DNA of 64,000 nucleotides. Source: Parasulfitobacter algicola. GTDB taxonomy: Bacteria > Pseudomonadota > Alphaproteobacteria > Rhodobacterales > Rhodobacteraceae. Of this stretch, positions 1 through 64,000 are shown piece after piece (position 1 is the first letter of the stretch; the number at the start of each line of letters is the position of its first letter). A model generated the notes under the pieces. It was not told the DNA's origin and made no database searches. It worked only from the letters and a program-made list of their open reading frames with translations. The stretch lies in assembly GCF_013315265.1 (NCBI RefSeq), contig NZ_JABUFE010000002.1, positions 62,001-126,000 on the forward strand, written 5' to 3'. The translations under genes were made by a program, and so were the position numbers.

Positions 1-1
1 A

Positions 2-421
2 ATCACCGTTGATGAATGGGCTAAAATGGGGGTGCGTGGTCGGTCGGGTGATCTGGGTTCGCGAAATTTGCAGGCTTCGGTGTTGCTGCCAATGGGCAAA
101 GATGGCCCTGCGTTTCTGGCCTATCCGAATTACACTGTTTATTTTGAATGGAATCAAAGCTTTATCTACGTGACCACCGCGGCATATTTCGCCACACGAC
201 TGTCGGGCGCGCCACCCTATGACCCGCGCAATCCCGAAAGCGGTCTGAACGACACGGAAATGAAAATGCTGCAAACCAAACTGCGCAATCGTGGCCATGA
301 TGTTGGTAAAATTGACGGCATTCTGGGCCGCAAAACGCGCGCAGCTGTTCAGGCTGAACAACAGCGCCTTGGCTTACCAGCCGACGCCTGGCCAACCCGG
401 AATTTATTACAAGCTCTTTGA
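2..421 (+). CDS. Lytic murein transglycosylase (MltB-like) with peptidoglycan-binding domain, 5' truncated
   Basis: This is the last 139 residues of a periplasmic lytic transglycosylase whose N-terminus lies outside the window; the reading frame is open from base 2. The first ~55 visible residues have the pattern that ends SLT_2/MltB catalytic domains: GSRNLQAS, then LAYPNYTVYFEWNQS, then a TAAYFATRLSG helix. A linker PPYDPRNPESGL leads into a PG_binding_1 domain over roughly the last 65 residues (LQTKLRNRGHDVGKIDG, GRKTRAAV, LQAL). The family cleaves the MurNAc-GlcNAc bond to give 1,6-anhydro-muropeptides. The catalytic Glu is not in view, so activity cannot be judged here. Confidence 0.85.
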   Translation: MTVDEWAKMGVRGRSGDLGSRNLQASVLLPMGKDGPAFLAYPNYTVYFEWNQSFIYVTTAAYFATRLSGAPPYDPRNPESGLNDTEMKMLQTKLRNRGHDVGKIDGILGRKTRAAVQAEQQRLGLPADAWPTRNLLQAL

Positions 422-429
422 GGTTTTCG

Positions 430-454
430 GGAACAAATCTGTACGTATCTCGTT
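430..454 (+). promoter_or_regulatory. EcfG-type (general stress sigma) promoter for the PRC-barrel gene
   Basis: GGAAC at 430-434 and CGTT at 451-454 are separated by 16 bases, an exact match to the alphaproteobacterial EcfG consensus. A start site just downstream would leave a leader of about 45 bases with AGGAGG before the ATG at 508. That this locus is controlled by the EcfG encoded at 24.2-24.7 kb is inference. Confidence 0.7.
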
Positions 455-507
455 TTGATTACAAGGGGCGAAAGAAAGTCTCATTAACAATCATAGGAGG
501 AATGTCC

Positions 508-1002
508 ATGCGTACTTTCCTTGCAACCACAGCCGTCATCTGTGTAACTTTGCCAGCCTTGGCTGAAACAACAACATACGATTCACAAGCCACTACGTCT
601 GAAAATGTTGGTGTGTTTTTCTTTGAACCCCAAAACTTTGGTGCTGACACGCTTTCTGCAAGTACCCTTATTGGCAAATATGTCTATACGACCGAACTTA
701 AAGAGTTTGCCAGCAATGGATCCATTGATGTTGAAAAGGAATGGAATAATATCGGCGAAGTGCGTGATGTCGTCATGTCAGCCGACGGGAAAACACGCTC
801 TGTCATTCTTGATATTGGTGGCTTCCTTGGGATGGGTGAACACACAGTCGCCGTGAACATGGATCAACTGAAATTGGTCAATGATCGTGATGATGCCGGC
901 GATTTCTTCGTCGTTGTTCAATCAACCAAAGACAAACTTATGAATGCCCCCGCATTCGACATGTCAGAAATCGGTGCATGGGCAGCAGAAGATCAATCGT
1001 AA
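508..1002 (+). CDS. Secreted PRC-barrel domain protein
   Basis: A 164-residue exported protein. The first ~19 residues are a clear Sec signal peptide (MRTFLATTAVICVTLPALA) and cleavage is expected after ALA. Residues ~54-130 match a PRC-barrel: LIGKYVYTT, then WNNIGEVRDVVMSADGKT, then DIGGFLGMGEHTVAV. The start at 508 was chosen because AGGAGG at 495-500 lies 7 bases upstream; an in-frame ATG at 502 is too close to it. PRC-barrel proteins of this kind are common in alphaproteobacterial periplasms and often belong to stress regulons, which fits the EcfG-type promoter at 430-454. The molecular role is unknown. A hairpin terminator follows the stop. Confidence 0.85.
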   Translation: MRTFLATTAVICVTLPALAETTTYDSQATTSENVGVFFFEPQNFGADTLSASTLIGKYVYTTELKEFASNGSIDVEKEWNNIGEVRDVVMSADGKTRSVILDIGGFLGMGEHTVAVNMDQLKLVNDRDDAGDFFVVVQSTKDKLMNAPAFDMSEIGAWAAEDQS

Positions 1003-1024
1003 TCAATACGCTTGATTTAACAAT

Positions 1025-1052
1025 GGCCTCGGATTTCTTCCGGGGCCTTTTT
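1025..1052 (+). terminator. Rho-independent terminator after the PRC-barrel gene
   Basis: GGCCTCGG and CCGGGGCC form an 8-bp stem with one G-T pair around a 7-base loop, followed directly by five T residues. Confidence 0.8.
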
Positions 1053-1122
1053 GCTTGCCTCGGCTCATACTTGTAACTTTTAAAACTGACTGCTAGCGAT
1101 GACATCAAAATAGGAACTTTTG

Positions 1123-1971
1123 ATGGCGTATTCTTTAAAGCATCTTTGGGAAGGCAAAGCACCTTTTCAGCGCAATTTAAGTGGCCGGCTTTGGCAGTGG
1201 CGCCATACACTGACACCCCCTTCAACTGAACCTATGATCTATGTAGCCATCCCATTAGTCGCAAAAGACAGAGCCGACGATTGGTCCCGCCTTGAACGCA
1301 TATTGGATCGCACTTTAAAAAGCCTGTTACATCAAACAAATCCGAACTGGCAGGCCGTTATATGTGGGCAAAATGAACCTGATCTAACCGTTAAGGATCC
1401 TCGTATTCGGTTCTTGAAATACCCCGAACCAAGCAATTTTTCAGATCAAAGGGGTAAACTTTCCTATCTGGTGGACGACCTAAAATTATCATCCACAGGC
1501 GACGGATATTACTTTGCGCTGGATGCTGACGATATTTTGCATCCCGAACTCTTTTCTCATATCCAATCTGACAACAACGGCCAGGGATATTACCTAAGTG
1601 CAGGTTACATGATTGACGCAAAGACCAGTCAACTTGCACCCCTTTATTCGCCCCATTCGCCTTTGTACAAAGCGTGTGGATCCAGTACAGCCATGCGATT
1701 TGACTTTCGGTCCGATTTTCAATTTGAAAAAATATTACGCAAACGGGGCAAGCATGGAAGTGTGCCGGATAACGTGGCGTATTATGGCTTTGAAATGCAA
1801 TCAATCGCGTTTCCATCTGTGCTTTATCTGGTAAATCACGGTGAAAACATGCAAAAGCGGCGCGGTAAAATTGATAGTAAACTGGCATATATCTCTGATA
1901 ATTTGATAACCGATCAGATCTATATCGCAAAAATTCGCGAAGAATTTAAACTGGATACTTTAGACCTCTGA
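1123..1971 (+). CDS. Family A (GT2-like) glycosyltransferase
   Basis: A 282-residue cytoplasmic protein that looks like a GT-A fold glycosyltransferase. From residue 38 it has a Rossmann-like first strand (MIYVAIPLVAKDRADDW), then a helix ending in LLHQTNPNWQAVICG, the usual start of GT2-like domains. ALDADDILHP around 132-141 supplies the acidic DxD-type metal site. The sugar donor and acceptor cannot be told. The ATG at 1123 follows AGGAA by 7 bases; an adjacent TTG at 1120 is less likely. It sits alone between the PRC-barrel terminator and the convergent smc, and its stop is 2 bases from the smc stop. I see no polysaccharide operon around it. Confidence 0.75.
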   Translation: MAYSLKHLWEGKAPFQRNLSGRLWQWRHTLTPPSTEPMIYVAIPLVAKDRADDWSRLERILDRTLKSLLHQTNPNWQAVICGQNEPDLTVKDPRIRFLKYPEPSNFSDQRGKLSYLVDDLKLSSTGDGYYFALDADDILHPELFSHIQSDNNGQGYYLSAGYMIDAKTSQLAPLYSPHSPLYKACGSSTAMRFDFRSDFQFEKILRKRGKHGSVPDNVAYYGFEMQSIAFPSVLYLVNHGENMQKRRGKIDSKLAYISDNLITDQIYIAKIREEFKLDTLDL

Positions 1972-1973
1972 CC

Positions 1974-4900
1974 TTAAGCCACCATTGCTTCGGCTTTTTT
2001 CAGATCGACGCTGACCAACTGGCTGACCCCTTGTTCACCCATCGTCACACCAAACAAACGGTCCATCCGCGACATGGTGACGGCATGGTGTGTGATGATC
2101 AAAAAGCGGGTGTTGGTGCGCCGCGTCATCTCATCCAACAGATCGCAAAAGCGCGTCACATTGGCATCATCCAGCGGTGCGTCGACCTCGTCCAGCACAC
2201 AAATCGGTGCTGGGTTGGCCAGAAACACCGCAAAGATCAGCGCCAGTGCGGTCAGGGTCTGTTCGCCCCCCGACAACAAGCTAAGCGTCGACAGTTTTTT
2301 ACCCGGCGGCTGACACATAATCTCAAGGCCCGCTTCCAGCGGATCATCGCTTTCCACCAGAACCAGCTTGGCCTCACCACCACCAAACAGATGCGTAAAC
2401 AGCAAGCCGAAATTCGTGTTCACCTGTTCAAACGCCGTCAAAAGACGTTCGCGCCCCTCGCGATTTAGGCTGGCAATTCCGGTGCGTAGTGCCTTGATTG
2501 CGTCTTCCAGATCAGCCTTTTCGCTGACAAGAGTGTCATGTTCTTGTTGAACCTCTTTGGCGTCTTCTTCGGCACGCAGGTTGACGGCCCCCAAAGCATC
2601 ACGCTGCCGTTTCAGCCGGTTGACATCGGCCTCGATCACTTCGGCCTCGGGCATTTTTTCCGGGTCTGCGTCCAATGTTTCCAACAGTTTATCGGGCGTT
2701 ATATCCTGTGCCTCAACAATCCGTTCGGCGGCATAGGCCACGGTCTCACGCGCAGCATCTGCACGTGCTTCGGCGCGTGCGCGTGCCTCGCGCGCCTCTG
2801 ATGCTGACCGTTCCGCATCTCGTTCGGCCTGTTCCGCCTCGCGCAGAACTGTTTCAGCTTCGGCCAGTTTATCGGCAGACGCCTTGCGCCGGGTTTCAGC
2901 CGCATCAACGGCATCGGCCAACTCTGCGCGTTTTGCTGCGATTTCCTCGGGCGCCTCAGTTGCGGTTTTCAGCTCTTCTTCGGATTCCGTCTTGCGTTCC
3001 AGCAATTCCTTTGACCGCTTTTCAGCCGTCTCAAGCCGGTGTTTCCAACCACTGATTTCCTTGGTAATCTCTTGCTTTCGTTTCAATCGCGCGTCGCCTT
3101 CGCGGCGCAACTCATCGTGCCCGGACCGTTTGGCCATCATCGTCATGCGCGCCGCTTCGACGGTCATCTTGATGTCTTCGACCGAATGCCGCGCGGCGTC
3201 CAGATCGCCCAGATCCGCCACACCCCGTTCAGCTTCCACAAGCCGCTGACGCGCCGCCGTCGCTTCATCATCATAGCGTTTAACAGCCAACCCAAGGCTT
3301 TCCAGCTTGCCCGTAGCGATGCTTTTATCCGCCTCGGCCCGTGACAATGCGCGGTTTGCATCAGCTAACAGACGGTCCGCATCACGGCGCGTCTGGCGGG
3401 CGGCTTGATCGGCTTGGGTTGCGTCAGACAACGTGGACGAAAGCACCTCATAGCTTTGCCGCGCGGCATCGGCCCGCGTATCCGCATCAGCCGCCTGACT
3501 TTTCAACTCTTCCAACCGGTTTAACTGCTGCAATCGCAACGCAGCCGCCGATGGCGCGTCTTCGGCCCCCGCGCGAAATCCATCCCAGCGCCACAGGTCG
3601 CCGTCGGCACTGACCAGCCGCTGCCCTGGCTTTAGATCAGCCTGCAAGCGCGGTCCATCCGCCGCCGCAACAAGCCCAATTTGCGCCAGACGCCGCGCCA
3701 AAACATCGGGGGCAGTCACATATTGTACCAGTGGTTTAGACCCGGCAGGCAAGGCTTGCACCTGGTCATAGGCCGGCAACATTGCCCAACCCGATGGCGC
3801 ATCTGCCCCAATCTGCGGGGCCTTCAGATCATCGGCCAAGGCCGCACCCAGCGCTTTTTCATGGCCCGGCTTAACCGATAAAACATCCAAAATCTGGCCG
3901 TCCTCAGACGCCTCGCGCGCGACCAATTTCGACAATGCCGCCACCTCGGCCCGCAAAGCGTTCGCCTCGCCGTCGGCTTCGGATTTTGTCGCACGCGCAT
4001 TGCTTTCTTCCAATTGCGCTTCCGCCCGCGCGGCCTCAGCCTCGGCCAGCGCTGTATCGGCATCTGTCACAGCAACAGTTGCCGCTTTTTCGGCCGTGGC
4101 GGCATCTTCGAAATCCGCGCTGGCCTTGCCCACTGCGTCTTCGGCGGCCTGAACGGCCTCGCGCGCGCTGGCTGCTTCGGCCTCGTACTTGTCCAACGTT
4201 TTGCGGCTGTCATCCAGCAAGCGATGCGCCGATTGATGCCGCGCGGCCAAACGTGCCACATCTTCAGTGATCTGGCTTAACTCAGCCTCGCGCTCTTGTA
4301 AGATCGACGCCCCGTTGCGCGCTTCTTCGGCCGCGGCTTCCAGACGTCCGTCGTGCCCTTCGGCGGCCTTGGCAAGCTCAGTCGCTTCCCACTCTAGCCG
4401 CGAAATCGTTTCGCCCGCGTCGTGGTTCAACCCCGCCTCGCGTTCGATATCGCGCGCCAATTGTTCGATCCGCGATTGCAGCGTTTCAATAGTCTGCAGG
4501 GCGCGTGCTTCCTGATCATTCAGCGTATCGCGTTGCACCTGCAATCGCTGCAAAACTGCGGCGGCAATCGCCTCTTCTTCGCGCAAAGCAGGCAAAGCGC
4601 CATCGCGTTCCTGACGCACCTTCGCCGCCTGACGTGCAGCAATTTCAGCCTGCCCCGCCATCTTTGTCCGTTCGGTCAACTCAGCCGCCGCAACCGCCAG
4701 CGCCTGATCGGCTTCTTTCCAGCGACGATACAATAGCAACCCTTCGGCGCGGCGCAAATCTGTCCCGATTTCGCGATAACGCGCAGCTTGCCGCGCCTGA
4801 CGGGCCAATTGCGCCAGCTGATTGGCCAATTGTTCGACCACATCATCCACGCGCGCCAGATTGGTTTCAGCGCCCTTCAGCTTTAATTCAGCCTCGTGCC

Positions 4901-5429
4901 GCCGCTGATAAAGCCCTGAAATTCCCGCCGCTTCTTCTAATATTCGCCGCCGCGATTTTGGCTTGGCGTTGATCAATTCACTGATCTGCCCCTGCCGCAC
5001 CAGTGCCGGCGAATGCGCCCCCGTAGATGCATCGGCAAACAACATCTGAATATCGCGCGCGCGTACGTCCTTGGTGTTTGCCTTATAAGCACTGCCCACA
5101 TCACGGGTGATCCGGCGCACGATCTCAAGCTGGTCATTGTCGTTGAAACCCGCAGGCGCCAGTCGTTCGCTGTTATCCAGGATCAGACAAACTTCGGCAA
5201 AATTCCGGGCAGGCCGCGTGGCTGCCCCGGCAAAGATCACATCTTCCATCCCGCCGCCACGCATCGCAGTGGGGCGGTTTTCCCCCATCACCCAACGCAA
5301 CGCCTCAAGCAGGTTCGATTTGCCACAGCCATTGGGGCCAACAACCCCCGTCAACCCATCCGCGATCACCAGATCTGTGGGGTCAACAAAGCTTTTAAAG
5401 CCATTCAATCGAAGCCGCGAAAACCGCAA
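1974..5429 (-). CDS. smc: Chromosome segregation protein SMC
   Basis: Full-length SMC of 1151 residues, the ATPase core of the condensin that organises replicated chromosomes. Walker A is GPNGCGKSN at 31-39. Long Ala/Glu/Arg-rich coiled coils flank a central hinge at about 510-640. The C-terminal head carries the signature LSGGE at 1052-1056 and Walker B ICVLDEVD with acidic residues near 1080-1081. The start must be the TTG at 5427-5429: the frame closes 24 bases upstream and homologues begin at exactly MRF.RLRLNGFKSFVD. A weak AGGA lies 8-9 bases before it. The scpA/scpB partners are not adjacent. The gene ends tail to tail with the glycosyltransferase. Confidence 0.97.
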   Translation of the reverse strand: MRFSRLRLNGFKSFVDPTDLVIADGLTGVVGPNGCGKSNLLEALRWVMGENRPTAMRGGGMEDVIFAGAATRPARNFAEVCLILDNSERLAPAGFNDNDQLEIVRRITRDVGSAYKANTKDVRARDIQMLFADASTGAHSPALVRQGQISELINAKPKSRRRILEEAAGISGLYQRRHEAELKLKGAETNLARVDDVVEQLANQLAQLARQARQAARYREIGTDLRRAEGLLLYRRWKEADQALAVAAAELTERTKMAGQAEIAARQAAKVRQERDGALPALREEEAIAAAVLQRLQVQRDTLNDQEARALQTIETLQSRIEQLARDIEREAGLNHDAGETISRLEWEATELAKAAEGHDGRLEAAAEEARNGASILQEREAELSQITEDVARLAARHQSAHRLLDDSRKTLDKYEAEAASAREAVQAAEDAVGKASADFEDAATAEKAATVAVTDADTALAEAEAARAEAQLEESNARATKSEADGEANALRAEVAALSKLVAREASEDGQILDVLSVKPGHEKALGAALADDLKAPQIGADAPSGWAMLPAYDQVQALPAGSKPLVQYVTAPDVLARRLAQIGLVAAADGPRLQADLKPGQRLVSADGDLWRWDGFRAGAEDAPSAAALRLQQLNRLEELKSQAADADTRADAARQSYEVLSSTLSDATQADQAARQTRRDADRLLADANRALSRAEADKSIATGKLESLGLAVKRYDDEATAARQRLVEAERGVADLGDLDAARHSVEDIKMTVEAARMTMMAKRSGHDELRREGDARLKRKQEITKEISGWKHRLETAEKRSKELLERKTESEEELKTATEAPEEIAAKRAELADAVDAAETRRKASADKLAEAETVLREAEQAERDAERSASEAREARARAEARADAARETVAYAAERIVEAQDITPDKLLETLDADPEKMPEAEVIEADVNRLKRQRDALGAVNLRAEEDAKEVQQEHDTLVSEKADLEDAIKALRTGIASLNREGRERLLTAFEQVNTNFGLLFTHLFGGGEAKLVLVESDDPLEAGLEIMCQPPGKKLSTLSLLSGGEQTLTALALIFAVFLANPAPICVLDEVDAPLDDANVTRFCDLLDEMTRRTNTRFLIITHHAVTMSRMDRLFGVTMGEQGVSQLVSVDLKKAEAMVA

Positions 5430-5526
5430 AAGCGTGATCCTGATACCATTTTACTAGGGACATAGTGGACCCTTGCAAAACGCGTCTGTCAACGGGATGC
5501 CCCCGCATGTGGGGAAATTCGCCGAC

Positions 5527-5535
5527 TTATCCACA
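5527..5535 (+). promoter_or_regulatory. Perfect DnaA box (TTATCCACA)
   Basis: An exact 9-mer DnaA consensus in the gap between the divergent smc and acetyltransferase genes. It is a single box, so it is not an origin; a role in timing or modulating smc transcription is speculative. Confidence 0.45.
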
Positions 5536-5603
5536 ACATATTGCGCATCTATAATCAGAAAAGTGATCTTGCAGTCACAAAAAACTGCGGCATAAATGCG
5601 GAT

Positions 5604-6059
5604 ATGACCCTGACCGTTCACATCGAATCGCCCCTGACCCAAGATGCCGCCATCCTGATACAAGGCAGTGAGGCCGCGCTGCGTGATGTCTATACCGCTG
5701 ACGAATGCTTTAGCTTTACCGCAGCTGAACTGGACAAGCCCGGTATTTCTTTTTTCGTCGCGCGCAGCAATGGCGCGCCAGTCGGGTGTGTTGCCCTTTG
5801 CGCATATGAAACCTATGGCGAAATCAAACGGCTTTATGTTGATCCGACGGGTCGTGGGTTGGGCATCGCCAAAACCTTGATGGCAGCGCTTGAAACCCAT
5901 GCCAAAGACGCGAGCCTGGATCAGATCAAGCTGGAAACCGGCGACAAGCTGGCCGCCGCCGTCGCGCTGTATGGCCGATTGGGATATAAAATCTGTGGCC
6001 CGTTCGGTGATTATTCCGAACACCCTGCCAGTCTGTTCATGGAAAAATCCCTGATCTGA
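5604..6059 (+). CDS. GNAT family N-acetyltransferase
   Basis: A 151-residue GCN5-related acetyltransferase. The acetyl-CoA loop is LYVDPTGRGLGIAKTLM, with GRGLGIA at 83-89, preceded by a central strand EIKRLYV. The C-terminal signature ALYGRLGYK (121-129) is typical of the RimI/PhnO-like majority. The substrate is unknown. The frame runs open back to 5541, but MTLTVHI at 5604 is the first start giving a normal GNAT length; neither start has a convincing Shine-Dalgarno. It is transcribed away from smc across a gap that holds a DnaA box. Confidence 0.85.
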   Translation: MTLTVHIESPLTQDAAILIQGSEAALRDVYTADECFSFTAAELDKPGISFFVARSNGAPVGCVALCAYETYGEIKRLYVDPTGRGLGIAKTLMAALETHAKDASLDQIKLETGDKLAAAVALYGRLGYKICGPFGDYSEHPASLFMEKSLI

Positions 6060-6101
6060 CGGGCTATCAGTTCAAATACAGATTAACGGTAACAGCGCCC
6101 A

Positions 6102-6545
6102 TCAGCGCGTTTTGCCATATGCATCACATTCCACATCCGCTTTGACCTGTCGCAGCCCATCATTTTCATAGATATCCGTCACCTCGCACTCAAGCTGATC
6201 AACCACCGGCACAGGTACCCGGGGCGCTTTTCCACCACAGGCAAGGCGTGCATTGATAATCACCTGATCCCCGTTAAGCGACCCTTTCGCAATTCGGCAC
6301 CCGCTGACCTTTTCGATCGCCAAGGCAGCCTTGGGATACATCCGATCAGGCCGCGGGGCGTATTGCATATTCACCCGAATGGCCTGCGCCTGATTGTCTT
6401 TGATACGCACATCAAACGTACTGCCCTCAACGGTCATCCGCGTTGCGGGCACTCCGTAATAGGCGGGCGGCGGCATACTGCAGCCCGCCAAAATCATCAG
6501 GCAGCCCATAAGAAAAAAACGCAGATGTGTGATTCCGTAACGCAT
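6102..6545 (-). CDS. Small outer-membrane-type lipoprotein of unknown function
   Basis: From the ATG at 6545 this is a 147-residue protein with a lipoprotein signal: basic N-terminus, hydrophobic stretch FFLMGCLMI and the lipobox LAGC with the acylated Cys at 22. The mature part has paired cysteines, including SGCRI, RLACGG, QLECEVTD and VECDAYG, suggesting disulfides in the periplasm. I do not recognise a domain. A GTG 21 bases upstream (6566) is possible but lengthens the n-region, and neither start has a good ribosome site. It is convergent with the acetyltransferase and lies upstream of a ThDP enzyme on its own strand. Confidence 0.7.
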   Translation of the reverse strand: MRYGITHLRFFLMGCLMILAGCSMPPPAYYGVPATRMTVEGSTFDVRIKDNQAQAIRVNMQYAPRPDRMYPKAALAIEKVSGCRIAKGSLNGDQVIINARLACGGKAPRVPVPVVDQLECEVTDIYENDGLRQVKADVECDAYGKTR

Positions 6546-6580
6546 TCGTAAAGTGATAGAGCGCACAGATTAACAAAGAC

Positions 6581-8239
6581 TTAGGATGCCCCCATCGCGC
6601 GCGCCTGTGACAACGTAAGGCCTGGCGACAGTGCTTCGGGGTCGACTTTCAATTCAATCACCGACAGCTTGCCCGATGCCTGCGCGCGCTGAAATGCATC
6701 AAAGAAATCATCTGTCTTTTCAATGACTTCCCCGTGTCCGCCATAGGCTCGTGCAAGGGTTGCAAAATCCGGATTGGCCAGATCGGTGCCAGAGACACGC
6801 GCGGGATATGTCTTCTCCTGATGCATTCGGATCGTGCCATACCGCCCGTTGTTTACCACGATCACAATCACCGCAGCGCCGTGTTGTGCCGCTGTCGACA
6901 TCTCGTTCAGGGTCATTTGAAAACAACCATCGCCCGCGAAACAGACCACCGTTTTATCAGGGTTTTCCAGCTTGGCCGCGATGGCCGCCGGAAACCCGTA
7001 CCCCATGCTGCCACTGGTCGGCGCAAGCTGGCTGCGAAAGGTTTTGAACTGGAAATAGCGATGGACCCACGCCGCATAATTACCCGCGCCGTTGGTTATA
7101 ATGGCATCATCAGGCAGCATATCCGACAACCCACTTACGACCTGCTCGAATTTCATATCGCCCGGCGTTTCAGCGGGCGCGCGCCATGCAAGATAATCCG
7201 CGTTGGCGTGTTTCGCCCGTTCTTCTGTCGCATTGCCCGGCACGGCGACCAGCGCAGATATAAGCGCAGGTGCATCACATGTCACGGCCAGATCGGGCCG
7301 ATAGACCCGCCCCAACTCATCCGCGTCGGCATGGACGTGAATGATCGTCTTGCCCGGCGCATCCGGATTGATCAAGGTATACCCACCCGTTTCAACATCG
7401 CCCAAACGCGATCCCAGAACCAGCAGACAATCACTGTCCCGCACACGCGCAGCCAATTTCGGGTTGGTCCCAAAACTTAAATCCCCGGCATAATTAGAGT
7501 GCCGGTTATCGATATAATCCTGCCGCCGAAAGCCTGTCGCAACAGGCAGATCATGGGCCTGTGCAAAGACCTCAAGATCGCGTGCGGCTTGCGCGGTCCA
7601 ATGCGGGCCGCCGACGATTATCAGGGGTCGCTTTGCATGGCTCAGACGATCTGCAATCTTCTCAGCGGCGTTGAATAAATCATGTGGTAGCTCAGGCGCA
7701 GGGGCCGAGCGAAAGTTGACAGCTGTCAACTTTGTTAACACATCTTCAGGAAGTGCCAGAACAACCGGCCCCGGCCTGCCCGATTGTGCGACATGGAACG
7801 CACGGCCGATATATTCGGGCAAACGGTCTGCGTCGTCAATCTCGGCCACCCATTTTGCCAGGGGCGCGAACATGGCGCGATAGTCAACTTCCTGAAACGC
7901 CTCGCGATCCCGATGTCCGCGCGCGATCTGGCCCACAAACAGGATCATAGGCGTCGAATCCTGCCGCGCGATATGCACACCACATGACGCATTTGTGGCC
8001 CCCGGCCCGCGCGTAACAAAGGCAATGCCGGGTATACCCGTTAGTTTGCCATGCGCTTCGGCCATCATCGCGGCCCCGCCTTCGTGACGGCAGACAATGT
8101 TTTCGATCTGGCTGTCATAAAGTCCGTCCAACACCGGCAAAAAGCTTTCGCCCGGAACTGAAAACACGCGTTTCACACCAAAAGCTGCCAATTGTTCGAC
8201 CAGACATTTGCCACCGTGGCGCAACTTATCTTTTTTCAT
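6581..8239 (-). CDS. Thiamine diphosphate-dependent enzyme, acetolactate synthase-like
   Basis: 552 residues with the three-domain layout of the acetohydroxyacid synthase/POX superfamily. An N-terminal pyrimidine-binding domain carries the catalytic Glu in CRHEGGAAM and the GPGATN motif. A central domain follows. The C-terminal domain has the ThDP/Mg signature GDG at the start of GDGCFQM and NNGRYG about 30 residues later. The reaction is not certain: many members of this subgroup without a small regulatory subunit nearby are annotated simply as ThDP-binding proteins. No ilvH-like gene is adjacent. It is divergent from the FMN reductase across a 75-base gap. Confidence 0.85.
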   Translation of the reverse strand: MKKDKLRHGGKCLVEQLAAFGVKRVFSVPGESFLPVLDGLYDSQIENIVCRHEGGAAMMAEAHGKLTGIPGIAFVTRGPGATNASCGVHIARQDSTPMILFVGQIARGHRDREAFQEVDYRAMFAPLAKWVAEIDDADRLPEYIGRAFHVAQSGRPGPVVLALPEDVLTKLTAVNFRSAPAPELPHDLFNAAEKIADRLSHAKRPLIIVGGPHWTAQAARDLEVFAQAHDLPVATGFRRQDYIDNRHSNYAGDLSFGTNPKLAARVRDSDCLLVLGSRLGDVETGGYTLINPDAPGKTIIHVHADADELGRVYRPDLAVTCDAPALISALVAVPGNATEERAKHANADYLAWRAPAETPGDMKFEQVVSGLSDMLPDDAIITNGAGNYAAWVHRYFQFKTFRSQLAPTSGSMGYGFPAAIAAKLENPDKTVVCFAGDGCFQMTLNEMSTAAQHGAAVIVIVVNNGRYGTIRMHQEKTYPARVSGTDLANPDFATLARAYGGHGEVIEKTDDFFDAFQRAQASGKLSVIELKVDPEALSPGLTLSQARAMGAS

Positions 8240-8314
8240 GTGTTTTCAGCAACCTTTCTTGTCATTCTGCGTTTGTATCCTATCGTCTGAACAGACCAAC
8301 AAAAGGATATTTTC

Positions 8315-8851
8315 ATGCACCTACTTGGCATCTCTGGTTCGCTTAGAAAAGCGTCAACCAACACATTGCTGATCCACGAGGCCGCGCGGTATTTTGAGCC
8401 CGCGCAATTTACCCAAGGAAATCTGCGTTTTCCCTTGTATGACGGTGATCTTGAGGAAGAAAAAGGCATTCCAACCGAGGTGCAAACACTGGCCGATCAA
8501 ATTGCTGAGGCTGATGCTGTGGTGATTGCAACGCCCGAATACAACAAGGCCCCGTCAGGCGTTTTGAAAAACGCGCTGGACTGGGTCAGCCGAACCGAAG
8601 GCAATGTCTGGGGCGACAAACCTGTGGCAATCATGTCGGCCACCGCAGGGCGCGCAGGCGGGGAACGCGCGCAATTCGCGTTGCGCTTGATGATGATGCC
8701 CTTTGCGACCCACCTGCTGCAAACGCCCGAGGTTCTGGTGGCCGCAAGTCATAAAGAATTCGACGACGATGGCCGCCTGAAGGGCGAGATGTATCAGGAT
8801 CTGTTGGGAAAACTGATGAACAATCTGAAAGCCGCCGCCAAAAGTAAATGA
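8315..8851 (+). CDS. NADPH-dependent FMN reductase / quinone reductase (ChrR-YieF-like)
   Basis: 178 residues with the flavodoxin-like fold of the NADPH-dependent FMN reductases. GSLRKASTN (7-15) is the phosphate loop for FMN, TPEYNKAPSG (73-82) the flavin-contacting loop and ATAGRAGG (109-116) a second conserved Gly-rich loop. Relatives reduce quinones, chromate or azo compounds with two electrons; the physiological substrate is unknown. AAAAGGA lies 8 bases before the ATG. It is followed by a GC-rich hairpin, then an AT-richer segment and the HEPN defence gene. Confidence 0.9.
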   Translation: MHLLGISGSLRKASTNTLLIHEAARYFEPAQFTQGNLRFPLYDGDLEEEKGIPTEVQTLADQIAEADAVVIATPEYNKAPSGVLKNALDWVSRTEGNVWGDKPVAIMSATAGRAGGERAQFALRLMMMPFATHLLQTPEVLVAASHKEFDDDGRLKGEMYQDLLGKLMNNLKAAAKSK

Positions 8852-8861
8852 AAGGTTAATG

Positions 8862-8885
8862 CAGCGGGTGCTTTCGGACCCGCTG
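8862..8885 (+). terminator. Hairpin after the FMN reductase, possible terminator
   Basis: CAGCGGGT and ACCCGCTG form a perfect 8-bp stem around an 8-base loop, 11 bases after the stop. There is no T tract on this strand (TAAAAAATC follows), so termination is uncertain. Confidence 0.4.
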
Positions 8886-9053
8886 TAAAAAATCTGAGTG
8901 CTTTGCCGGAAAGGGCGAAATGGGGCGCTTTGTGGTGTGTTTTTGTCAGTGTATGGTTTGGGATCAGATTGACGGATGCTTCGACTAATTTGAACAATAG
9001 CTTTAAGTCTGGGTCTACTAGCAGGTAACTTCACGAATTGATATTTGGATGTC

Positions 9054-9860
9054 ATGGACGAACGAAAAACATACGAAAAAATGATCCCTCGAAGTGAGCG
9101 TAACTTTCTAGAGCAGGCACTTGGCATGGAATCAGGTTATGTTCTCGACTTCAGCGAAAAGACATTTAACGAGTTTTTTTATGAAACTGTTGCTATCGAT
9201 CCAGATTACGAGGCGCATCTTTTCAACGGACGTGGCACGTCTAAAGCAAATCGCTTCCGCGCCTTCATTGAACACAGCAATCCATCCACCGTCGCTAAGC
9301 TTTTGCGAGAGATCTGGGAGTATCGTGCTAGTCTTGAGTATTGGCCTCCCTCGTCTGATGAAGAAAAAATGCGCCATAGTTTCTTTTCGACAATTGCGCG
9401 TATTGAGGGTCGGTCGGATATGATAGATACATCCGCAATTGAAGCATTTGAACCAAATGAAACCCTTGAAGAGCTTGTTGCGTCTATTCGACGTGATCTG
9501 GATGCAAAAAAGCCTCAGGCAGGCATTGATCGACTTCATACCTACTGCATGAAGCGATTTGCGTCTCTTGTTAGAAAGCGTGGAGGCGGAGAATGTGGCA
9601 AAGACGATCCACTCCACTCTCGTGTCGGAAAATATGTCAATCTACTGCGGACGCAAAATAACCTTACCCCCATGTCCGAAAGAATTATGCGAAGTTCTAT
9701 CAGCGTCTTCGAGGCCATGAATCCTATTCGTAATGATCGCTCCTTCGCGCACGACAATCCAGATCTTGTTGAGATGGAGGAGGCTCGCTTCATTTTTGAT
9801 AGCGTTACAGCATTCCTGCGCTACTCAAAGGCAGTTGATGGGCGTCACTTCGAAGATTAA
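9054..9860 (+). CDS. Abortive infection protein, AbiJ-NTD-like domain plus Abi-C/HEPN nuclease domain
   Basis: A 268-residue single-gene defence candidate. Residues ~34-90 resemble the N-terminal domains found on AbiJ-type proteins: FNEFFYE, then a GTSKANRFRAF core and a LLREIWEYR helix. The C-terminal half matches Abi-C (abortive infection C-terminus), a HEPN relative, with RNDRSFAH at 226-233 giving the R-x6-H active-site motif of HEPN ribonucleases. The inferred role is RNA cleavage and growth arrest on phage infection. ATG 9054 is preferred over an in-frame TTG at 9045. Base composition is visibly more AT-rich than both neighbours, which suggests transfer. I see no antitoxin gene beside it. 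Confidence 0.75.
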   Translation: MDERKTYEKMIPRSERNFLEQALGMESGYVLDFSEKTFNEFFYETVAIDPDYEAHLFNGRGTSKANRFRAFIEHSNPSTVAKLLREIWEYRASLEYWPPSSDEEKMRHSFFSTIARIEGRSDMIDTSAIEAFEPNETLEELVASIRRDLDAKKPQAGIDRLHTYCMKRFASLVRKRGGGECGKDDPLHSRVGKYVNLLRTQNNLTPMSERIMRSSISVFEAMNPIRNDRSFAHDNPDLVEMEEARFIFDSVTAFLRYSKAVDGRHFED

Positions 9861-9899
9861 GAGAATACTGTGGATTGCTGTGATCTGACATTTAGTAGA

Positions 9900-9926
9900 G
9901 CGGGGTGGAAACACTCTCTACCCCGC
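9900..9926 (+). terminator. Hairpin after the HEPN defence gene
   Basis: GCGGGGT and ACCCCGC form a perfect 7-bp stem around a 13-base loop, 40 bases past the stop. It lacks a T tract, so Rho-independent termination is only possible. Confidence 0.4.
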
Positions 9927-10093
9927 AAAACTGCCGCAACTTCCCTCTATCGGGCTGTGTAGTTAAAATCAGCCTAATCGCCCATCAGGCTCCACTCTCC
10001 CGCAATAAAAATCGTTCTGAAGCGATGTTGAAATCGTGTTAAGTGATGTTTGATCAAACACGCATGCATCATACCGATGAAGGAGCCTTGTTG

Positions 10094-10900
10094 ATGTCAG
10101 AAAACAGTGCAGTCGGGCAGTTCAAAACGCAGTCGGATATCATGGATCCGGCGCGGGGTGCGGCGTTGCTGACCGTTTTGGGACAGGACGGCAATATCAG
10201 GGCTGGCGATGCGTTGCCGCCGTTTTTTCATCAGGCCTATTTCTGGGATGTTCAGGCACAGGATGACCTGGGGCGGGATGGGCACCCGGGGCTTGGGGGC
10301 TTTATCCCCAATTTGGATTTGCCGCGGCGGATGTGGGCCGGTGGTCGGATCGAATTCAAACGCCCGTTGATTGCAGGAATGCCTGCTGAAAAACGCGTGA
10401 CAATCGAAAATATCACACGGAAAACAGGGCGGTCGGGTCCGTTGGGCTTTGTGACTTTGCGCCATGAGATTTGGCAAGGTGAGGCGCTTTGCGTGACCGA
10501 GCGGCAGGATCTTGTTTATCGTAATGATCCGACGGAGCGGGACGCGCAAATTGACCCGCCACCTGCGCCAGACGGGCATATCGTTGATCGCGTGAATTTC
10601 GGACCAACCCAGTTGTTTCGATATTCTGCGCTGACCTTCAACGGGCACCGCATTCATTATGATCTGGATTATTGTCGCAAGGTCGAAGGCTATGCCGGGC
10701 TGGTCGTGCATGGCCCGTTACTGGCACAGCATCTTATCTTGATGTGTCAGGCAAAGCTGGGAGCCCTGTCCAGTTTTGATTTTCGCGCCACAGCTCCATT
10801 GTTGGATTTTGAAACCGCCCAGATGGGCTGGAAAGACGGCAAAGCCTGGATCAAAGGGCCGGATGAGCGGTTGTGCATGACAGCCCGCGCGACATCATAG
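10094..10900 (+). CDS. MaoC/HTD2-like hot-dog dehydratase (mesaconyl-C4-CoA hydratase-like)
   Basis: 268 residues with a double hot-dog arrangement. The N-terminal FAS1-like dehydratase half includes GRIEFKRPLIAGMP and the C-terminal half has the conserved HYDLDYCRKVEGYAGLVVHGPL block found in itaconyl/mesaconyl-C4-CoA hydratases and HTD2. It probably hydrates an enoyl-CoA; the substrate is not decidable here. The start at 10094 was chosen because AGGAG (10081-10085) sits 8 bases upstream; the open frame back to 10043 has no ribosome site. Its last 6 bases overlap the convergent mnmC-oxidase gene. Confidence 0.8.
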   Translation: MSENSAVGQFKTQSDIMDPARGAALLTVLGQDGNIRAGDALPPFFHQAYFWDVQAQDDLGRDGHPGLGGFIPNLDLPRRMWAGGRIEFKRPLIAGMPAEKRVTIENITRKTGRSGPLGFVTLRHEIWQGEALCVTERQDLVYRNDPTERDAQIDPPPAPDGHIVDRVNFGPTQLFRYSALTFNGHRIHYDLDYCRKVEGYAGLVVHGPLLAQHLILMCQAKLGALSSFDFRATAPLLDFETAQMGWKDGKAWIKGPDERLCMTARATS

Positions 10901-11932
10901 ATTATCGGTCACGTTGAACCCTGTGGGGATGATATCGCGGGCCTCTAGGATCAGATCGGCCATGACCTGCCCCACTTTGGGCGCCATGCCGAAGCCGATT
11001 TTGAAGCCGCCATTTGCGATAAAATCCCCTTTGCGCAGGGGGTGATGACCCAACATCGGCGCGCGGCTTTTGGCACGGGGGCGCACGCTGGCCCATCGTT
11101 CGATTATCGGCGCATTGCGCAGCACGGGAAAGCTGTGGACCGCCCGAGCGATGATATCATTCAACTGCGCATCGGTTGACCGTGGGTCGTCAAATTCCCG
11201 TTCTGACGTGGATCCGATGGCGACCGTCCCATTGTGATGGGGCACGATATGTAGGGCATCCGCAAACAGCTGCGGCGTGTCACGGGCATCGAATTGCAGC
11301 AGTGCGGCTTGCCCTTTGACACCGTTGCCGATGGGTTTTCCCATATCATGCGATAACTCCAACAGCCCATGGTATCCGGTGGCCCAAATAGTGGGGCCAT
11401 TTGTGTCAGGTGCCTGTGTCACGATCTGCCCGCCCAGATTTTCAACAGCGCGGGCCAGCGCACGGGTGGCGTGCCGTGGATGGATGCGGGCGGATAGCGT
11501 GTCATGGATCAGATATCCGGTGGCGCTTTGCGGGGCCCAATCGGCATGATCAGAGTGTGGTACGATCTGCCACGTCGCCCGGCCTTGCCACAGGTCGGCG
11601 GCCCCCTGCACCCTGACGCGCGCCAGTTCAACAGCGCGATCATCGGGCAAGGGCTGCAGCCGCCCTGTCCGCGCATATCCGGTGGGCAGACCAGAATGGG
11701 ATTGCACCTGCGCCCAATAATCCTGCGCCATGATCAGGCTATCGAACTGAAACGCTTTTTTTTCATTCCAGTTTTCAGGTGTATGGGGGGCCAGTGCGCC
11801 AACAATGCCACCACTGGCACCTGCGGCCACACCATTGGGATCAACAACACACACCCTGGCACCCCGCAGCATACAGGCATAGGCGACGGACAAACCGAAT
11901 ATACCTGCACCGCGTATCGTCACATCAGCCAT
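10895..11932 (-). CDS. FAD-dependent oxidoreductase, MnmC oxidase-domain type
   Basis: 345 residues of the DAO superfamily. The N-terminus has a dinucleotide fold, GAGIFG at 8-13 with the ribose-binding Asp at 31, then AAGASGGIVGALAPH, a flavin motif shared with the MnmC C-terminal domain. The C-terminus ends with NGGFKIGFGMAPKVGQ. In enterobacteria MnmC fuses a methyltransferase to this FAD domain, which converts cmnm5(s2)U to nm5(s2)U at tRNA position 34. Here the methyltransferase is the divergent neighbour at 11990, so a split MnmC pair is the best reading. ATG 11932 is preferred over TTG 11938. Confidence 0.8.
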   Translation of the reverse strand: MADVTIRGAGIFGLSVAYACMLRGARVCVVDPNGVAAGASGGIVGALAPHTPENWNEKKAFQFDSLIMAQDYWAQVQSHSGLPTGYARTGRLQPLPDDRAVELARVRVQGAADLWQGRATWQIVPHSDHADWAPQSATGYLIHDTLSARIHPRHATRALARAVENLGGQIVTQAPDTNGPTIWATGYHGLLELSHDMGKPIGNGVKGQAALLQFDARDTPQLFADALHIVPHHNGTVAIGSTSEREFDDPRSTDAQLNDIIARAVHSFPVLRNAPIIERWASVRPRAKSRAPMLGHHPLRKGDFIANGGFKIGFGMAPKVGQVMADLILEARDIIPTGFNVTDNL

Positions 11933-11989
11933 TGCCAAGACCTGATCCCCACTTCATTGTTTCGTAACGCTTTAAAGGACACAGCGACG

Positions 11990-12649
11990 ATGAACCAGAC
12001 AGCAGATTTGGACTGGCGGGATGGTAAAACCCCGATTTCCCGGCGCTTTGATGATCCTTATTTTTCATTGGAAAACGGTCTGGCCGAAACGCAGCATGTG
12101 TTTTTGCATGGCAATGATCTGCCCGCACGGTTCCGCGATGGATTTCAGGTTGCAGAATTGGGGTTTGGAACGGGTCTGAACTTTTTGGTCGCGTGGCAGG
12201 CATGGCGTGCAGCGAATGTTCAAGGCGTGCTGCATTTCACATCATTCGAGGCTTTTCCGATGGACTCAAACGACATGCGCAAGGCGCTGCACGCCTTTCC
12301 CGATTTGACAGACCTGGCAGACCAGATGGTGCAGGCGCTTGAGGACGATAATGATCTGGGTGATGCGCGGCTGACAGTGATCCATGGGGACGCGCGCCGG
12401 ACACTTGCAGATTGGGATGGGGCTGCGGATGCCTGGTTTCTGGATGGGTTTTCGCCCGCCAAGAACCCCGAATTATGGCAACCTGACTTGCTGGCTAATG
12501 TCGCACGGCATACGCGTCTGGGTGGAACGGCTGCGACCTATACCGCCGCAGGGGCGGTGCGGCGTGCTTTGCAGGATGCCGGGTTTGAAGTCACGCGCAC
12601 CACAGGATACGGACGCAAGCGGCACATGACACAAGCGGTTCTGGCATGA
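11990..12649 (+). CDS. mnmD: tRNA 5-aminomethyl-2-thiouridine methyltransferase (stand-alone MnmD)
   Basis: 219 residues, the size of a free-standing MnmD. The SAM-binding loop is ELGFGTGLN at 56-64 and the family signature LDGFSPAKNPELW lies at 151-163. It methylates nm5(s2)U at the wobble position of tRNAs to mnm5(s2)U. AAAGGA (11974-11979) is 10 bases before the ATG; the longer open frame back to 11504 runs through the antisense of the oxidase gene and is spurious. Its stop overlaps the next start as ATGA, so it is coupled to the EamA permease. The divergent neighbour supplies the FAD half of MnmC. Confidence 0.92.
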   Translation: MNQTADLDWRDGKTPISRRFDDPYFSLENGLAETQHVFLHGNDLPARFRDGFQVAELGFGTGLNFLVAWQAWRAANVQGVLHFTSFEAFPMDSNDMRKALHAFPDLTDLADQMVQALEDDNDLGDARLTVIHGDARRTLADWDGAADAWFLDGFSPAKNPELWQPDLLANVARHTRLGGTAATYTAAGAVRRALQDAGFEVTRTTGYGRKRHMTQAVLA

Positions 12650-13515
12650 CGACACAGAACACGAAACTGGGGATCATTTTGATGATCGCCACAACATTCG
12701 TTTTCGCGGTGCAAGACGGCATTTCACGGTATCTGGCCAGTGAATACAATGTGCTGATGATTGTCATGATCCGCTATTGGTTCTTTGCGGCTTTTGTCAT
12801 CGCAGTGGCAGGCCGATCAGCGGGCGGCATCAAAAAGGCCGCAGCCACCCGGCAACCGTTTCTGCAGGCGTTTCGCGGGTTTCTTCTGGCGGCGGAAATC
12901 TGTGTGATGGTGTTGGCGTTCGTTTTGCTGGGGCTTGTTGAAAGCCATGCGATATTTGCCTGTTACCCGTTGCTGATTGCCGCGTTATCCGGGCCGATCC
13001 TGGGTGAAAAGGTCGGTTGGCGACGGTGGGTCGCAATCGGGATCGGTTTTTTGGGTGTGCTGATCATCCTGCAACCTGGGATCAAGGTCTTTTCCCCATC
13101 GGCCATCGTTGCCGTGATATCGGCGCTTATGTTTGCGCTTTACGGTTTGCTGACCCGGTATGCCGCCCGCCAGGACAGTGCGGCCACCAGCTTTTTCTGG
13201 ACGGGCACGACCGGGGCCATTTTGATGACCTGTATCGGCGTTTGGTATTGGGAACCGATGACCGCCTATGACTGGCGCTGGATGGGCGCGCTTTGCATCA
13301 CTGGCGCGCTTGGGCATTTTCTGCTGATCAAATGTTATGAGGTGGCCGAGGCCAGTGCCGTTCAGCCCTTTGCCTATCTACAACTTGTTTTTGCATCCAT
13401 CATCGGGTTGACGCTGTTTCAGGAAGAGCTTGAAACCAATGTGGCCATCGGGGCGGCGATTGTCGTCGGCGCGGGGCTGTTTACCTTATATCGTTCTCGG
13501 CAGACGTCGGACTAA
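12646..13515 (+). CDS. EamA/DMT family permease
   Basis: 289 residues with ten predicted membrane helices in two EamA repeats: one begins at LGIILMIATTFVFAVQDG, the second near SAIVAVISALMFALYGLL. The typical mid-protein ILGEKVGWRRWVAIGIGFLGV and the C-terminal LQLVFASIIG and LFQEELETN motifs are present. Members export amino acids, nucleosides or other metabolites; the substrate here is unknown. It overlaps mnmD by the 4 bases ATGA, implying one transcript. Its last 35 bases overlap the convergent slt gene. Confidence 0.88.
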   Translation: MTTQNTKLGIILMIATTFVFAVQDGISRYLASEYNVLMIVMIRYWFFAAFVIAVAGRSAGGIKKAAATRQPFLQAFRGFLLAAEICVMVLAFVLLGLVESHAIFACYPLLIAALSGPILGEKVGWRRWVAIGIGFLGVLIILQPGIKVFSPSAIVAVISALMFALYGLLTRYAARQDSAATSFFWTGTTGAILMTCIGVWYWEPMTAYDWRWMGALCITGALGHFLLIKCYEVAEASAVQPFAYLQLVFASIIGLTLFQEELETNVAIGAAIVVGAGLFTLYRSRQTSD

Positions 13516-15499
13516 GCTGCGTTGCCGGCGACAATTGTTCTGGCCGCGCACGGGGCCGTACAACAGCTTTGGCGCCGATCAATTCTTCCATAAACCGCAG
13601 ATTTTGTGGCTGTCCGGTCAATTGCGCGCGGTAGACGGGCAAGGATTCCATCACTCGCATCACATAGTTCCGGGTTTCGCGAAACTCAATGTGTTCGATC
13701 CAGTCGATTACATCCACTTCGCCAATTCTGGGGTCACCCCGTTCATCCATCCATCGCAACGGGCGGCTTGGCCCGGCATTATAAGCAGCCGCAACCATTA
13801 CATTGGACGGGCCAAAAATATCTGTCAGATCACGCAGATAGGCCGTGCCAAGTATGGCGTTATACACAGCATCCGACAATCTGGCGGTTGTGTGGGTCAA
13901 TTCAAGATCTGCTGCGACCGCCTTGGCAGTGGCTGGCATCAACTGCATCAAGCCGCGCGCGCCGACCTGACTGCGCACGGACGGGTCAAATTCGCTTTCG
14001 CGACGTGCAATGGCCAGCGCCAGTTCAGGGGCAACAGGGATGTCTGCATCCATCAGCGGGTGCAGTGGAAACAATGCAGAGGGCACCGTGACACCGCCGC
14101 GCGATGCGCGCTTGCCAATCATAACGGACAAATGCGGTTGGTCTTCCTGCTGCAAAAACAGGGCCAATTGCGCGACACCCTGATCATCCAGACTTTCCGC
14201 CAGATGGGTCAAAAAGACCTCGGCCAGGCTGATGTGGCCCGCGTCCATCAAAATGCGCCCCGCTGCAAAGACAGAACTGTCCGCGAAAGGCATATCGCCT
14301 TGTGTGGGCCGGTTCGCCAGCGCGGGGTCCATGGGCAGGCTTAGGCGTTCGGCTGCCAGAAGCCCATAAAAACTGGTCTGATGTTGTGCGCCATCTGCAT
14401 AGGCACGACCTGCGGCTTGCGGATCGCCCGCCGCTTCATACGCACGCCCCAACCAATATCCGGCCCGTCCACGGGAAATGGGCGATGAAACCGCATCGGA
14501 AAAGCGTTGAAAGTGATTCACGGCCACTTGCGGACGGTTCAGTTTACGCAAAGCGATATAACCCGCCAGCCATTCCAGATCCGCAAAATTGGACCCAGCT
14601 TTCAGGTGATGCGCGCTGGCCAGATCATATGCACGTGCGGCGTTCCCCTGCCGCATTTCCTGACGCGCTAATAAACGCCTGCGATTGGCCCATTCTTCTG
14701 GCAAACCCAACCCTTCGGCGGTTTTTGATTGGTCCAGAATAATCTGCATTGCACCGGCGCGCATGCCTTTCTTGATGCGCCACTCAAACCGGGCATGGGC
14801 CAGACCTGCGTCTGCTTGCAGGTCTTCTGGCACGGCTTTGATCAGATCATCCACGCCTGGCATGTTTCGTTGCAGGGCGATGCGTGCCTTGGCAAGGGCG
14901 GTTTGATCTTTACCCATCAGCGGTAGCAGACGTTCAGCTTCGACCAGACGCCCCCGCCACAATAGCATATCAAGCCGCTCGGTATGATGCGGGGCCAGTA
15001 GTTTGGTGTTTTGCGTCAGAAAGGTCGCGAATTCCGCCTTGGTCAATGTCATCGTTTTCCAGGCATGAACGACCATCTGATCGCCGGTTTCTTGGTCACC
15101 CGTCGCACGCAAGGCAATGGCAAGACGTAACATACCGTGACCTGTTTGCGGCGGTTGGTCTTTAAAATAGGCTAAAACCTGATCAGGTGGCGTTGATGGA
15201 GCCAGTGTTTGTTCACCGATCCGCCGAAGTCGCTGCAATCCGGGCCAATCAGGATGATTTTGCAAAAAGCGATTCGTCTCGGCCAGCGTGCCGCCGTCTT
15301 CGCGCAAGCGGCGCCATTCAACGATATCGGCAAGGATCGTGCTGCGCTTTTCAGCACTTTCACGCGCTTTGTCCCAATCGCCTTGATTTATTGCCCGAAA
15401 CGCGGCCAGCAATGCCACGCCATCACGCCGATCCTGCGCAGTCGCAGGTGCTGTGGCAAGTACGATAAACAACATTGAAACAAGGGGAAAAAAGCGCAT
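13481..15499 (-). CDS. Soluble lytic murein transglycosylase, Slt70-like
   Basis: 672 residues, close to Slt70 size. An N-terminal signal peptide ends near TAPATA. A long helical superhelix (~30-480) forms the U-domain typical of Slt70. The C-terminal catalytic domain starts with ARRESEFDPS, whose Glu at about 501 is the single catalytic acid, followed by the family motifs GARGLMQLMP and AAYNAGP. It cleaves peptidoglycan glycan strands exolytically in the periplasm. It is divergent from dapA, itself a peptidoglycan precursor gene, and overlaps the permease gene tail to tail. Confidence 0.92.
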   Translation of the reverse strand: MRFFPLVSMLFIVLATAPATAQDRRDGVALLAAFRAINQGDWDKARESAEKRSTILADIVEWRRLREDGGTLAETNRFLQNHPDWPGLQRLRRIGEQTLAPSTPPDQVLAYFKDQPPQTGHGMLRLAIALRATGDQETGDQMVVHAWKTMTLTKAEFATFLTQNTKLLAPHHTERLDMLLWRGRLVEAERLLPLMGKDQTALAKARIALQRNMPGVDDLIKAVPEDLQADAGLAHARFEWRIKKGMRAGAMQIILDQSKTAEGLGLPEEWANRRRLLARQEMRQGNAARAYDLASAHHLKAGSNFADLEWLAGYIALRKLNRPQVAVNHFQRFSDAVSSPISRGRAGYWLGRAYEAAGDPQAAGRAYADGAQHQTSFYGLLAAERLSLPMDPALANRPTQGDMPFADSSVFAAGRILMDAGHISLAEVFLTHLAESLDDQGVAQLALFLQQEDQPHLSVMIGKRASRGGVTVPSALFPLHPLMDADIPVAPELALAIARRESEFDPSVRSQVGARGLMQLMPATAKAVAADLELTHTTARLSDAVYNAILGTAYLRDLTDIFGPSNVMVAAAYNAGPSRPLRWMDERGDPRIGEVDVIDWIEHIEFRETRNYVMRVMESLPVYRAQLTGQPQNLRFMEELIGAKAVVRPRARPEQLSPATQLSPTSAENDIR

Positions 15500-15653
15500 T
15501 CAAAGCCCGGTCAGACAACAGCGATCATGCAAGAGTACTCTGCAATCTCTGGACATCAAACCCTAATCTTGGCAATTGGGCCTTTGGCGGCTAGGGTCCG
15601 CCGCATTAACGGGGCGAAATTGCCCGTAACATGAAAAGAAAAGGAAGCGTGTC

Positions 15654-16526
15654 ATGATCAAAGGGTCTCTACCTGCCCTCGTCACGCCGTTCGCGGACGG
15701 CCAGTTGGATCTGGATACGCTGAAAAAGCTGGTCGAGTGGCATATTGAACAGGGAAGTCGCGGGATTGTGCCGGTCGGAACAACTGGCGAAAGCCCGACG
15801 CTAAGCCATACTGAGCATGACACCGTTGTCGAAACGGTCGTAAAAGCTGTGAATGGTCGGGTTCCGGTCATTGCTGGTGCCGGATCAAACAATACGATCG
15901 AAACCGTGCGACTGGTCAATCAGGCCAAAGCCGTGGGCGCAGACGCGGCCTTGGTCGTGACGCCATATTACAATAAACCGACGCAGCGCGGGCTGATCGA
16001 ACATTATATGGCAGCCGCAGACTGTGGCCTGCCGATCATAATCTATAACATCCCCGGTCGGTCCGTCGTGGACATGTCGCCCGATACAATGGGCAAGCTG
16101 GCAGAACATCCAATGATCGTCGGCGTTAAGGATGCCACCGGCGACATCACACGCGTCAGCTATCAACGCCAGACCTGCGGTAAGGATTTTGTGCAAGTGT
16201 CGGGCGAAGATGCATCCGCCCTTGGGTTTAACGCGCATGGTGGGGTTGGATGCATTTCGGTTACGGCTAATGTTGCGCCCAAGCTTTGTGCGGAATTTCA
16301 GGCCGCGACGCTTGCGGGCGATTATACAAAGGCACTGGACTATCAAGATCGCCTGATGCCGTTGCACCACGCGATCTTTCTTGAGCCTGGTCTGGTTGGT
16401 GCAAAATACGGATTGTCCCTGTTGGGGCTATGCCGGGAGGAGGTCCGCAGCCCGCTGACTGCGTTGTCCGATGGCACCAAGCTGGTGATCAAGGACGCGA
16501 TGATTCATGCGGGTCTGATCAACTAG
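15654..16526 (+). CDS. dapA: 4-hydroxy-tetrahydrodipicolinate synthase
   Basis: 290 residues, standard length for DapA. It condenses pyruvate and aspartate semialdehyde in the lysine/meso-diaminopimelate pathway. The Schiff-base lysine is K159 in VGVKDATGD, the acid/base tyrosine Y131 in [10 protein letters not shown], and the GTTGE loop lies at 42-46. Substrate-binding R136 follows in the same motif. AAGGAAG ends 6 bases before the ATG. A terminator follows the stop. It lies divergent to slt and 1.2 kb upstream of smpB, from which it is separated here by a small gene and a LysR regulator. Confidence 0.97.
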
Positions 16527-16531
16527 CGATA

Positions 16532-16560
16532 CGGGCCGCCCTTACAGGACGGCCCGGTTT
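16532..16560 (+). terminator. Terminator hairpin after dapA
   Basis: CGGGCCGCC pairs with GGACGGCCCG (one bulged A) and is followed by TTT. It sits between dapA and the convergent small ORF and may serve both strands. Confidence 0.65.
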
Positions 16561-16718
16561 CACCACATCCCGGTGTATTTGTTCCAGCGGCGCAAAAATT
16601 CTGCGTCGGCTTTTCTGTTTTCTTCCCTACGACGGCGACGTTCGTCATAATCCAGCGACAGGTCGTGACGTTTGTTTCGAGTGGCGACCATCATCGCGTC
16701 TGCAATTACGGTAAGCAT
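16560..16718 (-). CDS. Small basic protein of unknown function
   Basis: 52 residues. The start at 16718 is well supported: AGGAG lies 8 bases upstream, while the open frame to 16766 has no ribosome site. The N-terminus is hydrophobic (MLTVIADAMMVAT), the middle highly charged with an RRRRREE run, and the end aromatic (RRWNKYTGMW). I do not recognise the family; the size and arginine-rich middle recall DUF1127-type small proteins but the motif is not clear. It is divergent from the LysR gene, an arrangement typical of a regulator and its target. Confidence 0.6.
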   Translation of the reverse strand: MLTVIADAMMVATRNKRHDLSLDYDERRRRREENRKADAEFLRRWNKYTGMW

Positions 16719-16801
16719 CGGGACATCTCCTTTTTTATCCGATGAATTAAAGCTAGCAGTTGCCACCGCTTTGACCGAGTCACGAATATTATTGATCTGT
16801 A

Positions 16802-16810
16802 AGTTAAACT
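16802..16810. promoter_or_regulatory. Possible LysR-type operator in the divergent intergenic region
   Basis: AGTTAAACT, a small dyad inside an AT-rich stretch 17 bases before the LysR start. LysR proteins often bind AT-rich dyads of the T-N11-A kind in such gaps. No functional evidence. Confidence 0.25.
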
Positions 16811-16826
16811 AACATTTAATAAGATC

Positions 16827-17699
16827 ATGACGATTGACTGGCGCATTATACCATCACTTTCAGCCCTAAGGGCATTTGAGGCCGCAGCCCGACTTGAAAG
16901 TTTGACTGACGCAGCAAATACCTTGAACGTCACCCATGCAGCGATTTCACAACACATCAGGACCTTAGAGGCCAATCTGGAAACCAGCCTGATGATCCGA
17001 CAAGGCCGCAAGATGGAATTAACCGAAGACGGTCGACGTTTGGCCACCGCTCTGGCCACCGGCTTTGGTCATATCGCAGACGAAATTACAGCGATGAAAG
17101 CCAGCAGCGCGGCGGCTCCACTTAAGGTTTCTGTGACGGCATCGCTGGCTGAACACTGGCTGATGCCGCGCTTGGGCGCGTTCTGGACCAAATATCCAGA
17201 TATTGAGATTTCGCTAACGCCGTCGCCCGCGTTGGTTGATCTGAAGCAAGACGGGTTTGATTTGGCCCTGCGGTACGGACGCGGACATTGGCCGCCTTAT
17301 GAGGCCGAAAAACTGGTTTCAGCCAACTTTATTATGATTGCACATCCCGATGTTGCCAATACACAGCACAAAGACGGCAGTTGGCCCAAAAATACTCGTT
17401 GGTTCATAGAGAGCAAAGGCAAGGAACATCAGAAATGGGAAAAAGTGCATCGTATGATGTATGAAGACCATTCCGTTACGGTTTATGATACAATCCAAAT
17501 GGTTTTATCTGCTGTGCGTGCTGGATATGGCTTATCTGTTCAACCAAAAGCGATTTTGGAACATGACTTGGTAACAGGTCAACTTGTGGCCATTGAAGAA
17601 CAAGCCGATCCCGACCTGAACTATTATATCGTCACGCGCAAAGGGCATCAGTCGAAAAATCTGCAAACCTTTGTGCGATGGTTAAGGCAAAGCGCGTAA
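16827..17699 (+). CDS. LysR family transcriptional regulator (GcvA-like)
   Basis: 290 residues. The N-terminal winged helix-turn-helix runs from about residue 10 ([20 protein letters not shown]) through [14 protein letters not shown] to [13 protein letters not shown] periplasmic-binding-like effector domain follows from ~95, with [11 protein letters not shown] typical of the GcvA/AmpR-like branch and [11 protein letters not shown]-type residues later (here [11 protein letters not shown]). The effector and targets are unknown. It is divergent from a 52-residue protein across ~110 bases and may control it and itself. Confidence 0.9.
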
Positions 17700-17742
17700 T
17701 AGCTCTTGGATACAGATACCAAATTCCCTATATCGCAACGCT

Positions 17743-18219
17743 ATGGCACAGACAAAAACAGATCCTAATTACAAAGTAATCGCCGAAAATCGGCGTGCGC
17801 GGTACGATTATGCGATCGAGGAAGATTTGGAAGTCGGCATCATGCTGATGGGGTCCGAGGTAAAATCGCTGCGCGGCGGTCAGGCCAATATTGCAGAAAG
17901 CTATGTTGCTGTTGAAAATGGCGAATTGTGGCTGACCAACAGCTATGTGCCCCTGTATTCCCAAGCCAAAACCTTTGGTCATGAGGAACGCCGTAAAAGA
18001 AAGCTGTTGGCGTCAAGACGGGAAGTTGCGCGAATGTGGCAGGCGACTTCAAGGCAAGGCATGACAATCGTGCCATTGGTTATGTATTTCAATCACAAAG
18101 GTCTTGTGAAATTGAAAATCGGTATCGCGAAAGGCAAAAAGAATGTCGACAAGCGCGCCACTGAAGCCAAACGTGACTGGGGGCGGCAAAAACAGCGTTT
18201 GCTACGCCATGGGGATTAG
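17743..18219 (+). CDS. smpB: SsrA-binding protein SmpB
   Basis: 158 residues, complete. SmpB binds tmRNA and brings it to stalled ribosomes for trans-translation. Diagnostic blocks are [11 protein letters not shown] at the N-terminus, [25 protein letters not shown], the [12 protein letters not shown] helix and the C-terminal [15 protein letters not shown] tail that enters the A site and mRNA channel. No convincing ribosome site precedes the ATG. I found no tmRNA gene in the window; alphaproteobacteria use a permuted two-piece tmRNA that may lie elsewhere. Confidence 0.97.
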
Positions 18220-18248
18220 GGCGCGCTTTGACATTTTTGAATGATGCT

Positions 18249-18413
18249 TCACTTTGTGTTTCCGTGACTGTCTGTATCCGCAGCCAGTGATGATTTTTCA
18301 CTGTTCGGATTTTCTTTCTTTTCGACAACCTGTTTTTTGCTGGTTAAAGCAAAAATAATAACGGCTGCGAATGTGACACCAGCCAAGCCGAGTATTAGTA
18401 CATCTATGGTCAT
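18249..18413 (-). CDS. Small single-pass membrane protein under a stress promoter
   Basis: 54 residues. One transmembrane helix (~4-24, VLILGLAGVTFAAVIIFAL) is followed by a hydrophilic Lys/Glu/Ser-rich tail. GAGGAG lies 7 bases before the ATG at 18413, deciding against the longer frame to 18491. An exact EcfG-type promoter (GGAAC-N16-CGTT) lies 36-60 bases upstream, so membership in the general stress regulon is likely. Function unknown. It is convergent with smpB and marks the left edge of the stress island. Confidence 0.65.
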   Translation of the reverse strand: MTIDVLILGLAGVTFAAVIIFALTSKKQVVEKKENPNSEKSSLAADTDSHGNTK

Positions 18414-18448
18414 TTTGCTCTCCTCGGTTTCGGTTCCATTGTCTGAAT

Positions 18449-18473
18449 AACGCACCTGATTGCGCGTTGTTCC
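18449..18473 (-). promoter_or_regulatory. EcfG-type promoter for the small membrane protein
   Basis: Minus strand: GGAAC at 18473-18469, 16-base spacer, CGTT at 18452-18449. The implied leader is about 30 bases and includes the ribosome site. Confidence 0.75.
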
Positions 18474-18527
18474 GTAGGGTATCTGTGACAATGTGTCAGA
18501 GGCGAAGCCAGGAAAGCATTTTCTGTT

Positions 18528-19247
18528 TTATGCAGACGATATCGCGTCTTCTTTGACCGCTTTGATCTGATTTTCATTTTCCATCAACGCGGTTGCAGCC
18601 GCAACCAATGCTTTGAATATGCGTCGCTGACGGCGGGCGTAAAAGATATGTTCCGGGTGCCATTGCACACCAAGCGCGAAGGGATCTGTAATACGTTCAA
18701 TTGCTTGTATCATGCCACCTTCATCACGTGCTGCCACGCGCAGACCATCACCCAAGGTATCAACTGCCTGCGAATGCAAAGCGTTGACCTTCATGGGGTC
18801 GTTTCCTGCGATTTGGGACAACCGTGTTTCATCGGAAACTGTCACAGTCTTGCGGGGCAAAATGGTTTTATAGCGTCTGGATGAAAACACACCATACGCA
18901 TCTTGATGCAGTGTTCCGCCAAGGGCGATATTCAACATTTGCGACCCGCGGCAGACCCCAAGAATGGGAATATTGCAATCAAACGCTTGCTTGATCACAT
19001 CAAGTTCAAGCGCGTCGCGTGTATCGTCGAAAAATGCCTCGGCCACGATTTCACCGCCATAAAGAGATGGTGAAATATCATCGCCACCACCAATTATAAC
19101 GCCTTTGACGCTTTCGATATCGACCTTATTCGGGTTTTGCCAGCGGACCGCCCTGCCCCCGGCAAGCCAGATGTTCAGCGCAAACAGCGGGAATACACGC
19201 CACCCACTGCGGCGCGATACGGTGACACCAATTCTGGGACGAGTCAT
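18528..19247 (-). CDS. Class I glutamine amidotransferase-like / gamma-glutamyl hydrolase (PuuD-type)
   Basis: 239 residues of the peptidase C26 branch of class I amidotransferases. The nucleophile is C99 in GVCRGSQ (97-103), the His/Glu of the triad H197 and E199 in VQWHPEH, and the GGGDDISPSLYGG oxyanion block lies at 53-65. Relatives such as PuuD cleave gamma-glutamyl amide bonds. Its start overlaps the amidoligase stop as ATGA, so the two are translationally coupled. An enzyme that forms an amide bond paired with one that probably breaks or processes it suggests a dedicated gamma-glutamyl-type metabolite or peptide modification. The substrate is unknown. Confidence 0.88.
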   Translation of the reverse strand: MTRPRIGVTVSRRSGWRVFPLFALNIWLAGGRAVRWQNPNKVDIESVKGVIIGGGDDISPSLYGGEIVAEAFFDDTRDALELDVIKQAFDCNIPILGVCRGSQMLNIALGGTLHQDAYGVFSSRRYKTILPRKTVTVSDETRLSQIAGNDPMKVNALHSQAVDTLGDGLRVAARDEGGMIQAIERITDPFALGVQWHPEHIFYARRQRRIFKALVAAATALMENENQIKAVKEDAISSA

Positions 19248-20218
19248 GCGGTCACCTTTTGCTCTGAATCGTCCAGGATTGATTTGGCCGTTTTAGCCCA
19301 ATCCCAACGCACAGTGGTCCATGATGCGCGCTGGTCGCGCCATGCGCGTTCCAAAGCCGCCATAACGTCAGGGGAATTTGCAATTTGTTCGACGGCCACC
19401 CACCTGTTCCATTCATAGGCAATGGACCAATCTTTTTCATCAATCCGACAATCAGGCATGCGATAATGAAATGCTGGCCGTGCCGAAATTGACGGGCTAT
19501 CGGCATCTTTCGCGACACGGTCCGGGGCGATGTGGGCGAAAATCGGTAGCATATCCAGTGCGCGATTACGCGTTGGTGTTTCTTCCAGATAAAGATCAAT
19601 CAAATCATCGACATCTTCAAATTCTTCGGCAACCAGACAGTCTATAAAGCGTCGCGGATAAGGGTCACTGAATGGCAGCGCGCGCCGAGAGATATCCATC
19701 TGATCCTGATCACGCAAGACATCTTCCAGCAATGCAAATGCCTTAAGTGTCGGCAAAATATCCTTTAATTTCGGGCTGACAATTTCGATATTCAAATGAA
19801 CGCCGTAGCCCAATAAAATACCACTACGACTGCCCATGGCGCCCTTTTCACGCAAGGCATTCCGCGCAATATCAATCACAGAAATCTGAGATGGTTCAAC
19901 GGGTTGCGTTACAATTTCAATTGGAACGACACTACGTGACAGGTCAATTCCCAGATCCATCAACTTGCTATTGTCATCTTTACGATAACGGATATCCAAA
20001 TAGATTTCGACATCGCCTATTTCACTATCTTTCAACAGATGATCGTTGTTTTCATCTACAGAGATACTTCCGCCTAAATTATCTTTTAATACGGATGTGG
20101 CCTGTGCTTCGTCCAAACCGCCCAACTCAATTTCAATACCGACTTTTCTGATATCGCCGTCAGCATTATTCTGAATAGGAAGCGTGTGAACGTCTGTTTT
20201 GCTTATTTGATCAAACAT
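19244..20218 (-). CDS. Putative amidoligase (glutamine-synthetase-like COOH-NH2 ligase)
   Basis: 324 residues resembling the Amidoligase_2 family, ATP-dependent carboxylate-amine ligases related to glutamine synthetase and GCS. Visible motifs are the metal-site strand GIEIE at 27-31, PIEIVTQP at 99-106, YGVHLNIE at 138-145 and a late basic block RPAFHYRM at 247-254. It is coupled by ATGA to a PuuD-like hydrolase. Start choice: an exact EcfG promoter has its -10 at 20230-20227, so the transcript would begin almost at the ATG at 20218, making the mRNA nearly leaderless; no Shine-Dalgarno is visible. An ATG at 20224 is also in frame. Substrates cannot be inferred. Confidence 0.75.
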   Translation of the reverse strand: MFDQISKTDVHTLPIQNNADGDIRKVGIEIELGGLDEAQATSVLKDNLGGSISVDENNDHLLKDSEIGDVEIYLDIRYRKDDNSKLMDLGIDLSRSVVPIEIVTQPVEPSQISVIDIARNALREKGAMGSRSGILLGYGVHLNIEIVSPKLKDILPTLKAFALLEDVLRDQDQMDISRRALPFSDPYPRRFIDCLVAEEFEDVDDLIDLYLEETPTRNRALDMLPIFAHIAPDRVAKDADSPSISARPAFHYRMPDCRIDEKDWSIAYEWNRWVAVEQIANSPDVMAALERAWRDQRASWTTVRWDWAKTAKSILDDSEQKVTA

Positions 20219-20226
20219 GACCATAA

Positions 20227-20251
20227 AACGCACTGCGCCGTGTTTGGTTCC
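20227..20251 (-). promoter_or_regulatory. EcfG-type promoter for the amidoligase operon
   Basis: Minus strand: GGAAC at 20251-20247, 16-base spacer, CGTT at 20230-20227. The -10 ends only 9 bases before the ATG at 20218, so a leaderless or near-leaderless transcript is predicted. Confidence 0.75.
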
Positions 20252-20285
20252 ACAGTCCAGTGCGTTTAAATTTTTGAATGATCGG

Positions 20286-20798
20286 CTACATCGCTTTTCG
20301 AAAATCAACGATCTTATGTGTCCCGACGTCCGGCGTATGTTCCGGGTTCAGATGCGCTTTGATCAATTGATAGCCAAGCTTCGCGATATTATCGGTCGAA
20401 GACCAGATCGCCGCTTCGCCCAGTGTCATTTTCAGCAAAATGACATCAGGGTCGGTTTCATCGCCCTCAAACCAGGCGCTGACCATAACACCCCATAGCT
20501 CTTCCAGTTTTTTCTGGTCCATAGTCTGTATAATCGGCCCCTGAAGCGAGATATGGAAATCCTGATCAGGCGAAACCGCAGTATATTGTGCTGTGGCGCC
20601 CTGGCCGATTGCAGCAACCAAATCTGTCTGACGCGATGTGATAAACCACACAACGCCTGTTTCGCGATCCAGAAAATGGGTCATCGGCTGCGGGTGCTGA
20701 TCAGACCCCTTGATGCTAAGCATGCCGTTTCGGATATCATCCAATTGATCAAATAAGGCATCCATTGGTTTTTCTTCTGCGTACTGTACATCAGCCAT
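20286..20798 (-). CDS. Pyridoxamine 5'-phosphate oxidase-fold general stress protein
   Basis: 170 residues with the split-barrel flavin-binding fold of the general stress protein 26-like PNPOx family. The N-terminal helix LFDQLDDIRNGMLS is followed by PMTHFLDRETGVVWFITS, a cofactor-contacting strand pair, and GVMVSAWFEGDETDPDVILLKM near the C-terminus, a block characteristic of this subgroup. Such proteins may bind FMN/FAD or heme; the reaction is unknown. An exact EcfG-type promoter lies 60-84 bases upstream, in agreement with a stress role. It lies between the phospholipase D gene and the amidoligase on the same strand. Confidence 0.88.
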   Translation of the reverse strand: MADVQYAEEKPMDALFDQLDDIRNGMLSIKGSDQHPQPMTHFLDRETGVVWFITSRQTDLVAAIGQGATAQYTAVSPDQDFHISLQGPIIQTMDQKKLEELWGVMVSAWFEGDETDPDVILLKMTLGEAAIWSSTDNIAKLGYQLIKAHLNPEHTPDVGTHKIVDFRKAM

Positions 20799-20857
20799 TT
20801 TGGCCCCCTAAACTGTTTTCGTGAAAAAACCGCATCACGCGATTGTCTTGGAAAAGA

Positions 20858-20882
20858 AACGCAAGGGATGCCAACATGTTCC
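20858..20882 (-). promoter_or_regulatory. EcfG-type promoter for the PNPOx-like stress protein
   Basis: Minus strand: GGAAC at 20882-20878, 16-base spacer, CGTT at 20861-20858. Implied leader about 50 bases. Confidence 0.75.
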
Positions 20883-20904
20883 AGGCCAAGGCCAGAAAAT
20901 CAGT

Positions 20905-22440
20905 TCAGACAATCGCTTCTGGTACGCCGGGCAGATTTTTCCCAAATCTGCGGGCAACTGTCAGTGGATAGGGAAGCAAAAAGCCCTTGCGACTTTGCGG
21001 GCTTTGCTTTTTGTTTTGATCCGCCAAAGCACGCCAGGCGGCCACAGCAGTTTCGGGATTGAACAAGTTGTCCGCAGCGTCATCAGGCAACCAATGTTCA
21101 AAACAGCGCTGACGCAGATTTTGAACATCCTGCGGCTTATCCAGGATCACACCAGCTTCGGTATCCCAATTAAAACTTCGGCCGTTCAGATTGGCCGATG
21201 ACACCATTGCAGTGTCATCAAAAATAGAAACTTTTGCATGAACATAAATGATGGGTGCGGCATGAAGCGTATCACGATCATCGCTGTCAAGCTTGCGCGG
21301 TTGGGCCGGGGCACCGATAAAGGCACGTGATCCAAAAGCCTGACTGACGGTCGAAACACATTTTGCCTGAAGATATTCGCCATATCTGATATCTGACGTT
21401 TTACTTCGCTCGAACGCGGCCTCTTCTGGGGCGGCAGGAAGAATTAAGATCAGCCCAAGTGATGGGTTGTTTTTGGCGGCCTGCGCTAACGTATTGGCAA
21501 GCTGCGTATCCCGAAAGAACTGCGTTTCCAGATAGATCAAATTCTGCGCTTTTTTGACCTGATCATAATGAAAATCGGCAATTTCCGTCAATTCGGTGCG
21601 TGGCGATATGGATAGCGCATTAAACTGTTTTGGTCTTGATAAAGTCCGGCGCAGCTGATGTGTGACCGGCGTGGCATACTTTGGGTTTTCAAAGGCCTTG
21701 AGGTGGCTTTCGGCTTCTTTTGCGACGGGCCCTTTGACCAAAAGCTGCATATCATGCCAGGTTTGCGATGCCTCTTGCGCGTGATCCGGATCATCATATC
21801 GGCGATCATTCAAATCAAGACCGCCAATATACAGACGTTCGCTGTCAAAAACGGCCAACTTCTGATGATGTGACGCAGGTATAAGGCCAGGTAAAACACC
21901 CTGTTTTACGGTCAGTTCATCATCCTTGATATCAATGTATTGCTGCAATCCCGGCATCAGTTCCACAGCATCCATCCGATCATTTTTATCAAGATCGTTC
22001 AGTATGTTGATTGTATTTTTCAGCTCATCCCGCGCTTTTTTCATAAATATAATGCGCGGCAAAACCCCAACCTTGGCGGGATGCATAGCCGCTTTGGCTG
22101 TCAAAAGTGCTTCTTGGCCTGATTGTTTGGCGGCTTTGCGCAAAGCACGCATGGTTTCCCATGTTCCTTTGTGCAGCCAAGGCCGTGCGATTGGATCAAA
22201 ATCTGAGACTATCAGATTGATCTGGACACCGCGTGACAATGTATGGACCACCAAATCGAACCAGGTCTTTCCGATTTTTTGGGCAGCAGGCGAACGTAGC
22301 TTTGTCGACAGATCAAAAACACGAAACCCCGCGCGAATGTCTTTTTCCGCTTCCAAAAAGCATGTTTCAAGAACAGGGAACGCTTCGGCTGCAGTCATGA
22401 GGATCTGCACGGATGCAGGATCGTTTTGGTGTGCTGACAT
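20905..22440 (-). CDS. Phospholipase D family protein (two HKD motifs)
   Basis: 511 residues with both catalytic HxKxxxxD motifs: H192-K194-D199 in HHQKLAVFD and H401-K403-D408 in VHAKVSIFD, each followed by the usual GGLDLN or SANLNGRS block. It should act through a phospho-His intermediate on a phosphodiester, lipid or nucleic acid. There is no signal peptide or membrane helix, so a cytoplasmic or peripheral enzyme is likely. Its ATG overlaps the kinase stop by one base (TGATG), so it is the last gene of the nepR-ecfG-kinase operon, an unusual partner for a sigma-factor regulator set. The C-terminal ~60 residues are basic. Confidence 0.9.
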   Translation of the reverse strand: MSAHQNDPASVQILMTAAEAFPVLETCFLEAEKDIRAGFRVFDLSTKLRSPAAQKIGKTWFDLVVHTLSRGVQINLIVSDFDPIARPWLHKGTWETMRALRKAAKQSGQEALLTAKAAMHPAKVGVLPRIIFMKKARDELKNTINILNDLDKNDRMDAVELMPGLQQYIDIKDDELTVKQGVLPGLIPASHHQKLAVFDSERLYIGGLDLNDRRYDDPDHAQEASQTWHDMQLLVKGPVAKEAESHLKAFENPKYATPVTHQLRRTLSRPKQFNALSISPRTELTEIADFHYDQVKKAQNLIYLETQFFRDTQLANTLAQAAKNNPSLGLILILPAAPEEAAFERSKTSDIRYGEYLQAKCVSTVSQAFGSRAFIGAPAQPRKLDSDDRDTLHAAPIIYVHAKVSIFDDTAMVSSANLNGRSFNWDTEAGVILDKPQDVQNLRQRCFEHWLPDDAADNLFNPETAVAAWRALADQNKKQSPQSRKGFLLPYPLTVARRFGKNLPGVPEAIV

Positions 22441-24194
22441 CAATAATCCAACGGTGCGTCTATGAATTCGGATACAGGGAATTCAACCTTGACCTGATAC
22501 GCTTCGTCTGTTTCCTCAATAGTTATACTGCCCTCAAGTTGGCGTGCAAACGCCTGGATCAACTGCGATCCCAACCCGGTTTTGCCCAATACCGGAGGCT
22601 GCGACCCTTTGGAATTTATGATTACCAGTCGGGCATTTACGGTATCAATCAATTCAAGATGTACTTTAATCCATCGTTCATCGTTCGTTTCTGTACCAAC
22701 ATATTTAATGGCATTCGTTATAGCTTCTGACAACAGCAATGACATCGGGACAGCCTGATCGGGATATAGCACAATCTGATCCAGATCGGTTTGCACATCA
22801 ATCGTCGCACCTGGCTGTTCACCAACGACAAGCAACTGATTTGTAATCTCTTTCACCAATATACTTGCATCAACCTGACTAAGGTTTTCCGTTTGATACA
22901 AATTTCTATGTATTGTCGCCAAGCCTAGCACACGGTCCTGCAACCGCTTGACCACATCGATGGTTTCCTGATTAGAGGTCTTGCGCATCTGCATATTCAT
23001 AATTGAACTGATCAGTTGCAAATTGTTTTTCACACGGTGATGCACTTCTTTAAGCAAAACATTTTTTTCACGAACTGAGTCTTCCAATTGTGCTTCTTCT
23101 TCCATCAGGGAATAGGCCATCAATTGAAAGTTTTTTTGCATATCAAGCAATTCAAGAGGCATCATATTGGCTTCTTGCAGATCAGGAAGGCGCCGGTTTT
23201 GCGCAAAACGACGCATTTGCGTACCAAGTTGATTGATGTGTCGCACGACCAAACGATGAACGGAAAAATAAGCTACAATCAAACTCGCTACCCACATCAC
23301 CACCGCGAACAGCATAGGCGAGACAATTGAATTAAAATTAGTAAGCAGCGGGATATTCGGACTCCAGGTTCCCAATGCAAAGACAACGCCCGGCACAATC
23401 GGCACCACGGCAAATTCCCGTTCTTGTCCATTTCGATTAACTCCGGAAAAGACATTGGGTTTTTGTCCGACCAATTCTGCTAACTCTATACCGTCAGGCA
23501 AATGATCTTCCACATTGTCAAACCCACCCTCTGCGGTCAGGATATCGCCATTGGCATTGAAGGTTATCAATTCCAGCGGTGTGCGATCCATAATGCGATC
23601 GCTTGCCTCTGACACGGTTGAATGTGGCACCGAAACTGAAACATATCCGTTAAATTCATCATCCACAAAAAAAGGCTGCATGATAATCAAAACCGATGTT
23701 TGGCTTATAGGTGCATCAAGGTTCACATCAACGTATGGTCTTGGATTTTCGATAAGATCCTGAAATCCAGCAGAACCGGAAAAGTCAAATTCCTGAGTTA
23801 CCGAAGAACAGCGAATAACGCCATCAGTACGTTGTAAACCGATAAATGAATACATTTCAGTTTCATTCAGATATCGTTCAAGATATTGCTGACATCTTAT
23901 CGGATCTTCGCGGATCAACTGCAACACGACACCTAGGGCTTGCGCTGCACCAAACGCATGTTCGACAACCTGCCTTTCTTCTGTTGCAGCGTGTTCTGTC
24001 ATGGCCAGCAGAGACAACTCAGAGCGCTTGCGAACCTCTTCCACAACTTCGGATGTTTGATAAATTGCGATCAAACCAATGGGTAAAAGTGCCATCGACA
24101 GTAGGAAAATTATCCTGATTGCCAATGATTTATGCCATGATCTCCTGCGAGATTTGGCTGTTAATATTGATTTATCAGAGACTGCCTGGACCAT
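22440..24194 (-). CDS. Membrane sensor histidine kinase, HisKA_2 type (probable PhyR kinase)
   Basis: 584 residues from the ATG at 24194. Membrane helices at ~28-46 and ~291-311 flank a ~240-residue extracytoplasmic sensor with cache-like features (YVDVNLDAPIS, FVDDEFNGYVSVSVP). A linker leads to the HisKA_2 dimerisation box EVHHRVKNNLQL, phospho-His most likely H386, then the ATPase domain with LLLSEAITNAIKY (N box) and GKTGLGSQLIQ (G box). HWE/HisKA_2 kinases are the usual activators of PhyR, and this one lies in the ecfG operon. The 5' end overlaps ecfG by 20 bases. A GTG at 24221 is an alternative start; no strong ribosome site distinguishes them. Confidence 0.9.
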   Translation of the reverse strand: MVQAVSDKSILTAKSRRRSWHKSLAIRIIFLLSMALLPIGLIAIYQTSEVVEEVRKRSELSLLAMTEHAATEERQVVEHAFGAAQALGVVLQLIREDPIRCQQYLERYLNETEMYSFIGLQRTDGVIRCSSVTQEFDFSGSAGFQDLIENPRPYVDVNLDAPISQTSVLIIMQPFFVDDEFNGYVSVSVPHSTVSEASDRIMDRTPLELITFNANGDILTAEGGFDNVEDHLPDGIELAELVGQKPNVFSGVNRNGQEREFAVVPIVPGVVFALGTWSPNIPLLTNFNSIVSPMLFAVVMWVASLIVAYFSVHRLVVRHINQLGTQMRRFAQNRRLPDLQEANMMPLELLDMQKNFQLMAYSLMEEEAQLEDSVREKNVLLKEVHHRVKNNLQLISSIMNMQMRKTSNQETIDVVKRLQDRVLGLATIHRNLYQTENLSQVDASILVKEITNQLLVVGEQPGATIDVQTDLDQIVLYPDQAVPMSLLLSEAITNAIKYVGTETNDERWIKVHLELIDTVNARLVIINSKGSQPPVLGKTGLGSQLIQAFARQLEGSITIEETDEAYQVKVEFPVSEFIDAPLDY

Positions 24195-24732
24195 TATTCG
24201 CGACGACCGCCATTGTTGCACTGTCTGTCAATTCCATTGCACCATCGTCATCGAGTGACAAAATTTCCGTCAGTCTTGCCCGCCCTCTGTTGGCACGACT
24301 TTTCACTGTGCCAACAGCGACACCGCACATTTCCGCCGCTTCTTCATAGGAAAATCCTGACGCACCAACAAGTATAAGAACTTCACGCTGTTCAACTGGC
24401 AATGTGTCAAAAGCTTTGCGAAAATCAGCCATTTGAAGATGCCCATCATGGGCAGGCTTTTCTGCCAGACCGGCTGTAAATACGCCATCAACGTCTGCCA
24501 CTTCCCGCTTTAATTTACGACGGCTAGAATAATATGTGTTGCGCAGGATTGTAAAAAGCCAAGCGCGCATGTTTGTTCCGGGGTCAAATTTATCTATATT
24601 CGTCCATGCTTTAACAATCGTGTCTTGCACCATATCATCAGCAGTCGAATTATTTCGTGTCAAACTCATTGCAAATGCTCTTAGGGCCGGTAAATGCTCT
24701 ACCAGCTCGTCACGCGGATCAGCGTTTTTCAT
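24175..24732 (-). CDS. ecfG: ECF sigma factor EcfG (general stress response)
   Basis: 185 residues. Region 2 spans ~10-75 with the -10 recognition helix in MVQDTIVKAWTNIDKFDPGTNMRAWLFTILRN, which is characteristic of ECF15 (EcfG). Region 4 spans ~100-160 with FSYEEAAEMCGVAVGTVKSRANRGR as the -35 helix-turn-helix. It directs RNA polymerase to GGAAC-N16/17-CGTT promoters. It is held inactive by NepR and released when phosphorylated PhyR binds NepR. Its start overlaps the nepR stop as ATGA, giving balanced synthesis of sigma and anti-sigma. The C-terminal ~25 residues after region 4 are a low-complexity tail. Confidence 0.95.
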   Translation of the reverse strand: MKNADPRDELVEHLPALRAFAMSLTRNNSTADDMVQDTIVKAWTNIDKFDPGTNMRAWLFTILRNTYYSSRRKLKREVADVDGVFTAGLAEKPAHDGHLQMADFRKAFDTLPVEQREVLILVGASGFSYEEAAEMCGVAVGTVKSRANRGRARLTEILSLDDDGAMELTDSATMAVVANNGPGSL

Positions 24733-24890
24733 TCTGCGCCGCCTTCGGTCGTGTTGGAATCTTTTGCTTTCAGTTGATTCAGCAAATCCATAAATCGATC
24801 AGGTAATTCCTCTTGCAGCGCTTCTTGATAGACGCGCTTTAAATTTTCATCGATTTGAACTGCTCTTTTATCTGAGCTTTTATCTGTCAT
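24729..24890 (-). CDS. nepR: Anti-sigma factor NepR
   Basis: 53 residues, typical NepR size. The conserved core QIDENLKRVYQEALQEELP followed by DRFMDLLNQL forms the two helices that bind either EcfG or the sigma-like domain of PhyR. The ATG at 24890 was chosen because everything upstream in the open frame is promoter DNA and lacks NepR similarity. It is the first gene of the nepR-ecfG-kinase-PLD operon and is divergent from phyR. It is transcribed from one half of the palindromic EcfG promoter at 24936-24968, so it is autoregulated by the sigma factor it inhibits. Confidence 0.93.
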   Translation of the reverse strand: MTDKSSDKRAVQIDENLKRVYQEALQEELPDRFMDLLNQLKAKDSNTTEGGAE

Positions 24891-24935
24891 CACTTGCCTA
24901 CTGCCAAAAAATTTATCACATTCCACACATTTACT

Positions 24936-24968
24936 GGAACCAAACGCACACACGAAACGTTTGGTTCC
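24936..24968. promoter_or_regulatory. Symmetric divergent EcfG promoter pair (phyR / nepR-ecfG)
   Basis: A perfect inverted repeat: GGAACCAAACG (24936-24946), 11-base centre, CGTTTGGTTCC (24958-24968). On the plus strand GGAAC (24936-24940) and CGTT (24958-24961) are 17 bases apart and point to phyR. On the minus strand GGAAC (24968-24964) and CGTT (24946-24943) are also 17 bases apart and point to nepR. Each arm therefore carries one promoter's -35 and the other's -10. Only one holoenzyme could occupy the site at a time. Positions are read directly from the sequence; promoter activity is inferred. Confidence 0.85.
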
Positions 24969-24995
24969 CGAATAAAACGAAAAAAGGTTTTCTCG

Positions 24996-25808
24996 ATGCA
25001 AGATAACGCTCAAGCGACGGATCTGACAACACAGATTGGCATACATCTTCCCTTTCTGCGACGGTATGCCCGTGCGCTGACAGGAAGCCAAAACAGTGGT
25101 GACAAATATGCTATTGCCACGTTGGAGGCGATCTTAGAGGACGCATTGGTTCTTGACAGCGAAATGGCAGTGAAAACTGCACTTTTCAAAGCATTTCATG
25201 CAATTTGGCAAACAACGGGCGCACCGGTTTCATCTGAAGAAACGGGTTTGCGCGCCGAAGCACAAAGGCATTTGTCAAAACTGACAACAAACACACGTGA
25301 AGCCCTTTTGTTACACACTGTGGAAGAATTTACTTTTTCCGAAGTAGCAAAAATTATGCAGATCGATACAGTCGAAGCAGAACATCTGATTAAAGTTGCG
25401 CGCCAGGAAATGGAAGATTTTATCGCCGGTTCCGTTTTGATTATCGAAGACGAAGCGATTATCGCCATGGATCTGGAAACATTGGTTGCAGACATGGGCC
25501 ACCGTGTCACCGGCGTGGCACGCACCAGAGCCAGCGCGCATGACCTTGCCAAATCCGATCATCCAGATTTGATTTTGGCAGATATCCAACTTGCAGATAA
25601 TTCGTCTGGTATAGATGCTGTAAACGACATTCTGTCCGAACTGGGTGACCGTCCAGTGATCTTTATAACCGCATTTCCTGAACGTTTGTTGACAGGGGAT
25701 CGACCAGAACCTGCCTTCTTGATCTCTAAACCTTATACAGAGGATCAGGTTCGATCCGCAGTCAGCCAAGCAATGTTCTTTTCTTCAACCGAAACGCTGA
25801 AGGCCTAA
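24996..25808 (+). CDS. phyR: Response regulator PhyR (sigma-like domain plus receiver)
   Basis: 270 residues, the master switch of the alphaproteobacterial general stress response. Residues ~10-140 are an EcfG-like domain (region 2-like then region 4-like, FTFSEVAKIMQI) that sequesters NepR. Residues ~146-262 form a receiver with acidic pocket ED at 151-152, phospho-acceptor D196 in ILADIQLAD, T225 in FITAFPERLLTG and K245 in SKPY; FITAFPERLLTG is the FATGUY-type motif of PhyR receivers. The start at 24996 follows AAAAAGG by 8 bases; the frame upstream is promoter. It is followed by a strong bidirectional terminator shared with dps. Confidence 0.96.
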   Translation: MQDNAQATDLTTQIGIHLPFLRRYARALTGSQNSGDKYAIATLEAILEDALVLDSEMAVKTALFKAFHAIWQTTGAPVSSEETGLRAEAQRHLSKLTTNTREALLLHTVEEFTFSEVAKIMQIDTVEAEHLIKVARQEMEDFIAGSVLIIEDEAIIAMDLETLVADMGHRVTGVARTRASAHDLAKSDHPDLILADIQLADNSSGIDAVNDILSELGDRPVIFITAFPERLLTGDRPEPAFLISKPYTEDQVRSAVSQAMFFSSTETLKA

Positions 25809-25828
25809 ACGAAATGAAAGTCTAAACA

Positions 25829-25858
25829 AAAAGGCCCCGCTATTTGCGGGGCTTTATT
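25829..25858. terminator. Bidirectional terminator between phyR and dps
   Basis: GCCCCGC (25834-25840) and GCGGGGC (25846-25852) form a perfect 7-bp stem on a 5-base loop. A-rich sequence precedes and TTTATT follows, so it works for both convergent genes. Confidence 0.85.
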
Positions 25859-25861
25859 ACT

Positions 25862-26359
25862 TTATTGCTTTGCAATCGCTTTCAGCATCCATGCCGCTTT
25901 TTCATGAAACGCGGACCTTTCTGTCGCCAGATCTTCGGTCACAGGATCATTTCGTTCACCCGCCAATTCAACCAGAGCATGAAGTCTGTGCGCAATTTTT
26001 TCGTGATTTTCAGCAAGATCTTCACACATTTTGCCAGCGGAAGGTAATTCATCCATATCGGTAATGACGGAATTCTCCACAATATCACTAATTTTCATTG
26101 GGGCCATTTTACCCAAGGCACGAATACGCTCGGCAATTTCATCGGCTGCCTTGAACATATTTTCATACTGTTCTTCAGTCAGATTGTGAACCGAATAAAA
26201 CAGCGGGCCTTCGACATTCCAATGATACGCATGTGTCTTGAAAAGAAGACGATATGTATCTGCAAGAATATCTGCCAGCCCTTCTGCAACACCTTCAACA
26301 TTGCGTACGCCGCTTTGAACGCTGTTTTCTTCGGGAATAACTTTCAGTGCATCTGTCAT
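25862..26359 (-). CDS. dps: Dps/ferritin-like DNA-protection protein
   Basis: 165 residues of the Dps family: dodecameric ferritin-like shells that oxidise and store iron and protect DNA. The ferroxidase signature is present: FKTHAYHWNVEGPLFYSVH with His at 43/46 and 58, then ADEIAERI with acidic ligands near 73-77. An AAGGAG ribosome site precedes the ATG. An exact EcfG promoter lies 30-55 bases upstream, just beyond the stop of the acetolactate synthase-like gene. dps is a classic member of this stress regulon. It is convergent with phyR. Confidence 0.93.
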   Translation of the reverse strand: MTDALKVIPEENSVQSGVRNVEGVAEGLADILADTYRLLFKTHAYHWNVEGPLFYSVHNLTEEQYENMFKAADEIAERIRALGKMAPMKISDIVENSVITDMDELPSAGKMCEDLAENHEKIAHRLHALVELAGERNDPVTEDLATERSAFHEKAAWMLKAIAKQ

Positions 26360-26388
26360 GTCAAACTCCTTCTTTAGTTCGAAGTTTT

Positions 26389-26414
26389 AACGTCTTGACG
26401 ATCTGTATTGTTCC
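26389..26414 (-). promoter_or_regulatory. EcfG-type promoter for dps
   Basis: Minus strand: GGAAC at 26414-26410, 17-base spacer, CGTT at 26392-26389. Implied leader about 23 bases, containing the ribosome site. Confidence 0.8.
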
Positions 26415-26415
26415 A

Positions 26416-28059
26416 TCAGGCTGCAGGTTTTTCGGCGTCAACGGATGGTGGTTGCAAGTCATTCCCGTAATCAATCGCCAAGGTTATCAAAACCGGTCCA
26501 GTGGCTGCCTTTGCATCTTTCAGTATTCCTTCAAGCTGGCTAAATTGATCGACAGGTATGTGCTGCCATCCAAAGGCCTTTGCCAAATAACCCCAGTCTG
26601 GATTTTCAAAAGACAGCTCTGTGTGTGTGTCGGCGTCAGCTTCCTGTTTGGCCTTTATCAGACCATAGCCTTTGTCTTCCCAAACCATCACCGTGACAGG
26701 CAGATCAAGCCGTGCTGCCGTTTCCATATCCTGGACATTCATCATAAAATCACCATCGCCACAGATGGCCATGACATGTCCTGTATCCTGCAAGTCCGCC
26801 GCTGCGATGACGCCGGGTAAAGCAAGCCCCATACCGGCCAATCCATTGGCGATTATAACCTGGCCTGCACGTTTTGGCGCAAGGTTACGGGCAACTTTCA
26901 GTTTATGTGTTCCAACACCGGAAATAATCCAATCATCAGTTTCCAGTTGTTGTTCCACGACGGCCAACACATCTTCGGCACGCATGACATCAGCATCAGA
27001 TGCGGTCAGACAGGTTGCGCGATCAGATCGCATACGGTTTTGCACATCCGCAACCTCTGACCACAAATCCCATTGATGGCCCGATAATGCTGCGACCAAA
27101 CCTTTCAGCGTTGCAGACAGCGACCCTGTCACATCGCAGGATATCGCCCAACCCACGTCTATCGCTGCTGGTGTTTCTGCAAGGTGCAACACCGGCACAC
27201 GACCGCCGTTGGTTAATTTGGATGGTGAATATTCAATTGGATCAAACCCAATCGCGATAATCAGGTCGGCCGACCCCAATGCCGTGTCAATGTGATCTTC
27301 GTAAGGTTGCCCAAGGGAAAATATGTTCAATTCATGATCGGCAGGCAGCAAGCCCTTGCCCATGAACGATGTTGCAACAGGTAACTTCAGGCTTTCTGCG
27401 AAATACTGCAACTGATCATGCGCCTGCGCACGTACAACGCCTGCCCCCGCAACCACAATAGGCTGACTTGATCCACGTAAAAGCTGTGCAGCTGCCAAAA
27501 CCGCTTTAGGGTCAGGCAAACCCATTTTGGGGAACGTGACTGTGATCGGGGATGCATCAACGTCTGTACCGGCGACATCGACCGGCAACGAAAGGTGAAC
27601 AGCACCGGGGCGTTCAGCGCAGGCAACACGAACAGCTTCCGCGACGGTTCCCGGAATAGACTGCGTGTTCAGTATTGTTTGCGACATCTTCGTAATGGGC
27701 TTGAACAAGGCGTCTAGATCAATCACCTGGTGGCTTTCCGACATCTGCATCCGGCCAACTTCGCCTTGGGCAGAGATCGCAACAAGTGGCACAAAATCAA
27801 GCGTGGCGTCCGCAACGCCAGTCACTAAATTCGTAGCACCAGGTCCAAGGGTCGCCAAACACCCTGCGGGCTTGCCCGTCATGCGTCCATAAACGGATGC
27901 CATGAAAGCAGCAGCCTGTTCGTGGCGCACCAGAACAAATCGTATATCAGATTGATCAATGGCCAGCATAAGGTCAGTGTTTTCTTCGCCGGGAATGCCG
28001 TAAATAACTTCTATTCCAGCGGCTTGCAGACATTTTACGAAAAGCTCAGCACCTGTCAT
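26416..28059 (-). CDS. Acetolactate synthase large-subunit-like ThDP enzyme
   Basis: 547 residues of the acetohydroxyacid synthase family. The activating Glu is E47 in VRHEQAAAFMA, followed by ATLGPGATNLVTG. The ThDP/Mg site is GDGDFMMNVQD, and the usual NN about 30 residues later is replaced by WEDKGYG. No regulatory small subunit is adjacent, which resembles catabolic AlsS-type enzymes more than IlvB/IlvI. It likely forms acetolactate from pyruvate. Its ATG overlaps the gdhA stop by one base (TAATG), placing it in an operon with glutamate dehydrogenase behind an EcfG-like promoter. Its stop lies 2 bases from the dps promoter. Confidence 0.85.
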   Translation of the reverse strand: MTGAELFVKCLQAAGIEVIYGIPGEENTDLMLAIDQSDIRFVLVRHEQAAAFMASVYGRMTGKPAGCLATLGPGATNLVTGVADATLDFVPLVAISAQGEVGRMQMSESHQVIDLDALFKPITKMSQTILNTQSIPGTVAEAVRVACAERPGAVHLSLPVDVAGTDVDASPITVTFPKMGLPDPKAVLAAAQLLRGSSQPIVVAGAGVVRAQAHDQLQYFAESLKLPVATSFMGKGLLPADHELNIFSLGQPYEDHIDTALGSADLIIAIGFDPIEYSPSKLTNGGRVPVLHLAETPAAIDVGWAISCDVTGSLSATLKGLVAALSGHQWDLWSEVADVQNRMRSDRATCLTASDADVMRAEDVLAVVEQQLETDDWIISGVGTHKLKVARNLAPKRAGQVIIANGLAGMGLALPGVIAAADLQDTGHVMAICGDGDFMMNVQDMETAARLDLPVTVMVWEDKGYGLIKAKQEADADTHTELSFENPDWGYLAKAFGWQHIPVDQFSQLEGILKDAKAATGPVLITLAIDYGNDLQPPSVDAEKPAA

Positions 28060-29402
28060 TATATCACCCCATAAGCCGTCATAGCATCTGCGACCTTGCG
28101 ATATGCCGCGATATTTGCGCCACGGCGGTAGTTTATGAAATTACCATCACGGCCTTCGCCCGCTGCGCGATGATGTATGCCTTTCATTATATCCTTCAAG
28201 GCCGTGTCGATTTGCTCTGATGATTGAAACTGTCCATGGGCGTTCTGGCTCATCTCAAGTCCAGAAATGGCAACACCGCCCGCATTTGCAGCTTTGCCAG
28301 GTGCATAGTGAATATTTTCATCAGCAACCAATTGCGCAGCGCCAGCCGTCAAAGGCATGTTTGCCCCTTCAGCAATAATCTTAGCCCCTGCATCCAACGC
28401 ATCTTTGGCGTGGGATTTATGCATCTCATTTTGGGTGGCACAGGGCAAAACAATGTCAGCGCCAAGACCCCATGGCAAAGCGTTTTCTTTGAATGTCAGT
28501 CCAAGGCTTAATGGCGGATCAGCAACGTCTTCACCTGCCGCTTTGCGATCTTGCACCCATTTGACAGCGTCTTGACCAAAGCCATCTTCATTTACCAATG
28601 TGCCGCTTGTGTCCGACAAACTGATGACTTTGGCCCCTTCGCAAATGGCTTTTTCCGCAGCATGGGTGGCAACATTTCCTTTTCCGGAAATGACAATTCG
28701 CTTGCCTTCAATGCTTTGGCCCTGTTCCGCCAGCATATTCTGCACAAAATAAATCAGCCCATAACCAGTGGCCTCAACCCGCATCGCGCTTCCACCAAAG
28801 GCTTGTCCCTTGCCCGTAATCGCGCCATGAAACTGACCTTCGTGGCGTTTATATGCCCCGAACAGAAACCCAATCTCGCGCGTGCCGACATTGATATCTC
28901 CCGCAGGCACATCGCGATCTGGTCCAATATGATGACTAAGCTCGGCCATGAAGGCCTGGCAAAATCGCATGATCTCGCGTGTGGATCGCCCTTTGGGATT
29001 AAAGTCAGATCCGCCTTTACCGCCCCCCAAAGGCAGACCAGTCAGTGCATTCTTGAAAACCTGCTCAAAACCCAAAAACTTCAAGATCGATGGACCGACT
29101 GTAGGATGAAAGCGAATACCACCTTTATAAGGCCCTATGGCATTTGACATCTGCACGCGCCAGCCACGGTTAATCTGAACTTCGCCGTTATCGTCTTCCC
29201 AAGTTACGCGAAATCCAATGATACGATCAGGTTCGGATAAACGTTCCAGCACTTTGGCAGCTGCATAATCACTGTGTGCTTTTTCGATTGTAATGACATC
29301 TTCTGCCACTTCCTGCACAGCTTGCAAGAATGCATCCTGCCCTTCATTGCGATCTTTCACCGCTTTCATAAAATCACGAACTAAAACTTGACGATCTGTC
29401 AT
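28059..29402 (-). CDS. gdhA: NADP-type glutamate dehydrogenase
   Basis: 447 residues, the length of the hexameric GdhA of the E. coli type. It reversibly aminates 2-oxoglutarate. The signature PLGGGKGGSDFNPKG contains catalytic K129. Substrate-binding residues lie in GPYKGGIRFHP, and the dinucleotide domain begins near GKRIVISGKGNVATHAAEKA. The start at 29402 follows AAAGG; the frame extending to 29600 crosses the promoter and the neighbouring gene. A near-consensus EcfG promoter precedes it. The window also encodes GOGAT at 54.7-63.5 kb, so the cell has both ammonium assimilation routes. Confidence 0.95.
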   Translation of the reverse strand: MTDRQVLVRDFMKAVKDRNEGQDAFLQAVQEVAEDVITIEKAHSDYAAAKVLERLSEPDRIIGFRVTWEDDNGEVQINRGWRVQMSNAIGPYKGGIRFHPTVGPSILKFLGFEQVFKNALTGLPLGGGKGGSDFNPKGRSTREIMRFCQAFMAELSHHIGPDRDVPAGDINVGTREIGFLFGAYKRHEGQFHGAITGKGQAFGGSAMRVEATGYGLIYFVQNMLAEQGQSIEGKRIVISGKGNVATHAAEKAICEGAKVISLSDTSGTLVNEDGFGQDAVKWVQDRKAAGEDVADPPLSLGLTFKENALPWGLGADIVLPCATQNEMHKSHAKDALDAGAKIIAEGANMPLTAGAAQLVADENIHYAPGKAANAGGVAISGLEMSQNAHGQFQSSEQIDTALKDIMKGIHHRAAGEGRDGNFINYRRGANIAAYRKVADAMTAYGVI

Positions 29403-29450
29403 AGATTCACTGCCTTTCAGGCACGCCTTTTTTTGCGCGCATTGAAGCAT

Positions 29451-29476
29451 AACCCACAAGTCGTCGGAATAGTTCC
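29451..29476 (-). promoter_or_regulatory. Near-consensus EcfG promoter for gdhA
   Basis: Minus strand: GGAAC at 29476-29472, 17-base spacer, GGTT at 29454-29451 (one mismatch in the -10). Implied leader about 42 bases. Confidence 0.5.
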
Positions 29477-29481
29477 CGTAT

Positions 29482-29844
29482 TTATTCAGCGGATATCTTG
29501 CAAAGATTTTGGATAATCTCACTAATTGAATCAGTTGTGAAAGGCATTTCAACAAAGGTGCAGTTGAAATGATCTGATGTTTCGTAACGATCTTCATCAC
29601 GTATTATCAAAACATGCCCGCTGCACTGAACAATCTTTTCCGCCAAGCCGGACTTTTGAATGTCAGCCGGGCGCGCATTTACAAATGCAGCTGTTAAATC
29701 ATCAATCTTCTCAAGCGCTGCCAAAGCAGCTTCCTGCGTTTCGCAGACCGTAACCACCGAACCCGGTGCAGAAGCCATAACAATTTCACTTAGATCGCGC
29801 GCAACAAATGGGTTAGGCTCAAGGATAAGAAAGTTTAAAGACAT
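29482..29844 (-). CDS. Degenerate receiver-domain protein (pseudo-response regulator)
   Basis: 120 residues with a CheY-like layout but lost chemistry. It begins LNFLILEPNPFVARDLSEIV, the pattern of receivers near HWE kinases. The expected phospho-acceptor is replaced by Asn in AAFVNARPAD, and the Lys before the conserved Pro is Met (FVEMPFT rather than KPF). It should therefore be unable to be phosphorylated normally and may be a constitutive binding partner in stress signalling; that is inference. It lies upstream of gdhA and is divergent from the Crp/Fnr gene. I see no EcfG promoter in front of it. Confidence 0.65.
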   Translation of the reverse strand: MSLNFLILEPNPFVARDLSEIVMASAPGSVVTVCETQEAALAALEKIDDLTAAFVNARPADIQKSGLAEKIVQCSGHVLIIRDEDRYETSDHFNCTFVEMPFTTDSISEIIQNLCKISAE

Positions 29845-29873
29845 ATTTTAGCCCCCACCAAAAAATAAGGTAT

Positions 29874-29898
29874 GGAACAATCTTGATGCCGCCGCATT
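29874..29898 (+). promoter_or_regulatory. Weak EcfG-like promoter before the Crp/Fnr gene
   Basis: GGAAC at 29874-29878, 16-base spacer, CATT at 29895-29898 (one mismatch to CGTT at the G). Suggestive because of its position only. Confidence 0.3.
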
Positions 29899-29929
29899 TA
29901 ACTATGACATAGAAGAAAGATTTTTTGTT

Positions 29930-30658
29930 ATGACAACTGACTGCAACCGATGCCCACTTAGGAAATTGCCCGCTTTTGTGGAATTCAACCGCAATGACCT
30001 TTCTTTTATGCAGAAATTCAAATCTGGTGAACTAACAATTGATCCTAAAACCCCCCTTTTAATGGAAGGATCAAACAGCCCACAGCTTTTCACTTCCTTG
30101 CGCGGTATGGGTCTTCGGTACAAAACTTTAGAAGATGGACAACGGCAGGTCATCAATTTTGTGTTTCCAGGGGATTTCATTGGCATGCAGGCGGCAGTCA
30201 TGGGGGAAATGTGTCATTCGGTTGAAGCGACAACATCCATGACATTATGTGTTTTTAACCGTTCAGAGTTTTGGAATTTTTTCAAAGAAAACCCAGAACG
30301 CGCATTTGATTTAACGTGGCTTTCTGCCGTTGAAGAACACTTTTTGGGTGAGGCACTGACGTCGATCGGACAACGCACCGCGATGCAAGCAATGTCTTGG
30401 GCATTTGTTCGAATATTCCTGCGCGGACAATCCTTGGGTATGGTTGAAAATGCAGTTATGCCGCTTCCTTATAAGCAACAGGATATCGCAGATGCACTTG
30501 GGCTTTCGCTGGTGCACACGAATAAAACACTGGCCAAATTACGGGATCTTCAGTTGGCGTCATGGTCAGATGGTGTTTTGCAGATCAATGACTTGGAGGC
30601 ACTGGCCGAAATTGCCCATACATCATCAGACCCATTGCCAGAACGCCCTTTGATATAA
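29930..30658 (+). CDS. Crp/Fnr family transcriptional regulator
   Basis: 242 residues. An N-terminal CNRCPLR (Cys 5 and 8) precedes a cyclic-nucleotide-binding-like beta roll (~25-120, with GQRQVINFVFPGDFIGMQ). The C-terminal winged helix contains LPYKQQDIADALGLSLVHTNKTLAKL as the HTH. The two N-terminal cysteines recall FNR-type sensors, but I do not see a complete four-Cys cluster, so the signal (oxygen, redox, NO or none) is open. The stop overlaps the MATE start by one base (TAATG), suggesting co-expression with the efflux pump. Confidence 0.88.
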   Translation: MTTDCNRCPLRKLPAFVEFNRNDLSFMQKFKSGELTIDPKTPLLMEGSNSPQLFTSLRGMGLRYKTLEDGQRQVINFVFPGDFIGMQAAVMGEMCHSVEATTSMTLCVFNRSEFWNFFKENPERAFDLTWLSAVEEHFLGEALTSIGQRTAMQAMSWAFVRIFLRGQSLGMVENAVMPLPYKQQDIADALGLSLVHTNKTLAKLRDLQLASWSDGVLQINDLEALAEIAHTSSDPLPERPLI

Positions 30659-32034
30659 TGGCATCAAAAGATCTGACCAAAGGGCCCGTTTGGAAGGCCC
30701 TGGCAAGCGTATCAGCGCCAATGTCTTTTGGCATATTAGCCGTTCTAAGTGTTGGCATTGCTGATGCTTATTTTCTTGGGCAATTGGGTGGTGCGCCCTT
30801 GGCGGCGGTTGGCTTCGTCTACCCCGTTACAACCGCAATTACGTCCTTGGCTATTGGTCTGTCAGCCGGTGCAAACGCTGCAATATCGCAAAGCCTGGGG
30901 CGCGGTGATGATACGGCCGAAACCAGTCGTCTGGCATTTCATGCATTTGGACTTGGTATAATATTATCGATCATGGTCGCCTTCCTGTTTGCACTTGCCG
31001 GACAATATTTATTCAAGGCAATGGGTGCAAATGGGCAGGTGCTGGAAGAAACAAAGAAATATCTTCCATTCTGGTCATTATCGTTTCCTTTTCTTGTTGT
31101 GATGATGATTACAAATTCGATCTTTCGGGCGAATGGTGACGGCGGAACATCTGCTGTCATCATGATATTGGCAGCCCTTATCAACATTGCGTTGACCCCA
31201 TTGTTTATATTCGGGTGGGCCAGCATACCAGCAATGGGTACGGCAGGTGCGGCATTTGCGACAGCGATTGCACAAGCGACAGCGGCGTTCGTTGCCGTCG
31301 GATATGCAATTTTCACCAAGACTGTGATTTTATGCGGCAATCCAATGAAAAACCTGATGCAATCCATTAAACAGGTAATGGCAGTTGGGCTGCCTGCATC
31401 GTTTTCCAATGCAATCAATCCAGCCGGAATGGCGCTGGTCACGGCAGCCGTTGCCACCCTGGGTGACGCCGCTGTGGCAGGTTTCGGGGCCGCAGCACGT
31501 GTCCAATCCATAGCAATCGTTGCACTGCTTGCTTTATCTGCTGGTATTGGCCCGGTGGTTGGGCAGAACTGGGGCGCTGAGCGTCAGGACCGCGCCCGTG
31601 AAGCCGTTCGCCTGTCTTGGACATTTTGCGTCATATACGGGATTGTCATTGCAATTATATTAACCGCTTTTTCAACGCTGATTGCAGATACAATCGCGTC
31701 TGATCCCGAGGCCGCGGAGTACACGGCACGTTATCTTCAAGTTGTTGGTTGGAGCTTGTTTGGATATGGCATCCTTGTCACGGCAAATGCCGCCATGAAT
31801 GCGCGGTCAAAGGCGGTCCATTCAATGGGATTGAGTCTGGCGCGCATATTTGCCATCTATCTGCCGCTGGCTTGGCTGGGCGTGTGGATGTTTGGATATA
31901 TGGGTATTCTTGGCGCAACAGTATTAGGTAATATTTTCGCGGTTTTCGGTGCGATAATCACTGGAATAGCGACAGGGCTAGTCAAGATAGACAATACGTT
32001 CCTGCAGCGTTCGGCAAATTGGTTAAAAAACTAA
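30658..32034 (+). CDS. MATE family efflux transporter
   Basis: 458 residues with twelve hydrophobic helices in two MATE repeats. The N-terminal SFGILAVLSVGIADAYFLGQLG and the mid-protein AVGLPASFSNAINPAGMA are typical. MATE pumps expel cationic drugs or metabolites in exchange for Na+ or H+. Coupling to the Crp/Fnr gene by TAATG suggests joint regulation. Its last four bases overlap the convergent topoisomerase gene. The substrate is unknown. Confidence 0.92.
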   Translation: MASKDLTKGPVWKALASVSAPMSFGILAVLSVGIADAYFLGQLGGAPLAAVGFVYPVTTAITSLAIGLSAGANAAISQSLGRGDDTAETSRLAFHAFGLGIILSIMVAFLFALAGQYLFKAMGANGQVLEETKKYLPFWSLSFPFLVVMMITNSIFRANGDGGTSAVIMILAALINIALTPLFIFGWASIPAMGTAGAAFATAIAQATAAFVAVGYAIFTKTVILCGNPMKNLMQSIKQVMAVGLPASFSNAINPAGMALVTAAVATLGDAAVAGFGAAARVQSIAIVALLALSAGIGPVVGQNWGAERQDRAREAVRLSWTFCVIYGIVIAIILTAFSTLIADTIASDPEAAEYTARYLQVVGWSLFGYGILVTANAAMNARSKAVHSMGLSLARIFAIYLPLAWLGVWMFGYMGILGATVLGNIFAVFGAIITGIATGLVKIDNTFLQRSANWLKN

Positions 32035-33026
32035 GACAAGAACGTCAGAAGTTCAGCTTCGCCCTGTCTTAAGCCTGATATGGATGATGGCTTTAGCGCT
32101 TTCAGCCATCGCGCATGTTGATCTTTGTTCAGATCCGAAAGGGCAATGATATCAGGATGAATATAGCTGTTGCGCGCAATCGTTGGCGTATTGTGTAATC
32201 TTTCTGCGGCAGCCGTTGCCATATCTTTTATTGTTACGGGCGCTGATGTTAAGGCCATTTGAAATGCCGCATGGGATCCATTCCATGTTCGCAATGTCTT
32301 GGCGCTGATATTTTCGCCGCATATTCCTTTTAGAACTGTTTGTACTTGTTCTGACCTGACAGCTTTGACATCGCCTTCTGAGTTGATCCATGACACCAAT
32401 TCTGGACCTGGTAAATCTTCGCTTTGTTCAAGAACACGCTGCAGTTTCTTACCTTGCAACTGCTTGGAAACCGCTTTGCCACCTTTGGCAGTATAATTCA
32501 GAATAATCTTTGACCCATCAAAATCGACATGCCTGTTGCGCAATGTTGTTGCGCCATAGCTTCCGTTATCGGCCGTGTAATCGGGATGACCAACGCGCAG
32601 TGACGCACGATCTATTAAAGCCAAGACAGCTGCTACTGCTGTTTCAACCTCTCCAACTTCGCCTGATAGACGATCATCAATCCAACGTCTTAGACTTGGT
32701 AGCGTTTCACCGAAATTTGCGAGCTGATCAAACTTACGCTGTGCCCTTTGTGCAGACCAATCTGGATGATACTGATATTGTTTTCGATTTCTATCATCAC
32801 GGCCCGTTGCTTGAAGATGGCCATTATCATGCGGTGACATCCACACATTTTGATAGGCTGGCGGCACAGCAAGTGCGTTCAAACGAGCACGCATTTTTTT
32901 GCACGCAACACGTGTGCCATCTGACGCCAAGTATGAAAATCCACGACCCCTTTTTTGCCGTGTAATTCCTGGTTTTTCGTCAGGATAATAAATTAACCCA
33001 GAGATCAACGACTGCATTGCTGACAT
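32031..33026 (-). CDS. DNA topoisomerase IB (poxvirus-type)
   Basis: 331 residues, the size of bacterial type IB topoisomerases related to the vaccinia enzyme. It nicks one strand via a 3'-phosphotyrosine and relaxes supercoils without ATP. Catalytic Tyr is Y288 in ARNSYIHP. The N-terminal domain includes FSYLASDGTRV and AVPPAYQNVWM, and basic active-site residues lie in SLRVGH and KTLRTWNG. It is the last gene of a four-gene run (channel, Rho_N-like, DUF2945, topo IB) on one strand, with 47 bases to its upstream neighbour and no promoter motif in between, so GSR control through the operon promoter is likely. Confidence 0.93.
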   Translation of the reverse strand: MSAMQSLISGLIYYPDEKPGITRQKRGRGFSYLASDGTRVACKKMRARLNALAVPPAYQNVWMSPHDNGHLQATGRDDRNRKQYQYHPDWSAQRAQRKFDQLANFGETLPSLRRWIDDRLSGEVGEVETAVAAVLALIDRASLRVGHPDYTADNGSYGATTLRNRHVDFDGSKIILNYTAKGGKAVSKQLQGKKLQRVLEQSEDLPGPELVSWINSEGDVKAVRSEQVQTVLKGICGENISAKTLRTWNGSHAAFQMALTSAPVTIKDMATAAAERLHNTPTIARNSYIHPDIIALSDLNKDQHARWLKALKPSSISGLRQGEAELLTFLS

Positions 33027-33073
33027 CGATATACTGAAGTGCTTTGAAGCGCTGACAAAATCATATCATGACT

Positions 33074-33289
33074 CTATTTTTTGCTAAGCTCACTTCCTGA
33101 TTTCAAAACCTGATCCCCGTCATTCTGTTCAACCAGATAGGCGGGGTCATCCTTTGACGCGTTTCTCGTAACTTCGGTTCCTTTCAGGGTTTTTGTGATG
33201 TCGCTTGTGTATTTTTCGACAATTTCACCCTGACCTGTCCCATTGCCCCAGTTCCATTTAACCGTATCACCCTTGGAATAATCCGACAT
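33074..33289 (-). CDS. DUF2945 / hypervirulence-associated TUDOR-like small protein
   Basis: 71 residues. It begins YSKGDTVKWNWGNGTGQGEIVEKYT, the SH3/Tudor-like beta-barrel pattern of DUF2945 proteins, and ends ASKDDPAYLVEQNDGDQVLKSGSEL, also typical. The function is unknown; these proteins recur in stress and plasmid contexts. GGAGG lies 6 bases before the ATG. It sits between a Rho_N-like protein and topoisomerase IB. Confidence 0.8.
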   Translation of the reverse strand: MSDYSKGDTVKWNWGNGTGQGEIVEKYTSDITKTLKGTEVTRNASKDDPAYLVEQNDGDQVLKSGSELSKK

Positions 33290-33332
33290 TTTACGCCTCC
33301 ATTCTTCAGCATTTATAATTCAATATGCTGCT

Positions 33333-33593
33333 TTAACGCCGCAATGCTTTGATTAGTTCAGATTTTGTCATGTCCCACCGACCTTCGATGTCCAACTCAG
33401 TAGCACGATCAAGCAGGTCATCCTTCGTCCATTCCTCGTAAGGTGGCGCCTTGCCACCTTTTTCAGAAGGCGACATGTCTCTATTGGCTTGCGCATTCGC
33501 AATTGCAGCTGATTTTTGCTTTGAATAGCCTTTATCCCGCAAGGCTTCGTATGTTTCTTCATTTTTAACTGAAGGGCCATGATCTTTGTTCAT
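33333..33593 (-). CDS. Small protein with C-terminal Rho_N/SAP-like helix pair (DUF7218-like)
   Basis: 86 residues. The N-terminal half has the KDHGPSVKNEETYEALRDKGYSK pattern seen in small stress proteins, then a Lys/Gly-rich linker. The last ~35 residues (WTKDDLLDRATELDIEGRWD, then KSELIKALR) look like a Rho_N/SAP-type helix-extended-loop-helix that can bind nucleic acid. Its ATG overlaps the channel-gene stop by one base (TGATG). Located next to a topoisomerase and below an EcfG-like promoter, a role in nucleoid or DNA protection is a guess. Confidence 0.75.
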   Translation of the reverse strand: MNKDHGPSVKNEETYEALRDKGYSKQKSAAIANAQANRDMSPSEKGGKAPPYEEWTKDDLLDRATELDIEGRWDMTKSELIKALRR

Positions 33594-34450
33594 CAATTTT
33601 CCCTTTCGCTTGCATCACTTATGAATTCGTCTTTGACTTGCCCCCAGGCCAACAGGGCGAAAATCGCTGTGCCACCTACGATATTACCTGCCAAAACCGG
33701 TAGGAAAAATCCGAATATCGCATTCATTATGCCCAGCTCACCACGTAAAAGTAGAAATGCCATTTCAACAGATCCCGCAACAACATGTGTGAAATCGCCT
33801 GCAGCAATCAGCCACGTAAAGGTCAGGATCACCATAAAGGCGGAACTTTCAGACTGTGGTAACATCCAAACAATTGCGGCAACCAAAATGCCCGCAGGAA
33901 TTGCACGCATAAAGCTTTCACCAGCCGGCATGCCGACAGCATGTTCTGATAACGACGTTATTGCCGGTAAAAGTTCAGCGGGAATTGCGCTTGTGTGGGC
34001 GTATAATGCTGCGATTGCAAAGGCCCCAACAACGTTTGCTGCAAGAACAATTGCCCACAGTCTTGCAACGCATCCGAACATTGAAAAAGTGGGTTTGACC
34101 ATAAATGGAAGAACAGTGGATATGGTGTTTTCAGTGAAAAGCTGCATACGGCCCAAAATGACCAGCAAAAATCCCAGACTGTATCCTAGGTTTTCAACCA
34201 AATAGCGCCAAGGCGCATCTGGTAGATATGTTCGAAAAATTGCTTCGCCCAGAACAGAAAAGCTGATCATGATGCCAGCGGCAATACCAGACCAGATCAA
34301 AGACCTTGTCGTGCGCTCAAGCTCTTCTTCACCGTCGCGGCGTATAACCTCATAGATCAATTTTGAAGAAAGTTTTGAAGCTGCTTCTATAGATCTACGC
34401 TCGGATTTTTTATCCAGCCTGACTATATCGTCTTTATCATTATCTGACAC
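33593..34450 (-). CDS. Formate/nitrite transporter family channel (YfdC-like)
   Basis: 285 residues. A charged ~55-residue N-terminal tail precedes six membrane helices of the FNT fold, including LLVILGRMQLFTENTI and the late NIVGGTAIFALL, both typical. The long acidic/basic N-terminus matches the YfdC branch, whose substrate is not established, rather than FocA. The start is a GTG at 34450 with GAGGG upstream. A one-mismatch EcfG promoter precedes it. It heads a four-gene operon ending in topoisomerase IB. Confidence 0.88.
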   Translation of the reverse strand: MSDNDKDDIVRLDKKSERRSIEAASKLSSKLIYEVIRRDGEEELERTTRSLIWSGIAAGIMISFSVLGEAIFRTYLPDAPWRYLVENLGYSLGFLLVILGRMQLFTENTISTVLPFMVKPTFSMFGCVARLWAIVLAANVVGAFAIAALYAHTSAIPAELLPAITSLSEHAVGMPAGESFMRAIPAGILVAAIVWMLPQSESSAFMVILTFTWLIAAGDFTHVVAGSVEMAFLLLRGELGIMNAIFGFFLPVLAGNIVGGTAIFALLAWGQVKDEFISDASEREN

Positions 34451-34485
34451 TTTTTGCCCTCGAATTCATATAACGTATCTTTTAA

Positions 34486-34510
34486 AACACCGGTTGGACC
34501 GGAAAGTTCC
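34486..34510 (-). promoter_or_regulatory. Near-consensus EcfG promoter for the channel-topoisomerase operon
   Basis: Minus strand: GGAAC at 34510-34506, 16-base spacer, TGTT at 34489-34486 (one mismatch). Implied leader about 29 bases with a ribosome site. Confidence 0.5.
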
Positions 34511-34610
34511 TCTTAAGTTTTATTCTGTTCACTTATATGGTTTATTGCACATCTTTGCCGAATAAGGCAGGGATTATCGCGATCAAAGCACTGCTGCTAA
34601 AGGATAAATC

Positions 34611-34796
34611 ATGGGTATTAATACGGAAAAAGATGTCGAAGCAAACTTGCAGATCGGTCCAACTGATCTTGGCATGGTTCGTATTTTTATCGAAGCAAAT
34701 GGTGTTGAAATTCCAATGGATTTCGAACCAGAGGAAGCGCAAGAAATCGCCGAAGAAATTTTAGCGGCTGCCAAGGCTGCAAAAGCAACAAAATAG
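34611..34796 (+). CDS. Small acidic protein (DUF6324-like)
   Basis: 61 residues: an N-terminal beta-rich part (IGPTDLGMVRIFIEANGVEIP) and a C-terminal Ala/Glu helix (EEAQEIAEEILAAAKAAK). AAAGG lies 8 bases before the ATG. Conserved small proteins of this pattern are known in Rhodobacteraceae, but the function is unknown. The stop is one base from that of the convergent mmcB. Confidence 0.7.
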   Translation: MGINTEKDVEANLQIGPTDLGMVRIFIEANGVEIPMDFEPEEAQEIAEEILAAAKAAKATK

Positions 34797-34797
34797 A

Positions 34798-35238
34798 TCA
34801 AAGATGGATCAACCCCGGATCCCGCGCATTATGCCAGCGCATAGCAGCTTGACGTGCGAATTTATGTAATAACGTTTTGCGACGCGGCGCAGACAACTTG
34901 TTTTCAGGCCCAGTTCTTATGATATCTGCATAATATGCATCTGCAATTATAATGCCGGTTTCCTCAGGCAGAAGTTCTGTCATGAAATCGCTATTAACAG
35001 CCCAGAAATATCGGTCACACCATTCAAGATAGTTTTGCCATTTTTTATCTGATTGAAAGTCATTTCTGCTGGATTTGCATTCTATAATCCAGAATTCGCC
35101 TTTGGGCCCCAACGCCATGACATCGACACGCAGGCCCGTTTTTGGTGTGAATTCTTCTATTGAAACAAAATCAAGGGACGCCAGATGGCGACACACTCCG
35201 CGTGCAAGTTCCTGGCCTGGCTTTAGTTCAAGTGTCAT
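34798..35238 (-). CDS. mmcB: MmcB family DNA repair protein
   Basis: 146 residues with a PD-(D/E)xK nuclease-like core: D39 in RVDVMALG, then E53 and K55 in IIECKSS. MmcB was first described as a DNA-damage-induced repair protein in Caulobacter. The start is the ATG at 35238. A perfect alphaproteobacterial LexA box lies 13-27 bases upstream on the coding strand, and a possible promoter (TTGCGC-N18-TATTGT) would place the transcript start at the ATG, so the mRNA may be leaderless. It is the only SOS-type gene I found in the stress region. Confidence 0.88.
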   Translation of the reverse strand: MTLELKPGQELARGVCRHLASLDFVSIEEFTPKTGLRVDVMALGPKGEFWIIECKSSRNDFQSDKKWQNYLEWCDRYFWAVNSDFMTELLPEETGIIIADAYYADIIRTGPENKLSAPRRKTLLHKFARQAAMRWHNARDPGLIHL

Positions 35239-35250
35239 ACGCAACAATAT

Positions 35251-35265
35251 GAACAAAAAGTGAAC
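35251..35265 (-). promoter_or_regulatory. LexA (SOS) box of mmcB
   Basis: Coding strand GTTC-ACTTTTT-GTTC, an exact GTTC-N7-GTTC alphaproteobacterial SOS box. It overlaps the left arm of the 14-bp inverted repeat that ends the upstream gene. Confidence 0.8.
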
Positions 35266-35292
35266 AAGCGCAATGGCACTTGTTCACTTTTT
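35255..35292 (-). terminator. Terminator hairpin overlapping the LexA box
   Basis: AAAAAGTGAACAAG (35255-35268) and CTTGTTCACTTTTT (35279-35292) are a perfect 14-bp inverted repeat around 10 bases. On the minus strand the stem ends in TTTTT, so it should terminate the pseudo-receiver gene at 35326-35820. Being symmetric it could also act on the plus strand. Confidence 0.75.
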
Positions 35293-35325
35293 CAAACTCT
35301 TTCACCCTGTGGGATGAGCGTGGAG

Positions 35326-35820
35326 TTAGGCAGATAATCTCATGCCAACATTGTGCACGATACGAGAGGTTGCAAATACAGGCATATGCTTGCCAAATCG
35401 TATCTCTGAAAAACTTTCAGCCACTTGGAACTTTTTGCCCAGCAACAATGGGACATCTTTTTTAGTTTCTGCAGCTGAATTTGCGATCTTGGCAATGCTT
35501 TTCGCATCACATCCATTTCCGAGAATGCTGTATAAAGATGGAAGCAAATCGAACAATTCATCCGCATCTTCACCGTTTCTGTCGCTTAACAGAATTGTTG
35601 AAACATTTGGATTATAATATTCTGCAGCCAACGAAACTGACAGGGTATGTTGATCACCCACATAATCGCGAAGTATCAACAAATCGATTGGCGATGTTCT
35701 CAGGAAAGAAAGAGCACCATCAACAGTAAGTTTTTGCTTGGCTGATATACTGTGTGCTTTCAAGGCAGTGCCGATTTTACCAACTGACGAAAACCGGGAA
35801 TCTAGTACTAGTGCGTGCAT
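35326..35820 (-). CDS. Receiver-like protein lacking a phospho-acceptor, with C-terminal extension
   Basis: 164 residues. The first ~115 fit a CheY-like alternation: MHALVLDSRFSSVGKIGTAL, then TVDGALSFLRTSPIDLLILRD, then NVSTILLSDRNGEDADEL. The site corresponding to the phospho-Asp reads LLILRDYVGD and the acidic N-terminal pocket has one Asp, so phosphorylation is doubtful. The last ~45 residues, including KFQVAESFSEIRFGKHMPVF, match nothing I know. AGGAG lies 8 bases before the ATG at 35820. It is the second degenerate receiver in the stress island. The family call is tentative. Confidence 0.55.
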   Translation of the reverse strand: MHALVLDSRFSSVGKIGTALKAHSISAKQKLTVDGALSFLRTSPIDLLILRDYVGDQHTLSVSLAAEYYNPNVSTILLSDRNGEDADELFDLLPSLYSILGNGCDAKSIAKIANSAAETKKDVPLLLGKKFQVAESFSEIRFGKHMPVFATSRIVHNVGMRLSA

Positions 35821-35997
35821 TCGGCTTCTCCTACACAAAACAATCGTTAAACTTTGCCCCTAAGCAGTGAAAACAATGTGACCTATGCGCACTTAAAAAT
35901 TGATGAAAATGTTGGCTATTTGTTTTTTGGCATGAAAAGAAATAGATAAAATTCAAACAAAACAATCACTAACTTGAAATATAAAAGCATCAGCCTT
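35821..35997. other. AT-rich gene-free flank
   Basis: The promoter side of the minus-strand receiver-like gene, leading into the structured segment. It contains a TATAAA at 35980-35985 that could be a -10 for plus-strand transcription, without a good -35. No ORF or EcfG motif. Confidence 0.4.
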
Positions 35998-36205
35998 GCC
36001 GCACGCCCTATTAAGGCATAGGTAAGCGATTGGCGGGTTCTGCCCTTCTCGTACATAAGGTTAAATTCCAGTGGCCTTAAGCAATTCCGAGGGAGCTGGC
36101 TCTGATTGGGCCGTGGTCTAGTTATCTGGCGCCCACCTGTACATACAGGTCCTCGGGAATTCATTACCTTCACGGTTGCGTGCGGGCCCGCCGCTTTCAA
36201 TATTT
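35998..36205. ncRNA. Candidate structured RNA, strand undecided
   Basis: A gene-free segment with many complementary arms. CCGCACGC (35999-36006) pairs with 36178-36185; AGGTAA (36020-36025) with 36164-36169; AATTCCGAGG (36083-36092) with 36151-36161, one bulge; a 6-bp hairpin lies at 36135-36150 and a 5-bp hairpin at 36098-36112. TTAAGGC (36011-36017) also pairs with 36074-36080, which would cross the second stem as a pseudoknot. GCG.GCGGG..CCCGC.CGC at 36178-36194 followed by TTTCAATATTTT resembles a plus-strand terminator. I do not recognise 6S RNA, tmRNA, RNase P or a riboswitch in it. Confidence 0.45.
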
Positions 36206-36230
36206 TGCATGATTGAACTGTAACGGTAAA

Positions 36231-36539
36231 TCAGAGCCGCTTTTTTTGCGCAGCGGCTTTTACCATAACAGGTTGTAATTCACGTGGCATGATAGGTGTA
36301 CCACGTTTTGGCGTATCGTCTTCTTTCATATTCATAATAGCTATGCCAAATTGCACGCCTGAAAAAACAATACCGTTCAACATAAACAGTACAAAAGCCG
36401 CCAACCAACCGCCTTGGGTGTGCGTCACAAGATGCCAAAGGTTCGCGATGTTGAAATAAAACAGACCAACTACGAATACGGCTGAGATAATGAAGCCAAT
36501 GATCGTATGCTTTATATAGAGGTGGACAAGTTTTGGCAT
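36231..36539 (-). CDS. Small two-helix membrane protein of unknown function
   Basis: 102 residues. Two hydrophobic helices (~12-32, IIGFIISAVFVVGLFYF; ~45-70, WLAAFVLFMLNGIVF) and a basic C-terminal tail ending AAAQKKRL. AAGGAG precedes the ATG. An exact EcfG-type promoter lies inside the 3' end of the upstream nusB gene, 101-125 bases before the start, so independent stress expression is likely in addition to any read-through. No family recognised. Confidence 0.75.
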   Translation of the reverse strand: MPKLVHLYIKHTIIGFIISAVFVVGLFYFNIANLWHLVTHTQGGWLAAFVLFMLNGIVFSGVQFGIAIMNMKEDDTPKRGTPIMPRELQPVMVKAAAQKKRL

Positions 36540-36597
36540 CTTTGATCTCCTTAAACGTACTTTAATAATAGCCCGAGTAGCCTGTTTTACAAATGGA

Positions 36598-37065
36598 TCA
36601 GAAAGCGTCTGGTCGTGCCTCTCGGGCCATGTGATCCAAAACGGCGTTGACGAACTTAGGTTCCTTGCCTTCGGGGAAAAAAGCCCGGGCGATATCTACA
36701 AATTCAGTGATAACAACTTTTGGAGGTGTTTTTGTTTTGACCATCTCTGCCCCCGCTGCACGGAACAACGCACGCAATGTTGGGTCAATCCGTGCAATTG
36801 GCCATTTGGCAACCAAGGCACGATCTGTCATCTGATCAATGGTAGCCTGATTATCAACAGCGTTTTCCATCAGATCACGAAAGGTGTCGATATCGCCTTC
36901 GGCCATTTCGTCACCTTCGTAAGTGGCGCCAAAGCGGTGATCTTCAAATTCGCTTATGACACCATCGACACTTTGGCCAATTGCCTCCATCTGGAAAAGC
37001 GCCTGAACAGCATAAAGTCGTGCTGCCGATTTCATCTTGCGCTTTTGATTGTTGGATATTGTCAT
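36598..37065 (-). CDS. nusB: Transcription antitermination factor NusB
   Basis: 155 residues, all-helical NusB. It binds boxA RNA with NusE (S10) in rRNA antitermination. The N-terminal KSAARLYAVQALFQME and C-terminal ARIDPTLRALFRAAGAEM and PKVVITEFVDIARAFFPEGKEPKFVNAVLD are diagnostic. Its start overlaps the ribH stop as ATGA, the common ribH-nusB arrangement. An EcfG promoter for the downstream membrane protein is embedded near its 3' end (36640-36664). Confidence 0.96.
   Translation of the reverse strand: MTISNNQKRKMKSAARLYAVQALFQMEAIGQSVDGVISEFEDHRFGATYEGDEMAEGDIDTFRDLMENAVDNQATIDQMTDRALVAKWPIARIDPTLRALFRAAGAEMVKTKTPPKVVITEFVDIARAFFPEGKEPKFVNAVLDHMAREARPDAF
36640..36664 (-). promoter_or_regulatory. 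EcfG-type promoter inside nusB
   Basis: Minus strand: GGAAC at 36664-36660, 16-base spacer, CGTT at 36643-36640. It lies within the nusB coding region and points to the membrane protein starting at 36539. Because it is inside a gene, chance occurrence is a bigger concern than for the intergenic sites. Confidence 0.5.
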
Positions 37066-37613
37066 GCCGTCGTTGATCCATCTGCATTACCTGCCAAAAG
37101 GATATTTTCTGATGCAGGTTTAAAACCCACCCCTTTGGTGCGTCCACCCCATTTGCGGCTAAGCGCAATTAGATGCAAGGCCGCAGCCGCAGCACCACCC
37201 CCTTTATTTTGATCTGCAGGATCTGCACGAACCTCGGCTTGTTTACGGTTTTCAACCGTCAGAATACCGTTACCGATACAAAGCCCTTGCAGTCCCAGCA
37301 ATTGCAACGCGCGACTACTGTCATTGCAGACGGTCTCGTAGTGGGTGGTTTCGCCGCGAATGACACAGCCTAATGCGACGTATCCGTCAAAGTTGGAAAG
37401 TCGTTCAGCAATACACACAGCCGTCGGCACTTCAAGCGCTCCAGGAACTTCGGTGATCTCATACGTGGCACCTGCGGCATCTAACTCGGCCTTGGCACCA
37501 TCAATCATATTATCCGCGATATCGCGATAATAAGGGGCGACAACGATCAAAACCTTGACCGGTCTGTCAAATTCCGGTCGTGGCAATATGTAATGTGTTT
37601 CATGTCCGACCAT
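37062..37613 (-). CDS. ribH: 6,7-dimethyl-8-ribityllumazine synthase
   Basis: 183 residues. It condenses 3,4-dihydroxybutanone 4-phosphate with the ribitylamino-uracil to lumazine, the penultimate step of riboflavin synthesis. Motifs: VPGALEVP, LGCVIRGETTHYETV with the catalytic His, and GNGILTVENRKQA. The C-terminus is extended (~25 residues after the usual end, from RKWGGRTKG). Its ATG overlaps the ribBA stop by one base (TGATG), and its stop overlaps nusB. Confidence 0.95.
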   Translation of the reverse strand: MVGHETHYILPRPEFDRPVKVLIVVAPYYRDIADNMIDGAKAELDAAGATYEITEVPGALEVPTAVCIAERLSNFDGYVALGCVIRGETTHYETVCNDSSRALQLLGLQGLCIGNGILTVENRKQAEVRADPADQNKGGGAAAAALHLIALSRKWGGRTKGVGFKPASENILLAGNADGSTTA

Positions 37614-38737
37614 CAGCCAATCTCCGATATTTTACAAGTCCCGACAATTTCCAGGCCATAGGCGTCTAATCCGACGACTTTTGGTGTGGGGGAATTTGTT
37701 AGCAAAACCAACTTTGACAACCCGAGTGATGATAATATTTGGGCACCTAAACCGTATTGCCGCAATGTCTGTGGCGATACCTCACTCTCGGCGCTTAGCT
37801 TCATATGAACATCGCGCAGTAATACCAAAACCCCGCGACCTTGATCAGCGATAAGGCGCATGGCATCACTGAATTCTGCCGCCCTGCCCTGACCACCAAC
37901 GCCGACGATATCCAGCATCGGGTCCATCGCATGCATACGCACCAAAACAGGATCATCACCGGAAATGTCGCCCTTGATCAACGCAATATGCTCTGCACCT
38001 TGGGTTTCATCCGTATAAATCCGCAAATCCCAATCGCCGCCAAATTCTGATGTGATCGTCTTTGATGTGCGCTGTTTGACCAGATTATCATGTCGGCGAC
38101 GATACGAGATTAGATCGCTGATCGTACCGATCTTCAAGTTATGAAGCTGCGCAAAGGCAACTAAATCCGGCAGGCGGGCCATGGATCCGTCTTCGTTCAT
38201 AATTTCGCAAATGACACCTGATGGGTTTAACCCTGCTAAGCGGCTAACGTCCACTGCCGCCTCAGTATGACCCGCACGCACCAGCACACCACCATCGCGT
38301 GCGCGCAACGGAAAGACATGGCCCGGACTTGCGATATCAGCCGCGGTTTTTCCACTGTCGATGGCGACGGCCACCGTACGGGCACGATCATGGGCGGAAA
38401 TCCCGGTGCTGACGCCTTCGCGGGCCTCAATCGAGACGGTAAAGGCAGTTTCATGACGTGATGAATTATAAGATGCCATCAATGGCAGCCCCAAGGCATC
38501 AATGCGGTCGCCTGGCAAAGACAGACAGATCAGACCGCGCCCGTGCATCGCCATAAAATTAATCGCCTCAGGCGTGGCCATTTGCGCAGGAATAACCAGA
38601 TCACCTTCGTTTTCGCGATCCTCATGGTCCACAAGAATAAACATCCGGCCATTACGTGCATCTTCAATGATTTCTTCAATCGAACTGATGGCATCGCGCC
38701 AGTTTTCTTCGACCGGACCCGGTATTTCAAAACTCAT
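37613..38737 (-). CDS. ribB: RibBA-type protein: DHBP synthase with degenerate GTP cyclohydrolase II domain
   Basis: 374 residues. Residues ~15-215 are an intact Rib[27 protein letters not shown] and the [10 protein letters not shown] block, which makes 3,4-dihydroxy-2-butanone 4-phosphate from ribulose 5-phosphate. The C-terminal half has the RibA fold ([22 protein letters not shown], then [11 protein letters not shown]) but lacks the three zinc-binding cysteines and the CLTGD block, so GTP cyclohydrolase II activity is very unlikely. Another ribA must exist elsewhere. Coupled by overlaps to both neighbours. Confidence 0.93.
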
Positions 38738-39300
38738 GGGTGTTCTCCAAAGTAGGTGTCAGCCGTGATATAGCCCGCAAGACGCCCAGCCTTGGACCAT
38801 TCCCGTTCAAGATCAGTATCGCCAATCAAAATGATGCCGTCTGAAGAGGCATCGGCCAAACGAACAGCCTTTGTGATGCTTGCCCGTGTATCAGACCAGC
38901 CTGACGTAAACTTCGGTGCAATCGTAGCGGCATCAAGTACAGCGTTCTGTTCGACAATGACCTGCGCATCTAAAGGGGCGTGAACAACGGCAATACGGCT
39001 GCAATATTTCAGGTCTGACAATTTTTCCCGGCGATTTTCCGGAAGGCAAGCATTGGATTTAATCAGTCGCAATGCATTGCTGGAAAACAGAAACCCAATT
39101 ACATCCCGGCCGGTACTGGCCCTGACACTTGCGTATGATTTGTAATCCAGCCCAAGTTCCTGAGCCCGTTTGACGCGGACACGTATAACTTCAATTGGAA
39201 GTTTGGGCAGCAGATCAGACCGCGCCTTGGTCCAAGAATGCTTTCGCCAACTATAACCCGGCTCCATTGTGGGGCCGTTGTTGTGCCCTATCAGACTCAT
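38734..39300 (-). CDS. Conserved hypothetical protein of the riboflavin operon
   Basis: 188 residues, coupled by ATGA overlaps both to ribE upstream and ribBA downstream. It starts MSLIGHNNGP, then WRKHSWTKARSDLLPKLPIEVIRVRVKRAQELGLDYKSYASVRASTGRDVIGFLFSS, and later has a second alpha/beta part with VVHAPLD and LIGDTDLEREW. I recall the same protein in rib operons of other Rhodobacteraceae but know no function. Its position suggests a role in, or dependence on, flavin synthesis. No signal peptide or membrane helix. Confidence 0.8.
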   Translation of the reverse strand: MSLIGHNNGPTMEPGYSWRKHSWTKARSDLLPKLPIEVIRVRVKRAQELGLDYKSYASVRASTGRDVIGFLFSSNALRLIKSNACLPENRREKLSDLKYCSRIAVVHAPLDAQVIVEQNAVLDAATIAPKFTSGWSDTRASITKAVRLADASSDGIILIGDTDLEREWSKAGRLAGYITADTYFGEHP

Positions 39301-39887
39301 GTTTCATAATCTTTCAGACGGGCCACATAACGCGCCAGCGTATCAATTTCCAAATTTACATGATCGGCGACTTTCACAGTACCCCATGTTGTCGCAGATT
39401 TGGTATGTGGAATGAAATTGATGCCAAAATCGGTGCCATTCACTTCATTCACGGTCAGTGACGTGCCATTCAGTGCAACCGAACCCTTTGGCGCGATAAA
39501 TTTAGCCAGGGCTGACGGCGCGCGCAATGTGACGCGCGTACTGTCTCCATCGTCTTTAACCGCAATAACATCGGCCACACCATCCACATGGCCTGAAACA
39601 ATATGACCGCCCAGCTCATCCCCCACCTTCAACGCACGCTCAAGGTTAATATGATAACCTTTTGACCACCGTTTCAGATTACTTTTTGACAAAGTCTCGG
39701 CCGATACATCCACATCAAACCAATCGTCGCCCAACGCGACGACGGTTAGACAAACGCCATCACACGCAATGGATGCCCCGATATCAATTTTGCCAGTGTC
39801 ATAACGCGTTTCAATACGGGCACGCAGGTCCCCGCTTTGCTGAACGCTTTTTACCTTGCCAATATCCGTAATGATGCCTGTAAACAT
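39297..39887 (-). CDS. ribE: Riboflavin synthase (alpha chain)
   Basis: 196 residues with two lumazine-binding barrels. It begins MFTGIITDIGKV, the classic N-terminus, has GASIACDGVCLTV in the first repeat and GSVALNGTSLTVNEV in the second. It dismutates two lumazines to riboflavin. AGAGG lies 6 bases before the ATG at 39887; the frame to 39998 is spurious. No FMN riboswitch is visible in the 160 bases upstream, which it shares with the divergent capsule gene. Confidence 0.95.
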   Translation of the reverse strand: MFTGIITDIGKVKSVQQSGDLRARIETRYDTGKIDIGASIACDGVCLTVVALGDDWFDVDVSAETLSKSNLKRWSKGYHINLERALKVGDELGGHIVSGHVDGVADVIAVKDDGDSTRVTLRAPSALAKFIAPKGSVALNGTSLTVNEVNGTDFGINFIPHTKSATTWGTVKVADHVNLEIDTLARYVARLKDYET

Positions 39888-40049
39888 GTATGCCTCTTTT
39901 GCTATTCCCCACCTAGCCCGAGTGATGGGCTGACACAAGATGCGACACTGAGTTACAAAATTAAGTAATTGTTCAGCCTTTTCATCAAAAGCTTTCAATA
40001 ACTTTTGATTTATGGCTAAATCAGAAGGGGGTTATTGATCGAGTATCTA

Positions 40050-41351
40050 ATGGCGTATGTGACTGGAAAAGGCCGGAATTTTTTGCTTTTGCAAGGGCCG
40101 CATGGGCCGTTTTTCAACCGCTTGGGCCACATGCTGACACTTGCCGGTGCCGATGTCTGGCGCGTGGGTTTTAATACAGGTGATCATTTCTTTTGGTCAG
40201 ACAAAGCACGCTATATTCCTTTCTACGGACGCGCAGAAGATTGGCCAGGCACTTTAAAACGACTTTTGAACGAAAAATCCGTAACCGATATTGTGATATA
40301 CGCAGATACACGCCCCCTTCATGCGCAAGCTGTGAAAATTGCTAAGGAAAACGACATCAACGTGCATGTTTTCGAAGAAGGATATTTGCGCCCCTATTGG
40401 ATCAGTTATGAACGCGAAGGGTCGAATGGCAACTCGAAATTGATGAATATGTCCGTCTCTGACATGCGCGCGATAATGGCGAAAAATGATCTGGATGTAC
40501 CCTTGGCCCCAGATCATTGGGGTGCCTTGCGCCAACATATGTTTTACGGCGCGTTGTATCATTGGTTTGTCATGTTCAGAAATGGCAACTATCGCAACTT
40601 CAAACCGCACAGAAGTATCTCAGTCGGGAAAGAATTCCGGCTGCATCTGTCGCGGCTTATGCTACTTCCGCTTCATGCAATTGAGCGTATGCTGGCCACA
40701 TACCGGGTAAAACAAGGCGGGTATCCCTATCATATCGCTTTGTTGCAACTTGAACATGACGCCAGTTTTCAGGATCATTCACCATTTTCCAACATATCTG
40801 AATTCTTAAGGCTTGTCATGGAAGGCTTTGCCAAGGGTGCGCCCACACACCATCATCTTGTTTTCAAAGCCCATCCGCTTGAAGATGGCCGCGCACCAGT
40901 TAGAAGCGAAATCCGCCGATTGGCTAAAAAATACGGTGTCGAAGATCGGACACACTACATCCGCGGCGGAAAACTGGCACGACTGCTGGATCACGCCCGC
41001 AGTGCAGTGACTGTTAATTCGACCGCCGCCCAACAGGTTCTTTGGCGTGGCTTGCCATTGAAAGCCTTTGGCACTGCCATTTATGGCAAGCCTGAATTTG
41101 TATCGACACAGCCGCTTGCCGATTTCTTTTCAATGCCTTCAAAACCCGATAATGCCGCCTATCGTGATTTTCGTCGTTATCTTCTTGAAACATCACAATT
41201 ACCAGGTAGTTTCTATTCAACCAAAGGGCGCCGGCAACTGCTGCGGCAAGTGGTCGATATGATGCTTATGCCCATGGACCCATATGATGCCTTGAAAGCA
41301 GGCACCCCTGCACCAAGGCAACAGCTTAGCGTCGTAAATAGCGTCCGTTAA
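40050..41351 (+). CDS. kpsS: Capsule polysaccharide biosynthesis protein KpsS-like (Kdo transferase)
   Basis: 433 residues of the Capsule_synth family. The N-terminal FLLLQGPHGPFFNRLG motif is diagnostic of KpsS, and EEGYLRPYWISYEREGSNG, HHLVFKAHPLEDGR and TVNSTAAQQVLWRGLPLKAFG follow. KpsS adds the first beta-Kdo of the linker to phosphatidylglycerol on the inner face of the membrane. The ATG at 40050 has only GAG upstream; a TTG at 40035 follows AGGGGG too closely, so the start is uncertain. It heads a kpsS-kpsD-kpsC set on the plus strand. Confidence 0.9.
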   Translation: MAYVTGKGRNFLLLQGPHGPFFNRLGHMLTLAGADVWRVGFNTGDHFFWSDKARYIPFYGRAEDWPGTLKRLLNEKSVTDIVIYADTRPLHAQAVKIAKENDINVHVFEEGYLRPYWISYEREGSNGNSKLMNMSVSDMRAIMAKNDLDVPLAPDHWGALRQHMFYGALYHWFVMFRNGNYRNFKPHRSISVGKEFRLHLSRLMLLPLHAIERMLATYRVKQGGYPYHIALLQLEHDASFQDHSPFSNISEFLRLVMEGFAKGAPTHHHLVFKAHPLEDGRAPVRSEIRRLAKKYGVEDRTHYIRGGKLARLLDHARSAVTVNSTAAQQVLWRGLPLKAFGTAIYGKPEFVSTQPLADFFSMPSKPDNAAYRDFRRYLLETSQLPGSFYSTKGRRQLLRQVVDMMLMPMDPYDALKAGTPAPRQQLSVVNSVR

Positions 41352-41387
41352 CCGAACACTGGCTTTTCACAAAGGACTGATCTAAGT

Positions 41388-41396
41388 TGTGGATAA
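41388..41396 (-). promoter_or_regulatory. Perfect DnaA box between kpsS and the export gene
   Basis: TTATCCACA on the minus strand, in the 75-base gap between two capsule genes. One of three exact boxes seen in intergenic DNA of this window. Confidence 0.4.
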
Positions 41397-41426
41397 ATCG
41401 AGGCAAAAAAACAAAATAACAGGAAC

Positions 41427-42563
41427 ATGGCAGTGAAGAACCTTGTGGTGCGCACGGTAAAGTTTGCGCTATTTTTGGCATTTGCCGCAAACTTGGCAGC
41501 CTGTGGTTTGCCACGGTCTGGACCGACGAAATCAGAATTGACCCGACAAGACAGCGAAACGGGTCAGGCATCTTTTGTCGTGAATGTCGATGACAGCATC
41601 ATGCGTGTTTCAAATATTCAACCTGAACTGGGTTTTCCGAATGACTTCAAGCGTGTTGGCATGGTGGGGTCTGATATTATCCGGCCGGGCGATGTGCTTG
41701 GATTGACGATTTGGGAAAACGTTGATGACGGCTTGTTGGCAGGTCAGGGACAAAATTCAACTATTCTGGAAGAGGTCCAGGTGGACGGTGCAGGCAATAT
41801 TTTTGTGCCATACGCCGGTAAATTGCGCGCCTCAGGGCAAACGCCGGAACAATTGCGCCAAGTCATCACACGCAAACTGAATGATCAAACACCGGACCCA
41901 CAGGTCCAGGTGCGCCGTGTTGCAGGGGATGGCGCCACTGTTTCTGTATCAGGTGCTGTCAGTGGGCAGGGTATCTATGCAATAGAACGTCCAACACGCA
42001 CATTGTCAGCCATGCTTGCCCGTGCGGGCGGCGTTGCGGTTGAACCTGAAATTGCACAAATCGTACTTGTCAGGGGAAACAGACGCGGCCGCATCTGGTT
42101 TGAAGATCTTTATGACGATCCATCCCTTGATGTCCCACTTCGCGGCGGGGATCGCATTCTGGTCGAAGCGGATACACGCAAATATACTGCACTTGGTTCG
42201 ACAGGCGCCCAAAGTCTTGTGGCTTTTGAAATGCAAAACTTATCCGCACTTGAGGCGCTTGCACAGGTTGGCGGACTTTTGTCCACAACAGCTGACCCGA
42301 CCGGAATATTTATTCTTCGGGATGAGCAGCCCAACATTGCCAATACGCTACTTGGGCGTAGTGATTTCAAAGCCAGTCAGCGGATTGTCTATGTCCTGAA
42401 CCTGACCGAACCAAATGGTCTGTTTTATGCGCGCGATTTTCATATTCGCGATGGCGATACTGTCTATGTAACCGAAGCACCGTTTACGCAATGGGACAAA
42501 ACAATCTCGGCCCTGACGGGGTCGTTGGGGCGTGTTAACTCATTGAGTAATCTGGCAAATTAG
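41427..42563 (+). CDS. Polysaccharide export outer-membrane lipoprotein (Wza/KpsD-like)
   Basis: 378 residues. A lipoprotein signal ends in NLAACG (acylated Cys at 26). The poly_export domain follows (IRPGDVLGLTIWENV, VDGAGNIFVPYAGKLRASGQTPEQLRQ), then SLBB-type repeats (VSVSGAVSGQGIYAIER, and a second copy after ~280). It forms the outer-membrane channel for capsule. The ATG lies only one base after AGGAA; the in-frame GTG at 41433 has better spacing and may be the true start. KpsC begins right after the stop. Confidence 0.92.
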   Translation: MAVKNLVVRTVKFALFLAFAANLAACGLPRSGPTKSELTRQDSETGQASFVVNVDDSIMRVSNIQPELGFPNDFKRVGMVGSDIIRPGDVLGLTIWENVDDGLLAGQGQNSTILEEVQVDGAGNIFVPYAGKLRASGQTPEQLRQVITRKLNDQTPDPQVQVRRVAGDGATVSVSGAVSGQGIYAIERPTRTLSAMLARAGGVAVEPEIAQIVLVRGNRRGRIWFEDLYDDPSLDVPLRGGDRILVEADTRKYTALGSTGAQSLVAFEMQNLSALEALAQVGGLLSTTADPTGIFILRDEQPNIANTLLGRSDFKASQRIVYVLNLTEPNGLFYARDFHIRDGDTVYVTEAPFTQWDKTISALTGSLGRVNSLSNLAN

Positions 42564-44543
42564 GTGCAGAACAAGACGTCATTGTATGTCTATAACGGTG
42601 GCTTTCTGACACAAAAACGTGTCAGGCGTATTCTTGAATTGTCAGGATATGACATCCGTCTGGGCAAACCTGATGCGGACGCGATGATTGCAGTCTGGGG
42701 AAAAAGCCCGACTGCGCCACGTGGCGAAAGCATTGCTGATAAAACAAACGCGCCCCTTCTTCGGGTCGAGGACGCTTTTCTAAGATCAATCCATACCGGT
42801 CGCGATGGTGATGCGCCTTTGGGACTTACATTGGATAAAAGCGGCGTACATTTCGATGCGGCATCCGCATCAGATCTTGAAACACTTCTGGCAACGCATC
42901 CTTTGGATGACACCGCCCTTTTGAACCGCGGGCGTTATGCGGTTGAGCGGCTGCAAGAAGCTCATCTATCCAAATACAATAATTTTGATCCCGATATCCC
43001 GCACCCGGATCCTGGGTATGTTATCGTCATCGATCAAACCAAAGGCGACGCGTCCGTCACATCATGTGGCGCTAATTCTGCGACATTTCAGGAAATGCTG
43101 GTCTTTGCGCAGGAAGAAAATCCAGACGCCACAGTTTTGATCAAGACCCATCCTGAAACCCGCAGCGGGCATCGTGAAGGCTATTTTTCAAAGGCGCATG
43201 AAACGGGGCGCGTTCAATTATATGACGAAAATATATCGCCTTGGCGTTTGTTCGAAGGCGCTCGTGGTGTCTATACCGTCAGTTCTCAACTGGGGTTCGA
43301 GGCGATTTATGCCGGACACAAGCCCAAGGTTTTCGGCCAACCCTTTTATGCCGGATGGGGCTTAACCGACGACCGCATGCCTATTGATCGCAGGCAGCGC
43401 ACATTGACCCGTGCCCAACTTTTTGCAGCCGCGATGATCCTATATCCCACATGGTATGATCCATATCGCGATCAGCTATGCGAGTTGGAAGACGTTATAA
43501 CAACACTTGAAGCGCAAACACGCGCATGGCGAGAAGATCGCTTTGGTTGGTCCGCCCATGGCATGCGCTTGTGGAAACGCGCGCATTTACAGAAAATCTT
43601 TGGGCAGTCTCGCAAGATGGTTTTTAGCAAACATAATGCAAAAAACTATCGAACTATGGTTTGGGCCAATCAGTGGACACCTGATCTGCAAGACGCCACA
43701 CGGCTTGAGGATGGTTTTATCCGTTCAAGCGGTCTGGGTGCCGCACTTGTCCCACCTTTGTCATTGATTGGGGACCAACGTGGCATTTACTATGACCCCA
43801 ATCAGGAAAACGATCTGGAGCTTTTGATCGCAACGCGCGAAGAGCTTCCTGAATGGGCCGAGCGGCGCGCAGAAACCGTTATCAAAAAAATCATATCTGC
43901 AAGGCTAAGTAAATATAATCTGCAGGGCGCTTTGCATGATCTACCCGACGGCTATCGCATTCTGGTGCCAGGTCAGGTCGAAGATGATGCATCCATTCTG
44001 TTGGGCGCCCCGGATGTTTGTACCAACCTAGACATGCTCAAAGCTGTCAGGCACGCTAACCCCGATGCGATCTTGATCTATAAACCGCACCCTGACGTCG
44101 AAACCGGCCTGCGCAAAGGGACGTTAAGCGAAAATCAGGCCATGCAATACGCTGACGTCTTTGCGGCGAATACAGATCCCATATCGCTGATTGAACAGGT
44201 CAATGAGATATGGACAATGACATCATTAATAGGGTTCGAAGCGTTGTTGCGCAATGTGCCAGTCACCTGTTTGGGCGTTCCATTCTATGCAGGTTGGGGG
44301 CTGACGACCGACCTTATAACAACACCTGAACGCAGGCAGGCACGACCTTCACTACAAGCTTTTGTCTATGCGGCTTTGATAGATTACCCACGCTATTATG
44401 ATCCCATTACCAAGGGGCCATGCCCGATCGAAGTTGTTCTGGATCGCCTTGCAAATGATGAAATTCCCGCGCCTGGCGCTTTGAATAATACACTTTCAAA
44501 GGTGCAGGGTCTTTTCGCAAGCTACGCCTATCTTTGGCGCTAA
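42564..44543 (+). CDS. kpsC: Capsule polysaccharide Kdo transferase KpsC, two tandem domains
   Basis: 659 residues with a visible internal duplication. The N-terminal half has FLTQKRVRRILELSGYDI, LIKTHPETRSGHREG and VFGQPFYAGWGLTDDR; the C-terminal half repeats LIYKPHPDVETGLRKG and CLGVPFYAGWGLTTD. KpsC carries two beta-Kdo transferases that alternate linkages to build the poly-Kdo linker of group 2 capsules. The start is a GTG immediately after the export-gene stop, so translation is coupled. Its last 4 bases overlap the convergent ribD. No kpsM/T/E/F genes are in the window. Confidence 0.93.
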   Translation: MQNKTSLYVYNGGFLTQKRVRRILELSGYDIRLGKPDADAMIAVWGKSPTAPRGESIADKTNAPLLRVEDAFLRSIHTGRDGDAPLGLTLDKSGVHFDAASASDLETLLATHPLDDTALLNRGRYAVERLQEAHLSKYNNFDPDIPHPDPGYVIVIDQTKGDASVTSCGANSATFQEMLVFAQEENPDATVLIKTHPETRSGHREGYFSKAHETGRVQLYDENISPWRLFEGARGVYTVSSQLGFEAIYAGHKPKVFGQPFYAGWGLTDDRMPIDRRQRTLTRAQLFAAAMILYPTWYDPYRDQLCELEDVITTLEAQTRAWREDRFGWSAHGMRLWKRAHLQKIFGQSRKMVFSKHNAKNYRTMVWANQWTPDLQDATRLEDGFIRSSGLGAALVPPLSLIGDQRGIYYDPNQENDLELLIATREELPEWAERRAETVIKKIISARLSKYNLQGALHDLPDGYRILVPGQVEDDASILLGAPDVCTNLDMLKAVRHANPDAILIYKPHPDVETGLRKGTLSENQAMQYADVFAANTDPISLIEQVNEIWTMTSLIGFEALLRNVPVTCLGVPFYAGWGLTTDLITTPERRQARPSLQAFVYAALIDYPRYYDPITKGPCPIEVVLDRLANDEIPAPGALNNTLSKVQGLFASYAYLWR

Positions 44544-45634
44544 ATACGCCCCCACCGATGCATGACATCGCCGCCAATATTCTGCGTGTCGATCAGGTGA
44601 AAACGCGGGGCGTCATTTAATGCGTCAATGCCCATGGCCCCCAATCCGGGACGCCCTTCAGCGCCCAGTGCAAGCCCTGCGGTAAAGCCCACAAGTTCAT
44701 CAACCAAACCCGCATTCAGCAAGGATGCCGCCAGCGCGCCGCCGCCTTCGCAAAAGACGCGTGTCAAACCTGCGTTCCCAAGGTTTTGCAGAACAGAAGC
44801 AACATCCAGCTGCCGACCAATCAAATCACATGGGAACAGTCTTGCCCCTAAATCCGCCCATTTGCGGCACACGTCAGGGTCCGCATCCGTACCATGACAT
44901 ATCCATATCGGAATATCGCGCGCTGTTTCAGCCAGAATGCTATGTGTCGGAATATCCAGTTTGCGCGATACGACCACACGCACAGGTTGGTGCTGAACAC
45001 CCAAATCACGAACCGTCAAACTGGGATTATCCGCTCGCGCAGTCCCGCCGCCAACCATCACAGCATCATGGGTGCCACGCATCGCGTGAACCCAACGCCG
45101 CGCCTTAGGGCCGGTGATCCACTGACTTTCGCCATTTGCTGTAGCAATCCGCCCATCAAAACTGGTCGCAAGCTTCAATGTTACCATCGGCCGGCCCTGC
45201 GTGACCTTTAGAAAGAAGCCCTTGTGCGCCAAGACCGCTTGATCCGCCAAAACACCTGTTGTCACCTGAACCCCCGCCGCGCGCAATTGTGCGAAACCTT
45301 TGCCAGAAACACGGGGATCATCGTCGGTCAAAGGGGCTACGACACGCGAAACACCTGCTTTGATCAATGCATCCGTGCAAGGCGGCGTTTGCCCATGATG
45401 CGCGCAAGGCTCAAGCGAAACATAGGCCACCCCCCCCCGCGCCATACCACCCGCTTGTGACAATGCGATGACCTCAGCGTGCGGTCGACCACCCTTGGCA
45501 GTAACCCCGCGTCCGATAATGCGGCCGTTGTTTACGATCACACAACCAACCGCTGGATTTGGCCAGCATCGACCAAGGCCACGCCGTCCCAGGGAAAGCG
45601 CAAGCGACATAAAGCGTTGATCGTCAGTGATCAC
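44540..45634 (-). CDS. ribD: Bifunctional riboflavin biosynthesis deaminase/reductase
   Basis: 364 residues. The deaminase domain (~1-145) has the zinc motifs HAEV in [10 protein letters not shown] and [11 protein letters not shown]; the reductase domain begins near [15 protein letters not shown] with WITG and [16 protein letters not shown]. It performs the second and third steps of riboflavin synthesis. The start is a GTG overlapping the nrdR stop (GTGA), consistent with homologues starting just there. The rest of the rib operon is 4.7 kb away, beyond the capsule genes. Confidence 0.95.
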
Positions 45635-46101
45635 ACGTCTTCGGCAGGGTCGTCCGGACGCAGTTCAGATACGAACTTATCGAAATCATCTGCCGCCTGG
45701 AAGTTCTTATAAACGCTCGCAAAACGCACATAGGCAACTGTGTCAATACGTGCCAGTGCTTCCATCACTATCTCGCCAATGGTTTTACTTGGGATATCGG
45801 TTTCGCCCATGCTTTCCAACCGCCGCACGATACCAGAAATCATCTGGTCCATACGTTCTGGCTCAACAGGGCGCTTCTGCAGTGCGATACGTATAGATCG
45901 TTCCAACTTGTCGCGATCAAAATCTTCGCGTCGGCCATTGGTTTTGATGACCACCAGATCACGCAGTTGAACACGTTCATAAGTCGTGAAACGCCCCCCG
46001 CATGCCGGACAAAACCTGCGCCGCCGAATGGCAACGTGATCCTCTGCCGGTCTTGAATCTTTGACTTGCGTGTCGATATTCCCGCAAAACGGACAGCGCA
46101 T
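45631..46101 (-). CDS. nrdR: Transcriptional repressor NrdR
   Basis: 156 residues. A zinc ribbon (CPFCG at the N-terminus, [13 protein letters not shown]) is followed by an ATP-cone (residues ~48-138) that senses ATP/dATP. NrdR represses ribonucleotide reductase genes. The ATG at 46101 follows AAGGGGG by 6 bases; the frame to 46161 is an extension without ribosome site. It is coupled to ribD, the standard order in this group. A perfect DnaA box lies 51-59 bases upstream. Confidence 0.96.
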
Positions 46102-46151
46102 TCGCGTCCCCCTTGTATCTTTAATTCCGCCTCTGGGGTCTTCGCCCCTTG

Positions 46152-46160
46152 TTATCCACA
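46152..46160 (+). promoter_or_regulatory. Perfect DnaA box upstream of nrdR
   Basis: Exact TTATCCACA in the nrdR promoter region. DnaA control of nucleotide-reduction genes is known in other bacteria; here it is only suggested. Confidence 0.45.
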
Positions 46161-46256
46161 CGGACTATAGGTGACACGCTACCGTTTGGGTAGAGGGGAA
46201 ATGCAGATACTTGATATTGAATACAAAATGCTGTCTTAGGTTTTGCGAAAGCCAAG

Positions 46257-46679
46257 TTAGTCGTTGATCCGGCTGCCTTTTGTATTTTTACATAAAAATA
46301 CAGAATGCCCGACTGTTCGACTTAATCCAATATTGCGGGGTGACAGAACAAAGCTGTTTTTTGCACTACGCTTTGCGCCAGCCGGAACCAACTTAAAACC
46401 CATGCTGCGTTGGTTTGCGCGTGTTGGGCTACCGCCAGGTGCACGGCTAATGACAATACGGTCTGTCGTGTCAGCCCCTAATTTACGCCGCGCAAAGTCA
46501 CCGGCTGCACAAAAGTAATCCGATCCATGCGAGCCTGCGCGGGTGAAAACCTCAATCTCGGATCCGGCGCCAGATTGGGTGCGCAATCCGTTCAACGCCA
46601 ATAAAGACTCTGCGGATGCAACTGCAGGCACACCAAATAAAACAGCTACAATAAGTGGCTTCAGATAAGACATAAGCAT
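46257..46679 (-). CDS. Secreted protein of unknown function
   Basis: 140 residues with a clean signal peptide (YLKPLIVAVLFGVPAVASA). The mature part is ~115 residues with two cysteines (YFCAAGDF and SVFLCKNT) likely joined in the periplasm, and a conserved-looking core FARRKLGADTTDRIVISRAPGGSPT. I recall similar small proteins in Roseobacters without known function. The ATG at 46679 has AAAGGA 6 bases upstream; a second ATG at 46673 is possible. A 345-base gene-free stretch precedes it. Confidence 0.7.
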   Translation of the reverse strand: MLMSYLKPLIVAVLFGVPAVASAESLLALNGLRTQSGAGSEIEVFTRAGSHGSDYFCAAGDFARRKLGADTTDRIVISRAPGGSPTRANQRSMGFKLVPAGAKRSAKNSFVLSPRNIGLSRTVGHSVFLCKNTKGSRIND

Positions 46680-47023
46680 GATCCTTTTTAAATCTGCTTT
46701 ATAAATATAGTCGGTTTCACATTAATACGCCAGATTACACACCACATGGCTGGCTCACGCTAAATGGACCACGATCCTATGGTGCGGCGCGTTGCGATGT
46801 TCAAAGACATCAATTCCTTGCTTAGCGCCATGACCGAATTATTCATTCGTAACAGGGCTTCGTAATTAAAGTTGAATGCGTTCTGATCTATCTATCCACT
46901 ATTCGATACGACAAAAAATTCTAAGATCATAAGCTGAATGATAGCATATCTATACCATCAAGTCGCAACGACCGCATCGTACTTTCTAGCAAAATACCAA
47001 AACTAGCCTTAATCAACGTAAAA
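46680..47023. other. Gene-free AT-rich stretch
   Basis: 344 bases, visibly richer in A/T than the surroundings, between the secreted protein and the end of the DUF616 gene. I see no repeat, tRNA or clear hairpin terminator. A 33-codon ORF at 46764-46865 lacks a ribosome site and is not called. Confidence 0.5.
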
Positions 47024-47815
47024 TTAAGAACTTGAAGATCCCTTGCTTAGTTTTGAAAATATTTTCTTAATTCTTTGTAAAAATTTCTTTTTCTTCTTTT
47101 TTTGTTTTGCAGTTGACCAATCTCTTCTCTGCTTTCTTCTAAAAATCGGCCATTCAAACAGCGCGGCTTTATTAAGGCCAATATCTTCAAGAAAAAACGG
47201 AACGATGTTACAACGCCGCGCAGTAAAGCCAAAACTCAACTGATCACGGCGTGAAAAGACAAGTAAATGTTCGAACCAAAGTCTACCAAGCTTTACCAAA
47301 TCAGGCGCACGGTGATTACGCACGATAAATCCACCATAGATTAATCCCGCCTCTTCAGGGTATCCCTGTGCTCTGTAGACACGCATTTGATTGCGTATGG
47401 TCTCCTCGGTATCTTTATATGCATCTATACAAGCGTTTGCCTCCGCATAAACACACGTCCGGTCAGGATGGCGCGTGAACGAAATAGTGGGCGCTCCTGC
47501 GTCTTCAAGCGCGGTTATCAATTGTAAAGGATCAACGATGATACGGGCATTATTATCGATATAAATCGACCAATCAACGTCTGGGAAATACGCATCCGGC
47601 ATAAGTTTTGCACGCCGAGACGCACGATTCACATCCAAAGTTGAGCTATCATCAAAGAGTAATGTCATACCAGATGGCAGTTTCAAATCAGCATCGTCTG
47701 ACACAACAACACAAGGATAGTGTCCAAGGGCATCACCAAATACTGTTGTGTTGAACGGTTCGGGCTTGCCGTAATAACAACTAAAAAGAACAATTCTTAA
47801 TGCGTCGTCACTCAA
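47024..47815 (-). CDS. DUF616-type glycosyltransferase domain protein
   Basis: 263 residues. The core resembles the DUF616 (TOD1/MUCI70-like) glycosyltransferase family: YPCVVVSDDADL, ASRRAKLMPDAYFPDVDWSIYIDNNARIIVDP with the DxN/D-type metal motif, and FTRHPDRTCVYAEANACI. The C-terminal 40 residues are extremely basic with a run of seven Lys, perhaps a membrane or nucleic-acid contact. The start appears to be a TTG at 47815, since no ATG or GTG fits before the stop 24 bases upstream. It lies directly below rpoD and could be read from the same transcript. Confidence 0.75.
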   Translation of the reverse strand: MSDDALRIVLFSCYYGKPEPFNTTVFGDALGHYPCVVVSDDADLKLPSGMTLLFDDSSTLDVNRASRRAKLMPDAYFPDVDWSIYIDNNARIIVDPLQLITALEDAGAPTISFTRHPDRTCVYAEANACIDAYKDTEETIRNQMRVYRAQGYPEEAGLIYGGFIVRNHRAPDLVKLGRLWFEHLLVFSRRDQLSFGFTARRCNIVPFFLEDIGLNKAALFEWPIFRRKQRRDWSTAKQKKKKKKFLQRIKKIFSKLSKGSSSS

Positions 47816-47839
47816 TGCCGAAGACCCTACTATCAGCGG

Positions 47840-49819
47840 TCATTGATCCAAGAAACTCCGCAGCTTGCGGCTGCGACTTGGGTGCTTGAGTTTCCGTAGT
47901 GCTTTCGCTTCAATCTGACGGATACGTTCACGGGTGACGCTGAACTGCTGGCCAACTTCCTCAAGCGTGTGGTCTGTATTCATGCCGATGCCGAACCGCA
48001 TGCGCAACACACGTTCTTCACGCGGCGTTAGACTGGCCAGCACACGCGTCGTGGTTTCTTTCAGATTTTCCTGAATGGCACTGTCCAGTGGCAATACGGC
48101 GTTTTTATCTTCGATGAAATCGCCAAGCTGGCTGTCTTCTTCATCCCCAATCGGGGTTTCCAATGAAATAGGTTCTTTGGCGATTTTCATCACCTTGCGC
48201 ACTTTCTCAAGTGGCATCTGCAGTTTTGCGGCCAATTCCTCGGGCGTGGGTTCGCGGCCGATTTCGTGCAGCATCTGACGGCCTGTACGGACCAGTTTGT
48301 TAATCGTTTCGATCATATGGACCGGAATACGAATGGTACGCGCCTGATCCGCAATAGATCGCGTAATCGCCTGACGGATCCACCACGTCGCATAAGTCGA
48401 AAACTTATAGCCCCGGCGATATTCAAACTTGTCCACGGCCTTCATCAGACCGATGTTACCTTCCTGAATGAGATCAAGAAATTGCAAGCCACGATTGGTG
48501 TATTTCTTGGCAATTGAGATCACAAGACGCAGGTTTGCTTCGACCATTTCTTTCTTGGCCTGACGCGCTTCTTTTTCACCCTTTTGAACCTGTTGCACGA
48601 TGCGGCGGAATTCGCTGATATCAAGGCCAACATATTGGCCGACCTGGGCCATATCTGACCGCAGCTCTTCAACCTTCGGCGTTGACCGCTCGATAAAGGC
48701 CTGCCAGCCACGTCCTGGCTTTTCGGCCATCCGTTCCAGCCACGTCGGATCCAGTTCGTACCCGCGATAGGCATCAACAAACTCACGCCGGTTAATACGC
48801 GCCTGATCGGCCAGTTTCACCATATTTGAATCAATCGACATAATCCGGCGGTTGATGCCATACAGCTGGTCAATCAACGCTTCGATCCGATTGTTGTGCA
48901 AATGCAGTTCATTGACCAGAACTACGATTTCTGCGCGCAGCTTTTGGTAAATCTTTTCTTCTTTTTCCGTAAAACTGGCATCTTCGTTCAGCGTTGCCGA
49001 GATACGCAAATCCTGCATTTCGCTAAGCTTGATGTAATCGCGCGCAATCAGTTCAAGCGTCTCAAGCACTTGTGGCTTAAGGGCCGCTTCCATCGCGGCC
49101 AGCGACATGTTGGCCTGTTCATCTTCGTCGTCGTCATCATCTTTGGCAATCGGGTTGCCATCAGCATCCAATTCGGGTTGATCATCTTCTTGCTTCGGGG
49201 CGGCGGCCGCACCAATAACGGCGGTGTCCACAACAGGCGTTTCATCGTCGCCCATGGCATTGCCAAATGTAGTCTCCAGATCAATGACATCGCGCAGCAA
49301 AATATCTTCGCTTAGTAATTCGTCACGCCAGATCGTGATCGCCTGAAAGGTCAAAGGGCTTTCGCACAAACCTGCGATCATCGTGTTGCGGCCAGCTTCA
49401 ATACGCTTGGCAATCGCGATTTCACCTTCGCGACTTAGCAGTTCAACCGATCCCATTTCGCGCAAATACATGCGCACCGGATCGTCTGTGCGATCCAACT
49501 TTTCGGTTTCCTGCGCAGCAACAGCCACCTCGCGCGCACCAGAGGTTGTGACAATATCGGTCGAGCCTTTCTGCTCTTCCTCTTCAGCCTCTTCATCTTC
49601 GATGATATTGATGCCCATTTCCGACAGCATCGACATCACATCTTCGATTTGTTCAGAATTTACCTGTTCAGGCGGCAAAACCTGATTGAGCTGATCGTAA
49701 GTGACATAGCCCTTTTCCCGCGCATCTGCGATCATCTTTTTGACAGCGGTCTGGCTTGCATCACCAGACATTTCGTTGTCCTGATCGTCAGATTTACGGT
49801 CGTCTGTATCCTTGGCCAT
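47840..49819 (-). CDS. rpoD: Housekeeping sigma factor sigma-70 (RpoD)
   Basis: 659 residues. Region 1.1 at the N-terminus, region 1.2 with [22 protein letters not shown], an acidic non-conserved insert (~210-250, rich in Asp/Glu), region 2 with [50 protein letters not shown] (quoted only as landmarks: [12 protein letters not shown] and [10 protein letters not shown]), region 3, and region 4 with [26 protein letters not shown] precedes the ATG. It follows dnaG in the usual macromolecular-synthesis order with a 143-base spacer containing a hairpin. Confidence 0.98.
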
Positions 49820-49873
49820 GCGGAGTTCCTTGTTCGGATCGTACTGAATGCGAGGCGAATCATGTGTAAAGTG

Positions 49874-49907
49874 AAGCGAATCACCAGAAGGTTCAACCGA
49901 TTCGCTT
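49874..49907 (-). other. Hairpin in the dnaG-rpoD spacer
   Basis: AAGCGAATC and GATTCGCTT form a perfect 9-bp stem around 16 bases. A third GCGAATC lies at 49854-49860. No T tract follows on the coding strand, so it may be an mRNA processing or stability element rather than a terminator. Confidence 0.4.
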
Positions 49908-49962
49908 ATTGGCTTAGTGTTATTTATCTAGAGATTCTTTACCAAACGACCGATCTGCAACA

Positions 49963-51909
49963 CTATTTATGTCGTGGACCGCCTTTGGCAAAGTCAATCT
50001 TTCCAAGAAGATCATCAAGAGCTGTGCGTTCATCACGTTTTACCTTTGCACCATTGGGGCCAAGCTCATAATCCGCCTTATCATCATTATTCGTTTTTCC
50101 TGCTCGGTTCATCGCATGCGCCGCTTGCGATAATCGCCATGTCAAACCCTCATCTGCTATGCCAGACAGGTCTTCGACGGCCTCGTCAATCTCGCGCTGA
50201 TGTCCCCGTCTTGCATCAAGTTTTGCAAACTCTTCGGCCACACACATTATTGCCACTTCTGAATTCCCTGCTTTACGCACAGGCGGTGCTATGGCCACAT
50301 GGCGTTGTGCAAACAGTTTTTCAAGGGCTTCACCCCCAATCTCATCTCTCATTTTCTGGGTAAAGATTACAGTATCCAGTCCGACATGGCGCAGCAACGC
50401 ATCGCGCAGCACAGCGTGATCAGCCGAAAAGCAATCCATCCGCTCAAGTTGGCTTTCAAATTCTGGCAAGATATCCGGGTTAAGGACCAATGAAGCAAGA
50501 ATAACCGCCTCGCGCAGCTGATCTTCGAAAGTGCCGTCTCCGGCTGCTAAGGCTGAATTTTTTGTCGTAGGCAAAGGAACATCGGGTGCTTGCCATCCGC
50601 GTCCCTTTTTGGGGAAATCTCGTACAGGGCGAAATAAATCCCAACGCAACCGTTTAATTTCTTCACCATAATGGCTGCGAATTGATGGGTCACGGATCAA
50701 CTTGATCTTTTCACGCAAGGCTTTGTCCAAAGACGCCTTGCGCTCCGGGCTATCAAATACCTTACCTTCAATTTCACGCCGCCACAGCAACTGGACCATT
50801 GGTAACGCGTTATCCAATAATTTTTGAAAGGCCCCTGCCCCCTGTGCGCGGATCAGGTCATCAGGATCTTGCCCATCAGGCATGATCGCAAAGCGTAACG
50901 ATTGCCCGGCTTCCAGCATCGGTAATGCCAGATCAACCAATCGCTGCGCAGCACGCAATCCGGCTTTATCACCGTCCAATGCAATGATCGGTTCTGGCGC
51001 AATGCGCCATAACAAACGCAATTGATCTTCGGTGATGGCTGTTCCAAGCGGCGCAACCGTTGCCTCAAAACCGCCCTCAGACAGCGCAATGACATCCATG
51101 TAACCTTCGGCAACAACCAAAGGCACGCCCTTTCCAGCCGCCTCACGCGCGGGGCCGTGGTTGTAAAGGCTACGACCCTTATCGAACAACTCAGTCTCGG
51201 GGCTATTCAGATATTTGGCGCGCGCGTTGGGATCCATCGCACGACCCCCCAGACCGATACAGCGCTCGCGCGGATCACGGATCGGAAAGATAATGCGACC
51301 GCGGAAACGATCATAAGGTTCACCGCCATCATCAGGACGCGCCGCAAGGCCTGCATCCACGACCAAATCGGCCTCAACCCCTTTGCTGGTGAGATGTTGA
51401 AATACGCCCTGACGCATATCAGGGGCGAACCCAATGTCAAAGCGACCCTGCGTCGCCTCGCTCAAGCCTCTGCGCGTCAGATATTCCCGCGCGTCTTGGG
51501 CGGCTGCAGTTTTAAGCTGCAGACGATAATATTGCACCGCCTGCTCCATGACCTGCGCTAGTTCGGACCGCTTATCAGCTTTCTCTTGCGCCTGCGGATC
51601 CCGTTCCGGCATGGGCATACCGGTTTCGCGCGCAAGTATTTCGATCGCCTCCATAAAGCCCACGTTTTCCGTTTCCCGTACAAAAGAGATCGCATCGCCT
51701 TTAGCATGGCAGCCAAAACAATAATAAAAGCCCTTACGATCATCGACGTGAAAGCTGGCGGTTTTTTCTTGATGAAATGGGCAAGGTGCCCACATGTCGC
51801 CTTTGCCCTGATTGGATTTCCGCGTATCCCACATGACCTTTCGCCCGACGACTTGGGTCAGTGATATCCGTGTGCGCAGTTCATCTAAAAAACCGGGGGG
51901 TAGACTCAT
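49963..51909 (-). CDS. dnaG: DNA primase
   Basis: 648 residues. The N-terminal CHC2 zinc ribbon (CPFHQEKTASFHV, YYCFGCHAKGDAI), the catalytic core (~120-330) with the TOPRIM domain VVAEGYMDVIAL and IALDGDKAGLRAA, and a C-terminal helicase-binding region. It makes RNA primers at the replication fork. The ATG at 51909 gives the expected MSLPPGFLDELRTR start; the frame to 51942 is spurious. It precedes rpoD on the same strand. Confidence 0.97.
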   Translation of the reverse strand: MSLPPGFLDELRTRISLTQVVGRKVMWDTRKSNQGKGDMWAPCPFHQEKTASFHVDDRKGFYYCFGCHAKGDAISFVRETENVGFMEAIEILARETGMPMPERDPQAQEKADKRSELAQVMEQAVQYYRLQLKTAAAQDAREYLTRRGLSEATQGRFDIGFAPDMRQGVFQHLTSKGVEADLVVDAGLAARPDDGGEPYDRFRGRIIFPIRDPRERCIGLGGRAMDPNARAKYLNSPETELFDKGRSLYNHGPAREAAGKGVPLVVAEGYMDVIALSEGGFEATVAPLGTAITEDQLRLLWRIAPEPIIALDGDKAGLRAAQRLVDLALPMLEAGQSLRFAIMPDGQDPDDLIRAQGAGAFQKLLDNALPMVQLLWRREIEGKVFDSPERKASLDKALREKIKLIRDPSIRSHYGEEIKRLRWDLFRPVRDFPKKGRGWQAPDVPLPTTKNSALAAGDGTFEDQLREAVILASLVLNPDILPEFESQLERMDCFSADHAVLRDALLRHVGLDTVIFTQKMRDEIGGEALEKLFAQRHVAIAPPVRKAGNSEVAIMCVAEEFAKLDARRGHQREIDEAVEDLSGIADEGLTWRLSQAAHAMNRAGKTNNDDKADYELGPNGAKVKRDERTALDDLLGKIDFAKGGPRHK

Positions 51910-51986
51910 AGAGGATGTTTTATCTTTTTCTTGCAGAAACACAAAGGGGCGCTGGTGCGCATTCGTTCTGGCACTTCGTGCATATT

Positions 51987-52030
51987 GGGGCTTTGCCCCA
52001 AACCCCAGAATATTTTAACCAAGAAGAAGG
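51987..52030 (+). repeat. Intergenic repeat, copy 1 (with GGGGC/GCCCC hairpin)
   Basis: A GGGGC-TTT-GCCCC hairpin, then CCCAGAATATTTTAACCAAGAAGAAGG in part. The GAATATTT...CCAAGAAGAAG core recurs inverted at 52125-52158. I remember this kind of sequence from many intergenic regions of Rhodobacteraceae; its function is unknown to me. Confidence 0.6.
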
Positions 52031-52124
52031 ATTTGGGCAGTATTCCATATGTGCGGTACAGGCGGGAACGCCGATGACCGCCCAAGGAGAAGGCGTCTTG
52101 CAGATTTGCAGGGCGTCTTTTTTT

Positions 52125-52158
52125 CTTCTTCTTGGCTTAAATATTCCCGCCGGAGGCG
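52125..52158 (-). repeat. Intergenic repeat, copy 2 (inverted)
   Basis: CTTCTTCTTGGCTTAAATATTCCCGCCGGAGGCG in overlapping parts; its reverse complement shares the GGAATATTTAAGCCAAGAAGAAG core with copy 1. The two copies face each other across ~95 bases between queG and dnaG. Confidence 0.6.
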
Positions 52159-52190
52159 TCGCGGAGCGCGTCAACGCGGCGCAAAACCTT

Positions 52191-53231
52191 TCAAGTCAAC
52201 TTGCTAACCGCCCATTTCGCCGCATCTGCCACAGTCGCATCAGGATCATTACAAAGACTTACAGCAACCTCGCGCAGCTCAAGCCTGTCAGAATTTCCAA
52301 TGGCATAGAGTACGTTTCGTACAAAACGGTCCCGCCCGATCCGTTTAATAGGTGATCCAGAAAATAGCGCCCTAAATCCCGCATCATCCAACTGCGCCAG
52401 ATCGGCCAAATCAGGCCCAAGCAGTTCAGGACGGGCATGATATTTCACTTCATGCGCTTGGGCCGCGAATTTATTCCACGGACAAACCGCCAGACAATCG
52501 TCGCATCCGTAAATCCGATTGCCTAATAACGCACGTAATTCCAGATCAATCGGACCTTTATGTTCAATTGTCAGATAAGAGATGCACCGCCGTGCATCCA
52601 GCTGAAACGGGGCAGGAAAAGCATTGGTCGGGCAAATATCCAAACATGCAGTACAACTGCCGCAATTTTCAACGCCAGCGTCATCTGCAACTAATTCGAT
52701 CGTTGTGAAGATCGCCCCCAGAAAAAACCAATTGCCAAGATCACGGCTAAGTAGATTGGTGTGTTTACCTTGCCACCCCAATCCCGCCGCCTGGGCCAAC
52801 GGTTTTTCCATCACAGGCGCCGTATCAACAAAGACTTTGATCTGACCGTCTTCCTGATCAAGCAACCAACGCCCGACCCGTTTTAGCCGTTTTTTGACCA
52901 CATCATGATAATCGCGGTTTTGTGCATAAACGCTGATTGCGGCGCGGTCACGGTGCTTCAATACCTCAAACGGATCATGATCCGGGGTATAAGGCTCGGC
53001 CAGCATCACAACCGATCGTGCCTCGGGCCACAAGGCTGCGGGATCGCCCCGCCATTGGATCCGTTCCGCCATCCATCCCATTTGGCCGTGAAACCCCTTT
53101 GCCACAAATGCGTCCAACCGCTCCGCGATGTCTGGCACCGCATCCGGCCTACAAATTCCAACTTTTGCAAAACCTGCCTGTGTGGCGAAATCAACCAGCT
53201 TTGCTTTCAGATCAGAAGTCAAGGTCGGCAT
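52191..53231 (-). CDS. queG: Epoxyqueuosine reductase
   Basis: 346 residues. It reduces epoxyqueuosine to queuosine in tRNA, using cobalamin and two 4Fe-4S clusters. The cluster motifs are [12 protein letters not shown] and, later, [11 protein letters not shown]. The cobalamin-binding N-terminal part includes [12 protein letters not shown] and [16 protein letters not shown]-like C-terminal tail ends AAKWAVSKL. The ATG at 53231 gives the family start ([15 protein letters not shown]); the frame to 53363 is an extension over the GST gene. It overlaps the GST gene by 20 bases. Confidence 0.95.
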
Positions 53232-53877
53232 AATGTGCAGGCGGGGGAAATCCCGAAACCTGATCAGCCAAAAGACTACGAAAGGCAGGTCGTGATTTGA
53301 TCTTGGCATACCAATCACGAACATTTTCTGATCGGTCCCAATCCACATCCGAGATATAATCAAGCGATGACAAATGCGCCGCCGCCGCGAAATCGGCCAG
53401 TGTCATAACGTTGCCTGCCAACCAGCGCCGTTGATCCAGTAGCCATGACATATAATCCAGATGATACTTGATCGCTTTTGCGCCTTCCTTGACGTTTTTG
53501 CTGTCAGGGTAGCCTTGCTTGGTGATTTTCTTATTTACCCGTTCGTACAATAATTTGCTTGTAACTTCGTTATGAAACTTGTCATCAAACCAAGATACCA
53601 GCCTGCGCACTTCATAGCGATCTTCGGGCTTGCGTGGAAACAGCGGCGGGTCAGGATGCAGTTCTTCGATCAACTCGCAAATCGGCGCACTTTCGGCCAG
53701 CATTCGGCCCTTCATTTTCAGAACGGGCACTTTACCGGCTGGATTTCGGCGCATGAATTCTGGATCTTGTTCCCAGTATTTTTCTTCGACAAGCTCAACC
53801 TCGATTTTCTTTTCGGCCAAACTCAGACGTACCTTGCGGCAAAACGGGGATAACGGGACATGAAAAAGACGGTTCAT
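53212..53877 (-). CDS. Glutathione S-transferase family protein
   Basis: 221 residues. A thioredoxin-like N-terminal domain ([24 protein letters not shown] with SPFC at the active site, then [25 protein letters not shown] carrying the GSH-binding cis-Pro and Glu/Ser) precedes an all-helical C-terminal domain. The cysteine suggests an omega- or beta-like member; the substrate is unknown. It precedes queG with a 20-base overlap, so the two are probably co-transcribed. Confidence 0.92.
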
Positions 53878-53927
53878 TGTTACTGCTCTGGTCGTTTTCC
53901 CCTCAATGCCTTGAAAAGGTCACATTT

Positions 53928-54689
53928 TCAACCACTGAAACAAGCTGCGCGTCCATCTGCGCGGATCGTTGACGCCCCGCTCATGATTTGGGATGTCCTT
54001 TTTTGCACAAACCGTGACGGACGCGACGCTGATCTGCGCTTGGGGTTGGGCAAAATCGCCGCCAAACGCGCCGATTGGGTGGCCGAAAGATCTGCGGCAT
54101 CCACCCCGAAATAATGACGCGATGCAGCCTGCACGCCAAAGACACCTTCGTCGAATTCAGCGACGTTCAGATAAACTTCGACGATGCGCCGCTTGGACCA
54201 GACGGCCTCGACCACCGGGGTCAAAAGCGCCTCAAGCCCTTTGCGGGTCCAGCTGCGTTCATGCCATAAAAACGCATTTTTGACGACCTGTTGGCTGATG
54301 GTCGATGCGCCGCGGTTGCCACCTTCGGCGATTACCTGACGGATCGCATCCATGTCAAAGCCCCAATGCAGGCAATAATTTGCATCCTCAGCCGCCACCA
54401 AAGACCGCGCCATTACTGGTGCAATGTCATCAATCGACACCCATTGGTGCTTGATGCCGCCCAGACGGCGTGCTTCCTGATTCATGTAAATCGTGGTTGG
54501 TGGATTGACAAAATTATACAAAAAAATCACCGCAAGCGTTAGTGCCACAACACCAAATACACCGCGCAAAAACCACTTCCATAACCACAAGAACGGGCGC
54601 AGCAAAAGCGCAGGTTTTTTTTGCGCTTTTATGCTTTTCTTTTTCGCCTTACGTTTCCGTACGGGCCGTAATCCTGCCAACTCATTCAT
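53928..54689 (-). CDS. mtgA: Monofunctional biosynthetic peptidoglycan transglycosylase
   Basis: 253 residues of GT51. A very basic N-terminus (RKRKAKKKSIKAQKK) precedes one membrane helix (~40-65); the catalytic domain follows with SLVAAEDANYCLHWGFD (first Glu), GASTISQQVVKNAFLWHERSW and KRRIVEVYLNVAEFDEGVFG (second Glu). It polymerises lipid II in the periplasm. Three in-frame ATGs occur (54713, 54695, 54689); the last has AGGA at 8 bases and is preferred. It lies 48 bases below gltB. Confidence 0.94.
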   Translation of the reverse strand: MNELAGLRPVRKRKAKKKSIKAQKKPALLLRPFLWLWKWFLRGVFGVVALTLAVIFLYNFVNPPTTIYMNQEARRLGGIKHQWVSIDDIAPVMARSLVAAEDANYCLHWGFDMDAIRQVIAEGGNRGASTISQQVVKNAFLWHERSWTRKGLEALLTPVVEAVWSKRRIVEVYLNVAEFDEGVFGVQAASRHYFGVDAADLSATQSARLAAILPNPKRRSASRPSRFVQKRTSQIMSGASTIRADGRAACFSG

Positions 54690-54737
54690 CGCCATAGTCC
54701 TATGGCCTAACATGAATGGGTCAAGGCCTGCCTACTT

Positions 54738-57700
54738 TTATTCTGCAGGAACGGCATCAACTTGTCGCGATAAGGGTGCAGGTAGATGAACCAGCATTTC
54801 TTTGGGGCAAATTTGCAGAAAATTGGCTTTTTCAAGCGCCCAATGCTGCAAAATACCCTCTGCCTTGCGGCTTTCCGTTTCGGCGAAATGTCGCTCAATC
54901 AACTGCTTCAATTGAGTTTCCCAATGGTCAACTTCGACAGAACAGGTCACCAAGGTTTCCATATTAATCATATCCTGCGCCTTGCCATCGGGGTCATAAA
55001 GATAGGCCATGCCCCCCGTCATGCCCGCGCCAAAATTCGCACCAACCGATCCCAGGATCACCGCAACGCCGCCCGTCATGTATTCACACCCGCAGGCCCC
55101 GCAACCTTCGATCACGACTTTCGCACCGGAATTTCGAACGGCAAAGCGTTCCCCCGCGCGACCCGCCGCAAACAGATATCCATCCGTGGCGCCATACAGC
55201 ACCGTATTACCGATAATGGTATTTTCATCCGCCTTCAGCGGGCTGGCCATGGGTGGGCGCACGACAATCGTACCGCCAGACAGTCCTTTACCGACGTAAT
55301 CATTTGCATCGCCCGACACTTCCAGTTTCAGCCCAGGCGCTGCAAACGCGCCAAGCGATTGCCCGGCAGATCCATTCAACTTGACCGTTAGATGATCGGG
55401 CTGCAATGCATTGCGCATCCCAAAATTCTTGACAATATGACTGGATGTCCGCGTCCCAATGGTCCGCAGCGTGTTCTGCACCGCATATTGCAGCTGCATC
55501 TTTTCACCATCGTTCAGAAACCTTGCGGCATCTTTTACGATCTCAGCATCCAATGTATCGGGCACCTCGTTTCGGGGCTTGGCCGTATCGTAAACTACGT
55601 CCTTCGCCCCATCGATCGTGATCAGAAGTGGGTTCAGATCCAGATCATCCAGATGCGCCGACCCACGACTGACCTGAGACAACAGATCCGCCCGCCCGAT
55701 TACCTCATCCAGCGACCGCGCACCGATACTGGCCAAAATCTCACGTACCTCCTGCGCATAGAATGTGATCAGATTCACCACTTTATCTGCATTGCCTGTG
55801 AACTTGGCGCGCAGGCTTTCATCCTGCGTACAGACACCCACAGGGCAGGTGTTTGACTGACACTGACGCACCATGATGCAACCCATCGCGATCAGGGCGG
55901 CGGTGCCGATGCCGTATTCCTCGGCCCCCATCATCGCGGCCATGACAATATCGCGACCCGTGCGCAAACCGCCATCCGTGCGCAGCGTCACACGGCCCCG
56001 CAGATTGTTCATGCTAAGCACCTGATGCGCCTCGGTCAGGCCCATTTCCCACGGCAGGCCCGCATATTTGATCGACGTCGCAGGCGACGCGCCCGTCCCG
56101 CCGTTATGACCCGAAATCAGGATCACATCCGCCTTGGCCTTCGCCACACCGGCAGCAATCGTGCCCACGCCACTGGCCGCGACCAGCTTGACCGTCACCT
56201 TACAGCGCGGGTTGATCTGTTTCAGGTCATAGATCAGCTGCGCCAGATCCTCGATCGAGTAGATATCGTGGTGCGGTGGCGGGCTGATCAGCGTGACACC
56301 CTTGGTCGAATGCCGCAATCGCGCGATCAGATCGGTGACCTTCATCCCCGGTAATTGACCGCCCTCGCCCGGTTTGGCACCTTGCGCCACCTTGATCTCA
56401 AGTTCTTCGCAGGCGTTCAGATACTCCGCCGTCACACCAAAGCGACCACTGGCAACCTGCTTGATCTTCGCACTGGGATTGTCACCGTTGGGCTCTGGCA
56501 CGAAATGCGCAGGGTCTTCGCCACCCTCGCCACTGTCACTTTTTGCACCAATCCGGTTCATCGCCACATTCAGCGTCTTATGTGCCTCGGGCGACAACGC
56601 ACCCAGCGACATCCCCGGCGTCACAAAACGTTTACGGATCGATGTAATCGACTCCACATCTTCAATCGGAATAGCTTTTGCCAGCGGCTTGATATCCAGT
56701 AGATCGCGCAAATGAATGGGCGGGTTTGATCGCATTTTGGCTGAATACTGCTTCCACATTTCATAACTTGCCCGATTACAGGCCGCCTGCATCATATGCA
56801 TTGTTTGCGCTTCCCAGGCGTGTTTTTCGCCCGTACGACGCGCCTTGTAGAACCCGCCAATCGGCAACACATCGGCACCGCCGCGCCAGCCTTTTGCGTG
56901 AACTTCTTCCAGTTTTTTCTGAATACCCGCCGTTCCGATCCCGGAAATCCGCGATTGCATCCCGGGGAAATATTCCGCGACCATCGCACGGCTTAGCCCG
57001 ACGGCCTCGAAATTTAGCCCACCGCGATAGGATGAAACAACGGAAATCCCCATCTTGGCCATGATCTTTAACAGGCCCTGATCAATCGCAGTCCGATAGC
57101 GCTGCATCGCCTCGGACAGATTGCAATCCAACAGCCCACGATCAATGCGATCTGCGATGGAATCCTCGGCTAGATAGGCATTTACCACCGTCGCACCGCA
57201 CCCGATCAATACCGCAAAGTAATGCGGATCGATACATTCCGCCGACCGTACACTCAGGCTGCAGAACGTCCGCAAACCCTTGCGCGTTAACCACGAATGC
57301 ACGGCAGATGTCGCCAAGATCATCGGCATAGGTACACGAGTTTCGCCTTGATATTGATCAGTCAGTGCAATGTGCCCCGCCCCGGACCGCACGGCATCTT
57401 CGGCTTCGGCGCGGATGCGGATCAACCCCTTGCGCAAGGCCTCTGGGCCTTCATCGGCATCAAAGGTACAGTCGATTTTGGTCAGTGGTGCGTTAAAACT
57501 TTCTACCATCGCATCAAACTGTGCATTGGCAACAAAAGGACTGTCCAACACCAGAATTTCGGTCTGACTACTGTCTTCGTCCAGTACGTTTTTCAGGTTA
57601 CCGAACCGCGTTTTCAGACTCATCACCCGGTATTCGCGCAGACTGTCAATCGGCGGATTGGTGACCTGGCTAAAGTTTTGACGAAAGAAATGACTTAGCG

Positions 57701-59276
57701 GGCGGTACTTTTCTGACAGTACGGCCGATGGTGTGTCATCGCCCATCGACGCCAATGCTTCTTTCGCATCTTCGGCCATGGGGGCCAGAATTTGTTCAAG
57801 TTCTTCAACGGTATAGCCCGCCGCGATCTGTCGCTTGCGCAGCTCTGCCCCACTGAACAGCGCGGTTTCGGGAATGCCCGACAGCTTTTCTTCCAGATCA
57901 TTGATCTTGCCGACCCAGTCGCCAAAAGGCAGCGCACGCGCCAGCTTGTCTTTGATCTCATCATCATGAAACAGTAGGCCTTTTTTCATATCCACGGCGA
58001 TCATCTGCCCAGGACCCAAAGCGCCTTTTTCAATCACGCGCGCCTCGTCAATTGGCACCATTCCAGCCTCTGAACCGGCGATCATCAGGCCATCACCCGT
58101 CACGACATATCGCATGGGCCGTAAACCGTTGCGATCAAGGCCCGCACAGACCCAGCGACCATCGGTCATGGCCAATGCTGCGGGGCCGTCCCATGGCTCC
58201 ATCACGCTGTTGCAATAGGAATACATATCGCGCCATTCCTGCGACAATTCCACCGCCTGCTTCGACCAGCTTTCCGGCACTAACATCGTCTTAGCCATGG
58301 GCGCGGATCGACCGGCGCGCACCAGAACCTCAAATACGGAATCCAACGCCGCAGAATCCGAAGATCCTTGGGCAACAATGGGTTTAATGTCTTCTGCAGT
58401 ATCCCCAAAGGTAGATGAGGCCATACGGATTTCGTGGCTTTTCATCCAGTTCAGGTTGCCCTTCAGCGTGTTGATCTCGCCATTGTGTGCCAACATGCGG
58501 AACGGCTGCGCCAGCCACCATTGCGGGAACGTATTTGTCGAATACCGCTGATGATAAATCGCGAATGCACTTTCAAACCGATCATCTTGCAGATCTGGAT
58601 AAAATTCAGCCACATCCTGGGCCAGCATCATGCCTTTGTAAATCATCGACCGGCAGGACAACGAACAGATATACAGTTCGCGCACACCAGCAGCGGCAGC
58701 AGCTTTTTCGATCCGACGGCGGATCACATATAACTCACGCTCGAACGTTTCTTCGTCTACACCCTTGGAATTGCTGATAATAATCTGTTCAATCTCGGGC
58801 CGTGTCGCATTGGCCTTGGCGCCCAATACGCTGACATCCACCGGTACATGCCGCCAGCCATAGATGTAATAGCCCATCCGCAGTACTTCGGCCTCAACGA
58901 TTGTACGACAGGTTTCCTGTGCGCCAAAATCTGTACGCGGCAGAAAGACCTGACCAACCGCGATCAGGTTTTTCATATCAGGTTCATGACCCGTGCGGCG
59001 GATCTGGTCATAGAAAAACTCAGCCGGGATCTGCACATGAATACCCGCGCCATCACCGGTTTTGCCATCCGCGTCGACGGCCCCGCGGTGCCATACGGCT
59101 TTCAGCGCAGAAATCCCGTTTTCCACTACCTTGCGCGACGCCTTGCCATCAATAGACACAACCAGCCCAACGCCGCAGGACGAATGCTCTTCTTCCTCGG
59201 AATACAGCCCGTTTTCAGCCAACCATATGCGCTTTGCACTCTCGGCCGCAGCCCAGTTTTCATCATATTTGGTCAT
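54738..59276 (-). CDS. gltB: Glutamate synthase (NADPH) large subunit
   Basis: 1512 residues, full length. The class II glutaminase domain starts at Cys34 in HSSCGVGLVV after a 33-residue propeptide. The central and FMN domains (~800-1200) include SGHNGGTGASPATSIKYAG and the 3Fe-4S cysteines in CIMVRQCQSNTCPVGVC. A C-terminal beta-helix has GGTIVVRPP and CEYMTGG repeats. It transfers the amide of glutamine to 2-oxoglutarate. AGGAG lies 8 bases before the ATG at 59276. The small subunit gltD is 2.8 kb upstream on the same strand. Confidence 0.98.
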   Translation of the reverse strand: MTKYDENWAAAESAKRIWLAENGLYSEEEEHSSCGVGLVVSIDGKASRKVVENGISALKAVWHRGAVDADGKTGDGAGIHVQIPAEFFYDQIRRTGHEPDMKNLIAVGQVFLPRTDFGAQETCRTIVEAEVLRMGYYIYGWRHVPVDVSVLGAKANATRPEIEQIIISNSKGVDEETFERELYVIRRRIEKAAAAAGVRELYICSLSCRSMIYKGMMLAQDVAEFYPDLQDDRFESAFAIYHQRYSTNTFPQWWLAQPFRMLAHNGEINTLKGNLNWMKSHEIRMASSTFGDTAEDIKPIVAQGSSDSAALDSVFEVLVRAGRSAPMAKTMLVPESWSKQAVELSQEWRDMYSYCNSVMEPWDGPAALAMTDGRWVCAGLDRNGLRPMRYVVTGDGLMIAGSEAGMVPIDEARVIEKGALGPGQMIAVDMKKGLLFHDDEIKDKLARALPFGDWVGKINDLEEKLSGIPETALFSGAELRKRQIAAGYTVEELEQILAPMAEDAKEALASMGDDTPSAVLSEKYRPLSHFFRQNFSQVTNPPIDSLREYRVMSLKTRFGNLKNVLDEDSSQTEILVLDSPFVANAQFDAMVESFNAPLTKIDCTFDADEGPEALRKGLIRIRAEAEDAVRSGAGHIALTDQYQGETRVPMPMILATSAVHSWLTRKGLRTFCSLSVRSAECIDPHYFAVLIGCGATVVNAYLAEDSIADRIDRGLLDCNLSEAMQRYRTAIDQGLLKIMAKMGISVVSSYRGGLNFEAVGLSRAMVAEYFPGMQSRISGIGTAGIQKKLEEVHAKGWRGGADVLPIGGFYKARRTGEKHAWEAQTMHMMQAACNRASYEMWKQYSAKMRSNPPIHLRDLLDIKPLAKAIPIEDVESITSIRKRFVTPGMSLGALSPEAHKTLNVAMNRIGAKSDSGEGGEDPAHFVPEPNGDNPSAKIKQVASGRFGVTAEYLNACEELEIKVAQGAKPGEGGQLPGMKVTDLIARLRHSTKGVTLISPPPHHDIYSIEDLAQLIYDLKQINPRCKVTVKLVAASGVGTIAAGVAKAKADVILISGHNGGTGASPATSIKYAGLPWEMGLTEAHQVLSMNNLRGRVTLRTDGGLRTGRDIVMAAMMGAEEYGIGTAALIAMGCIMVRQCQSNTCPVGVCTQDESLRAKFTGNADKVVNLITFYAQEVREILASIGARSLDEVIGRADLLSQVSRGSAHLDDLDLNPLLITIDGAKDVVYDTAKPRNEVPDTLDAEIVKDAARFLNDGEKMQLQYAVQNTLRTIGTRTSSHIVKNFGMRNALQPDHLTVKLNGSAGQSLGAFAAPGLKLEVSGDANDYVGKGLSGGTIVVRPPMASPLKADENTIIGNTVLYGATDGYLFAAGRAGERFAVRNSGAKVVIEGCGACGCEYMTGGVAVILGSVGANFGAGMTGGMAYLYDPDGKAQDMINMETLVTCSVEVDHWETQLKQLIERHFAETESRKAEGILQHWALEKANFLQICPKEMLVHLPAPLSRQVDAVPAE

Positions 59277-59337
59277 GGTCAAACTCCTATCTTCGGGGTA
59301 TGGCGCACCAATATCGGGGCCATACAACATCTTGTTT

Positions 59338-60006
59338 TTATTCAAAAACCTCGGCCATCGCATTTGCGTTTCCAGCGTTATTGGCCTGCAGCTCTGTCAC
59401 GGTTTTCATGATTTTGATAAACAATACAGCCGCCATAATACTGATCGGTGTGGCGATCATGTCGATCAAACTGGCCATCTGTAGCGCCTCTAACCCATCA
59501 TCGCGGATAAAAATCTGCGTCGATACATTAACAAGCGTCGTGCTGATCACCCACGCTGCCCACCACCAACCGAAATAACCTGGCACTTTGCTGTTCAGAT
59601 CAGCCGAAGGATGAAGCGAACTATTATAGGTCTGCTTCATCGATTTGAACGGCATCACCAGATTTGCAAACGGAACTGCATACCAGATAACCGCCATCGC
59701 AGGGCTAATACGGTTTGGATCGGGATCCAGATCCTTGGCGTTCACACTGGCGCGGTACACCCAAATGCCATTCACAATAAAAGCCACAAGGACAGCAACT
59801 GTACTGCCAACCCCGACTATAACACCCCAGAAATCTATCTCAACTGCGCGGAAGTCCTGATCAGCACCGCTCAGCGTGCCATCTTCAACCTGGCTAAAGA
59901 ACTGATACAACATGCCGGAATGTATGCCGTAAATCACTTCTGACAGGATAAAAATACCCGTCACACCGACACACCATTTGATCAAACGGTTCAGATCATA
60001 CGTCAT
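59338..60006 (-). CDS. DUF4328-type membrane protein
   Basis: 222 residues with about six hydrophobic helices: VGVTGIFILSEVIYGIHSG, VIVGVGSTVAVLVAFIVNGIW, WWAAWVISTTL and ATPISIMAAVLFIKIM. The YRASVNAKDLDPDPNRISPAMAVIWYAVPFANLVMPFKSMKQTY region is typical of DUF4328 (shown in overlapping landmarks RISPAMAVIW and PFKSMKQ). Function unknown. The start overlaps the GFA stop as ATGA; gltB begins 61 bases after its stop. Confidence 0.85.
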   Translation of the reverse strand: MTYDLNRLIKWCVGVTGIFILSEVIYGIHSGMLYQFFSQVEDGTLSGADQDFRAVEIDFWGVIVGVGSTVAVLVAFIVNGIWVYRASVNAKDLDPDPNRISPAMAVIWYAVPFANLVMPFKSMKQTYNSSLHPSADLNSKVPGYFGWWWAAWVISTTLVNVSTQIFIRDDGLEALQMASLIDMIATPISIMAAVLFIKIMKTVTELQANNAGNANAMAEVFE

Positions 60007-60434
60007 TCGGTCGGACCATACAGTGCCAGCACCTCAGCTTCTGTCATCTGGGTGCGATCATCGCCAGCAAACGCATGGCTGGCCGGTTTGTGGTCGATAT
60101 AAACCTCATTGTCGAACACCATCCCATCCAAACTGTCCAACGCGCCTGCAGACAGGATCAGCATACCTTGCATCGGTCCCGGCGCTGTCAGTCGCCACAA
60201 CAGGCTTGATCCGCAGGTCTTGCAAAAGCCGCGTTCCGCCCATTCTGATGAAGCAAATGTTTGAACATTGTCTTCACCCTGCCACGTGATCCCGCCGGGC
60301 ATGACTTGAACGCTCATTTCAATCCCGCCGGAAAACTTGCGGCACATCTGGCAATGACATGCGCCATACGTTTTTGGATCTTCCGCCAATTCAAACGTCA
60401 CAGCGCCACAAAGACATCCACCTGTCTTGCTCAT
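60003..60434 (-). CDS. GFA family protein (glutathione-dependent formaldehyde-activating-like, CENP-V/GFA fold)
   Basis: 143 residues. All zinc ligands of the GFA fold are visible: GGCLCGAV (Cys 7 and 9), ACHCQMCRK (26, 28, 31) and GFCKTCGSS. The family founder was thought to make S-hydroxymethylglutathione, but most members have unknown activity. Coupled by ATGA overlaps on both sides to a secreted protein and the DUF4328 protein. Confidence 0.9.
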   Translation of the reverse strand: MSKTGGCLCGAVTFELAEDPKTYGACHCQMCRKFSGGIEMSVQVMPGGITWQGEDNVQTFASSEWAERGFCKTCGSSLLWRLTAPGPMQGMLILSAGALDSLDGMVFDNEVYIDHKPASHAFAGDDRTQMTEAEVLALYGPTE

Positions 60435-61132
60435 TCCTCTGATCCTTCAGGCATATAGTTCGACATCAAAACGTCACAGTCATAGCGTGGCTTGGATGAA
60501 AAGAACCCAGGTTCGCCAGGACGAATGAACTCAACCGGTGTGTGATCCGTGCGTTCGGTGCCATCAGCGTTTGCGGATGTACCAAACAGAAAAATGCGCT
60601 CTTCAGGATGAACATATTGCCGACCTGTGCGGGTCTGCGCCACTTCGCCGTTCGGCCATGACGCAGAATAGGAATATTCGGTATTCAACAGCCGCTCACC
60701 ATCAATCACGGTCTCTTCGCCGGTCAATCTGTCATATCCGACATAGCGCAAGGGTTGCCGCGTCGCATTACCCTTGATCGATTTTACAAAATCATAGGTA
60801 TCGTAATTCGTCGCAAACAGTTCAGCCAATGACGCGGGATCAGGTGCGGGGTTCTGCATCAGTTCAGTGGCGACTGGATTTATATAATATGTCTCAAGCC
60901 ATTGAAATTCATCATCAACCTTGCGCACCCGTGATGGACCCCGATCAGTGAAAAGCGCCATCCATTTGTCGCCCGGATTATCCGCTTCGCAGGTCCAGAT
61001 ATTGTTCATCAGACACCCGCGGTACTGCACCGTCAGATGTCCTTTACACCCATTGGGTGGCGTGAATTGCTGGGCAAGCACAGGTGCCACCGAACCAAAT
61101 GTCAAAGCAATCATCAAAACCAGTTTTTTCAT
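60431..61132 (-). CDS. Secreted Cys-containing protein, tandem paralogue A
   Basis: 233 residues. Signal peptide KKLVLMIALTFGSVAPVLA, then a mature part with PPNGCKGHLTVQYRGC and WTCEADNPGDKW, and a C-terminal HTPVEFIRPGEPGF followed by PRYDCDVLMS. The same framework, with the cysteines in equivalent positions, appears in the neighbouring gene at 61129. Coupled by ATGA to both neighbours. The family is unknown to me; two conserved disulfides and export to the periplasm are inferred. Confidence 0.78.
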   Translation of the reverse strand: MKKLVLMIALTFGSVAPVLAQQFTPPNGCKGHLTVQYRGCLMNNIWTCEADNPGDKWMALFTDRGPSRVRKVDDEFQWLETYYINPVATELMQNPAPDPASLAELFATNYDTYDFVKSIKGNATRQPLRYVGYDRLTGEETVIDGERLLNTEYSYSASWPNGEVAQTRTGRQYVHPEERIFLFGTSANADGTERTDHTPVEFIRPGEPGFFSSKPRYDCDVLMSNYMPEGSEE

Positions 61133-61872
61133 TCGACACCTTTGGAAAATGCGGCACGGATCCATAGCCCATGCACAGTGGAAATAGGTAAATCAGCCGA
61201 TGATATCAGCGTATCACAGTCATATGCGGGCGTCGCCACATCAAAGCCCGGCTCATCCGGGCGGATCAGATCAACGGGGGTGTTATTGCCCACCTCCCCC
61301 GTGTCCTGATCAATCCAGCGCCCGCCCATATACAGGTTTTCTTTGGCCCAAAACAGCTGCACACCTTCGTATTTGATATAGGGCGCATTGTTGCTGTCAT
61401 AAAAATGGCTCAGGTGCGACACCTCAAGCATGTCTTCACCGTCGACTGTCACACTCGTTCCGGTCAACGTGTTTTCTCCGCTCCAAACAACCTCATAAGT
61501 CTGGCCTTGAGCCACATGCAGAAAATCATCATTGAACCGATAGCTACCTTCGGTTTGCAGTTTTTCCAGACTGTCCAGCGATTGCTTCAGGTTGCGCGGC
61601 ATAAACTGATGATCCCACCGCAAATTGTTCATCTTAATCCAATTGAAATCCGCATCAAACGTCAGATGATGCGACCGCCCTTGCTGAGTATACGTGTAGG
61701 ATTGCCGATAACCTTCTGCATCCCCTTCGCAGGTGAAATAATGTGTGACCGTGCAGGATCGGTTTTGCGTGGTCAAAAAACCCGTGCAGCCATCTGGCAC
61801 ATTGAAAGACTGCGCCGCCGCAGGGGCGGCACCCATCAGTGCGATTGCCATTGTGATCCTGACCAATTGCAT
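61129..61872 (-). CDS. Secreted Cys-containing protein, tandem paralogue B
   Basis: 247 residues. Signal peptide QLVRITMAIALMGAAPAAA. The mature region parallels paralogue A: VPDGCTGFLTTQNRSC, HYFTCEGDAEGY, LTGTSVTVDGEDML, then NNTPVDLIRPDEPGF and PAYDCDTLIS. The divergence is large, so the duplication is old. The start at 61872 (ATG) follows AAAGGG; an in-frame TTG at 61878 is less likely. It heads a run of four genes joined by ATGA overlaps. TTGTACAAAA repeats lie ~120-150 bases upstream. Confidence 0.78.
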   Translation of the reverse strand: MQLVRITMAIALMGAAPAAAQSFNVPDGCTGFLTTQNRSCTVTHYFTCEGDAEGYRQSYTYTQQGRSHHLTFDADFNWIKMNNLRWDHQFMPRNLKQSLDSLEKLQTEGSYRFNDDFLHVAQGQTYEVVWSGENTLTGTSVTVDGEDMLEVSHLSHFYDSNNAPYIKYEGVQLFWAKENLYMGGRWIDQDTGEVGNNTPVDLIRPDEPGFDVATPAYDCDTLISSADLPISTVHGLWIRAAFSKGVE

Positions 61873-61988
61873 ATGCAAAACGGCCCTTTCTTTGTTTTAT
61901 ACTAGGACAGCGTGCGTGCCCTTTTTACCAAGTTTAACAGACTGCTAATCTATATGAATATCTACTTAATTTCTCGCCTAATACGAAG

Positions 61989-62027
61989 TTTTGTACAAAA
62001 TTTTTGGTACAAAACCCTTGTACAAAA
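61989..62027. promoter_or_regulatory. Cluster of TTGTACAAAA repeats, candidate operator
   Basis: A perfect palindrome TTTTGTACAAAA at 61989-62000, then TTGGTACAAAA at 62004-62014 and TTGTACAAAA at 62018-62027. They lie between the gltD stop and the secreted-protein genes, upstream of the latter. A repressor site is possible; the binder is unknown. Confidence 0.4.
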
Positions 62028-62071
62028 TATACAAAACTGCGCATGGCGGTGTGTTTTTCGGTCTGTGGCCC

Positions 62072-63505
62072 CTATTCAGCGGCAATAGAATTTGCCCCGT
62101 TAATATAGTTCCCAATTGCGTCTGCCGCCTCGCGCCCGTCACGAATAGCCCACACAACCAAACTTGCCCCCCGCACGATATCGCCCACTGCATAAACACC
62201 CGGAATAGCGGTCGCATGGGTCTGAAAATCAGCCTTGATCGTACCCCACCGCGTAACTTCCAATTCCGGCACATCCCACAATGCGGGCAGGTCTTCAGGC
62301 TCAAACCCAAGGGCCATAACGACCAGATCAGCGTCTTCTATGTAATCTGACCCTTCAATGATTTCAGGAGCTTGTCGACCTGTGGCATCGGGCGATCCAA
62401 GGCGCATTTTTTGCACCATCACACCTTCGATCGTCTCGCCCGTAAAGCCCTTGGGCGCACTTAGCCAGACAAATTCCACGCCTTCTTCCTCGGCGTTGTT
62501 CACCTCGCGTTGGGATCCCGGCATGTTTGCTTTATCGCGGCGATACAGACATTTTACGCTGGTCGCGCCCTGTCTAACCGACGTCCGAACACAGTCCATC
62601 GCTGTATCCCCTCCCCCAATGACAACAACGCGCTTCCCTTCAGCATTCAACTCGCCACTATCAAACTCAGGTACGTCATCGCCAAAACTTTTACGATTGC
62701 TGGCGGTCAGGAAATCTATTGCGCGAACAATGCCTTGGGCACCAACACCGGGTGCCTGCAGATCGCGGGATTTATAAACACCTGTGGCGATCAGAACCGC
62801 ATCATGCTTGCCTCGAATGGCGTCAAAACTGATGTCTTCGCCCACATTACAATTCAGCACAAAGTCCACACCGCCCTGTTCAAGCTGGTTGATGCGTTTC
62901 ATCACCACATCCTTTTCCAGCTTAAAGCCGGGAATGCCATAGGTCATCAATCCGCCCGCACGATCATAGCGATCATAAACCACCACCTGAAACCCTTGTC
63001 GCCGCAGCACATCAGCGGCCGCCAGACCACCGGGGCCAGCGCCGATTATCCCAATAGACTCAGTCAGCTCCTGATGTGGTTGGATCGGTTTGACCCATCC
63101 TTTTTCCCATGCGGTATCGGTGATATATTTTTCAACACTTCCAATTGTCACAGTGCCATGGCCCGACTGTTCAATCACACAATTGCCTTCGCACAAACGA
63201 TCCTGCGGGCATATCCGTCCGCAGATTTCTGGAAAAGTATTTGTGGCCTGGCTCAGCTCATAGGCCTCCTCCAAACGCCCTTCGGCAGTCAATCGCAACC
63301 AATCCGGGATATTGTTGTGCAGCGGGCAATGCGTCTGACAATAAGGCACACCACACTGGCTGCACCGCCCTGATTGTTCTTCAGCTTTTTCAAGGGCATA
63401 ATCAGCATAGATTTCGCCAAAGTCCTGTTTGCGCAAATCCGGAGGCCGCTTTTCCGGCATCTCGCGCTCAACCTTCACAAACTGAAGCATTTTCTGATTT
63501 GCCAT
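62072..63505 (-). CDS. gltD: Glutamate synthase (NADPH) small subunit
   Basis: 477 residues. The N-terminal cysteine domain (CSQCGVPYCQTHCP and CGRICPQDRLCEGNC) holds two 4Fe-4S clusters; FAD binding is at GAGPGGLAAADVLRR and NADPH binding at VIGGGDTAMDCVR. It passes electrons from NADPH to the large subunit. The ATG at 63505 gives the family start (MANQKMLQFVKVERE); GGAAGG lies ~11 bases upstream. The four small genes between gltD and gltB are on the same strand. Confidence 0.97.
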   Translation of the reverse strand: MANQKMLQFVKVEREMPEKRPPDLRKQDFGEIYADYALEKAEEQSGRCSQCGVPYCQTHCPLHNNIPDWLRLTAEGRLEEAYELSQATNTFPEICGRICPQDRLCEGNCVIEQSGHGTVTIGSVEKYITDTAWEKGWVKPIQPHQELTESIGIIGAGPGGLAAADVLRRQGFQVVVYDRYDRAGGLMTYGIPGFKLEKDVVMKRINQLEQGGVDFVLNCNVGEDISFDAIRGKHDAVLIATGVYKSRDLQAPGVGAQGIVRAIDFLTASNRKSFGDDVPEFDSGELNAEGKRVVVIGGGDTAMDCVRTSVRQGATSVKCLYRRDKANMPGSQREVNNAEEEGVEFVWLSAPKGFTGETIEGVMVQKMRLGSPDATGRQAPEIIEGSDYIEDADLVVMALGFEPEDLPALWDVPELEVTRWGTIKADFQTHATAIPGVYAVGDIVRGASLVVWAIRDGREAADAIGNYINGANSIAAE

Positions 63506-63726
63506 TATTATATAACCTTCCGTTCCATGCAGTAGAGGTGTTTTAAGGAAGGTTTTCACAAAATAAAAGTCAGAAAGAGTTACCTAATTGAAAAATATTC
63601 CCACTAGATGGATCGAAATATCCTTTCACATTATAATTTTAGGTAAGCAAGCATGACTTAAATTAAATCTTTTCATTTATTATCAAACGCTTAGATTGGC
63701 ACATAAGAATCAACCGGACGCGTCTT
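63506..63726. other. AT-rich divergent promoter region of gltD and uppP
   Basis: 221 bases, strongly A/T-rich, between divergent genes. It should hold both promoters. I see no EcfG, LexA or DnaA motif and no clear sigma-54 site. Confidence 0.5.
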
Positions 63727-64000
63727 ATGTCACTGTTTCATATCTTTCTGGTGGCCATCATACAGGGTCTTACCGAATTCTTACCCGTATCATCATCGGG
63801 TCACCTGATTCTATTGCCGAATCTTACATCATTGGAGGACCAGGGCCAGGTCATAGATGCCGCCGTTCACGTCGGAACATTGTTTGCTGTCATACTATAT
63901 TTCTGGCGTGATGTAAAAATTGCTTTGCTTGGTCTTCCCCGCCTTGCGCAAGGACGCGCCGACACACCCGGCTCAAAACTGTCGCTACTTCTGCTGATTG
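63727..64000 (+). CDS. uppP: Undecaprenyl-diphosphatase (BacA/UppP), 3' truncated by the window
   Basis: The first 91 codons of UppP, an inner-membrane enzyme that recycles undecaprenyl diphosphate for peptidoglycan and other surface polymers. It begins [20 protein letters not shown] and has the family active-site motif [11 protein letters not shown], then [19 protein letters not shown]. The second signature (PGxSRS) lies beyond the edge. The frame is continuous to base 64000. An ORF starting at 63696 in another frame is a shadow. Confidence 0.93.

Follow-up and report, generated by a model that had tools for sequence, protein, structure and literature searches.

Divergent promoters that overlap and share DNA are familiar from tetR/tetA and from lambda PRM/PR, where they stand under repressors. 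The element described here, from the phyR-nepR gap of Parasulfitobacter algicola, differs from these in that the same alternative sigma factor, itself one of the products, would drive transcription both ways.

For the alphaproteobacterial PhyR-NepR-EcfG system, the usual layout given in the available portions of two accounts (PMC4814048, PMC8103513) has phyR divergent from nepR-ecfG with both units under EcfG-type promoters, and our locus agrees with that description in gene content, in divergence and in the predicted EcfG-type control of both units. The same portions make no mention of bases shared between the promoters or of promoters in mirror image, and the literature searched (mostly outside subscription journals, and partly as excerpts) yielded no description of overlapping or palindromic phyR/nepR promoters; within that literature the divergent EcfG-controlled pair is known and its interlocking apparently undescribed. 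An element built in the same way, also 33 bp long, does lie in a phyR-nepR gap of Rubellimicrobium thermophilum DSM 16684 (L382, 876-908), presumably the GSR' gap because PMC12148442, in the text available, reports a single NepR. The promoters of Fig. 4 in that paper were predicted by consensus; its main text, as available, contains neither "overlap" nor "divergent", and its section 5 makes no mention of symmetry.

In DNA design the element resembles the bidirectional promoters known from E. coli and further bacteria (Warman, Grainger and colleagues; PMC12825309, PMC10268837), which the available text describes as likewise symmetric DNA, offering polymerase two exclusive orientations and producing divergent RNAs. 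Those promoters share a near-symmetric -10, with starts usually 18 bp apart (7-25 bp) according to the same text, whereas the element here has separate -10s, each beside the opposite -35, predicted start sites some 30 bp from each other, judging by the -10 positions, and, as its sigma factor, an ECF factor from the locus itself. Its two -10 boxes (24943-24946 and 24958-24961) are disjoint, unlike the shared reciprocal -10 by which Warman et al. recognize their class. It is a real and widely conserved feature, akin to a symmetric bidirectional promoter, at a well-known locus, and it would extend such promoters, described in the available text with a shared -10, to an ECF sigma factor and a different geometry. 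In Pseudomonas syringae, binding of HrpL holoenzyme at hrpJ represses hrpL itself, whose divergent promoter depends on sigma-54 (PMC5263251, from the portion available). As there described, the hrpL-hrpJ region is similar in that an ECF holoenzyme at one promoter blocks a divergent own-gene promoter, in negative autogenous control, but the blocked promoter is a sigma-54 one, whereas here the same ECF sigma factor is predicted to act both ways through shared bases.

The element between phyR and nepR

The gene for PhyR, a response regulator and anti-anti-sigma factor of 270 aa (24996-25808, +; Pfam PhyR_sigma2 2.9e-23, PhyR_sigma-like 5.8e-13, Response_reg 8.4e-12), is separated by 105 bp, with the element inside, from the gene for the 53-aa anti-sigma factor NepR (24729-24890, -; Pfam NepR 1.1e-15, the sole NepR match in the genome). 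The 3' end of nepR shares four bases with the frame of ecfG (24175-24732, -), which encodes an ECF sigma factor of 185 aa (Sigma70_r2 1.9e-18, Sigma70_r4_2 1.1e-15) whose next best match within its own genome has 37% identity; we apply the name EcfG because nepR and phyR adjoin. Downstream of ecfG follows a gene for an HWE/HisKA_2 sensor histidine kinase (22440-24221, -, start codon uncertain; HisKA_2 6.9e-22, HWE_HK 1.8e-08). A PhyR with sigma-like and receiver domains, a NepR and an ECF sigma factor, the components of a PhyR-NepR-EcfG partner switch, are encoded together here.

The element itself (24936-24968, with no strand of its own) has two 11-bp inverted arms, 24936-24946 and 24958-24968, which are exact reverse complements, around an 11-bp centre (24947-24957) that is asymmetric; the original prediction had spoken of a 33-bp palindrome, a description that suits the arms but not the whole 33 bp. 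GGAAC-N17-CGTT is complete on each strand, with a spacer of 17 both ways, so that both coding strands carry an EcfG-type promoter by the consensus GGAAC-N16/17-CGTT upstream of a GSR gene (as in the available text of PMC7083833, PMC3892343 and PMC12148442). By pattern match, the phyR promoter would comprise a -35 box GGAAC at 24936-24940 and a -10 box CGTT at 24958-24961 (both +), and the nepR-ecfG promoter a GGAAC at 24964-24968 and a CGTT at 24943-24946 (both -). Each 11-bp arm, as originally predicted, contains one promoter's -35 plus the other promoter's -10, and the mirror symmetry would exist because two promoters of one sigma factor interlock. The assignment of these promoters to phyR and nepR-ecfG is borne out by the position of the element, in the gap between the PhyR gene and the NepR-EcfG operon as recognized by Pfam, and by the consensus match in both directions. 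Start codons lie 27 bases from the element on the phyR side and 45 on the nepR side, which would make for short leaders and leave the element itself mostly untranscribed. Around aligned 32- and 33-bp elements from the family, A-rich stretches just outside the arms are mildly conserved: an A-run downstream of the phyR promoter and a weaker mirror T-run opposite, approximately where start sites would fall.

Symmetry alone is not noteworthy, because the element is one of 12 inverted repeats with arms of 11 nt or more in the 64-kb window (the whole stretch of DNA that was analysed), at a distance limit of 25. The composite pattern, 18 fixed bases over 33 bp with up to three mismatches, matched once in the window, and one match was reached by 1 of 100 dinucleotide shuffles. 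The single-promoter pattern GGAAC-N16-18-CGTT had 8 matches in the window, where shuffles averaged 1.43 and never exceeded 6. Across the organism's own genome, single-promoter matches (82) were not above the reversed control (101 and 99), so a match to one promoter carries little weight taken alone.

Distribution in the Rhodobacteraceae and beyond

Our family sample held 394 Rhodobacteraceae genomes, nearly all of different genera (393 by tally); relatedness was handled by this near one-per-genus sampling, and the counts below ignore the tree. PhyR was found at E<=1e-45 in 189 of the 394. A first set of 155 phyR copies, including one from outside the family (L030), had 153 with a divergent upstream nepR and 2 without a NepR match. 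Re-search of 46 genomes whose copies were incompletely represented in that set added 45 upstream stretches; two copies from G334 were also included and L030 was removed. The final set has 201 copies and covers 188 of the 189 genomes with PhyR; two matches were set aside, the G155 copy, which is interrupted by the end of a contig, and one in G183 that is a C-terminal fragment. In a fixed stretch upstream of each phyR we scored as a pair any GGAAC...GTTCC of 31-34 bp whose two -10s had no more than four mismatches in total, a criterion into which exact -35 boxes are built, so that their invariance is by construction.

Divergent nepR accompanied 195 of the 201 family copies, and at 172 of these 195 loci we found the interlocked pair of 31-34 bp, which by this criterion was absent at 23; shuffled DNA gave such a pair 5 times in 19,500. 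A chance origin of the pair was ruled out by this comparison of family conservation with shuffles. Pair length was 32 bp in 101, 33 bp in 58, 31 bp in 12 and 34 bp in one, with spacers of N16/N16 in 66 of the 101 at 32 bp and of N17/N17 in 43 of the 58 at 33 bp. Both -10s were exactly CGTT in 91 of 172 pairs and NGTT in 150. In the first set, both promoters were exact at 73 of the 153 loci, all 73 interlocked; three further pairs at other offsets were counted beside them. When length was allowed to range from 26 to 41 and mismatches to fall anywhere, no more than one of the 18 fixed bases was mismatched at 118 of the 153 loci (one outside the family) and no more than two at 141, a few of these at 27-28 bp; the 153 shuffles all had four or more mismatches of 18.

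Arm conservation in relatives, the expectation that went with the original prediction, is borne out at the 172 of 195 divergent family loci but fails close to home: L002, the best phyR match in the sole same-genus genome (75% identity), has a gap with neither EcfG promoter. At the second phyR copy of that genome (L145 in G001) the pair is present with a single altered -10 base. The contrast within G001 between L145, with the pair, and L002, with no EcfG promoter, suggests differently controlled paralogues.

The likeness of the arms might also be mutational in origin, maintained by quasi-palindrome correction. Two free arm bases do agree slightly more often than when shuffled (100 of 135 against a mean of 91.8, and 74 of 135 against 63.5), but the effect is small and the statistic ignores relatedness and base composition, and the five inner mirror positions tested had no excess agreement; we regard such an origin as extremely improbable.

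In the family sample the pattern also keeps to genomes with PhyR. A strict version with a centre of 6-16 gave 65 sites in 64 of the 394 family genomes, 39 of them 32 bp long, 26 of them 33 bp and none of any other length, and its reversed control matched in 1 of the 394. All 64 genomes were among the 189 with PhyR, and none among the other 205. A scan of named genomes gave at least 116 stretches, 80 of which are listed, 65 of these being 32 or 33 bp long; among the matches listed, 61 of the 65 were at a phyR/nepR locus. Sixty of the 65 listed had phyR within 600 bp, 59 of them together with nepR or ecfG; L383, also among the matches listed, has its site at the end of the available stretch with phyR near, and the listed match in L349 has nepR and ecfG beside the site, near a contig end. 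The other four of the 65 listed, three Methylobacterium sites and one Marinobacter site, were without a nearby phyR match. Listed matches of other lengths (28-31 and 34-38) were near phyR in 0 of 15 cases and had scattered hosts. Neighbourhoods were tabulated for L039 and L186 as well, outside the listed 80.

Other alphaproteobacterial families in our sample arrange the two promoters differently. In a class sample, PhyR at E<=1e-35 was found in 63 of 385 genomes (own family included), and we examined 66 copies, 63 of them from other families and one only 102 bases long. NepR was divergent within 600 bp at 32 of the 63 other-family copies, by a profile built from the family of the window that may miss NepR elsewhere. 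The interlocked pair of 30-34 bp was found at 0 of these 32 divergent loci; 16 of the 32 nonetheless had both promoters (NGTT allowed at the -10). Ten of the 16 had their -35 boxes back to back, 6-9 bp apart (8 bp in 7 of 10), three, from one genus, had a 27-bp coincident palindrome (L223-L225), and in three the promoters were further apart. The interlocked layout of 31-34 bp is a family trait in this sample; compact layouts of different kinds occur in other groups. Constant in form is the back-to-back layout (L195, L199, L204, L206, L208, L210, L212, L214, L215, L217); in the 27-bp coincident GGAAC...GTTCC, -10 and -35 fall on the same bases, and this version occurs in the one genus of a second family and at L169, L174 and L277. 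A relaxed pattern matched 3 of the 385 class genomes, two of them from the window's own family. The third, G596, was rejected as a phyR-nepR locus, its PhyR being on another contig; beside the site an open frame runs for up to 179 aa, receiver-like by eye, with 30% identity to the PhyR query.

Inverted arms are typical of operators, and on that account the repeat might be read as a binding site for a dimeric regulator and not as promoters. But the arms contain exactly the -35 and -10 boxes of EcfG promoters, spaced by N16 or N17, the same boxes are non-palindromic at the 10 of 16 other-family divergent loci with both promoters that are back to back, and, among the matches listed, none of the 15 composites of other lengths is near phyR, so we consider an operator very unlikely.

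A larger share of our doubt goes to a reading in which both promoters work and their overlap has no regulatory role: the arrangement would have arisen once, in a short gap at the base of the family, and interlocking would since have prevented drift. The geometry is self-locking, in that an indel in the centre alters both spacers, and the prevalence of N16/N16 at 32 bp and of N17/N17 at 33 bp fits this, as does the back-to-back rather than interlocked layout at 10 of the 16 two-promoter divergent loci of other families. Against it, full overlap is also found as the 27-bp coincident pairs (L223-L225; L169, L174, L277), a hint, though no proof, of repeated evolution. We hold this frozen compactness to be possible, if on balance doubtful.

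Loci without the pair

The phyR copies with no NepR match within 600 bp had the pair in 0 of 6 cases; one of the six is cut by a contig end (L308), and two have a 27-bp pair further upstream (L284, L296). Two genomes keep phyR and nepR apart (L107 and L256 in G214; L122 and L257 in G103). In both, phyR has one exact EcfG promoter with no mirror promoter or palindrome, and the single NepR gene, elsewhere in the genome, is likewise preceded by one exact EcfG promoter that lacks a mirror copy. Symmetry, by these single promoters, tracks the divergent arrangement and not either promoter.

The 23 divergent family loci without the pair were classified with one -10 mismatch allowed. Twelve have the nepR-side promoter alone (L019, L083, L113, L254, L273, L275, L276, L287, L291, L292, L294, L299), two have a pair with one -35 mismatch (L023, L103), one a weak nepR-side match (L026), three the 27-bp version (L169, L174, L277, all in the window's family) and one a weak 30-bp version (L290); at L002, L181, L304 and L305 we found neither promoter. 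Among decayed pairs, the nepR side is retained at 12 loci and the phyR side at one (L103).

The 12 of 23 loci with a nepR-side promoter only would be expected if a single promoter were active and its mirror copy a by-product. In most loci, however, neither motif has decayed (the -10 is exact on the phyR side in 128 of 172 pairs and on the nepR side in 110), and the separated genes of G214 and G103 each retain a promoter of their own; we think a single active promoter unlikely.

Choice of direction by EcfG-polymerase

Given the sequence, the promoter matches on both strands, the family-wide pair with its spacing, and the absence of the pair at the examined phyR copies lacking nepR, we consider it likely that the element is two complete interlocked EcfG-dependent promoters, onto which EcfG-polymerase loads either way but not both ways at once, with initiation split by promoter strength. 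The two -35 to -10 spans occupy almost the same 33 bp, so that an EcfG-polymerase bound in one direction should keep out a second, and the recurrence of this layout in most of the family members examined suggests that a single polymerase has to take one direction or the other each time. Active EcfG-RNA polymerase would load in one orientation to transcribe phyR and in the other to transcribe nepR-ecfG, one at a time; both units would be autoregulated by the sigma factor that they control, and the relative strength of the two promoters would decide how initiation events are divided between them. In a simple occupancy model of this kind, the ratio of PhyR to NepR/EcfG transcripts would be constant at any level of active sigma factor, and total firing would be capped.

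Identical core sequences had been proposed to fix the ratio of PhyR to NepR/EcfG. When the two promoters were made to differ fivefold in strength in an equilibrium model, overlap kept the output ratio at 5 at all sigma levels, whereas with independent promoters it fell from 4.96 to 1.04. Overlap by itself holds the ratio in the model, and the identity of the cores is both unneeded and not general (both -10s are exact in 91 of 172 pairs). The model makes it plausible that overlap renders the ratio sigma-independent when the promoters differ in strength. The bistable switch that had also been envisaged found no favour in modelling: bistability arose in 44 of 20,000 random parameter sets when the promoters were independent and in 22 when they overlapped, 19 sets being common to both.

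As to what interlocking might be for, we suggest tentatively, leaning somewhat against it ourselves, that the forced choice of EcfG-polymerase would fix PhyR synthesis relative to NepR/EcfG over the whole stress range and keep the switch responsive while it amplifies itself, a benefit for which the layout would have been kept in most of the family and overlap reached elsewhere in another geometry. Interlocked promoters cannot slide apart intact, so the constancy of their geometry shows use of both promoters rather than selection for exclusion, and it may partly reflect lock-in.

What is known of E. coli bidirectional promoters bears on both exclusion and its consequences. According to the available text of PMC12825309, RNA polymerase is unable to bind these promoters in both orientations simultaneously, they compete only under strong activation, no competition occurred at basal activity at the five promoters tested, and the single promoter examined for noise became less noisy through competition. 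By analogy, such competition would be expected at a stress locus that is strongly induced and amplifies itself. Here, both products would feed back on the polymerase making the choice. The interlocked promoter could be a testable way for DNA layout alone to set the stoichiometry of PhyR and NepR/EcfG independently of sigma level, and the natural variants (interlocked, back-to-back, 27-bp coincident and separated) form a ready comparison set.

Elsewhere in the window, an exact EcfG-type promoter match (26389-26414, -) precedes a ferritin-like gene (25862-26359, -) that we take to be Dps. With eight EcfG-type matches against 1.43 expected, the window may contain a local cluster of stress genes.
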